Shown here one piece after another: positions 1 through 31,489 of a stretch of 31,489 nt of DNA (position 1 is the first letter of the stretch; every line of letters begins with the position of its first letter). The notes below the pieces were generated by a model. That model had not been told where the DNA came from and made no database searches. It saw nothing but the letters and a program-made list of their open reading frames with translations. The position numbers and the translations under genes are program-made. Source of the DNA: a virus. The stretch covers positions 1-31,489 of the IMG/VR virus record IMGVR_UViG_3300037487_001700; one strand, given 5' to 3'.

Positions 1-1158
1 AATGATTACGATACTGGTGGCATTCGTATTAAAAATAATAAGCCTACAACTGCAGCTACAGAAGCATCATCATTAAGTTTTTATGGCTCATCAAATTCAA
101 GTACTGATCTTGATTTGTTTAGAATAAAAGTGACATCTTTACATGGAGGAGTTGCATCAAGTAGAGTTGATTTTTTACAAAATGGCGGAGCGAATAGTGT
201 TGCTAGCTGTACTGCGGCAACATGGACTTTTGGCAGTACTGCTGGAACCACTACACATATAATTAAAGGAGGAGTCTCCGTTAATGCATTTGTGTATAAT
301 GCATCAAATTATTACTCATTAAGAGAGGGTTTTGCTCTTGCAGTTACCGGCGGATCAGGATTGGGAAGTATTTTATCAACGATAATTGGAGGTAACGGAA
401 ATTATGACTGTGCTGCGCTTTATGGTTATCAGGGTATTGCATTCTATACGAATAATGCTCTTGCTGGTTATTTAACGGCAACAGGGGCGCTTACAGTTGG
501 ATTCAATGCAACAGAGCCAATACATAGATTTAATACGGCTGGAATAACTATTAAAGGCCAGACAAACCCTCCAGTTTTAGATTTATGGTATGTTGGAACA
601 AATTTAAGAGCAAAATCTTGTGGAATAAAATTTGGATGGGGCGGAGTAAATAATAGCGATCGAAATGCAGGAATATACGGAAATAGTATTGGCGCGCCAG
701 ATGCGATTGGCATGGATTTTTATAGTTATGTGTCCGATGCATTAGGGGGAAGGTTAGCGGGAAGTTTTGATTATGCAGCAAATTGGACATTTGGACTAGC
801 GTCGTTGGCTCATTCTCACACTTTACATGGTTATCTATCTATGAATGGAGGAGGAACAAGTGGAGCTGCAGATGCGCAACATCCATATTTGGCGCATAAA
901 AAATTGGCTAATACAAGTAGCATTTCAATTGGCGGAACCTTGGGTATTACTCATTCATTGACTTCTGGAAAAATATTAAGCGTTACCGGACGTGTGACAG
1001 GAGCTAATGGTATTACTTATTGTATTAGTAATTTTTTCAAATCAGGTACTACTTCATGGGGATGTGGGATAACAATATCGTCAACGCAGGTTATTATTTT
1101 AAATGAACTTCCAACAGCAATAAATTCATATATATTAGCTGTAACATATGAAGCTTAA
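1..1158 (+). CDS. Tail fibre/receptor-binding-like protein, C-terminal part (5' end outside window)
   Basis: The frame is open from base 1, so this is the 3' part of a longer gene; the first ATG inside it (115) is not a credible start. The 385 visible residues are rich in Gly, Ser, Thr, Asn and Ala and alternate short polar and hydrophobic stretches (GGIRIKNN, GVSVNAFVYN, LSVTGRVTG), typical of beta-structured trimeric tail fibres. About 100 residues before the end the sequence GAADAQHPYLAHKKLANTSS separates a shaft-like part from a compact C-terminal domain, the expected receptor-binding tip. The gene precedes a small frameshifted gene and a terminator, so it closes a late transcription unit. 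The fibre gene at the right edge may be the same or a related gene, but the two frames do not join directly. The fibre role is inferred from composition and position. Confidence 0.7.
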   Translation, partial: NDYDTGGIRIKNNKPTTAATEASSLSFYGSSNSSTDLDLFRIKVTSLHGGVASSRVDFLQNGGANSVASCTAATWTFGSTAGTTTHIIKGGVSVNAFVYNASNYYSLREGFALAVTGGSGLGSILSTIIGGNGNYDCAALYGYQGIAFYTNNALAGYLTATGALTVGFNATEPIHRFNTAGITIKGQTNPPVLDLWYVGTNLRAKSCGIKFGWGGVNNSDRNAGIYGNSIGAPDAIGMDFYSYVSDALGGRLAGSFDYAANWTFGLASLAHSHTLHGYLSMNGGGTSGAADAQHPYLAHKKLANTSSISIGGTLGITHSLTSGKILSVTGRVTGANGITYCISNFFKSGTTSWGCGITISSTQVIILNELPTAINSYILAVTYEA

Positions 1159-1182
1159 ATATCAATTAAAGGAGTATTTTAA

Positions 1183-1474
1183 ATGGCATTAATTAAATCG
1201 TTCGAGTTACCAAGCGGATTAACTGTTGACTTACTGGAAAATTGACGTTTTAACAGTGGATACACGAAACAATAGTTGCTCGTGCGTAGTGTCTGTTTTC
1301 AAAGATACTGCGGCAAGATTGGCAGGGAAGTCTTCAATTGATTACCGTTCATACACATGGAGTGGATCAGATAATCCTTTTGATATTGCAGCCAGCATTG
1401 ACGTAAATCCATTTATCGTTGTTTATGGGAAACTAAAAACATTGATTGAGTTTGCTGATTCCGTTGACTGTTAA
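1183..1474 (+). pseudogene. Small tail-associated-type protein interrupted by a frameshift
   Basis: A good ribosome site (AAAGGAG at about 1169-1175) precedes ATG 1183, which opens MALIKSFELPSGLTVD and then stops at TGA 1243-1245 after 20 codons. The +1 frame from about 1226 continues smoothly as YWKIDVLTVDTRNNSCSCVV and runs to TAA 1474. Together the pieces give a protein of about 96 residues that begins like the short accessory proteins (MALxKxxELPxG...YW) often found after phage tail fibre genes. The break lies at about 1226-1236; two missing bases or one extra base would explain it. It could be a sequencing or assembly error, a real mutation, or less likely a programmed shift; no classic slippery heptamer is visible. 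Confidence 0.6.
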
Positions 1475-1509
1475 CTTGCAAAGCAATTAAAAAACGGTAA
1501 TATTGGCAG

Positions 1510-1540
1510 GCTGCACAAAGGTTGTGTGGCTTTTATCTTT
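1510..1540 (+). terminator. Rho-independent terminator after the tail fibre unit
   Basis: A 9-bp stem pairs 1510-1518 (GCTGCACAA) with 1522-1530 (TTGTGTGGC), with two G-U pairs and a 3-nt loop, and is followed by TTTTATCTTT (1531-1540). It sits between the frameshifted gene and the next start at 1552, where a terminator is expected. Confidence 0.6.
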
Positions 1541-1551
1541 CTGGAGAAACT

Positions 1552-1890
1552 ATGCAATTAAATTTATCCGTTGGCGTAAATGACGAAAAGGGCAATTTAA
1601 TTATTGACCCAGCTACAAATGAAATAATGCCGCTTTATCACTGGGTTCGCATGGCAATTATGAGTCCTTTGGAATCAGACCCAAAGAATCTTGAGCATAC
1701 TCGCAAGCTGCAGACAATTTTTGCAAAGCTTGAGCGAGCCAAGGAAACAAAAATCGTCGAGTTTAAAACAGAGACCGTCAGTTTTATCCGTGAGCGCATG
1801 ATACAAAGTAAAATGCATTTGCTAATTATGACTGCATTCGAAGTAGTTGCCGAGGGAGAAATCTCTGACTCCGCTATGGATGCTGTTTAG
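1552..1890 (+). CDS. Hypothetical phage protein, 112 aa
   Basis: Start ATG 1552 is chosen because GGAG lies at 1542-1545 with a 6-nt spacer; an upstream in-frame start at 1522 would lie inside the terminator stem. The predicted protein is soluble, opens with MQLNLSVGVNDEKGN, and has a long charged helical middle (PLESDPKNLEHTRKLQTIF, LERAKETKIVEF). No signal peptide, membrane segment or catalytic motif is visible. It is the first gene after the fibre terminator and precedes the lysis-like group. The product is not recognised. Confidence 0.7.
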   Translation: MQLNLSVGVNDEKGNLIIDPATNEIMPLYHWVRMAIMSPLESDPKNLEHTRKLQTIFAKLERAKETKIVEFKTETVSFIRERMIQSKMHLLIMTAFEVVAEGEISDSAMDAV

Positions 1891-1963
1891 TATCAAGTTC
1901 CGATGCTTTTTGTGATTGCTCTTTCTTTGATCATATTCTGCTTAAATGCAGGAGGAACAAGAA

Positions 1964-2539
1964 ATGGGCAATTTTCTTTTTAAGGCGTTCAAGCCGCTTG
2001 AAATTTTGGTTGGCAAAATTCATGCTCCGTTTTCTGATCGGTTGATTAAAGGACAAGATTTCTACAACTTCCAATTTGATTTGCAACCAGGCGACATCGT
2101 GCTTTCAAGAATTCGCTGGCATCTGACGAATCTTTTTATTCCTCACTTTTGGAAACACGCAGCGATTGTTTGCAAAGACGGCGCTATCATCGAAGCAACG
2201 GGCGAGGGAGTGCACAAAACAAATCTTTTTGACTTCATATCGACCAAAGATTATTTGATAGTGATGCGGCTTAGAACACCAAATAAAGCGTTGGCTTTAA
2301 ATGCTGCAATTGAGGCTGAGAAGTTAATCGGCAAAGAGTACGACTATCAATTTTCATGCAATAACGAGCAATATTATTGCTCAGAATTGGTTTATCTATC
2401 TTATAGAAATGTTGGCATCGAACTTGTAAAAACAGATGCAAAAAAGCAAATAATGCCGTTTGCGTTTTTCGAGTCACTGAAGACAGAAGTAATATTTATG
2501 AGCGCTTCGTGCGCTGGAAAAATAAGGAAGATTTTTTAA
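1964..2539 (+). CDS. YiiX-like permuted NlpC/P60 (papain-like) hydrolase
   Basis: The start is set at ATG 1964 because AGGAGG (1950-1955) lies 8 nt upstream; ATG 1946 would contain that site. The 191-residue protein shows the order of the permuted NlpC/P60 (YiiX/YaeF-like) fold: PGDIVLSRIRW, then WKHAAIV with the likely catalytic His, EATGEGVHKTNL, and near the C-terminus LIGKEYDYQF followed by YYCSELVYLSY with the likely catalytic Cys. Members of this superfamily cleave amide bonds in cell-wall peptides, lipids or proteins; the substrate here is unknown. The next gene begins 1 nt inside its stop and encodes a lipoprotein, and holin-like membrane proteins follow, so a role in cell-envelope passage or lysis is likely but inferred. 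Confidence 0.75.
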   Translation: MGNFLFKAFKPLEILVGKIHAPFSDRLIKGQDFYNFQFDLQPGDIVLSRIRWHLTNLFIPHFWKHAAIVCKDGAIIEATGEGVHKTNLFDFISTKDYLIVMRLRTPNKALALNAAIEAEKLIGKEYDYQFSCNNEQYYCSELVYLSYRNVGIELVKTDAKKQIMPFAFFESLKTEVIFMSASCAGKIRKIF

Positions 2540-3183
2540 TGAAAAGACTGCTCGCTTTATTGGCTCTTTTGTTATCATCCTGCGGAACTTTGCAAGCCGC
2601 TTCTCCCCAGGCTTTTACAAACAAAGCAGATATGCCGTTCAGCATTGATAATCTGCAATTTAAAGGCGTGGCTTCGGTCGCTCGTAAATCAAGCCATGTA
2701 CTTAAATTCACATTGCCAAAAAGCGTTGAACGCATTGTTTTAACCACTTGCCACGGTACCGAAGAAATATTGGCTCCTGCGAATCCTTTTACTTACAATT
2801 ACATTCCTGTTCATTTAATTGAAGATGTTGATAGCTGTATTGTTAAAGTTGAATCAGCTTCGAAAGAAGCACCGATGACCTTGGCTGTGATTGATTTTTA
2901 CGGTGAAGAAACAAAATTGCCAGCCTGGCTAACATGCAATCGAATAAGCCTCCGAACAGGCGGAGCTTCGATTTGCCAAGTTGCAGCTGGCCTAATTCAG
3001 AGAATTACATTTGATGAAGAAGTCGCGGCCCAAGAGGGAGAAGGATGTAATTTAATCGCTTGTACAGGCGGAAACTGTCTTTGGAAACAAAGCCCAAAAT
3101 ATTGTGTGTATGTTTTTAAAGGCATCAAATCAGGGAATTATCATCGTATGACAACTCGCGGAACTTTACCTTCGGAGAATTAA
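2539..3183 (+). CDS. Predicted lipoprotein, 214 aa
   Basis: ATG 2539 overlaps the previous stop as TAATG. The N-terminus MKRLLALLALLLSSCGTLQA is a classic lipoprotein signal peptide with a lipobox (LLSSC), so the mature protein probably begins at Cys15 and is lipid-anchored. The rest looks beta-rich (FKGVASVARKSSHVLKFTLP, ERIVLTTC) and has several Cys, including a pair in GCNLIACTGGNC, which suggests disulfides and export. No known domain is recognised. Its place between the hydrolase and small membrane proteins fits an envelope or lysis function such as an outer-membrane spanin component or superinfection exclusion, but it is much longer than usual Rz1-like spanins. A lipoprotein suggests, without proving, an envelope suited to one. 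Confidence 0.7.
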   Translation: MKRLLALLALLLSSCGTLQAASPQAFTNKADMPFSIDNLQFKGVASVARKSSHVLKFTLPKSVERIVLTTCHGTEEILAPANPFTYNYIPVHLIEDVDSCIVKVESASKEAPMTLAVIDFYGEETKLPAWLTCNRISLRTGGASICQVAAGLIQRITFDEEVAAQEGEGCNLIACTGGNCLWKQSPKYCVYVFKGIKSGNYHRMTTRGTLPSEN

Positions 3184-3184
3184 A

Positions 3185-3418
3185 ATGATCTTTACTTCGT
3201 TGTTACCAATACTTTCAAAGGTATTTTTGTATTTCATTGGAGTGTTTGTAAAAAAGCAAGAGACAAAAGCCGCGCTAACAAAACAATGGCTCGATAGTAT
3301 TGCAACGATTAATCACGGCGTTCTCGACAGCGTACAAATTAGAGATATGTATGCAGAGGCAAAGGCAAAACTTGATGCAAAAATAGCTGCATTGCCTCCA
3401 AAAACAGGGGGCCAGTAA
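3185..3418 (+). CDS. Small membrane protein, 77 aa
   Basis: CGGAG about 10 nt upstream and immediate continuation from the previous gene support ATG 3185. One N-terminal hydrophobic segment (ILSKVFLYFIGVFV, about residues 8-22) is followed by a charged helical tail (VQIRDMYAEAKAKLDAKIAA). The stop overlaps the next start (TAATG). The topology resembles small accessory proteins of phage lysis cassettes, but no family is recognised. Confidence 0.65.
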   Translation: MIFTSLLPILSKVFLYFIGVFVKKQETKAALTKQWLDSIATINHGVLDSVQIRDMYAEAKAKLDAKIAALPPKTGGQ

Positions 3419-3783
3419 TGCCAGAAAATAGCGTGATATGGATTCTTTCGAGCGTTATTGGCATTCTGCTTGTAATACTTGGATTCTTTTTAAGCTTTCT
3501 TTTCTCAAAAGCATCTGCTTGGGGCGAGGAACAAAAGGAAACTAATAAGCAATTGGCTCTGATAAACCAGACGCTGAGCTATCAAAAAGAACGTAGCGAT
3601 AAGCACGAAACTGAGATCACTGGAATATGGGCTAGGTTGGCAATTATTACGGACCGACTTGCATTCCTATGGACAAGCTTCGAACTCATGCGATTTACTG
3701 GCTGCAAAGACGATTGCCCAGTTTCCGATGCAATAGGGCGCGTACAGGAAATGGCAAGCCGAGAGGCGGCCCGTGGAAAATAA
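3418..3783 (+). CDS. Holin-like/XhlA-like protein: one TM segment plus coiled coil
   Basis: The 121-residue protein begins with one strong transmembrane segment (VIWILSSVIGILLVILGFFL, about residues 6-25). A charged region with coiled-coil character follows (EEQKETNKQLALINQTLSYQ, then HETEITGIWARLAIITDRL), and the C-terminus has a Cys pair (GCKDDCPV). One membrane helix with a cytoplasmic or periplasmic coiled coil is seen in XhlA-type holin partners and some i-spanins. Its place in a run of envelope genes supports a lysis role, but the exact function is inferred. It overlaps the next gene by 11 nt. Confidence 0.6.
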   Translation: MPENSVIWILSSVIGILLVILGFFLSFLFSKASAWGEEQKETNKQLALINQTLSYQKERSDKHETEITGIWARLAIITDRLAFLWTSFELMRFTGCKDDCPVSDAIGRVQEMASREAARGK

Positions 3784-4285
3784 CTCTGCTAGCAACTCGA
3801 TATTTGCCCTTTTAACTGCATTCGTTGTACTGTGGCGAAAACGACTAACAATAGTTTTTTATTTCCTCAAGCTGGTTTGGGGAATACGAAAAGTTTGCAA
3901 ATTAAAAAAGGAGATCGAAATGGTAGAATCGGGCAAAATTGGAATAGCGAATTTAATAATTGCAGTGCACGCTGTGGCTAGTTTATCAACCGGAGTCGCT
4001 GCGCTCGCTGACAAAGGAATTGGGGCCGATGATCTGCCAGAAGTGCAAGAGGCGGGCGTTGCTCTGTTTGCATTGAAAGATTGTAAATTTGACCAGCTAT
4101 CAATCGAAATAGCAGATCTTGATACCGAAGAACAGTTGAGTTTGGCGACCTTGTTTCAAGAGAAGTTTGATCTGCCAAATGACAAAACAGAAGTGCTAGT
4201 CGAAAACGGAATCAAATTTTTGCTAATGGCAATCAGCTTTTTGTTGCCATTATTGCAAAAGACTGCGAAGCCTGCGACTATTTAA
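3773..4285 (+). CDS. Holin-like membrane protein with two possible starts
   Basis: A GTG at 3773 with AGAGG 6 nt upstream gives 170 aa. An in-frame ATG at 3920 has a stronger site (AAGGAG 3908-3913, 6-nt spacer) and gives 121 aa. The long form adds a hydrophobic, basic N-terminus (FALLTAFVVLWRKRL, YFLKLVWGIRKV). Both forms share IGIANLIIAVHAVASLS, a middle acidic region, and a C-terminal membrane segment (FLLMAISFLLPLLQ). Dual starts that differ by a membrane segment are known for holin/antiholin pairs; applying that here is inference. The region between the two starts could instead be a separate small gene read through in frame. It is the last gene before a strong terminator. Confidence 0.6.
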   Translation: MENNSASNSIFALLTAFVVLWRKRLTIVFYFLKLVWGIRKVCKLKKEIEMVESGKIGIANLIIAVHAVASLSTGVAALADKGIGADDLPEVQEAGVALFALKDCKFDQLSIEIADLDTEEQLSLATLFQEKFDLPNDKTEVLVENGIKFLLMAISFLLPLLQKTAKPATI

Positions 4286-4341
4286 TTGATCGACATGACT
4301 TAACTCCACTTCCAAAGAATTGGGCGAATCCTTTCCTTCTG

Positions 4342-4367
4342 CCCTGGCTCAATAGCTGGGGTTTTTT
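4342..4367 (+). terminator. Rho-independent terminator closing the late/lysis unit
   Basis: The stem 4342-4349 (CCCTGGCT) pairs with 4354-4361 (AGCTGGGG), including two G-U pairs, around a CAAT loop. A run of six T follows at 4362-4367. It lies 56 nt after the stop of the preceding gene and directly before the promoter of the recombination operon. Confidence 0.75.
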
Positions 4368-4368
4368 G

Positions 4369-4397
4369 TTTACAATTAAAAATCTATGGACTATAGG
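4369..4397 (+). promoter_or_regulatory. Sigma70-like promoter for the recombination operon
   Basis: TTTACA (4369-4374), a 17-nt spacer and TATAGG (4392-4397) form a plausible -35/-10 pair immediately after the terminator. The -10 box overlaps a CTATAG palindrome (see the operator entry), so a repressor bound there would block polymerase. The first downstream gene is a predicted DNA-binding regulator at 4442. Confidence 0.45.
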
Positions 4398-4425
4398 GCA
4401 TCTATGGGCTACGGTGGCCTATAGG
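4384..4425 (+). promoter_or_regulatory. Repeated CTATAGG/CTATGG boxes, likely operator
   Basis: The 42 bp hold CTATGG at 4384, CTATAGGG at 4391, CTATGGG at 4402 and the perfect palindrome CCTATAGG at 4418-4425. The two CTATAG cores are 28 bp apart. Short repeated boxes of this kind are typical binding sites for ribbon-helix-helix dimers, and two such proteins are encoded just downstream. Autoregulation is inferred. Confidence 0.45.
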
Positions 4426-4441
4426 GACAATAGGAGTTAGA

Positions 4442-4597
4442 ATGGACGAAGAAGAAGTTTTGTTAAAAATTTCAGTACCAGTAAATTTGAGACTGAAATT
4501 AAAAATAGAGGCGACAACTATGAGCATAACGCTTACAAAATTGGTCAACGAAATATTAGAAAGGCACATAGAAAATGGCAAGCTTGTACAACAGTGA
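4442..4597 (+). CDS. Ribbon-helix-helix (CopG/Arc-like) regulator, 51 aa
   Basis: ATG 4442 follows AGGAG (4431-4435) by 6 nt. The protein has the ribbon-helix-helix layout: a short basic beta strand (LLKISVPVNLRLKLKIEA, residues 7-24), a turn, and two helices (SITLTKLVNEILERHIE). Such proteins dimerise and insert the paired strands into the DNA major groove. Its best partner is the repeat cluster at 4384-4425 directly upstream, which would make it an autorepressor of the recombination operon; this is inference. The next gene encodes a second protein of the same fold, read in another frame with a 23-nt overlap, so the two may be paralogues that form hetero- or homodimers. Confidence 0.7.
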   Translation: MDEEEVLLKISVPVNLRLKLKIEATTMSITLTKLVNEILERHIENGKLVQQ

Positions 4598-4760
4598 CGA
4601 CCCAGTTCCAACGAAGATTTTTCTTGCAACCAATTCCCGACTGAAACTAAAGGCTATCGCGAAAGAGCAAGGGCAAACTCTCACTCAATTAATCAACGGC
4701 ATATTTGATGTATTTTTAAAGGAGCACGACAGTGGCAATTCAAAAACTATCGATGGCTGA
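4575..4760 (+). CDS. Second ribbon-helix-helix regulator, 61 aa
   Basis: This protein carries PTKIFLATNSRLKLKAIAKE followed by QGQTLTQLINGIFDVFL, the same strand-helix-helix plan as its upstream neighbour. The shared pattern is NxRLKLK in the strand, then TLTxLxNxI in the second helix. It overlaps the upstream gene by 23 nt and the downstream exonuclease gene by 29 nt, so translation is probably coupled. The likely role is transcription control of the recombination genes or of another early promoter. No antitoxin partner toxin is visible nearby: the neighbours are the regulator and the exonuclease. Confidence 0.65.
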   Translation: MASLYNSDDPVPTKIFLATNSRLKLKAIAKEQGQTLTQLINGIFDVFLKEHDSGNSKTIDG

Positions 4761-5538
4761 TTACCAAGCCCATCCTGCAGTTTCCCGCTCGTACCTTGTT
4801 GATATTCTCAAGTCACCGGCTCACGCCCAGGCTGCCAGGGAAAACCAAGGAGCGCCAACCAAAGCGATGATTCTCGGCAGTGCAACTCACACTTGGCTTT
4901 TGGAGCCAGAGCTTTTCGACGATGAGTTTCTTGTAGCAGATATTGACCGCAGGACAAAAGCCGGAAAAGAAATGGAAGCCCAGGCAAACGAAGCCGGTCT
5001 TGAAATTCTCAAGCCGGACGAAATGCAGCAAATCGATGCAATGATTAAAAGCGTAAACAGCCACAAATCCGCGTCAATTTTAATTTCCAAAGGCGAAGCG
5101 GAGCAATCCGTTTTTTGGATAGATGAAGAAACTGGAATTCAATTGAAATGCAGACCAGACTTTCGCAGGGCTGATGGGATCATCGTTGACCTTAAAACAT
5201 GCCTCGACGCTAGCCCAGAAGCGTTTGTCAAGACGATATTAAACAATAACTATCACATACAGGCAGCGATGTATTTGGACGGGCTGAAAGCGCAAAACGT
5301 CTTTGCAGAGAACTTCACTTTCATCGCTGTAGAAAAAGAGGCACCTTTTGCAGTTGGCGTCTACGTTCTGGATAATGACTTTATCGAAATAGGCCGTCAA
5401 CAATACAAAAAAGCGTTGCAAATCCTAGCTAATTGCATTAAAGAAAAGAAGTATCCCGCTTACAGCGAGGATATTGTGGAACTTAAACCGCCAAAATGGG
5501 CATTTACAAAACGTGAGAATGAGGAGTTTGTAGTATGA
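4732..5538 (+). CDS. RecE/exonuclease VIII-like PD-(D/E)XK exonuclease
   Basis: GTG 4732 is the start because GGAG (4721-4724) lies 7 nt upstream. The 268-aa protein opens with YQAHPAVSRSYLVDILKSPA, the characteristic opening of the RecE/exonuclease VIII C-terminal nuclease family. It has GxxxH (G49, H53), the acidic strand RPDF (D143), IIVDLKT (D153, K155) and a QxxxY helix (Q177, Y181), so the full PD-(D/E)XK set is present. The family degrades the 5' strand of double-stranded DNA ends to give 3' tails for a RecT-type annealase, which is the next gene, overlapping by 4 nt. Length fits the nuclease domain alone without the long N-terminal part of E. coli RecE. It acts in phage recombination and repair in the cytoplasm. 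Confidence 0.88.
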   Translation: MAIQKLSMADYQAHPAVSRSYLVDILKSPAHAQAARENQGAPTKAMILGSATHTWLLEPELFDDEFLVADIDRRTKAGKEMEAQANEAGLEILKPDEMQQIDAMIKSVNSHKSASILISKGEAEQSVFWIDEETGIQLKCRPDFRRADGIIVDLKTCLDASPEAFVKTILNNNYHIQAAMYLDGLKAQNVFAENFTFIAVEKEAPFAVGVYVLDNDFIEIGRQQYKKALQILANCIKEKKYPAYSEDIVELKPPKWAFTKRENEEFVV

Positions 5539-6350
5539 ATGAGCTAGTTAAAATCGAACAAAGCGCAGTAGCAATTCCGCATGGATATGAGAATTACTTC
5601 GACATAGCAAGGTATGAGCAGATCGGAAGAATTGCAAATGTATTTGCAAAATCTGATCTTGTTCCAAAGGATTTTAAAGGCAATCCAAACAACTGCTTTA
5701 TTGCTATACATATGGCCATGCGCCTTAACATTGATCCTCTTTTAGCGATTCAGAATATATACCTAGTAAATGGCAATCCTGGACTCTCGGCAAAGTTATG
5801 CATATCGCTAGCCAACAGAAGCGGAGTATTTGCCGACAATATTGTGTTTACGGAAACTGGAAGCGGAGACGATTTAGTTGTTACAGCAAACGCAAAACTT
5901 AAAAGCAACGGACAGTTTGTAAGCAAGACAATGTCTCTCAAAGAGGCTCACGCTGCAGGCTGGACAGGCAAGCCGGTTTGGAAAAGCCAGCCTGGGCAGA
6001 TGTTGAGCTATCGAACCGCAACGCAACTAATTAGACTGTACGCACCTGACGCAATTCTCGGAATGACAACGGTCGAAGAATGGGAAGACCTAGGCGATGG
6101 TGCACAACAAAGAGTTAGTGGCGGTAGCAATGCGAAGGCAGTAACCGAGTTGTTGGCTAAAGCGGAAGTCAAAAGCGAAGAGGAAGCCGCAACGCAAGCA
6201 ACAAAAGCGCTAGGCACACGACATAAGAGAGAAAAAAAAGCTGACACCAAAGAGGAGCCAAAGCAGGAAATCAAAGCGAAAGATGCAAAAAATGGGGAGA
6301 TAGAACAGGATTTGTTAGATGAATCAGAGCCAGAAAACCTTGATATTTAA
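5535..6350 (+). CDS. recT: RecT family single-strand annealing protein
   Basis: Start ATG 5535 overlaps the exonuclease stop as ATGA. The 271-aa protein shows the RecT core: NCFIAIHMAMRLNIDPLLAI, IYLVNGNPGLSAKLCISLAN, WTGKPVWKSQPGQMLSYRTA and DAILGMTTVEEWED. The last 70 residues are a charged, probably disordered Lys/Glu tail, as in many phage annealases, where such tails bind host SSB or other partners. RecT proteins coat single-stranded DNA made by the paired exonuclease and promote annealing and strand invasion. Family assignment is firm. Confidence 0.9.
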   Translation: MNELVKIEQSAVAIPHGYENYFDIARYEQIGRIANVFAKSDLVPKDFKGNPNNCFIAIHMAMRLNIDPLLAIQNIYLVNGNPGLSAKLCISLANRSGVFADNIVFTETGSGDDLVVTANAKLKSNGQFVSKTMSLKEAHAAGWTGKPVWKSQPGQMLSYRTATQLIRLYAPDAILGMTTVEEWEDLGDGAQQRVSGGSNAKAVTELLAKAEVKSEEEAATQATKALGTRHKREKKADTKEEPKQEIKAKDAKNGEIEQDLLDESEPENLDI

Positions 6351-6371
6351 TTTTTTAATTAGGAGAATTTT

Positions 6372-6752
6372 ATGGATACCACAGGATTAATTAATGGCGT
6401 AGTTAATGGCAAAATGAGTTTGAAGGCGGCACTAGAAGCGGCTTTTGATGCTGGAGCGAATACAATAAATCCCGACAGAAATCATATTATTGATGTATTA
6501 TTTAAAAATAAAAATATGTTTATCAGAACCGTGACGCATCATTACACGGGAAAATTTGTAATGGTGGCAGATGGATTCATTATTTTAGAAAAAGCGGCAT
6601 GGATTGCAGACGACGGACGATTTTCCGATTGTATTAAGACTGGAAAAATTAGTGAAGTCGAACCTTATTTTGACGACAGAATGATCGTTGGCGTCGGCGC
6701 TATTATTGATTCGTGCGAATGGAAACATGATTTGCCGAGGTCTCAAAAATGA
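6372..6752 (+). CDS. Hypothetical protein, 126 aa
   Basis: AGGAG about 7 nt before ATG 6372 supports the start. The protein begins [20 protein letters not shown] and then alternates hydrophobic and charged residues ([20 protein letters not shown]), suggesting a small alpha/beta fold without membrane segments. No family is recognised. It follows recT and its stop overlaps the start of the G-rich repeat ORF as ATGA, so it belongs to the recombination transcript. Confidence 0.6.
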
Positions 6753-6961
6753 TCAATCAAACTCTCATGAGAGAAGGATATATGCAAAGTTGGAGTAGGA
6801 GTGGGAGTAGGAGTAGGAGTGGGAGTAGGAGTTGGAGTGGGGGTAGGAGTGGGAGTAGGAGTGGGAGTAGGAGTGGGAGTAGGAGTGGGAGTGGGAGTAG
6901 GAGTTGGAGTGGGGGTAGGAGTGGGAGTGGGAGTAGGAGTTGGAGTGGGGGTAGGAGTTAA
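6749..6961 (+). CDS. Ser/Arg/Gly repeat ORF encoded by a G-rich hexamer array
   Basis: ATG 6749 overlaps the previous stop; an inner ATG at 6782 has AGAAGGA upstream. After about 14 ordinary residues the product becomes [17 protein letters not shown]-type repeats and stops at TAA 6959-6961 at the array end. If translated, it would be a strongly basic, disordered, RS-like peptide able to bind nucleic acid. The ORF may equally be a by-product of a DNA element: hexamer arrays stay open in some frames by chance. Translation is therefore uncertain. Confidence 0.35.
6792..6959 (+). repeat. Array of 28 GGAGTN hexamers, G-rich on the + strand
   Basis: From 6792 to 6959 the sequence is 28 units of GGAGTA, GGAGTG or GGAGTT, with three GGGGTA variants. 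Higher-order copies exist: the five-unit series GGAGTA-GGAGTT-GGAGTG-GGGGTA-GGAGTN occurs three times, offset by 12 and then 6 units, which points to growth by slippage or unequal exchange. The regularly spaced G runs could form G-quadruplex structures on the + strand. Confidence 0.9.
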
Positions 6962-6997
6962 ATAAAAACTCTTGATTCTCGCCGTATTCTTTGCAGC

Positions 6998-7030
6998 AAA
7001 AAAGAGCAGGGAATAAGTCCTGCTTTTTTT
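6998..7030 (+). terminator. Terminator after the hexamer array
   Basis: AGCAGG (7005-7010) pairs with CCTGCT (7019-7024) around an 8-nt loop. The stem is flanked by an A run on the left and seven T (7024-7030) on the right, so it could stop transcripts in the + direction and perhaps in both. It separates the recombination genes from the Rad50-like gene pair. Confidence 0.65.
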
Positions 7031-7048
7031 AAATGAGGAGAAATAAAA

Positions 7049-7240
7049 ATGGAATATTTAATTTTATACGCATTATGCATTTCATTAATATTATATTATT
7101 TATTTGGCTGCTATTTTATCGGGAAACATGTCGACGATGTTAATAAATCGGGGTATAAAAAAGGATTCATTTTAATAGTTTGGATATATTATATGATGTA
7201 TCTTATGGGAATAGACGATAAAAGAGGATTGAAAAAATGA
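7049..7240 (+). CDS. Small two-helix membrane protein, 63 aa
   Basis: AGGAG (about 7036-7040) lies 8 nt before ATG 7049. Two hydrophobic stretches ([20 protein letters not shown] and [15 protein letters not shown]) flank a polar loop ([14 protein letters not shown]), and the tail is basic (DDKRGLKK), consistent with a small inner-membrane hairpin. The stop overlaps the start of the Rad50-like gene as ATGA. The function is not recognised. Confidence 0.6.
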
Positions 7241-8976
7241 TCATCAAACTAACCACGCGCAATTTCATCGGAGTAGCTGACAATAGCTTCGATTTCGGCA
7301 CAATTAACCGGCTCACGGGCCGCAACGGCGGAGGCAAGACTTCTCTCGGACGAGCAATGCTTTTTGCGCTCACCGGCCTGTCTCCGCAGTTAACTGCAGC
7401 CGGAGCTGATTACATTGCTGACCCAGCGCTCACGATGCAAGTTGACCTCGAAACAAGTTTTGGAACTATTGCTTGCAAGCGCAGCAAAGCTTCACGCTCT
7501 GTCACAATCGACAAACTTCCGGTAACTGATGCTGTGCTTGAGCAACGCTTTGGAATGCCGCTTTTCGCTGTAGGCTGTATGTTTTGGCCTGAGTCTTTTT
7601 TCCAATTGCCGACGCAAAAACGCAGAGACCTTTTCATGGCGATAACTCCCGCGCAATACATACCTGCTATTTTCCGCTCAATAACAGAAAATATTGACCC
7701 TGCAATTGTAGACTGGGCGATGTCTCCGAAAGTTTTGCAAAGCGGATGGGCTTCCAAACGCCTCGCGCTTGAGCGAGACGTTGCAAAACTGCAGGGGCAA
7801 CTTGAAGAAATGCAGCGGAACACCTTAACATCCGTTGCAGATACTGGCGATCTTCAAAAGAATATGGCTTCAATGCAGCTTGAGTTTAATACTTTATCGA
7901 AACAACATGATTCAGATATCGCACAATCAATCAAAGCGGCACATTTTGAGGGGCAATTCGAGAGCTGGAAACGTATTAATATTCAGCGCATGGAAGCAAT
8001 TAAAGAAAATTCTGTCCGCAAAGAGCGGGCTTTAAAACTACAAGATACTAGCACATGGAAAAAAGAAGTCGAAGCTGTGCAGGAATTGCACAGAAAATCT
8101 AACCGACATTTTGAACTACTTGAGACCTCAATAGCTGCATCCAAGAAACAGCTAGCCAATGCGGAGATAATACCTCTTATATGTCACTTTTGCGGGCAAA
8201 AATGGCCTCACGCAAAAGTGGATACAACAAAAGAAGTTGACGCATTAGAGCGATTAAACAAAGATCGTGACGCACAAATCCAATTGATTAGCGAAATAGC
8301 AGAGCAATACAAGGAATCTGTTGATAAATTGGCCCGTACCGAAAGCGCAAATCGATTGTTGGAACCTGTACAATTGTTGGACGTTCCAGAAGCAAGCACT
8401 CCTCCAGAAAAAGTGGACACTCCCGATGCCGATGTAATGAGGAAAAACAAAGAGAGAATTGGCGAATTATCGGGATTGCTCGCAGCCGCAAAGCAAACAT
8501 TTATTCAATTAACAGCGCTGCAAACCCAAACCGCAGCGCATACTCAGCGGTTAATTCATACCAAAAAAGAGTTTGATGCATTAAATAAAGAGTTATCAAC
8601 AGCGCTGGCAGTCGAAAAAGCTTTACACCCAAAAACGGGCGTTTGGGCCATCGCCTTGAAGCAAAAGCTGACAACGATAGTTCTCCCTGGCTTTGATTTT
8701 AAATTCACGGAGACGCTTGCAAATGGCGAAGAACGAGATGCTTTTATCGTGGTCAGAAAAGAAGATGGCTGCCAAATTGAGAGCATGAGTAGTGGAGAAA
8801 AGATCAAATTTTGTTTGGCCCTCAGTTCTTTGATAGCGCAGTTAACCGAGAGTAAATTCAAAAGCTGTTTCCTTGAGCACACAGATTTGCTTGACGCAGT
8901 GCCAGCGCCTCGCGGGTTTCAAGTATTTGCGGAGCGGGTGACGAAAGAGGAACTGAAGATTGAGGTGGTGAAATGA
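7237..8976 (+). CDS. Rad50/SMC-like ABC ATPase with zinc hook
   Basis: The 579-aa protein begins [20 protein letters not shown], the usual first strand of RecF/Rad50/SMC heads, and has a Walker A motif at residues 28-35 (GRNGGGKTS). A central region with coiled-coil character contains C316-HF-C319 (ICHFCGQKWPH), a Rad50-type CxxC zinc hook. The ABC signature is SSGEK (residues 518-522). The Walker B region is weak: a hydrophobic strand then CFLEHTDLLD (about 544-553) rather than the usual hhhhDE. The coiled arms are short for this family. Rad50-type ATPases usually hold DNA ends for a nuclease; no Mre11/SbcD partner is seen, so it may work with the upstream exonuclease and RecT or a host nuclease. 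Codon use is richer in GC at its 5' part than its small neighbours. Confidence 0.8.
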   Translation: MIIKLTTRNFIGVADNSFDFGTINRLTGRNGGGKTSLGRAMLFALTGLSPQLTAAGADYIADPALTMQVDLETSFGTIACKRSKASRSVTIDKLPVTDAVLEQRFGMPLFAVGCMFWPESFFQLPTQKRRDLFMAITPAQYIPAIFRSITENIDPAIVDWAMSPKVLQSGWASKRLALERDVAKLQGQLEEMQRNTLTSVADTGDLQKNMASMQLEFNTLSKQHDSDIAQSIKAAHFEGQFESWKRINIQRMEAIKENSVRKERALKLQDTSTWKKEVEAVQELHRKSNRHFELLETSIAASKKQLANAEIIPLICHFCGQKWPHAKVDTTKEVDALERLNKDRDAQIQLISEIAEQYKESVDKLARTESANRLLEPVQLLDVPEASTPPEKVDTPDADVMRKNKERIGELSGLLAAAKQTFIQLTALQTQTAAHTQRLIHTKKEFDALNKELSTALAVEKALHPKTGVWAIALKQKLTTIVLPGFDFKFTETLANGEERDAFIVVRKEDGCQIESMSSGEKIKFCLALSSLIAQLTESKFKSCFLEHTDLLDAVPAPRGFQVFAERVTKEELKIEVVK

Positions 8977-9371
8977 GCGCCGAAGATTGGAAAGAATTAT
9001 GTTACGAAAATCGGCGATTGAAATTAGCTTTAGAAGAATGTTTAAAAAGCCAAAAGCAATATCAAAAAATTGCTGAAAATTACGGTAAAACTCTCCATAA
9101 TGTTATGGGAGTTTTCAAAGTAGCACCAATATTTGTAACACAAAATTATCCTAATGTTTTTGGGTACGATAAAAACACATTGGAGCGATGTTGTCTTGAT
9201 GAAGCTAGAAGCAAAATAGCTAAAATGATTCCGTACTCTGAAACAACAGTTGCGTTTGCTGATTCAATCGAAAAAACTTACTGCTTTTTAGTTACCGATG
9301 TAGAAGAAGAAAAAGAATCATTTGCTGGACCGTGGGATGAGAATGTACGAAAAGTGGAGGAGGAGGAATGA
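8973..9371 (+). CDS. Hypothetical protein, 132 aa
   Basis: The start overlaps the ATPase stop (ATGA). The N-terminal 45 residues form a charged helix (DWKELCYENRRLKLALEECL) with coiled-coil character; the remainder is mixed and the C-terminus is acidic (NVRKVEEEE). No known domain is recognised. Tight coupling to the Rad50-like gene suggests a partner or accessory role, but this is position only. Confidence 0.6.
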   Translation: MSAEDWKELCYENRRLKLALEECLKSQKQYQKIAENYGKTLHNVMGVFKVAPIFVTQNYPNVFGYDKNTLERCCLDEARSKIAKMIPYSETTVAFADSIEKTYCFLVTDVEEEKESFAGPWDENVRKVEEEE

Positions 9372-9511
9372 GCGAACAAGAATTGAGCGAAATAGACTTT
9401 GGTTTTTGCGAAAAGTGCAAGCGTGATTTGTCTCGTTTAGTGCAGTGCCAGTATTGCGGAAGATGCCTTGATTGTTGCACCTGCGCGGACAATCCTTTGG
9501 AGTGCTTTTGA
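9368..9511 (+). CDS. Small zinc-ribbon-like protein, 47 aa
   Basis: GGAGGAGG directly upstream and the ATGA overlap with the previous stop support ATG 9368. The short protein has FCEKCKRDL, then CQYCGRCLDCCTCAD and ends ECF: ten cysteines in 47 residues, with CxxC pairs expected to bind one or two zinc ions. Such mini zinc ribbons commonly mediate protein or nucleic-acid contacts. No specific family is recognised. Confidence 0.65.
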   Translation: MSEQELSEIDFGFCEKCKRDLSRLVQCQYCGRCLDCCTCADNPLECF

Positions 9512-9717
9512 AAATTCACAAAGACGACAAAGACAATCTCAAATTAGCCATAGCATTCCCGTTTTTCATAGCGTGGTTTGTAGGTAATGCGGTTTGGATG
9601 GCTTCAACTACGCCTTCTGGTTTCCGCGAATTTGTATACAACGGATCAAGCCTATTCTGGTTTATTGCAATAGCTTTGTTCCTCAATCATTTAAGGAAGG
9701 GCACTTTCGCTGGCTAA
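9508..9717 (+). CDS. Small membrane protein, 69 aa, TTG start
   Basis: TTG 9508 overlaps the previous stop as TTGA and has GGAG (9499-9502) 5 nt upstream; the longer in-frame start at 9472 lies within the zinc-ribbon gene and is less likely. Two hydrophobic segments (LAIAFPFFIAWFVGNAVWM and SLFWFIAIALFLNHL) are joined by a short loop, and the N-terminus is charged (KIHKDDKDNLK). It is a predicted two-helix membrane protein of unknown role, last in this transcript before a 208-bp non-coding gap. Confidence 0.55.
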   Translation: MKIHKDDKDNLKLAIAFPFFIAWFVGNAVWMASTTPSGFREFVYNGSSLFWFIAIALFLNHLRKGTFAG

Positions 9718-9925
9718 TTATCTTGACCCGAATCCATGCACGCCTAATCTCTTTGCTAATCAAAAATCCCGAAATGTTAACGGCTAAACTCAAACTCCCA
9801 AAAACCCAATAGTATCGGTTGACTTCAAAAAATAAGTTGGCCGGCCTTCTTTACAAAAAGTAATTACTAGGCTATTTACATCTACGTCAATCCATAAAAA
9901 CATATCTCATCGCACGGAGTAGCAC
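9718..9925 (+). other. Intergenic region before the replication module
   Basis: No convincing gene lies in these 208 bp; a 25-codon open stretch at its left end lacks a normal start. It contains the palindrome GGCCGGCC (about 9839-9846) and a promoter-like pair at 9850-9878. It is the longest gap on this strand inside the early region and is the likely control region for the replication genes. Confidence 0.5.
9850..9878 (+). promoter_or_regulatory. Sigma70-like promoter for the replication module
   Basis: TTTACA (9850-9855), a 17-nt spacer and TATTTA (9873-9878) match a sigma70-type promoter at five of six -35 and four of six -10 positions. It lies 48 nt before the HTH gene at 9926. The 17-nt spacing is the same as at the 4369 promoter. 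Confidence 0.45.
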
Positions 9926-10114
9926 ATGAGAGAAAAAGTAGCAGAGTTAAAAGCTTTAATCGGAGCTAAGTCTGATCAAAGACTCGCAACAGTATTGGGT
10001 CTCAGTATTCATTGTATCGCGAAATGGAAAGCGGGAAAAACAAGGCCGTCTTATTTAGCACAGGAGAAGATTGATGCTTTAGTTAAAAAGCATTCGAAAG
10101 GGGCAAAGTCGTGA
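9926..10114 (+). CDS. Small helix-turn-helix DNA-binding protein, 62 aa
   Basis: CGGAG lies about 9 nt before ATG 9926. The protein is almost only an XRE/Cro-type helix-turn-helix: SDQRLATVLGLSIHCIAKWK, with the second helix starting after GLS, and a basic tail (KKHSKGAKS). It is Cro-sized and first in the replication transcript, so it is a candidate regulator of this operon through the gap at 9718-9925. The stop overlaps the next GTG start as GTGA. No cognate CI-like repressor or integrase is visible, so a lysogeny switch cannot be claimed. Confidence 0.7.
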   Translation: MREKVAELKALIGAKSDQRLATVLGLSIHCIAKWKAGKTRPSYLAQEKIDALVKKHSKGAKS

Positions 10115-11694
10115 AAGCAATTAAAACCAAGTATGGGAGCTACACATTTAGATCAAGGACGGAGGCGAGGTGGGCGGCTTTCTTTGATGCGTTTGATGTT
10201 AAATGGCAGTATGAACCACAGGGATATGTATTAAATAATGGTAAATGTTATTTGCCCGATTTTTATATTGCTGGTTTTGGCTTTGTTGAGGTTAAAGCAG
10301 CATTAGATGACGAATCGTTTGATAAGATAAAGTGCCTATATAATAGCATGCAAGAGAGTGGATGTGAATATAAAAATCAGTATTGTCTATTATTATCAGG
10401 TATTCCTAGACAAAATATGTATCAAGGGTATTTGTATTTTTCCATGATGGATGAAGACAGTAAAGTCTGCGCGTATAGAATTGGATGTTTATTTTATTGC
10501 TGTAATGGCGTTCCGCTATTAAAATTACATGATGAATCATATATGCTTTTTACCCAAGACCAAGCATTAAAAATTTCTCGGCAATATTTTTTTAAATTCA
10601 ATCTTCCTGAAGATGCGTTTGAGTATGCCATGGGACAGCAATTTGAAAACAAGAGGGGAAAAATGGCGCGGATCAATCTTGAAGACGATTTGTGGATCGA
10701 TTCCAGATTAGTAAAAGCGAACATGTTGGCAACTTCTCGCTACACGTTGCTTGAGTCTGGTTGCGTTTGCTTGGGTTTGCTTGATTTCGCTTGCCATGAC
10801 CTCATTTTGGGCGCTTGCATCAGAGCATGGAAACTTGCACAAAAATACTGGGTTAGGGGCGAAAATCCAGAATTTATTCCAATCGAAAAATGGGGGCAAG
10901 GACAATTCCCAAAAGAGCTTTTTGAAGTCGGTTTGGCGGTTTTGGTGGAAAATGGACAGTCGGTTTACATGAGCGGATCAGAAGAACAGTTCCACTGGTT
11001 GACCGTAAAAAAGAAAAATGGAGGAAAAGGAGGCACGGAAAGAGCGCGAAAAGCTAAAGAAAAACAATTGCTTGCAAGCGAATCCAAGCAAAGTCAAGCA
11101 AAGTCAAGCAAAGTCAAGCAAAGTCAAGCAAACCTACCCTCTTCCTCTTCCTCTTCCTCTTCCTCCAACTCTTTCTCTTTTTCGGAAGAAAATACAAATA
11201 CAAGAAAGTGTGATTGGAAAATTCCCGCGTCTGCCGACGCTGGCTCACCTGGCGGCGAGCCGATCACGCATTTGGAGCCAGAGGCTCTTAAAAAATCAAA
11301 AGGAAAAAAGAGGAAGGAAAAGCCCGACGTAGTAATTCCTCCTGATTTGCCATTCACGATTGAGCGAGCAATGCAAATCTGGAATGAGAATAAATCTGCA
11401 AAACAACCAGGAGCAGAAGAAATAAATCAAGAGCGCGTTGATCTAATTGGCAACAAAATGAAAACATTCAAAACAGAAGAACAATGGATTGCAGCGGTAA
11501 AAAACATAGCAAGTTCTGAGTGGCACAATGGAATGGGATCAAATAAATGGAAGGCGAAATTTGAATGGTTTTTGAGCGATAAAGGAACGACATTTTTTGA
11601 GGGATATACACAAAGCGAAGGCTTTGACCCCAAACAACGTAAATTTAACCACGAAGCAAACCCTGCAACAAAATTCACAACAAGGAACTTTTAA
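10111..11694 (+). CDS. Fusion of a PD-(D/E)XK nuclease domain with a phage replication initiator-like protein
   Basis: GTG 10111 overlaps the previous stop (GTGA). Residues 1 to about 120 form a nuclease-like domain: YTFRSRTEARWAAFFDAFDV (E19), YLPDFYI (D50) and FVEVKAA (E60, K62). From Met185 (ATG 10663, preceded by GAGGGG at 10653-10658) begins MARINLEDDLWID, followed by WKLAQKYW, then GSEEQFHWL, a long Lys/Ser/Gln linker with a nine-Ser run, and a C-terminal helical domain (IERAMQIWNEN, WIAAVKNIASSEWHNG). That second part resembles phage replication initiator/DnaD-like proteins that recruit a DnaC-type loader, which is the next gene. An in-frame internal start could yield a shorter initiator alone. 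Repeat blocks inside the gene look like origin iterons. The nuclease role (processing or host DNA attack) is unknown. Confidence 0.75.
   Translation: MKAIKTKYGSYTFRSRTEARWAAFFDAFDVKWQYEPQGYVLNNGKCYLPDFYIAGFGFVEVKAALDDESFDKIKCLYNSMQESGCEYKNQYCLLLSGIPRQNMYQGYLYFSMMDEDSKVCAYRIGCLFYCCNGVPLLKLHDESYMLFTQDQALKISRQYFFKFNLPEDAFEYAMGQQFENKRGKMARINLEDDLWIDSRLVKANMLATSRYTLLESGCVCLGLLDFACHDLILGACIRAWKLAQKYWVRGENPEFIPIEKWGQGQFPKELFEVGLAVLVENGQSVYMSGSEEQFHWLTVKKKNGGKGGTERARKAKEKQLLASESKQSQAKSSKVKQSQANLPSSSSSSSSSNSFSFSEENTNTRKCDWKIPASADAGSPGGEPITHLEPEALKKSKGKKRKEKPDVVIPPDLPFTIERAMQIWNENKSAKQPGAEEINQERVDLIGNKMKTFKTEEQWIAAVKNIASSEWHNGMGSNKWKAKFEWFLSDKGTTFFEGYTQSEGFDPKQRKFNHEANPATKFTTRNF
10746..10795 (+). repeat. 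Iteron-like block A: TTTGCTTG repeats, 10-bp period
   Basis: Five 10-bp steps run from 10746 to 10795: GTTGCTTGAG, a degenerate copy, TTTGCTTGGG, TTTGCTTGAT and TTCGCTTGCC. The core TTTGCTTG is the reverse complement of the CAAGCAAA core in block B, about 290 bp downstream. The spacing of one helical turn puts all cores on the same face of the DNA. They lie in the initiator coding sequence, as in lambda-like origins. Confidence 0.7.
11085..11132 (+). repeat. Iteron-like block B: CAAGCAAAGT tandem repeats, 10-bp period
   Basis: Four perfect copies of CAAGCAAAGT (11085-11124) and a fifth core CAAGCAAA (11125-11132) follow the palindrome GCTTGCAAGC (11070-11079). A pyrimidine-rich tract of CTTCCT repeats follows to about 11165. 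The period of 10 is not a multiple of three, so the repeat cannot be explained by a protein repeat of that length, which favours DNA-level selection for initiator binding. Confidence 0.8.
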
Positions 11695-12407
11695 TGCAAA
11701 AAATATGTAAAATATGCAAGAAAATACAACAAACAAAACGTCTTTATGGAATCGACTTTCCAATAAACGAAGGTCATGAAGAGTGCTTAATAATTGAACG
11801 CGCTCAAGAAGAAATAAAAGAAAAAAACAAATATGAAGCAGAAAAACAGGCGCATCGACAAAATTTACTTTTTTCTGGGTTTGCTGGTGCCTCAATCGAT
11901 TGGAGGAGGCGGACGTGGGAGCAATGGGTTGAAAACGATGAAAATAAGGGCGTGACGGAGCTTTTGAAGGGCTTGGGATACGAAGCCAAGGGGCTTGTGC
12001 TTTCTGGAGCTCCTGGGGTCGGAAAAACGCATTTGCTTGTAGCGACCGCAGTTCAAATGGTTTTAGATCACGGCAAGGAAATCAAATTCATTCGTTTTTC
12101 GACATGGGCCGACGAAATGAGATCTGTAAATTTTGAGCACGCTGGCGAAATGTTAAAAACCCTACAATCTTCCGATGCGCTTTTTATTGATGATATTGGA
12201 GCAAGTTCAATTACAGAGCATATTGAGGATAAGTTTATTAGGATTTTAGACTATAGATTAGAGTTTAATATGCAAACGTATATTTCAACAAATCTTTCTC
12301 AAGACGAGGCGGCAAAGGCATTTTCGCCAAGAGTTTTTTCAAGACTCACAGGATTATGTGAGTGGATTAATATTTTAAATATTAAAAAAGATTGGAGAAA
12401 TAAATAA
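11694..12407 (+). CDS. DnaC/IstB-like AAA+ ATPase, putative helicase loader
   Basis: ATG 11694 overlaps the initiator stop as TAATG. The 237-aa protein has a small N-terminal Cys cluster (KICKICKK, then HEECL), a Walker A motif at about residues 105-112 (GAPGVGKT), Walker B at 161-168 (DALFIDDIG) and sensor 1 in QTYISTNLSQ. An arginine-rich SPRVFSRLTG follows, as expected for DnaC and phage loaders. These proteins load the replicative helicase at an origin marked by the phage initiator, which here is the adjacent upstream gene. No helicase or polymerase is in the window, so host enzymes are probably recruited. Length is close to that of E. coli DnaC (about 245 aa). Confidence 0.85.
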   Translation: MQKICKICKKIQQTKRLYGIDFPINEGHEECLIIERAQEEIKEKNKYEAEKQAHRQNLLFSGFAGASIDWRRRTWEQWVENDENKGVTELLKGLGYEAKGLVLSGAPGVGKTHLLVATAVQMVLDHGKEIKFIRFSTWADEMRSVNFEHAGEMLKTLQSSDALFIDDIGASSITEHIEDKFIRILDYRLEFNMQTYISTNLSQDEAAKAFSPRVFSRLTGLCEWINILNIKKDWRNK

Positions 12408-12408
12408 A

Positions 12409-12678
12409 ATGCAAGAGCTGACCAAGGATGGTGAGTTTGGATTAATTGATGAAGTTAGCAGGGAATCAAAGCACGATCTTAATTGTATATTTTGTAGATC
12501 AGAAGTTTTTATGCCAGACGAAAATGCAGCGCAAAGACACGCAGAAAAAGAGGCGGCGAAATTAAAAGCAAGGGGTTATTTGATAGCTAGTATTAAAAAA
12601 ATAGAATCTAAAATTAACGAGAGAAAATGTTATTGGCATCATATTTATATAACAACAATACTAGGCAAGGAGAAATGA
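12409..12678 (+). CDS. Hypothetical protein with a CxxC motif, 89 aa
   Basis: The protein starts 1 nt after the loader stop; the nearest Shine-Dalgarno-like GGAG is about 12 nt away, so initiation may depend on coupling. It contains NCIFCRSEVF (CxxC) near residue 24 and later WHH, which might complete a metal site, linked by a helical Ala/Lys-rich segment. No family is recognised. The stop overlaps the next start as ATGA. Confidence 0.55.
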   Translation: MQELTKDGEFGLIDEVSRESKHDLNCIFCRSEVFMPDENAAQRHAEKEAAKLKARGYLIASIKKIESKINERKCYWHHIYITTILGKEK

Positions 12679-13070
12679 AAATGACAGAACAGGAAATTAT
12701 CGAAGCAATTAAAAACGGGAAAAAAATTGAATATAAAGTTGGGGTTATTGATGGAGAAAATAAGGCAATAACTGAACATATATGGATTGAACATAAGGGC
12801 CTGAATAATTCGTACAGTTCGTTAGCAGAGAAATTAACTAAACACGAGTTTAGAATAAAGACTTTTGAATGGAGATTCAAAAGTGTAGAAACTTTTATTA
12901 AAAATGGTTTGAAAATATATTCGGGAGACGATGAGGGATTTTTTATTGCTTACAAAGAAGGGTATGGGATTAAATTAAAATGGTCTGATTTAAAAGAAGA
13001 AGTTAATCCAGGATTGCACGTTGGGCTTGTTGGGCTGATAGAAAATTTATGTGACAAAATTGAATTGTGA
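12675..13070 (+). CDS. Hypothetical protein, 131 aa
   Basis: AAGGAG (12667-12672) ends 2 nt before ATG 12675 and 8 nt before the in-frame ATG 12681, so the shorter form may be the real one. The sequence is lysine-rich and of mixed helix and strand (EQEIIEAIKNGKKIEYKVGV); it opens with a motif common in small phage proteins that modulate other factors (EIIEAIKNGKKIEYK). No catalytic motif or membrane segment is seen. The function is unknown. Confidence 0.6.
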   Translation: MKMTEQEIIEAIKNGKKIEYKVGVIDGENKAITEHIWIEHKGLNNSYSSLAEKLTKHEFRIKTFEWRFKSVETFIKNGLKIYSGDDEGFFIAYKEGYGIKLKWSDLKEEVNPGLHVGLVGLIENLCDKIEL

Positions 13071-13107
13071 GCGCGACACCGACGAATGAACAAAGGAGAA
13101 ATAAAAC

Positions 13108-13293
13108 ATGTTACCAATTCAGATATTTTTAAGTTTTTATCAAATATGTATGCCAAATAATCAGGCTGATTTTACGCAATGCTTAAATCAGATGACCGTA
13201 TGTTATTTTGCAAACGCTGATTTGAAGATGAAAGAAGACGAAATGGCGATGGAAAACTGTGCAGAAAATATTAACCCTGGAGAAATGAGATGA
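13108..13293 (+). CDS. Small hypothetical protein, 61 aa
   Basis: AAAGGAG (about 13092-13098) stands about 9 nt before ATG 13108. The predicted peptide has a hydrophobic N-terminus (PIQIFLSFYQIC) and an acidic Met-rich C-terminus (MKEDEMAMENCAENINPGEM), with four Cys. The stop overlaps the next start (ATGA). It is not recognised and is kept because of the site and the coupled neighbour. Confidence 0.45.
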   Translation: MLPIQIFLSFYQICMPNNQADFTQCLNQMTVCYFANADLKMKEDEMAMENCAENINPGEMR

Positions 13294-13397
13294 TAATTAG
13301 AACGAAAATCGAATGGTTTATTTTGGGAGTTATTACAACTGGGGCTGTGTTGATTGCTTACGCTGCGATCAAGGCAATTGTTTTAACGCTGATTTGA
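13290..13397 (+). CDS. Single-pass membrane micropeptide, 35 aa
   Basis: ATG 13290 overlaps the previous stop (ATGA) and has GGAG about 8 nt upstream (13279-13282). It encodes MIIRTKIEWF followed by a continuous hydrophobic helix (ILGVITTGAVLIAYAAIKAI) with a short tail. Small single-helix proteins are common in phage early regions and often alter host membrane functions, but no role can be assigned. Confidence 0.5.
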   Translation: MIIRTKIEWFILGVITTGAVLIAYAAIKAIVLTLI

Positions 13398-13408
13398 GGA
13401 GGGAATAA

Positions 13409-14029
13409 ATGGCAAATAGATCGTGCGGAAATTGTGCTCACTCAGAAAGATCATATGCGCTTTGCAAAAAGGAGAATTGCTTCAATGGGACTGGGCCAGG
13501 TTGGGTACATAAATTTGATTTGGACAAGGTAAGAAATCACAATCAAATAATTGCAAAAAAAGAACGTGCATTATCCGAGTGTGATTTTTGCGCTCATAAA
13601 AATAAGCTTTGGGATTGGTACCCTTGTTGTGTATGTAAAGGTATTAATTCAAACAAGTTCGAGGAGAAACAAATGGAAATGAGTCAAATAGAAGCAAAAG
13701 AACCGGATTATTCTTTTAATCCAAGCATTATCGCAGCAATGAAAGAAGGGAAAAGCGTTTGGTGTAGCAAAACAGATTGTTTGAAATGGTTTGAATTTGA
13801 TAAAGGAGATGCAGATGAATATTGGATTTCTGCGGTATGGAGATTTAAATGGGCGCTCGAAAAGCCAAAAACTAAAGTGAAAAAATGGCAGTGGATCTAT
13901 AAATCGGACGGCTGTTATGATCTTACTACATTGAATTTTGCGACAAAAATTGAAGCCCGAAAAGCGATTTTTTCAGATATTGAAAGCATCGAGCCATGGC
14001 TTCCAAGTGAGATAGAAATCGAGGAATAA
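13409..14029 (+). CDS. Cysteine-rich hypothetical protein, 206 aa
   Basis: GGAGGG (13398-13403) is 5 nt before ATG 13409. The N-terminal 80 residues hold two similar Cys clusters: SCGNCAHSE...CKKENC and ECDFCAHKN...CCVCKG, each of CxxC type and probably each binding zinc. The C-terminal part (about residues 95-200) has SIIAAMKEGKSVWC and KWQWIYKSDGCYDLTTLNF and looks like a DUF-like alpha/beta domain common in phage accessory proteins (IxAAMKEGKxVW). It may be two modules. The function is unknown; the neighbour is an HNH protein. Confidence 0.6.
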   Translation: MANRSCGNCAHSERSYALCKKENCFNGTGPGWVHKFDLDKVRNHNQIIAKKERALSECDFCAHKNKLWDWYPCCVCKGINSNKFEEKQMEMSQIEAKEPDYSFNPSIIAAMKEGKSVWCSKTDCLKWFEFDKGDADEYWISAVWRFKWALEKPKTKVKKWQWIYKSDGCYDLTTLNFATKIEARKAIFSDIESIEPWLPSEIEIEE

Positions 14030-14335
14030 ATGGCAAAAAAGAATCCCATGAAAACTCCCAGGTCGAAGGTCGTTGATGCAGTACGCCGTTTGTTTATGCG
14101 CAGCCGTGAACGCGGATGGAAGATTAAACAACAGAGATATTGTTGTGAAATCTGCGGAGCAAAGCAATCAAAAGCAAAGGGCCGAGAAGTTAAAATCGAA
14201 GTTCATCATCGCTCAGGCATCGGAAACTGGGCAGCAATTGCGGAATCAATTTACAAAACAGTTTTGAATTTGGCAGATTTGCAGGTACTATGCGAGAAAT
14301 GTCACGACAAACAACACGCGGAGAAAAAAGAATGA
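14030..14335 (+). CDS. HNH family endonuclease-like protein, 101 aa
   Basis: The start follows the previous stop without a gap. A basic N-terminus (RSKVVDAVRRLFMRSRERGW) leads to CEICGAKQS, then EVHHRSGIGNW and LQVLCEKCHDKQH: the two CxxC pairs and the HH...N...H order match a zinc-stabilised HNH nuclease. Small HNH proteins in phages cut or nick DNA in packaging, homing or other tasks; the gene lies far from terminase here, so a packaging role is not supported by context. All visible active-site residues are present. Confidence 0.8.
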   Translation: MAKKNPMKTPRSKVVDAVRRLFMRSRERGWKIKQQRYCCEICGAKQSKAKGREVKIEVHHRSGIGNWAAIAESIYKTVLNLADLQVLCEKCHDKQHAEKKE

Positions 14336-14703
14336 CAGAATTATCACAAGAATTTTTGGCGAACGTAGCAACTGAAATTTGGAAAGCTGGGGCCAAGCGC
14401 AGGAAGTTCAAGCTATGGCTTTCTGAAATTAGCAAAATGCTAAAAGGAATCGACCGCAATCTCGAACAACAGGAAGAAAGCCTCGTAAAAAGCATTCGGA
14501 GCGGCACCATGGACACAAAGACTATCGGTGAGTGTGATAGCCGCATTGAAGATTATCAGATGGACCTTGCCCCTTGGATTAAACAAATTGGCGCATGGGC
14601 GAACGGCGAGGAACTGCAGATTGAGGAAAAGATCGAAAGCTTCGAGGACGCGGCAAACGTAGCAGAGAAGAAAATTAAAGAGACAAAGGCGAAGAAAAAA
14701 TGA
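14332..14703 (+). CDS. Hypothetical helical protein, 123 aa
   Basis: ATG 14332 is chosen over 14290 because GGAG (14320-14323) lies 8 nt upstream and it overlaps the HNH stop as ATGA. The protein is strongly helical and charged (MLKGIDRNLEQQEESLVKSI), ending in a Lys-rich tail (EKKIKETKAKKK). It resembles coiled-coil accessory proteins; no family is recognised. It is coupled to the next gene by ATGA. Confidence 0.6.
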   Translation: MTELSQEFLANVATEIWKAGAKRRKFKLWLSEISKMLKGIDRNLEQQEESLVKSIRSGTMDTKTIGECDSRIEDYQMDLAPWIKQIGAWANGEELQIEEKIESFEDAANVAEKKIKETKAKKK

Positions 14704-14978
14704 CAGAAATAAACAGAAAAAAAACCTTGCGAAAAGCAATCGAGCTAAGCGACAAATTCAGCGCTGTAATGCGCGAAGAATTCAAAAGCTACAACGGCGA
14801 CAAAGAGCTGCATTTAAGAGCTTTGGTAATCGCTGCAGTTTCCAATTTGATAACCAACTTGATATTGGAAAATAAGGACGAAGAACTGATGGCGTTAATT
14901 GTAGATACCGTCGGGCTAGCATTAAAAGAGCATAAATCAGATATAGATAAATGCACAGAGACTGAAGAAGTAAAGTAG
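14700..14978 (+). CDS. Hypothetical helical protein, 92 aa
   Basis: The start overlaps the previous stop. The sequence begins MTEINRKKTLRKAIELSDKF and contains a hydrophobic helix (LRALVIAAVSNLITNLIL) flanked by charged residues; this looks like a buried helix of a soluble protein rather than a clear membrane span. It is the last of the small early genes before the endolysin gene. The function is unknown. Confidence 0.55.
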   Translation: MTEINRKKTLRKAIELSDKFSAVMREEFKSYNGDKELHLRALVIAAVSNLITNLILENKDEELMALIVDTVGLALKEHKSDIDKCTETEEVK

Positions 14979-15025
14979 TAAATAGGGAAAACGAAAGAAA
15001 CAGCGTCAATAAAAGGAGTTAAAGC

Positions 15026-16420
15026 ATGAGTATTCCGCATGGTATCTATTTTTGGCATCTTGATAAACTTAATTTTGATTACTTGGCTGCATTGAAAAAA
15101 GCGAACTGCAAACGGGTTTATTTAAAGACACTTGACGATGCTAGTGCAGGGATATTCTGGAAAGATCAATGTACAAAAAAGAATATTGAAAAGTTCAATT
15201 TATTCGGGATCGAAGTTGTCGCTTGGGGTTACGTTTTTGATAAGAGAAAAACAACGGATGTTGCAGGCATTGTTGACGCTGTTAAAAAATCAATTGAATG
15301 CGGTTGCATTGGCTTTGTTGTCGATATCGAAGCAGAAGTTGAGGACAGATCAACACATACTCAAGTCGAAGAATTAATGAAGGGAATTCGCACCGTAGTT
15401 CCAGAGGGGCAGTTGGGCTACACGTCCTTCGGAAACCCTGCGAGCCATGCAAGTGTGCCATACGAAATTCTTCAAAAATATTGCGATTATCAACAGCCGC
15501 AAATGTATTACAAACTGTGGACATTTGACGTAAACGAAAGTGAAGTTGTCAAAGCCTTTCAACAGCACATAAATATGGGATTAAATGAAAAACCTATTTA
15601 TCCAATATTCACAGCCGAGCAAAATGCAGACCCAAAAGAACTACAAAAGTTTCTCGATAAATACGAAGGAAGCTCGGTATACGCAGCACAATGTCCAACT
15701 GCTTGGGAAATTGATTATCATGCAGACCCAGCTCCAAAGCCTATTCCTACAGAGAACGGCAAGATTGTTCGCTGGATAATCAACCAAAATGACGCTTCTG
15801 ACGTGAGGGGAGTTGACGCAAATAATAAGGTCGTCTGTTGGCTCGACGGTGGCGCAAACTTCGAGACAAGTTATTACAATGCGCTCGCCGCAGGAAACGG
15901 AAAAGCCAAATTCTCGATTGAAAGCCTGCCAAAAAAACCAAGCACAACGCCTCCTCCGTTTCCAATTCCTCCTGCAAAAACTGATGCAGAAAGATTTGTT
16001 GATTATTACAAAAATAACTACATGGCAGTGAGGGCGCTTGTCGAATCTTGGTTCACTCCTCAGCACTCGCCAACAGCCGAAAAGAACGGTTGTGCAGCTC
16101 ATTGTAGATCGGCCCTATGCTTGGCAGGCTTCCCAAATCCAGACCCAAAAACAGAGACGCTAGCAGCGATCAACGCCGACAAGTTTTACGCCTGGCTCAA
16201 AACTAACGGCTATAAAAAAATAACAGACGTTGCGAAATTGTTGCCTGGGGATATTTGCTTCAGTGGAACAGAGACAGATTTGACTCACGTTTACGTCTTT
16301 AATAAATACATCAATTCCGATGTTGCAGAAGTGCTTGATAATCAAAAAGTCGGCTTACATCCTCGCTCTCTTTCTGGGGTCGGGTGCGGTCGCTTCGTTA
16401 GTGCGTTGAGGTTTCCGTGA
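15026..16420 (+). CDS. Two-domain endolysin-like protein: TIM-barrel glycosidase-like plus C-terminal Cys/His amidase-like domain
   Basis: AAAGGAG lies about 8 nt before ATG 15026. Residues 1 to about 235 read as a glycoside-hydrolase-like barrel: IPHGIYFWHLDKLNFDYLAA, VVAWGYVF, CIGFVVDIEAEVED with candidate catalytic acids, LGYTSFGNP and YCDYQQPQMYY. A middle module (KIVRWIINQNDASDVRGVDA) and a Pro/Thr linker follow. The C-terminal 145 residues have NGCAAHCRSAL (C356) and LTHVYVF (H421), the spacing of a CHAP/NlpC-type peptidase or amidase. It would degrade peptidoglycan by two bonds. It has no signal peptide, so a holin or other carrier is needed. Unusually, it sits next to early regulatory genes, far from the holin-like genes near 3.2-4.3 kb. 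Confidence 0.65.
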   Translation: MSIPHGIYFWHLDKLNFDYLAALKKANCKRVYLKTLDDASAGIFWKDQCTKKNIEKFNLFGIEVVAWGYVFDKRKTTDVAGIVDAVKKSIECGCIGFVVDIEAEVEDRSTHTQVEELMKGIRTVVPEGQLGYTSFGNPASHASVPYEILQKYCDYQQPQMYYKLWTFDVNESEVVKAFQQHINMGLNEKPIYPIFTAEQNADPKELQKFLDKYEGSSVYAAQCPTAWEIDYHADPAPKPIPTENGKIVRWIINQNDASDVRGVDANNKVVCWLDGGANFETSYYNALAAGNGKAKFSIESLPKKPSTTPPPFPIPPAKTDAERFVDYYKNNYMAVRALVESWFTPQHSPTAEKNGCAAHCRSALCLAGFPNPDPKTETLAAINADKFYAWLKTNGYKKITDVAKLLPGDICFSGTETDLTHVYVFNKYINSDVAEVLDNQKVGLHPRSLSGVGCGRFVSALRFP

Positions 16421-16842
16421 ATTACGAGGCTTTTATAGCTGACGTTGAACGAAATATGATTGTGAGCATTTTGCAGGCATACAATGGGAACGTCACTAAG
16501 AGTGCAGATTATCTTGAGTTAAAGCGTACAACTCTCATTGCAAAGATAGAGAGATTAGGCATTAAAGTTGAGCAATGCGTTGGATACAACGAAACAAAGG
16601 CCGTGGCGCATTGCGTTGGATACAACGAAACAAAGGCCGTGGCGCATTGCCACAGAATCAGTGGCCTGAATGTTATCAAACGAGATATTATCATCGAGGC
16701 GCTGAAGAAATGCGAGTACAACAGGCACAGAGCGTCGATAATGGTTGGCATGAGCTACCGAACAATATCGTCATTTGTGCGCGATATGAAGGCAGAGGGA
16801 ATGATTATTCCCGATCGAACAGATATTAAATGGAGGAAGTAA
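16417..16842 (+). CDS. Double Fis-like helix-turn-helix protein, 141 aa
   Basis: GTG 16417 overlaps the lysin stop (GTGA) with GAGG 6 nt upstream. Residues 10-48 (VERNMIVSILQAYNGNVTKS then LKRTTLIAKIERLGI) match the Fis C-terminal DNA-binding helix-turn-helix; residues about 88-130 (IIIEALKKCEYNRHRASIMV then SYRTISSFVRDMKAEGM) form a second similar unit. They are joined by a linker containing an exact duplication of 12 residues (CVGYNETKAVAH, twice). Such a tandem HTH would bind paired sites or bend DNA. As the gene precedes the ParB-like gene, it may control the modification or packaging genes; this is inferred. Confidence 0.7.
   Translation: MNYEAFIADVERNMIVSILQAYNGNVTKSADYLELKRTTLIAKIERLGIKVEQCVGYNETKAVAHCVGYNETKAVAHCHRISGLNVIKRDIIIEALKKCEYNRHRASIMVGMSYRTISSFVRDMKAEGMIIPDRTDIKWRK
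16576..16647 (+). repeat. Exact 36-bp tandem duplication inside the HTH gene
   Basis: Bases 16576-16611 and 16612-16647 are identical, 36 bp each, and keep the frame. No third copy is visible. Being exact, the duplication is probably recent or selected. Confidence 0.92.
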
Positions 16843-17636
16843 TGAGCGAAGTTGAGAAATTGAAAATAGTGTATTTGAAAATTGGTGATGTGAAACCGTA
16901 TGAACGCAATAATAAAAAGCATTCGCAAAACCAAGTCGATAAATTGGTAAAAATTATTCAAGCCGGCAAGTTTGATGTACCGATAGTTGTGGACGCAAAT
17001 AATGTGATAATCAAAGGCCATTGTAGACTTCTGGCATGTAAGAAATTAAAGATGAAGGAAGTTCCTTGCATTATCCGCGCTGATACAAGCGAAATACAGA
17101 ACAAGACAGATAGAATTGCAGATAACAAATCCGGCGAGCTAGCGGAAACTGATATGGAAAACCTGAAGCTCGAAATGGCTGATCTGCAATTAGAAGGAAT
17201 TGATGTCGAGTTGACTGGATATGACAGTTGGGATTTTAGCGGAGATAATACGGAAGGCAATGAACCTGTAAAACCCGACCTCGATAACTACACAAAGAAA
17301 ATAAAATCTCCTGTTTACGAGCCGAAGCAAGAGAAAAAACCTGCGATTAAAGAGCTGTTTGATACAACAAAAACAGATAAACTGCTCGCAGAAATAAATC
17401 TCTCCAAACTTCCAGAAGCCGAAAAGAATTTTCTTCGTTTTGCGGCATATCGGCACGTTGTTTTTAATTATGAGAACATAGCGGAATATTATTCCCACTC
17501 AGAAAAAGAAGCTCAGAATTTAATAGAAAACTCGGCAATGGTTATCATAGATTTTAACAAGGCAATAGAGAACGGATTTGTAGTTTTATCTCAAGAGATA
17601 GCGGAGGCATATACAAATGACTCTGACAAATCTTGA
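16842..17636 (+). CDS. ParB-like (ParB/Srx) protein of the phage DNA-modification type
   Basis: ATG 16842 is chosen because GGAGG (16832-16836) is 5 nt upstream; the upstream ATG 16830 would include it. The N-terminal 80 residues are a ParB/sulfiredoxin domain: IGDVKPYERNNKKHSQNQVD, FDVPIVVDANNVIIKGHCRL with the GHxR box at 59-62. A middle AETDMENLKLEMADLQLE region resembles ParB/RepB helices. The C-terminal part (SPVYEPKQEKKPAIKELFD, FLRFAAYRHVVFNYENIAEY, VIIDFNKAIENGFV) is found in phage ParB proteins beside DNA-modification genes. In such systems the ParB domain may bind or hydrolyse nucleotides or direct the enzymes to DNA. The next gene, overlapping by 20 nt, is a TAGT-like glycosyltransferase. 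Confidence 0.75.
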   Translation: MSEVEKLKIVYLKIGDVKPYERNNKKHSQNQVDKLVKIIQAGKFDVPIVVDANNVIIKGHCRLLACKKLKMKEVPCIIRADTSEIQNKTDRIADNKSGELAETDMENLKLEMADLQLEGIDVELTGYDSWDFSGDNTEGNEPVKPDLDNYTKKIKSPVYEPKQEKKPAIKELFDTTKTDKLLAEINLSKLPEAEKNFLRFAAYRHVVFNYENIAEYYSHSEKEAQNLIENSAMVIIDFNKAIENGFVVLSQEIAEAYTNDSDKS

Positions 17637-18480
17637 TAACTTCGCAGCCTTTATTCTTACTCACGGAAGACCTGATAACGTAATTACATACAAGACGTTG
17701 AGACGATCAGGATATACTGGTAAAATTTATGTTATTATTGATAATGAAGATAAAACCGCTTCCCAATACAAAGAAAAATATGGTGGCGAAGTTATTGTTT
17801 TCGATAAAAAAGCAATATCAGAGACCTTTGATGAGGGAGATAATTTCGGTGATCGTAGGGCAATTATCTATGCAAGAAATGTCAGTTTCGAAATAGCAAA
17901 GAAATTAGGAATTAAATATTTTATCCAATTAGACGATGACTATACGAGTTTTCAGCATAGGTTTAATCGTGAATTTATTTATGCTCCGAGGGGTATTAAA
18001 AATATAGATGCTATTTTTGGTGCTTTATTAAAATTCTATATTAATACAAATATTGCCGCTGTTGCTCTTGCTCAAGGGGGTGATTTTATTGGAGGCGAAG
18101 GTATACCAGGGGCTCAAAAAATAAAACTTAAACGTAAATGTATGAACTCGTTTATTTGTTCTACTGAAAGACCATTTCAATTCGTCGGCAGGATAAATGA
18201 GGATGTAAATACTTACACAAGGCTAGCTAGCACGGGGTTATTATTATTTACAACAAATCAAGCTACATTAGGGCAACTACAAACCCAATCTAATTCCGGT
18301 GGTATGACTGACTTGTATCTTGATTCAGGCACGTACGTGAAAAGCTTTTACTCAATTATGTATCACCCAAGTTCGGTAACAATTAAAATGATGCGAAGTA
18401 AGCATTCGAGGCTTCATCATTCCGTCAAATGGATTAATACAGTCCCATTAATTTTAAGCGAAGATTTAAAGAAAAAATAA
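17617..18480 (+). CDS. TET-associated glycosyltransferase (TAGT)-like protein, predicted DNA base glycosyltransferase
   Basis: GCGGAGG about 9 nt upstream supports ATG 17617. The 287-aa protein has a GT-A layout: NFAAFILTHGRPDNVITYKT, GKIYVIIDNEDKTASQYKEK, then KYFIQLDDDYTSF with the metal-binding DDD motif at residues 106-108, and late His residues (SKHSRLHHSVKW). This combination matches the TAGT family that in phages sits with ParB proteins and TET/JBP dioxygenases and glycosylates 5-hydroxymethyl pyrimidines. The ParB partner is present; a TET/JBP gene is not in the window. The acceptor base and sugar are therefore unknown. Its 3' end meets a minus-strand operon with only 5 nt between stops. 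Confidence 0.7.
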   Translation: MTLTNLDNFAAFILTHGRPDNVITYKTLRRSGYTGKIYVIIDNEDKTASQYKEKYGGEVIVFDKKAISETFDEGDNFGDRRAIIYARNVSFEIAKKLGIKYFIQLDDDYTSFQHRFNREFIYAPRGIKNIDAIFGALLKFYINTNIAAVALAQGGDFIGGEGIPGAQKIKLKRKCMNSFICSTERPFQFVGRINEDVNTYTRLASTGLLLFTTNQATLGQLQTQSNSGGMTDLYLDSGTYVKSFYSIMYHPSSVTIKMMRSKHSRLHHSVKWINTVPLILSEDLKKK

Positions 18481-18485
18481 AATAT

Positions 18486-18623
18486 TTATTTGGATTTTTC
18501 AGTGATAGCCCATTCGACATCGGGGCGATTGTCGAGGTTTTTAAGAAATTTATTCATGTCTGATTTAAGCCTGAATTCGAATATCTCTGTTTTGTCGTCG
18601 ATCTTAACGGCTACGAGATACAT
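18486..18623 (-). CDS. Small hypothetical protein, 45 aa, minus strand
   Basis: On the minus strand ATG 18623 follows AAAGGAG with 8 nt between, and the frame runs 45 codons to TAA 18486. The product (MYLVAVKIDDKTEIFEFRLK at the start, DNRPDVEWAITEKSK at the end) is a plausible small alpha/beta protein. It overlaps the upstream minus-strand gene by 20 nt and so is its last operon member. The function is unknown. Confidence 0.65.
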   Translation of the reverse strand: MYLVAVKIDDKTEIFEFRLKSDMNKFLKNLDNRPDVEWAITEKSK

Positions 18624-18969
18624 TTTGAGTGCTCCTTTTTGCTTGAACTGCAGCTCGAAAAGCTACGAGCTTTGCCTGTAAAAGCCTGAGTTGTAATTCC
18701 GTTGCTGCCATAGTTGCCTCCTTTGCTTGTTGATATTTCACCATAGGCGCGGCGTAGTATTCCTGCAGCGCAATAATACCAGCCGTAATTAAAACCTCTG
18801 GGTCTTTGTGTATCTGCCGATAAAAATCAGGATAAGTAAACGCTTCGTGCGCCTCCGTAATTGCTTTACGGTATTGGCACAGGCGAGGGAATTTTGCAGC
18901 CATAGCAAGCGCCCGTTGCCAATCCTCGGCAGCCATTAAATCAAGCAGTTGAGATAATTTGGTTTCCAT
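18604..18969 (-). CDS. Helical phage protein, 121 aa, minus strand
   Basis: Start ATG 18969 overlaps the stop of the upstream gene as TAATG; ATG 18981 is an alternative. The protein is Ala/Leu-rich and helical: LSQLLDLMAAEDWQRALAMA, FPRLCQYRKAITEAHEAF, YPDFYRQIHKDPEVLITAGI. This LMAxxDWxxALxxAxxFPRL pattern recurs in uncharacterised phage and prophage proteins. It may bind another protein through a helical-repeat-like surface. No enzymatic motif is seen. Confidence 0.65.
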   Translation of the reverse strand: METKLSQLLDLMAAEDWQRALAMAAKFPRLCQYRKAITEAHEAFTYPDFYRQIHKDPEVLITAGIIALQEYYAAPMVKYQQAKEATMAATELQLRLLQAKLVAFRAAVQAKRSTQNVSRSR

Positions 18970-19352
18970 TAGATTACCCATCGTTTAAACGCCGCGTTTT
19001 TTGTTTTTCCGACAGCGTTACCGCGAAATATATTAATATAGTCACCAATTTCAAATACTAAATAAATATTTAAGCATTTTTTTCCAAAGCTAGAATTTGG
19101 GTCAAGCTGTAGATAATATTCTTTACCTCCAGACATAAAATTATTAATTCCTGTTTTGCGGAGTTGAGCATCAAAATATTTTTTTGACCCAAAAATTGGC
19201 CCATTCGCGTCTCTGTCGATGACTTTGTACTGACGTTTACCGATAGTCGCTATCGATATTTGAGTGCCGTTTGTCGTGAGGTATTCGGTAATTTCTGCAA
19301 GGACATCGACTAATTTACCGGTAGTTCTCATCACTCTGATATATCGTTCCAT
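18969..19352 (-). CDS. Hypothetical protein, 127 aa, minus strand
   Basis: On the minus strand GGAGGG is 4-5 nt before ATG 19352, a strong site. The protein starts MERYIRVMRTTGKLVDVLAE and has a mixed alpha/beta look with a central basic patch (SIATIGKRQYKVIDRDANG) and an exposed Cys (GKKCLNIYLVFEI). No family is recognised. It is tightly joined to the next minus-strand gene. Expression is presumably from the promoter at 19603-19631. Confidence 0.6.
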   Translation of the reverse strand: MERYIRVMRTTGKLVDVLAEITEYLTTNGTQISIATIGKRQYKVIDRDANGPIFGSKKYFDAQLRKTGINNFMSGGKEYYLQLDPNSSFGKKCLNIYLVFEIGDYINIFRGNAVGKTKNAAFKRWVI

Positions 19353-19412
19353 GTCAGCCCTCCTTTGTTGTTTTGGCCTTACTTAATACATCGGCAGGCT
19401 GGCGGAAAAACT

Positions 19413-19559
19413 TTAATCCTTGAGCGCAGCTCGCAAAACAGTAACCAAATGAGTTCCATCGTCTCGCAGCTTTCCAACACTAATAATGTGATGTCCCAAA
19501 ATCATAATATCGATCACTTTTCGCGCCAATTCCGATGTTTTTATGTGCAGAAATATCAT
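19413..19559 (-). CDS. Small hypothetical protein, 48 aa, minus strand
   Basis: ATG 19559 (minus) has AAAGGG 5 nt upstream; the frame gives 48 codons to TAA 19413. The product, MIFLHIKTSELARKVIDIMI then GHHIISVGKLRDDGTHLVT, looks like a compact alpha/beta peptide. A promoter-like pair lies about 44 nt upstream, making this the first gene of the minus-strand operon. In the 60 nt before the next gene another frame reads FGYCFASCAQGLKFF-like sequence without a start, possibly a damaged further gene. The + strand ORF over this region (19365-19655) is antisense and not supported. Confidence 0.6.
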   Translation of the reverse strand: MIFLHIKTSELARKVIDIMILGHHIISVGKLRDDGTHLVTVLRAALKD

Positions 19560-19602
19560 AACAGCCCTTTCCAAAGTTACCCAAAATTATTCTGGGATTC
19601 AC

Positions 19603-19631
19603 ATTTTATTTTGATGTATTGGCGAAGTAAA
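19603..19631 (-). promoter_or_regulatory. Sigma70-like promoter driving the minus-strand operon
   Basis: Read on the minus strand, TTTACT (19631-19626), a 17-nt spacer and TAAAAT (19608-19603) form a good promoter. The expected transcript start near 19596 leaves a leader of about 37 nt before ATG 19559. The spacer has the same length as in the two promoters of the + strand. Confidence 0.55.
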
Positions 19632-19694
19632 GACTTTTTTTGTCAAACAGGATAATATCCCGCCGCACGATTAATTTTATTGGAGAAAATTTGT

Positions 19695-20693
19695 ATGAAA
19701 AACTTGGCAGTGATTTGCCCTTCCCAAACTGATGCAACAAGCTTTTACAGGGCCGTTGGGCCGTTGGCGGAGCTTCGCCGCGAGCGCAGCGACTTGGCCC
19801 TTACCTTTATTAATTCGATCGACTGGGCCACGCTTAAGCTTTGTGACGCGGTCTTCCTGCAGCGACCCTTTTCAAATAACCATTTAATGATTGCAGAGCT
19901 GACAAAACGGAATCGCTTGCCGCTCTGGCTTGATTTCGACGACGATCTGTTTTGCGTGCCAGCGTGGAATCCTTGTGCAGCAATTTACAACAAGCCCGAA
20001 ATCCAAAAGAACGTAGCTACGATGGCCGCCTTGGCAGATGTGATTACCGTTAGCACAGAGGCGATCCGAGTAAAGCTTTTACCGCTCAACAAAAATATTG
20101 TGGTTGTCCCGAATGCTTTTGATGCGAGGCTTGTAGGAGATCGGCTAGCGAGAGCTAGCGACCGCCAAGGGCCGCTAATAATGTGGAGGGGAAGTAAGAC
20201 TCACCGGAAAGATTTGAACGTTGCAGGAGAGTCTTGTATTCAACTCGCCCAGGCAAATCCAAATTCAACTTGGCTCTTTCTTGGTGAGACGCCTTGGTTT
20301 GCAGACTTCATGCCTCACAAGCAAACAATTTGCGCTGAGCCAATCGACCCGATCGAATACTGGGAATTCCTGGGCAAAACTCAACCAACAATTATGATCG
20401 TCCCGCTCGATGACTGTGAATTTAATAGGGGCAAATCAAATATTTGCTGGCAAGAGGCAAGCTTTGCAGGGGCCGCAACATTGGCACCAAATTGGACAGA
20501 ATGGCAGAAGCCAGGCGTTACAAACTACAAATCAGATTCGGATTTTCTCCCTGCGCTCGCCTCAATGTTTGACGCGTCAAAAGATCAGCTAATTGTTAAC
20601 GCAGAAAAATCATGGCAATATATAAACAATAATCTGCTTTTATCGATAGTTAATAAAAAACGTCACGCAATTCTGGAGGAATTATGTCCGTAA
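19695..20693 (+). CDS. GT-B (family 4-like) glycosyltransferase
   Basis: ATG 19695 has GGAG 9 nt upstream; the in-frame ATG 19680 is the alternative. The 332-aa protein opens MKNLAVICPSQTDATSFYRA, typical of phage-encoded GT-B enzymes, and has a C-terminal Rossmann part: NIVVVPNAFDARL, GPLIMWRGSKTHRKDLN, WLFLGETPWF, and the donor-site region ending NRGKSNICWQEASFAGAAT with the Glu expected for nucleotide-sugar binding (E in WQEA). The donor and acceptor are unknown. It precedes the packaging genes and probably modifies DNA, following the ParB/TAGT genes, or a virion protein; both remain possible. Confidence 0.75.
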   Translation: MKNLAVICPSQTDATSFYRAVGPLAELRRERSDLALTFINSIDWATLKLCDAVFLQRPFSNNHLMIAELTKRNRLPLWLDFDDDLFCVPAWNPCAAIYNKPEIQKNVATMAALADVITVSTEAIRVKLLPLNKNIVVVPNAFDARLVGDRLARASDRQGPLIMWRGSKTHRKDLNVAGESCIQLAQANPNSTWLFLGETPWFADFMPHKQTICAEPIDPIEYWEFLGKTQPTIMIVPLDDCEFNRGKSNICWQEASFAGAATLAPNWTEWQKPGVTNYKSDSDFLPALASMFDASKDQLIVNAEKSWQYINNNLLLSIVNKKRHAILEELCP

Positions 20694-20998
20694 AAAAATT
20701 AGTTAATTTGCATGAAGTCATGCAGGACGCCTGCTTCGAGGGAATGATGCTTGAAAGCACCGCCGATTATCAAAGCGAAACAAAGCCAAAAAGACTACGC
20801 CCTGTGGTAGTTCAGAGCTTCCAAATCGATCAAGCGCTCAAGCTGACGTTAGATAGTATCTGTCAAACCAACGGAGCAACAGCAAGCTCATTCCTGCGAG
20901 AATGCACACGGAAGTTAATTAGTGAATACGAAGGCGTGGAAATTGGCAGCACAAAATGGATTAAAACATACGGTCAAATAGAGGGGCGCAATGATTAA
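20684..20998 (+). CDS. Ribbon-helix-helix-like DNA-binding protein, 104 aa
   Basis: GGAGG (20675-20679) is 4 nt before ATG 20684, overlapping the glycosyltransferase by 10 nt. The C-terminal half has RPVVVQSFQIDQALKLTLDS then TNGATASSFLRECTRKLISE, which fits a ribbon-helix-helix strand and two helices with an N-terminal extension. It directly precedes the small terminase, so it could regulate packaging genes or assist DNA recognition. No closer family is recognised. Confidence 0.55.
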   Translation: MSVKKLVNLHEVMQDACFEGMMLESTADYQSETKPKRLRPVVVQSFQIDQALKLTLDSICQTNGATASSFLRECTRKLISEYEGVEIGSTKWIKTYGQIEGRND

Positions 20999-21518
20999 AA
21001 AGCCTCTCGATAAGACTAATTTGGACGATAAATTAAAGCGCAGGGCGAAAAGCTATTACACAAAAACATATGTCCCAACAATGAGAACTTGCCACACAAT
21101 CGAACTATTAACGAGCGTTGGTCTCGGAGTTCATGCTGTTGCTGCAGATCTTGGCGTCTCTCATGATCGCATTGAGGACTGGCGAAAAGAATATCCTGAG
21201 ATTGAAACAGCATTCCAGGTTGGCAGATTGAAGCGACAAAAGCGTGCTTACGCTTGCTTTTACAATCAGGCTTTTCCAGTAGATGAAAAAGGAAAACCGA
21301 CCCACAAGGGCGATCCTGCTTTAATGATTTTTTGGATGAAGACAAGAGAGAAATGGAAAGAGGCGGCGAAGGATATTAATCTTAATTCCAAAGACGCACC
21401 TACATTGACTTTTGCTCTCAAAAAAGAAATCAGCGAACAGGAAATAGCAGATGCGAGAGAAGACAAAACGACGCGCCAACGGAAGCCGAAAAGCGCAGTT
21501 AAAAAAAGAAGAAAATAA
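20991..21518 (+). CDS. terS: Terminase small subunit
   Basis: The 175-aa protein overlaps its neighbours (8 nt before, 68 nt after). It has a helix-turn-helix: TIELLTSVGLGVHAVAADLG then HDRIEDWRKEYPEIETAFQV, the pattern of phage small terminases that recognise the packaging start. A helical middle (RQKRAYACFYNQAF, ALMIFWMKTREKWKEA) fits the oligomerisation core, and the C-terminus is basic (KTTRQRKPKSAVKKRRK). It binds phage DNA and hands it to the large subunit encoded next. Confidence 0.8.
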   Translation: MIKKPLDKTNLDDKLKRRAKSYYTKTYVPTMRTCHTIELLTSVGLGVHAVAADLGVSHDRIEDWRKEYPEIETAFQVGRLKRQKRAYACFYNQAFPVDEKGKPTHKGDPALMIFWMKTREKWKEAAKDINLNSKDAPTLTFALKKEISEQEIADAREDKTTRQRKPKSAVKKRRK

Positions 21519-22845
21519 TAAATTAGTTGAGTTCCTGCCGTGGCAATGGGAGTCGCTGAATAGCAAATGCGAACATTTTGCTATGATTGGTGGTGTTGCC
21601 ACGGGCAAAACTTTTACTGGGTCGCATTTTGTTATTTCTCAGGTAGTCAATTTCCCTGATCAAACTGGATTTATCGGGGCCAACACTTACGATCAATTAA
21701 GCCAAGCTACCTTACGGGAGCTTATGTATTGGCTTGATGAATACGGATTTGAGTATGTAATCGACAGGATTCCTTTCTGGACAAAAGAAAAGAAGTTCAA
21801 GTCATACAACAACATTTTAAGCATTCGAGTCGGGAATAAAACGGCTTACATTTTTACTCGTGTTTTGGGCGATGCAAATCCTTTGCGTGGTATCGAATTT
21901 TCATGGTATTGGCTCGATGAATCAAGGGATACTCCGCTTAATACTCATGATGTAATTATGTCTCGTTTGCGTGAGAGTAAAACAATACGAGGATTGGTAA
22001 CAACTACTCCTGCTGGAGAGGATTGGGTTTGGAAACGATTTGTATGGAATAAAGATGCACGCTTTGGATACATTAAAGCAAAAACAGAAGACAGCGCCAA
22101 ATATGGAATTATTACTCAAAACTTTTACCTCACTTTGCGTTCGTCTTATTCTCCAGTGATGGCAGCTCAAGAGCTTGACGCCGAGTTTGTAATAGTGCTT
22201 GAGGGCCGCAGTTACTACACTGCCAGCCCTGCAAACGAAGAATTTGACTACGAGCCAAGCGACTATGAATTATTTGTTGGCATGGATTTCAACTTCGCAC
22301 CTGCGCCATGCGTGTGGGAAGTCGGGCAAATTGATGACGACGGCGACGTGCATGTATTTGCAGAAATCAGCGGTAAAGAAGTTTCCAGTGCAGAGCTGGC
22401 AAGGCGTTTGGCAATCCAATTTGGAGATTATCACCTGCGAATATTTGGCGATGCAAGCGGTAACAGAGGCACGACAAGCAATGCAGGCAAAACAGATTAC
22501 GACCAAATAGCAGAGGTGCTTTCAGAGTATGGAGTGAGTTTTAGCATCGACGTTGACCAGGCAAACCCAATGGTAAAAGATCGGGTCGAAAATACCTGTA
22601 GGCTCTTGGAAGACGGAAATGGAAAACGGACTCTTAAATATGACCCGAATAAATGTCCTTATTTGCATGAAGACTTTAGAAAAGTTGTTTGGAAAAATGG
22701 CAAAGTGAGCGGCAACGGCGACGAGACACTAACTCATGCCTCAGATGGTCTCGGTTATAGCCAAATGAAGCTCAATCCACCTATGGGAGGCAAGGTTAAG
22801 ATGGGCAAAAATGTAGGAAGCCTAGCAAGTAAAATGGGAGAATAA
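21451..22845 (+). CDS. terL: Terminase large subunit (packaging ATPase and nuclease)
   Basis: The 464-aa product has the complete set: Walker A at residues 47-54 (GGVATGKT), Walker B YWLDES at 153-158 and a coupling segment LVTTTPAG (182-189). The RNase H-like nuclease follows with acidic residues D279 (VGMDFNFAP), D334 (IFGDASG) and D432 (HASDGLGY). It cuts concatemeric DNA and drives it into procapsids through the portal encoded at 24795. Start ATG 21451 lies 68 nt inside the small-subunit gene; the N-terminal 25 residues are basic and may be a linker. Confidence 0.93.
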   Translation: MREKTKRRANGSRKAQLKKEENNKLVEFLPWQWESLNSKCEHFAMIGGVATGKTFTGSHFVISQVVNFPDQTGFIGANTYDQLSQATLRELMYWLDEYGFEYVIDRIPFWTKEKKFKSYNNILSIRVGNKTAYIFTRVLGDANPLRGIEFSWYWLDESRDTPLNTHDVIMSRLRESKTIRGLVTTTPAGEDWVWKRFVWNKDARFGYIKAKTEDSAKYGIITQNFYLTLRSSYSPVMAAQELDAEFVIVLEGRSYYTASPANEEFDYEPSDYELFVGMDFNFAPAPCVWEVGQIDDDGDVHVFAEISGKEVSSAELARRLAIQFGDYHLRIFGDASGNRGTTSNAGKTDYDQIAEVLSEYGVSFSIDVDQANPMVKDRVENTCRLLEDGNGKRTLKYDPNKCPYLHEDFRKVVWKNGKVSGNGDETLTHASDGLGYSQMKLNPPMGGKVKMGKNVGSLASKMGE

Positions 22846-22847
22846 AG

Positions 22848-23633
22848 ATGATTGGAATCGGAATTACAACGCGAAACAGACCGAATATTTTACATGCATG
22901 TTTGCTGCATTTTGCTGCATTTCTGCCAAAGGACGCGCTCTTTGTAATTGTTGATGACGCAAGCAAGCAATGGGAAAACAACCAAGCAATTGTCGAAAAT
23001 TTCAGCAACGACCACGGCAACCATTGCAAAGTAATTTACAAATACAACAAAGACCGCCTTGGTATTTCTGGGTCAAAAAATGAATGCTTGCTGGCCCTGC
23101 AGGAATGTGAGGACGTGTTTTTATTTGACGATGATGCGTGGCCTCAGAAAGAAAATTGGGATCAAATTTGGATAGCAGCAACAAGATGCCACGGCATCGG
23201 TCACAGCCTTTGGGCTACTCCTGTTGATTTTATCAAGGCGATTGGAATTGTTGGCAACGGAGAAACAGAGCTGACAATTTGGAATCAATGCCTGGGAGTA
23301 TGCTTACACTTCAATCGGGCCTGTTTAAATGCTTTGGGCGGCTACGACACGCGAGCAAAACTCTACGGCTATGAACACGCACAAATGAGCCAACGAGCAC
23401 ACAAGGCCGGATTTACGCGCTTTAATCCGTATGTTAGTCCAAGCATTTCTTCTGATCTTATTTACTCGCTCGATATTAGTTACGGCTGGAAAAAACAACA
23501 GCCGCTTTTGGTCGCGTGGGATGAGCCGCTTGTTTCCAGTGTGACACAAGAGGAAGCCCAGACGGGCGCAAAAGAAAATCTACATATTCTGCAAAATTAT
23601 CCTATTTACATTGAATTGAAAGGTGCGAAATGA
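22848..23633 (+). CDS. GT-A (family 2-like) glycosyltransferase
   Basis: Start 2 nt after terL with GGGAG about 8 nt upstream. The 261-aa protein begins MIGIGITTRNRPNILHACLL, has DALFVIVDDASKQW, then LGISGSKNECLLAL and VFLFDDDAWPQ with the metal-binding DDD at residues 94-96. The late ALGGYDTRAKLYGYEHAQMS fits the acceptor/catalytic region with Glu. It transfers a sugar from a nucleotide donor to an unknown acceptor. Its position between terminase and methyltransferase genes suggests membership in a DNA-decoration set, but capsid or tail glycosylation is also possible. Confidence 0.78.
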   Translation: MIGIGITTRNRPNILHACLLHFAAFLPKDALFVIVDDASKQWENNQAIVENFSNDHGNHCKVIYKYNKDRLGISGSKNECLLALQECEDVFLFDDDAWPQKENWDQIWIAATRCHGIGHSLWATPVDFIKAIGIVGNGETELTIWNQCLGVCLHFNRACLNALGGYDTRAKLYGYEHAQMSQRAHKAGFTRFNPYVSPSISSDLIYSLDISYGWKKQQPLLVAWDEPLVSSVTQEEAQTGAKENLHILQNYPIYIELKGAK

Positions 23634-24181
23634 AAGTTGGAATATTGTGCGAATATTCTGGCCGCGTTCGCGATGCTTTTATTAAATTAGGACATGATGC
23701 AGTATCGTGTGATTTATTGCCAACAGATGCTCCAGGGCCTCATATCCAAGGTGATTGCCTACTTCAAGATTGGTCAAGGTTTGATCTTTTAATTTGTCAT
23801 CCGCCATGCACTCATTTGGCCGTAAGTGGTGCAAGATATTTTTATAAAAAACAAAAAGAACAAATTGAAGCATTGAATTTTGTTATAGCATTAATGGCAT
23901 TGCCAGTTGAGAGAATATGCATTGAAAACCCAATAAGCGTAATATCCTCCAAGATAAGAAAGCCAGATCAAATTATTCAACCTTGGCAATTTGGACATGG
24001 TGAAACAAAAGCAACTTGTTTATGGCTTAAGGGATTATCTAAATTAATTCCAACAAATATTGTGGGGGGGCGAGAGCAGAAATGTCATTTATGTCCTCCT
24101 TCTAAAGACAGATGGAAGATAAGAAGTACAACATATCAAGGAATAGCTGACGCTATGGCGCAGCAATGGAGTTCAAAATGA
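23630..24181 (+). CDS. Minimal cytosine-C5 DNA methyltransferase-like protein
   Basis: The start overlaps the GT-A stop (ATGA). The 183-aa protein shows the C5 methyltransferase order: MKVGILCEYSGRVRDAF (motif I), VSCDLLPTD, FDLLICHPPCTHLAVSGARY (motif IV, catalytic C60), ICIENPISV (ENP, motif VI, 99-101), a TKATCLWLKGL segment and a late TYQGIADAMAQQW resembling motif X. A target-recognition domain is lacking: ordinary Dcm-like enzymes are about twice as long. In modified phages such short enzymes prepare 5-methylcytosine for further oxidation or glycosylation. Specificity is presumably low or partner-dependent. The 7-G run at 24064-24070 could cause slippage. Confidence 0.72.
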   Translation: MKVGILCEYSGRVRDAFIKLGHDAVSCDLLPTDAPGPHIQGDCLLQDWSRFDLLICHPPCTHLAVSGARYFYKKQKEQIEALNFVIALMALPVERICIENPISVISSKIRKPDQIIQPWQFGHGETKATCLWLKGLSKLIPTNIVGGREQKCHLCPPSKDRWKIRSTTYQGIADAMAQQWSSK

Positions 24182-24747
24182 AATTAAATCTTGGTTGTGG
24201 TAAAAGTCGATTCCCTGGTTGGACTAGCGTTGATCAAATCGACTACGGAGACAACGTAGTTTTTGACCTCGACAAATTGACAAATAGCGGGCGAAAACTG
24301 CCATTCGAAAATGATTCCTGCAGTGAATTTATTCTGAGCCACGTTATCGAGCATTTGCACGATACGCTCGGCCTTTTCGATGAGCTCCACAGAATCGCAA
24401 AGCCAGGGGCAATTTGTCACGTTGCGGTACCTTTCGCCTTTTCCGATGAATCAATCGAGGATCAAACGCACGTTCGGCAATTTACTTTTAACTCGTTTTG
24501 TTTCTTCTCCCAGCCTGTTTATTGTAATGCAGATTACGGATACCGAGGAGATTGGCATTGCGAAAAAGTTATTGTGTCAGTTGATAAAAAATACAAAAAT
24601 ATGCAACACTCCGCACTTGTGGAACTTTGCAAAACCCAAAGAAATATCGGCAAAAATATAAACGCTGATTTGATAGCCATAAAGCCAGCAAGGGAACAAA
24701 AAGCCGAACTGGTTACCGTTCCTCTTATAGAATTTCAATTTGTTTAG
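24178..24747 (+). CDS. Class I SAM-dependent methyltransferase
   Basis: ATG 24178 overlaps the previous stop and has GGAG 7 nt upstream; ATG 24166 would place that site inside. The 189-aa protein has KLNLGCGKSRFPGWTSVDQI (SAM-binding motif I), a following acidic loop, and LSHVIEHLHDTLGLFDELHR then AKPGAICHVAVPF, matching type 11 methyltransferases. A C-terminal HVRQFTFNSFCFF segment is typical of phage and sugar-cluster homologues. Targets may be sugars or bases. It completes the modification set before the portal gene. No membrane segments are present. Confidence 0.75.
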   Translation: MKLNLGCGKSRFPGWTSVDQIDYGDNVVFDLDKLTNSGRKLPFENDSCSEFILSHVIEHLHDTLGLFDELHRIAKPGAICHVAVPFAFSDESIEDQTHVRQFTFNSFCFFSQPVYCNADYGYRGDWHCEKVIVSVDKKYKNMQHSALVELCKTQRNIGKNINADLIAIKPAREQKAELVTVPLIEFQFV

Positions 24748-24794
24748 TCGCATGATGTACGCTGCAAACTGATTAAAAAATGAGGTAATCACAA

Positions 24795-26597
24795 ATGACG
24801 GACTACAATACCGAAGCGCAAGAATACTCCGATCAAGATATTGAACTGGAACAAATGCTTTACGCTCGACATGTTGAGGTTAACGGGCCGGATGATTTAA
24901 CGACACAGAGAGCCACGTCAATTCCGGCTTTGTTCAGTACTTTATATAAATTTATTCAAAACCCTAGCTCAGTTTCGGTTGAAACTTATAAGCGCATGAT
25001 CGACACCGACGATACAATTGGAAGCGGTGTTGACTTCCTTACAACCTGCCTTGCGGTGCGCTTGGGAACTTATAGCCATCCAAATAAAGAGCTGGCAAAA
25101 TGGGTTAATGATCGGTTGAAAGGCATACAGGGCGGATGGTTTAATGCTGTAAAAGAAATCCTGTCCGCAAGTTGGGCAGGCTTTGCAGTGTCAGAAAAGA
25201 TTTGGGAGAACAACGAGCGACATGGATTTGTGCCAAAGAAAATTGTAGCCTTGCCTCCGACAACTCTAATGTTTGAAACAGGGCGAACAGGCGAACTAAC
25301 AGAAGACGGAATATTGCAGTATCAGCGCAACTGGAACCCGATGGCGCTTGGAACTGGTATCGGATATTTTGGCGGAATGGTTGGCGTGGGCTATGGCTTT
25401 ATGCAACAAGGTGATGCTCGCCCTGATCCTTTTGCAAAGTTTGGCGACATGCCTTTTCCGATGCGGGTCAATAATTCATGGAACTATTTAAGCATTCGCA
25501 TACCTAAACAAAAATGTATTCACTATGCTTTTGATGCACAAGGCAAGTTTGGAAACCCTTACGGGCGCAGTTTGTTGCGTCGTATATATAAATATTACGT
25601 TCTTAAAGACTCTGTAATTCAAATGCTCGCAGTTGCTTTGGACAGAAAAGGCACGCCTTTAACCATTGTTTACGCTGATCCTAATACAACATTACAAGAC
25701 GATACAAAGGTACAAGCGGCAGGAACCGGAAACATGAAAGGCCGCAGAGTTGGCGTCAGAGCAGATAAAGCGGCTCAGGATGCCTTCAGCCGCGTACATA
25801 ATGACAGCGTAATTGTGCTACCTGGAAAGAAAGGTCAAATCTTCGAGGTTGACGCTTTGATACAAAATTCAAATAGCGGCGATTTTATTTCATCGTTAGA
25901 TTTTTGCAATAAAAGTATCTTGCGAGGGCTACTTATTCCAAGCTTGATATTTGGAAATGGCGACGGAACGGGCAGTTATTCGTTAGGACAAGAGCACTCC
26001 AAAACTTTTACCAAGATTCTGGACGGTATGCTTGAAGGGCTAAAAGAAGCTTTAATTGAGCAACTAATAACAGAAATGATCAAATACAACTGGCCCGCTA
26101 CTTACTGGCAGGACGCAGGCTTTGGCTCTTTTGCACCCAAAGATTTCAGTGACGAAGACATGGAAAAGATTTCTCGAATTTGGGAGACCGCAATAACTAG
26201 CGGCGTAATTGACCCAACAGATTTGCAGGACTTAAATAGGATGCGAGAGACGCTTGGATTTGGCGAGCGAACTACAATTATCGAGAAACCAGAAACAGAT
26301 TTATTTGGTGACACAGGTAGTGATTTGGGCGCTACCGAGCATGAATTATCGGGGGGGGGGGCAAATAGTATTGGCGGTATGAATGAAATGCAGGATACGG
26401 CGTTAAATGGTTCCCAGGTTAGTTCTCTCGTTGAAATACTCAACAATGTAACGAGCGGCTTGATTCCAAAAGAAAGCGCCGCTGCAATTATTCAAAGCGC
26501 ATTCCCAAGCTTTAACGATGAGAGGATCAGAAAAATGCTTAATCCGATTACCGTAAACAAAGACAACAAGGAGATAAAAACAGATGGCAACCCTTGA
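24795..26597 (+). CDS. Portal protein (DUF935/Mu gp29-like)
   Basis: ATG 24795 follows GAGG by about 9 nt. The 600-aa protein has the DUF935 pattern: YKRMIDTDDTIGSGVDFLTT, SWAGFAVSEKIWE, KIVALPPTTLMFETGR, then FGNPYGRSLLRRIYKYYVLK and ALDRKGTPLTIVYAD. The last 120 residues include a Gly-rich linker encoded by an 11-G run and helical segments (VSSLVEILNNVTSGLIPKES). Portals form a dodecamer at one capsid vertex and hold the terminase motor. Size is near the usual 500-600 aa. It is followed by a small protein and the minor head protein, as in Mu and SPP1. Confidence 0.85.
   Translation: MTDYNTEAQEYSDQDIELEQMLYARHVEVNGPDDLTTQRATSIPALFSTLYKFIQNPSSVSVETYKRMIDTDDTIGSGVDFLTTCLAVRLGTYSHPNKELAKWVNDRLKGIQGGWFNAVKEILSASWAGFAVSEKIWENNERHGFVPKKIVALPPTTLMFETGRTGELTEDGILQYQRNWNPMALGTGIGYFGGMVGVGYGFMQQGDARPDPFAKFGDMPFPMRVNNSWNYLSIRIPKQKCIHYAFDAQGKFGNPYGRSLLRRIYKYYVLKDSVIQMLAVALDRKGTPLTIVYADPNTTLQDDTKVQAAGTGNMKGRRVGVRADKAAQDAFSRVHNDSVIVLPGKKGQIFEVDALIQNSNSGDFISSLDFCNKSILRGLLIPSLIFGNGDGTGSYSLGQEHSKTFTKILDGMLEGLKEALIEQLITEMIKYNWPATYWQDAGFGSFAPKDFSDEDMEKISRIWETAITSGVIDPTDLQDLNRMRETLGFGERTTIIEKPETDLFGDTGSDLGATEHELSGGGANSIGGMNEMQDTALNGSQVSSLVEILNNVTSGLIPKESAAAIIQSAFPSFNDERIRKMLNPITVNKDNKEIKTDGNP
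26351..26361 (+). repeat. Run of 11 G inside the portal gene
   Basis: Eleven consecutive G (26351-26361) encode the GGG of ELSGGGANS. It is the longest homopolymer noticed in an otherwise A/T-rich window and a place where polymerase or sequencing slippage is likely. A one-base change would cut off about 80 residues of the portal. Confidence 0.9.
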
Positions 26598-26892
26598 AGA
26601 AATAAGCAAACAAATCCGTAACGCAGGCATGGCGGCGGAGCAAAAAGAAGATACAAATATCGAGGAAGCATTGCCAGGCGGCAACGCTGCAGAGAAAACC
26701 CGCGAGGACTTTGATCCTGCGGCTCTTGAAAAAGGTATCGCGGTTGAAATGGAGCATACGCCTGATCGAGCTGTTGCTGAAAACATTGCGATGGACCACT
26801 TATTTGAAGACAAAAATTATTACGACAAGCTAGAAAAAATGGAATCAAAAGAAATTGATCAGGTAACATTTGCCCGTTTCGCAGCAAAATAA
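26584..26892 (+). CDS. Small DUF5661-like phage protein, 102 aa
   Basis: AAGGAG about 10 nt before ATG 26584 and a 14-nt overlap with the portal gene fit normal phage organisation. The protein has FDPAALEKGIAVEMEHTPDR, then AENIAMDHLFEDKNYYDKLE, matching the short family with GxxxExEHTxxxxxAxxIAxDHLxEDxxYYxxL. Its role is not established; it is often found beside virion head genes. The fold is probably all helical with a possible metal-binding E-H-D-H pattern. Confidence 0.7.
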   Translation: MATLEEISKQIRNAGMAAEQKEDTNIEEALPGGNAAEKTREDFDPAALEKGIAVEMEHTPDRAVAENIAMDHLFEDKNYYDKLEKMESKEIDQVTFARFAAK

Positions 26893-26901
26893 AGGCTCAA
26901 T

Positions 26902-27792
26902 ATGTGCGATAGCTGCAAAGCTCTTCTTTCAAAATTAGATAAAAGCGACATTGTTCGGCTGATGGCAGGAGCCAAAGCCGCAACAAAGATCGAAAAGCAT
27001 GGCTTCACTGCGCTTGATAAAATGTTTGAGGAGCTGGAAACGCAGGCCGTTGACGCGATAATGCAAGGCAAAGAGTCACCTCCTGAGCCAAACTTTACGC
27101 CTTTATTGCTCGAAGTTATTTACATGGCAATGCAGGCGGGCTTCGAGGTTGACCCTCGATTGCCAAATAACACGGCCCGAATGGCTGCAGGAAAAGCGGC
27201 AAAACTGCCGATCAAGATTCCAACTAATCCCAAAGAGCTGAGGCTTTGGTGGGATTTGGTGCGACATTTTAAAGCGCCTCCGAAGATTCAAAAGTTGGCT
27301 GATAAAATCAAACGGGCTTACCTCAATAAAGTGCAAAGCATTTGGACGGAAATTGGAAAAGACTTTCGAGAAGGGGCCGTCTGGGATCAAAAAGTGATTC
27401 GGCAGGAAATGAAAAAAATTGTTGCCGTTGTTCGATCGAGGGCGAGAACAATAGTTGCCACGGAAACCACGCGCTATTTCAATACAGCCAGGATTAATTA
27501 CTATGACAAACAGCCAACTGTTACTCATTATTTATTTATCGCAATTAGGGATCATCGGACGACAGAATGGTGTAAGACTAGGCAAGGATTAGTTTACGAA
27601 AAAGGTAGCGAGATATTCAAGCGGGAGAGGCCAAGTTGTCATTATAATTGCCGTTCCGAGGTAACTCCTCTTGTGCCGTTTAATCCTCGCCACAAGGCTC
27701 TAATTGAGGACCCAGAAAGACAACGCAAAAACAAAAAAATAGGCAAAAGCAAAGGGCAGGTTTGGCCCCTGCCGGAAGGATGGAACCAATGA
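26902..27792 (+). CDS. Minor head/morphogenesis protein (SPP1 gp7/Mu F-like)
   Basis: The 296-aa protein carries the family core in its C-terminal half: RARTIVATETTRYFNTARIN, HYLFIAIRDHRTTEWCKTRQ and RPSCHYNCRSEVTPLVPF. These include the conserved Arg, His and Cys pattern of SPP1 gp7 and Mu F. The N-terminal part is helical with DSCKALLSKLDKSD. The protein is packaged with the portal and helps DNA delivery or capsid assembly. Its location after the portal is the usual one. A major capsid protein would be expected shortly after, but is not seen. Confidence 0.85.
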   Translation: MCDSCKALLSKLDKSDIVRLMAGAKAATKIEKHGFTALDKMFEELETQAVDAIMQGKESPPEPNFTPLLLEVIYMAMQAGFEVDPRLPNNTARMAAGKAAKLPIKIPTNPKELRLWWDLVRHFKAPPKIQKLADKIKRAYLNKVQSIWTEIGKDFREGAVWDQKVIRQEMKKIVAVVRSRARTIVATETTRYFNTARINYYDKQPTVTHYLFIAIRDHRTTEWCKTRQGLVYEKGSEIFKRERPSCHYNCRSEVTPLVPFNPRHKALIEDPERQRKNKKIGKSKGQVWPLPEGWNQ

Positions 27793-28109
27793 GCGGTGGC
27801 GGAATCATAAAAGTAGACGCAGGAGGCGGAGGCACGGCTATCACTTATAGCCAGCCTAACGTCGATAATATTACGATAGTTGCAGCGAACACATGGCAGC
27901 CTTACGCTTTATTGACTGGAGCCAAAAGCTTTGAATTAAAAACTCGAAGTGGCAGCCATATCAAATTAGCCTTTTCGCCTTCACCCGTTGACTATGTAAC
28001 GATTAAAGGCAAATACGATATGCAAGCCATTGCTCCAGACGCCGGCATTACGCTGTATCTATCATGTGCACAAGCCGGTGATGTGATAGAAATTATTCAA
28101 TGGCTCTGA
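27789..28109 (+). CDS. Small virion-associated-type protein, 106 aa
   Basis: ATG 27789 overlaps the previous stop (ATGA) and has GGAAGGA upstream. The protein begins MSGGGIIKVDAGGGGTAITY and continues beta-rich (FELKTRSGSHIKLAFSPSPV), then ends GDVIEIIQWL. This is a compact beta-sandwich-like design as in decoration or adaptor proteins. No family is recognised. Confidence 0.6.
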   Translation: MSGGGIIKVDAGGGGTAITYSQPNVDNITIVAANTWQPYALLTGAKSFELKTRSGSHIKLAFSPSPVDYVTIKGKYDMQAIAPDAGITLYLSCAQAGDVIEIIQWL

Positions 28110-28122
28110 CAAAGGAGTTCCT

Positions 28123-28551
28123 ATGTTTGGAAAAGACCAACTACATGTTGACCTTGCCAATCTTGGCGAAACTGATCAAGTAATTTCTTTTATTCGCAGT
28201 GCGAATGGAGAGAATATTACCTCAACCGACGTTGGAAGCAAAAAAGCTCTTGACGTTTACGTTGCCAATCCTATCAATGTTAACGGCTATGAATCGCTTC
28301 TTGAAGCTGCAGTCGTCGTTGGATTAGCTGCAGTTGCTTTGCCTGCAACCGCTTTGACTGGACGTAAAGCAATTCAAGTCGAGAACATGGGCGCTCGCCC
28401 TATCTATGTTGGAAGCTCCGGCGTAACCGTAGCGACTGGCGTTAAAGTAAACCCAGGCTCTGTTTGGGAAGAAGATTGTACCGAAGGCTGCATTGTTTAT
28501 GCAATCGCTCCTGCGGCAGCTCAAGATGTGCGAGTTATCGAATTCGCATAA
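28123..28551 (+). CDS. Decoration-like small virion protein, 142 aa
   Basis: AAAGGAG stands about 6 nt before ATG 28123. The C-terminal 75 residues carry GRKAIQVENMGARPIYVGSS followed by GVTVATGVKV, a beta-rich module common in phage virion proteins near portal and fibre genes. The gene at 28726 has the same module. The N-terminus differs (VDLANLGETDQVISFIRSAN). A role in decorating capsid, neck or baseplate is inferred from fold and position. Confidence 0.65.
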   Translation: MFGKDQLHVDLANLGETDQVISFIRSANGENITSTDVGSKKALDVYVANPINVNGYESLLEAAVVVGLAAVALPATALTGRKAIQVENMGARPIYVGSSGVTVATGVKVNPGSVWEEDCTEGCIVYAIAPAAAQDVRVIEFA

Positions 28552-28564
28552 TTAGGATGAGATA

Positions 28565-28792
28565 ATGGCCTTTTCAGTCGACGACATACAGAAGTTTCAA
28601 GAATTCATGCAATTGTTTTCTGAAGCAAAATGGACTGACGTTACGGCTGAAAAGGCTATTTCGATATTTAATAATACGCGATTTCTGATGAAATTATCAG
28701 AAGAAATGAAAAGGCAAATCAGCGAATGCCATTTACAACCGACCCAGACCGCAGCGACGTCCTCGACAACGCTTTCCAAAGCAAAGTCGTAA
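28565..28792 (+). CDS. Hypothetical helical protein, 75 aa
   Basis: The start follows AGGA (about 28555) with 7 nt; the gene overlaps the next by 67 nt. The protein is helical: VDDIQKFQEFMQLFSEAKWT then FLMKLSEEMKRQISECHL, and the tail is Thr/Ser-rich (TQTAATSSTTLSKAKS). It has no known motif. A small structural accessory protein is likely by position. Confidence 0.5.
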   Translation: MAFSVDDIQKFQEFMQLFSEAKWTDVTAEKAISIFNNTRFLMKLSEEMKRQISECHLQPTQTAATSSTTLSKAKS

Positions 28793-29040
28793 CAGTTGGC
28801 GCAACACAAATAGAGGTTAAGTGCGGAGCTAATTTATTGGCAGGACGCCAAGCAATTGTCATTTACAACGATAGCGCTTCAATTGTTTATTTCGGCCCAA
28901 CTGGAGTAACAACGAGCGGAGCAACTAAAGGAATTCCGATCTTTAAAAAGCAAACTCTGTTTATTCAGATCGGAGGGATTCAGTGTTATTTAATCGCTGG
29001 AACTGCAGCAAATGACGTTATCGTGCAGGAGTTGGGATAA
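28726..29040 (+). CDS. Decoration-like small virion protein, 104 aa
   Basis: The start lies 67 nt inside the previous gene. The protein has AGRQAIVIYNDSASIVYFGP then TGVTTSGATKGIPIFKKQTL, and ends AANDVIVQELG, paralogous to the C-terminal module of the 28123 gene (GRxAI, hVYhGxxGVT, then AAxDVxVxE). The paralogue pair suggests an old duplication for two positions in the particle. The stop overlaps the next start (TAATG). Confidence 0.65.
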   Translation: MPFTTDPDRSDVLDNAFQSKVVTVGATQIEVKCGANLLAGRQAIVIYNDSASIVYFGPTGVTTSGATKGIPIFKKQTLFIQIGGIQCYLIAGTAANDVIVQELG

Positions 29041-29537
29041 TGACAGACTTCTGGAAAACTCCTGTCGCTGTAGAAATTCCTTTTGACAACGCAACAAATG
29101 GATTTACTGCAGACGAAGTACAAACGGCAATTGAGGAAGCGAAGCAAAACAGCGAAGGCTTCCCAAGAGCTGGTTTACCACTAATAGCAAACGGTACTGT
29201 CTCAAATGGAAATTTTATTACATATACCGAATTGCTTGCGAATCCTCGTATTCTATTCCCAGTAAAGGTCAGGCTCAAGGAATTAACTTGGGTTAATAAC
29301 AACACAAACCTTGGCGCATTTTCATTTCAGATTTTTAAAAACGGACAGGCGGTTGGTAATTTATTTTACACCTACACGCCTCCTGCAGGAGATTTGACCG
29401 CTGGATATGGCTATTTTGTATTCCCCACAAACCTTGACTATGCAGCGGGCGATTCGATGTACATAAAATATGTAAAGCCAAGCGGAACTTCGCTTGCAGA
29501 CCTTGCGTTGGTTGTTTGGATATCGAGGATATTATGA
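29040..29537 (+). CDS. Fibre/spike-associated protein, 165 aa
   Basis: The protein opens with the motif FDNATNGFTADEVQTAIEEA, which recurs at N-termini or junctions of phage fibre and spike proteins. The rest is beta-rich (VKVRLKELTWVNNNTNLGAF, LFYTYTPPAGDLTAGYGYFV), consistent with a jelly-roll-like structural domain. It begins at TAATG after the previous gene and overlaps the next start by 4 nt. It probably forms part of the fibre or adsorption structure. Confidence 0.65.
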   Translation: MTDFWKTPVAVEIPFDNATNGFTADEVQTAIEEAKQNSEGFPRAGLPLIANGTVSNGNFITYTELLANPRILFPVKVRLKELTWVNNNTNLGAFSFQIFKNGQAVGNLFYTYTPPAGDLTAGYGYFVFPTNLDYAAGDSMYIKYVKPSGTSLADLALVVWISRIL

Positions 29538-29896
29538 TCATTAAGATACTCAAAAACACAACTGCAGAAGATATTTATTTAATAAATATGTGCGTGCTTG
29601 CAAATGACCAATACAATATGGAAGAAATTGTTTGGGCAAAATTAATACAAAACGGCAAGGTTTTTGAGCTGATTAATTCAGGCGCCATCATTGTAAATAA
29701 TGGCGCAATAGATTTGAGCATACCACTAGCAATCGAGCATATTTACAGAATGCAGGATGAGAGTCAAAACTTTTCCTATCGAAAAGCTGATGCATATTCA
29801 GGAATAGTTATTCCTATTGAGCAACAAATGGTCGTTTACCAAGAAATTAATATTCAAACTGAATTAGAAATCAAAGGGGAGTTGGTGATAATATGA
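29534..29896 (+). CDS. Virion-associated hypothetical protein, 120 aa
   Basis: ATG 29534 overlaps the previous stop (ATGA) and has GAGG 5 nt upstream; the longer start at 29516 is less likely. The protein has MIIKILKNTTAEDIYLINMC and then ELINSGAIIVNNGAIDLSIP, close to the pattern DLISSGxLVVNDGxxDLSxxxGI that is common just upstream of fibre genes. It probably attaches or trims the fibre. The gene overlaps the fibre start as ATGA. Confidence 0.6.
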   Translation: MIIKILKNTTAEDIYLINMCVLANDQYNMEEIVWAKLIQNGKVFELINSGAIIVNNGAIDLSIPLAIEHIYRMQDESQNFSYRKADAYSGIVIPIEQQMVVYQEINIQTELEIKGELVII

Positions 29897-31489
29897 GTGC
29901 AATAGTTTTAAGTAAAGGCGCAACGCCTGCAACTCCGTCCGCTGGTCAATCACGCTTCTTTTTAAATAGCGCAGGCATTATTTGCACTATAGATGAGTCG
30001 GCCGTTGTTACTGTTTATTCTTCTGGAATAACCATGGAACAAGTGCAGGACTGGGTTGGAAATGCATTTACGGAAACTGCTACCATTCATCCAACTTATG
30101 ACGACGTAGCAAACACGATCCATTTTGACGTAAAGCCAGGCGGTGTGGACCACAATTTGTTACTCAATTACTCTGCTAATCGGCATATCGATCACAGCGC
30201 AGTAAGCCTTACGGCAGGAACAGGGCTAAGTGGAGGCGGAGATTTAACCGCAACACGGACTTTATCACTAGCAGATACAGCGGTTGCCGCAGGGATTTAT
30301 GGTAATTCGGCGACAGTTGCCTCTTTTAATGTTGATCAGCAAGGTCGAATTATCGGCGCTACAAATACAACTATCGCAATACCAAGCTCTGCAATAACCG
30401 ATTTTGCATTAAATGCGCCGCCTCCAAATGCTACGGGCCAATTTATTTATTGGGATTCAGTAGCATCAAAATGGAAATCCACAACGGGAGGATGGGCTTT
30501 TGACGTTGGAACAGCGCCAACAAATGGGCAATTAATACAGTACACGAATACTGGGAGCAGGTTCTCGATAGTCGCTGCTCCGAGTGCAAACGGGCAAATA
30601 TTGACGTGGAATGCAACCGGCGGACAATGGATTGCGGCTAATAATACCTCTGCTTTACTTTCAGATTTCACTGAAGCGGCACAAGATGCAACAGCTCTAT
30701 TGATTCAAAATGGCACTGGAATTAGTTGGAGTTACAACGATTTATCTAATACTTTGACGCCGACAATTTCACTATCTGCTTTTAGCACGAGCAATCTTTC
30801 TGAAGGCACTAATCTTTATTACACTGATGCCCGTGTTAGGACAACAATATCTATACTCGATACTACCTCTTTAGATTTTAGCTATAACAATTCTACAGGA
30901 GTTTTAACTGGAAATGTATTGACAGCTGGAGTTAATCACGACGCATTATTAAATTTTGTAGCTAATAAACACATTGACCACTCTGCAGTAACGGTAACCG
31001 GCACAGACGGCCTTGCAGGAGGTGGAGATTTAACTGCATCTAGAACGATAAATATGCCAGCAGTAGGCACAGCAGGCACTTACGGTACGGTTAATAATTT
31101 TCCAGTTATTACGACGGATGCAAAGGGAAGAGTTAGCAATGTAACTGAAAATAACGTCACGAGCGCAGTTCTAACTGGATTAGTAACAACAGATGATAGT
31201 TCTGTACTTCCTACCGATACTATTTTACAGGCAATTGGAAAAGTTGAGGCCGTTGGTGCGCGCTGGATTGAATTAAACAATACAGCAGTATTGACCAATA
31301 ACAGCAACGTAACTCTTACCTCAATAGCTCAGTTACAGTTTCCAGTTGTAGCTGGGAGACACTACCGAATTGAATACCAAATCAGATTTAGATCAGCAAA
31401 TACCAATACAGGTATAGCTTTAACATTTAATTGCCCAACGACTGGCGATGGCACAATAGCAGGTAGCGTTTCAATTCCGACCGCAGTTG
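29893..31489 (+). CDS. Tail fibre protein, N-terminal part (3' end outside window)
   Basis: ATG 29893 overlaps the upstream stop, and the frame remains open for 532 codons to the right edge. Two similar blocks are seen: VDHNLLLNYSANRHIDHSAV with GTGLSGGGDLTATRTLSLAD (from 30145), and VNHDALLNFVANKHIDHSAV with DGLAGGGDLTASRTINM (from 30931). Between them are SNLSEGTNLYYTDARVRT, the usual fibre repeat motif. The last visible part (YRIEYQIRFRSANTNTGIA) resembles a tip or collar domain. It would form a trimeric fibre for host binding. It may be the same gene whose end is at 1158, but not as directly joined. Confidence 0.85.
   Translation, partial: MSAIVLSKGATPATPSAGQSRFFLNSAGIICTIDESAVVTVYSSGITMEQVQDWVGNAFTETATIHPTYDDVANTIHFDVKPGGVDHNLLLNYSANRHIDHSAVSLTAGTGLSGGGDLTATRTLSLADTAVAAGIYGNSATVASFNVDQQGRIIGATNTTIAIPSSAITDFALNAPPPNATGQFIYWDSVASKWKSTTGGWAFDVGTAPTNGQLIQYTNTGSRFSIVAAPSANGQILTWNATGGQWIAANNTSALLSDFTEAAQDATALLIQNGTGISWSYNDLSNTLTPTISLSAFSTSNLSEGTNLYYTDARVRTTISILDTTSLDFSYNNSTGVLTGNVLTAGVNHDALLNFVANKHIDHSAVTVTGTDGLAGGGDLTASRTINMPAVGTAGTYGTVNNFPVITTDAKGRVSNVTENNVTSAVLTGLVTTDDSSVLPTDTILQAIGKVEAVGARWIELNNTAVLTNNSNVTLTSIAQLQFPVVAGRHYRIEYQIRFRSANTNTGIALTFNCPTTGDGTIAGSVSIPTAV
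30145..31090 (+). repeat. Two long-period repeats in the tail fibre gene
   Basis: Copies starting at 30145 and 30931 (786 bp apart, 262 codons) encode xDHxxLLNxxANxHIDHSAV plus GLxGGGDLTAxRT and a following AGxYG turn. They are diverged at DNA level, so they are a protein repeat rather than a recent duplication. Confidence 0.75.

Follow-up and report, generated by a model that had tools for sequence, protein, structure and literature searches.

A ParB-like adapter and a TAGT glycosyltransferase as a likely two-gene module for TET-independent glycosylation of phage DNA

The TAGT glycosyltransferase family owes its Pfam name to the TET/JBP-TAGT systems of phages. Phage pathways that combine a C5-methyltransferase, a TET enzyme and a glycosyltransferase reportedly exist, as described in a 2021 PNAS paper. 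In phage systems with DpdA a ParB-like gene can be positioned directly before the DpdA gene, as in CRB2 (PMC6392294), base modification of Rosebush DNA has been measured (PMC6884629), and the ParB-like DpdB was described as an ATPase which works with DpdA (PMC12839542). A ParBc protein was also found with many of the CmoX carboxymethylcytosine systems, which carry out a two-step DNA hypermodification (PMC12783734). In phage Thanatos a pentose is attached directly to cytosine without a hydroxymethyl group, so there is a precedent, of another kind, for TET-free base glycosylation (PMC12838424). A TAGT-like domain is carried by GREB1 as well (PMC6163654).

We analysed a whole linear virus record of 31,489 bases (the window). 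Since the record is a fragment, no flanking sequence was left to search. A first-pass annotation had seen a possible DNA hypermodification system interleaved with the packaging genes, and all the open reading frames it named are present where it placed them. We consider it likely that two of these genes, the adapter (16842) and TAGT (17617), form a module in which TAGT is held on a DNA ring for TET-independent glycosylation of DNA. The features of the locus are as follows.

16842..17636, + strand: adapter gene, a ParB-like N-domain fused to a TAGT-partner C-domain (PHROG 620, 9e-50; ParB/Noc/KorB fold for the N-part; C-part conserved with TAGT)
16854..17234, + strand: ParB N-domain, residues 9-135 numbered from 16830 (Foldseek matches to Noc and ParB-CDP structures, E from 3.5e-5)
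17289..17327, + strand: conserved peptide of the linker, YTKKIKSPVYEPK, part of which falls where the model has low confidence, residues 140-159 (Y154, P161 and Y163 invariant in 50 sequences)
17289..17594, + strand: TAGT-partner C-domain, RHxVFxYxxIAxYYAHxxKExQxLMExSALVIIDFxKAIExG
17617..18480, + strand: TAGT glycosyltransferase, GT-A fold (Pfam PF20691; 20 nt overlap with the adapter gene)
17932..17940, + strand: codons of the DDD (DxD-type) motif, residues 106-108 (invariant in 56 TAGTs)
18199..18204, + strand: codons of E195-D196 (NED motif), candidate catalytic base (D196 invariant, E195 in at least 90%)
20991..21518, + strand: terminase small subunit, packaging context (PHROG 309, 3e-11)
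21451..22845, + strand: terminase large subunit, packaging context (Pfam Terminase_6N, 1.4e-10; PHROG 2, 1.4e-27)

The start of the adapter gene at 16842 is supported by a GGAGG just 5' of the ATG, while its open reading frame opens at 16830. The window also holds a gene for a Fis-type HTH protein in which a segment of 12 residues is duplicated in tandem (VGYNETKAVAHC twice; 16417-16842), a short open reading frame of Ser/Gly/Arg repeats almost throughout (6749-6961), and two genes on the - strand (18604-19352) between TAGT and the glycosyltransferase at 19695.

The identity of 17617-18480, proposed earlier as TAGT-like with structure prediction as the check, was borne out. It matched PF20691 with 123.5 bits against a curated cut-off of 27.5 (E = 1.4e-35), and its AlphaFold model (pLDDT 85.5, pTM 0.85) found GT-A glycosyltransferases in Foldseek, with the invariant DDD as the DxD of this fold. 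A PDB sequence search with this protein gave no match. Two or three tandem TAGT paralogues were seen in five loci (L183, L185, L192, L200 and L202); they keep the DDD motif and D196, so that two sugars would be possible, and E195 is kept except in two L183 copies.

The ParB-like N-part of the adapter gave the ParB/Noc/KorB fold with ParB-CDP and Noc among the matches, and in a PDB sequence search the protein found only weak matches (E 0.29 or worse). Compared with the chromosomal ParB partition protein, the window's ParB has only the N-domain, and the remainder of the protein is the TAGT-partner domain. The usual central DNA-binding and C-terminal dimer domains are absent, and its ring behaviour is therefore putative. 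In relatives the N-domain is variable (median pairwise identity 27.7%), whereas the C-terminal 100 residues reach 55.4%. This helical domain of about 100 residues, with ten residues invariant across 50 sequences, has no match in Pfam or PDB. From its conservation we take the C-domain, and not the ParB domain, to be the conserved partner of TAGT, and the linker peptide is a possible docking peptide. The C-domain was also considered as a metal enzyme and rejected, as H223 is conserved in only ~90%.

The coupling of TAGT to the ParB-like protein, which the first-pass annotation had pointed out, is conserved. As in DpdB-like arrangements, the ParB-like gene lies directly upstream of a putative base-modifying enzyme, and the 20 nt overlap is kept in relatives. 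For comparison we took the 80 TAGT loci on virus contigs that were closest to the window's and added annotated phages and E. coli. In 85 of 88 loci, counting the window's copy, the counterpart of its ParB gene ends within the TAGT start, and the remaining three are contig edges. TAGT lay directly 3' of the partner-domain gene in 117/118. Among all 268 partner-domain genes, TAGT was adjacent in 255 and in the same locus in 267; the single exception ends 18 nt before its contig end. When 84,980 species genomes were scanned with nothing but the C-domain, 32 loci were found; in 31 of them an overlapping TAGT follows downstream, and in one TAGT lies 0.8 kb further on. Hosts of the cassette include Bacteroidota, Firmicutes, Proteobacteria, Verrucomicrobia, Kiritimatiellae, Cloacimonadota and a Falkowbacterium. 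The pair is also present in the haloarchaeal virus HHTV-2 and Nocardia phage NTR1, and in Vibrio phage phiKT1024 the C-domain stands alone, directly before TAGT. In a sampled Bacteroidia genome a divergent TAGT was missed by the search profile; its upstream neighbour matches PHROG 17622, which the window's ParB matches too. A DNA search of phages with the whole gene block gave no match and a terminase-based search for relatives no confirmed one. Judged by these sequences, the system (16842-17636 plus TAGT) appears to be a widespread, self-contained unit of two genes.

We found no TET/JBP gene in the window, in 51 related virus records or in 32 genomes. None of five complete phages that have the cassette (E. 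coli vB_EcoS-666R9, HHTV-2, phi jlb1, NTR1 and c5) carries a TET/JBP, thymidylate-synthase-family, PF00145 or PHROG 757 gene. The dCMP/dUMP hydroxymethylase of the thymidylate synthase family is absent from the window as well, and matches to that family were confined to two large phages, phiKT1024 and Aeh1. The literature on HHTV-2 held no information on its DNA modification. The first-pass annotation had noticed the missing TET/JBP gene and offered two explanations. The gene need not be outside the window, since the five complete phages lack it, and the other one, a sugar attached by another route, is better supported. Phage Nigel served as the positive control for the TET search. The best Pfam match of its gene 2 (L087:776-1744) is Tet_JBP (4e-6, below the Pfam cut-off), and its annotation as a queuine tRNA-ribosyltransferase is likely wrong. 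The gene sits between the ParB gene and the terminase genes, which indicates that this slot can hold either TET or TAGT.

The partner domain is fused to ParB in about half of the 268 genes, usually beside terminase as in the window, whereas the ParB-less adapters are mostly in replication operons (PolA, beta clamp, primase-helicase). The N-terminal starts of stand-alone C-domains contain motifs of the beta-clamp-binding type, for example MKQINLFG, QPTLDIF, QFTMF and QSELF. This idea was then tested on 153 new virus loci; several of them are repeat fetches of one contig, which somewhat inflates locus counts, and the motif test was run on unique N-termini. The strict motif (Qxx[LM][FL] or Qx[LM]x[LMI]F) was found in 60 of the 94 held-out unique N-termini of ParB-less adapters, against a mean of 1.5 and a maximum of 6 in shuffles. 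The other 34 comprised 28 degenerate motifs and 6 with none. Linkers of ParB-fused adapters had no strict motif (0/112). In L220-L372, loci with a nearby phage beta clamp had a degenerate motif in 29/38 and those without one mostly a strict motif, relatedness not being controlled; a strict motif where the phage clamp is absent perhaps reflects use of the host clamp.

Operon context could be called for two-thirds of the loci, with about a third left without a call. ParB-fused adapters were in packaging context in 61 cases and in replication context in one, whereas for ParB-less adapters the counts were 6 and 84. The earlier proposal of a link with packaging thus agrees with the relatives, where TerL or TerS adjoins most ParB-fused cassettes. 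On the TAGT tree we counted 13 changes of adapter type, at least 5 of them on supported branches. When relatedness was controlled, two independent adapter-operon pairs on supported branches were usable; both go in the expected direction and are too few for significance.

From this we propose the following mechanism. The C-terminal domain of the adapter would bind TAGT and so hold it on a DNA-gripping protein ring, which in the window would be the ParB domain. In the sister architecture the ring would be the beta clamp of the replisome, reached through the N-terminal clamp-binding motif. With a nucleotide-sugar as donor, TAGT would then add a sugar to a base of the phage DNA, the ParB form acting late, near packaging, and the clamp form at the replication fork. 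The route would do without a TET/JBP or hydroxymethylase step, and the acceptor is therefore probably a base that is unmodified or that the host provides. The modification may protect from nucleases. Gene pairing, domain modularity, motif exchange, the operon split and the absence of TET and hydroxymethylase genes are read from the sequences themselves. That sugar is probably put on the virus's own DNA, as the first reading had suspected, is suggested by the exchange of two DNA-gripping adapters, by the replication and packaging operons and by the DNA-modifying partners of ParB elsewhere. TAGT operons also contain nucleotide-sugar-type or tailoring genes (UDP-galactopyranose mutase, cytidylyltransferase with phosphatase, MobA-like NTP transferase, methyltransferase), and their variety across several operons suggests different donors. 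Genes for UDP-galactopyranose mutase, CofD-like, MobA-like and phosphatase-cytidylyltransferase proteins were noted in or beside the TAGT operons of L183 (7240-8322), L249, L246, L261, L279 and L283.

The substrate might instead be a protein, such as the ParB/C-domain adapter itself, terminase, the replisome or a host factor, in the way that human GREB1 reportedly acts, and the ring would only bring TAGT there. The E. coli copies of TAGT are annotated as "GREB1-related protein", GREB1 has its TAGT-like domain (PMC6163654), the adapter linker has invariant Tyr residues and the five complete phages lack a base-priming enzyme. However, the adapters alternate between two rings that sit on DNA, and their operons between packaging and replication, settings that share no single protein target, and the partners of ParB elsewhere are DNA-modifying enzymes (PMC6392294, PMC12783734). 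We regard protein glycosylation as unlikely.

The first-pass annotation had joined all six genes in one pathway. In its full form the C5-methyltransferase would make 5mC, a TET/JBP enzyme encoded outside the fragment would oxidise it, TAGT and two further glycosyltransferases would add and branch the sugar, and a second methyltransferase would methylate it. All these enzyme classes do lie within 8 kb, the record is a fragment, and pathways of this composition are said to exist in phages. The gene at 19695-20693 matches PHROG 7162 "glycosyltransferase" (3.5e-27; no Pfam match) and 22848-23633 is of the GT2 family (Pfam 5e-6; PHROG 2456, 7e-41). The gene at 23630-24181 matches PHROG 757 "DNA methyltransferase" (3e-66); it has no Pfam match and only weak PDB sequence matches (E 0.29 or worse), and the PPC and ENP motifs conserved in its 80 relatives are those expected of a C5-type enzyme. 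The last, 24166-24747, matches Methyltransf_11 (2e-6). However, these four genes recur in the 88 TAGT loci with two matches only, of 25% (the 19695 glycosyltransferase, L067) and 26% (the 24166 methyltransferase, L009). TAGT is within reach of 1/80 relatives of the putative C5-methyltransferase, and the 30 other whole records contain no PHROG 757 methyltransferase. A 93%-identical relative (L090) keeps the GT2, methyltransferase and portal genes and lacks the C5-methyltransferase. The four are therefore best read as separate accessory genes, and with TET/JBP missing throughout the related records and genomes the single pathway is improbable. In the same relative the minor head protein (L090:4208-6142) has an intein-like insertion of ~350 residues, absent from the window's copy. 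Least probable of all is a two-step module in which ParB or the partner domain activates the base (e.g. by phosphorylation, ParB/Srx fold) before TAGT adds the sugar: a free serine kinase of this fold is among the fold matches of the ParB-like N-part and DpdB offers an ATPase precedent (PMC12839542), but about half of the systems have no ParB domain and a catalytic centre in the partner domain is unlikely because H223 is only ~90% conserved.

We thus retain TAGT held on a DNA ring by its adapter as the preferred reading. More tentatively, it may represent a general class in phages, where a small adapter domain docks a glycosyltransferase on the ParB ring near packaging or on the beta clamp at the fork, and TAGT adds sugar to an unmodified base with no prior oxidation or hydroxymethylation.

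In E. coli, a query made up mainly of TAGT plus the 3'-terminal part of the ParB gene matched 1006/5426 complete genomes, and 866/5426 (about 16%) over most of its length. The K-12 protein YnaK (L206:2878-3141) in the Rac prophage corresponds to the first 84 residues of the adapter, a truncated ParB N-domain. It was joined to sequence from further along the prophage by an 11.6 kb deletion, in which the C-domain, TAGT and terminase were lost. YnaK is a fossil of the adapter-TAGT cassette, which gives this orphan protein an origin. If our reading is true, TAGT is detached from TET, and a DNA sugar is predicted in many phages and prophages, including those of about 16% of complete E. coli genomes. 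The module would also suggest a reason for the presence of ParB-like proteins beside DNA-modifying enzymes, and the way in which such enzymes reach the phage DNA would become directly testable in laboratory E. coli.

Among the known systems, the TET/JBP-TAGT phages use the same glycosyltransferase family, but the window and the five complete cassette phages lack TET/JBP, and the obligate partner here would be an adapter domain on a DNA ring. The deazaguanine systems with DpdA/DpdB or ParB-DpdA (Rosebush, CRB2) share with our locus the ParB-like gene directly before the base-modifying enzyme, as in CRB2, but the enzyme there is a transglycosylase and the C-terminal domain differs. In the Nigel-type cassette (ParB, TET/JBP, terminase) the slot before TerS/TerL and the ParB N-domain are the same, whereas TET/JBP replaces TAGT and no partner C-domain was detected in Nigel. 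Besides this TET/JBP, an N6/N4 methylase after TAGT in L014 was a DNA-modifying companion seen in ParB context. The CmoX system shares the ParBc companion but has a C5-carboxymethyltransferase and a ligase and no TAGT. Glucosylation of hmC of the T4 type places sugar on phage DNA, as proposed here. Aeh1 differs from the window by its thymidylate-synthase-family gene and the lack of a partner domain, while its distant TAGT keeps the DD, NED and HH residues. GREB1 is a human protein which shares the TAGT-like domain and reportedly acts on protein, and we know of no partner domain for it. Finally, ParB-less adapters share the QxxLF-type beta-clamp-binding motif with clamp-tethered DNA enzymes such as UmuC, MutS and Pol III, but here the motif is on the adapter for a glycosyltransferase.
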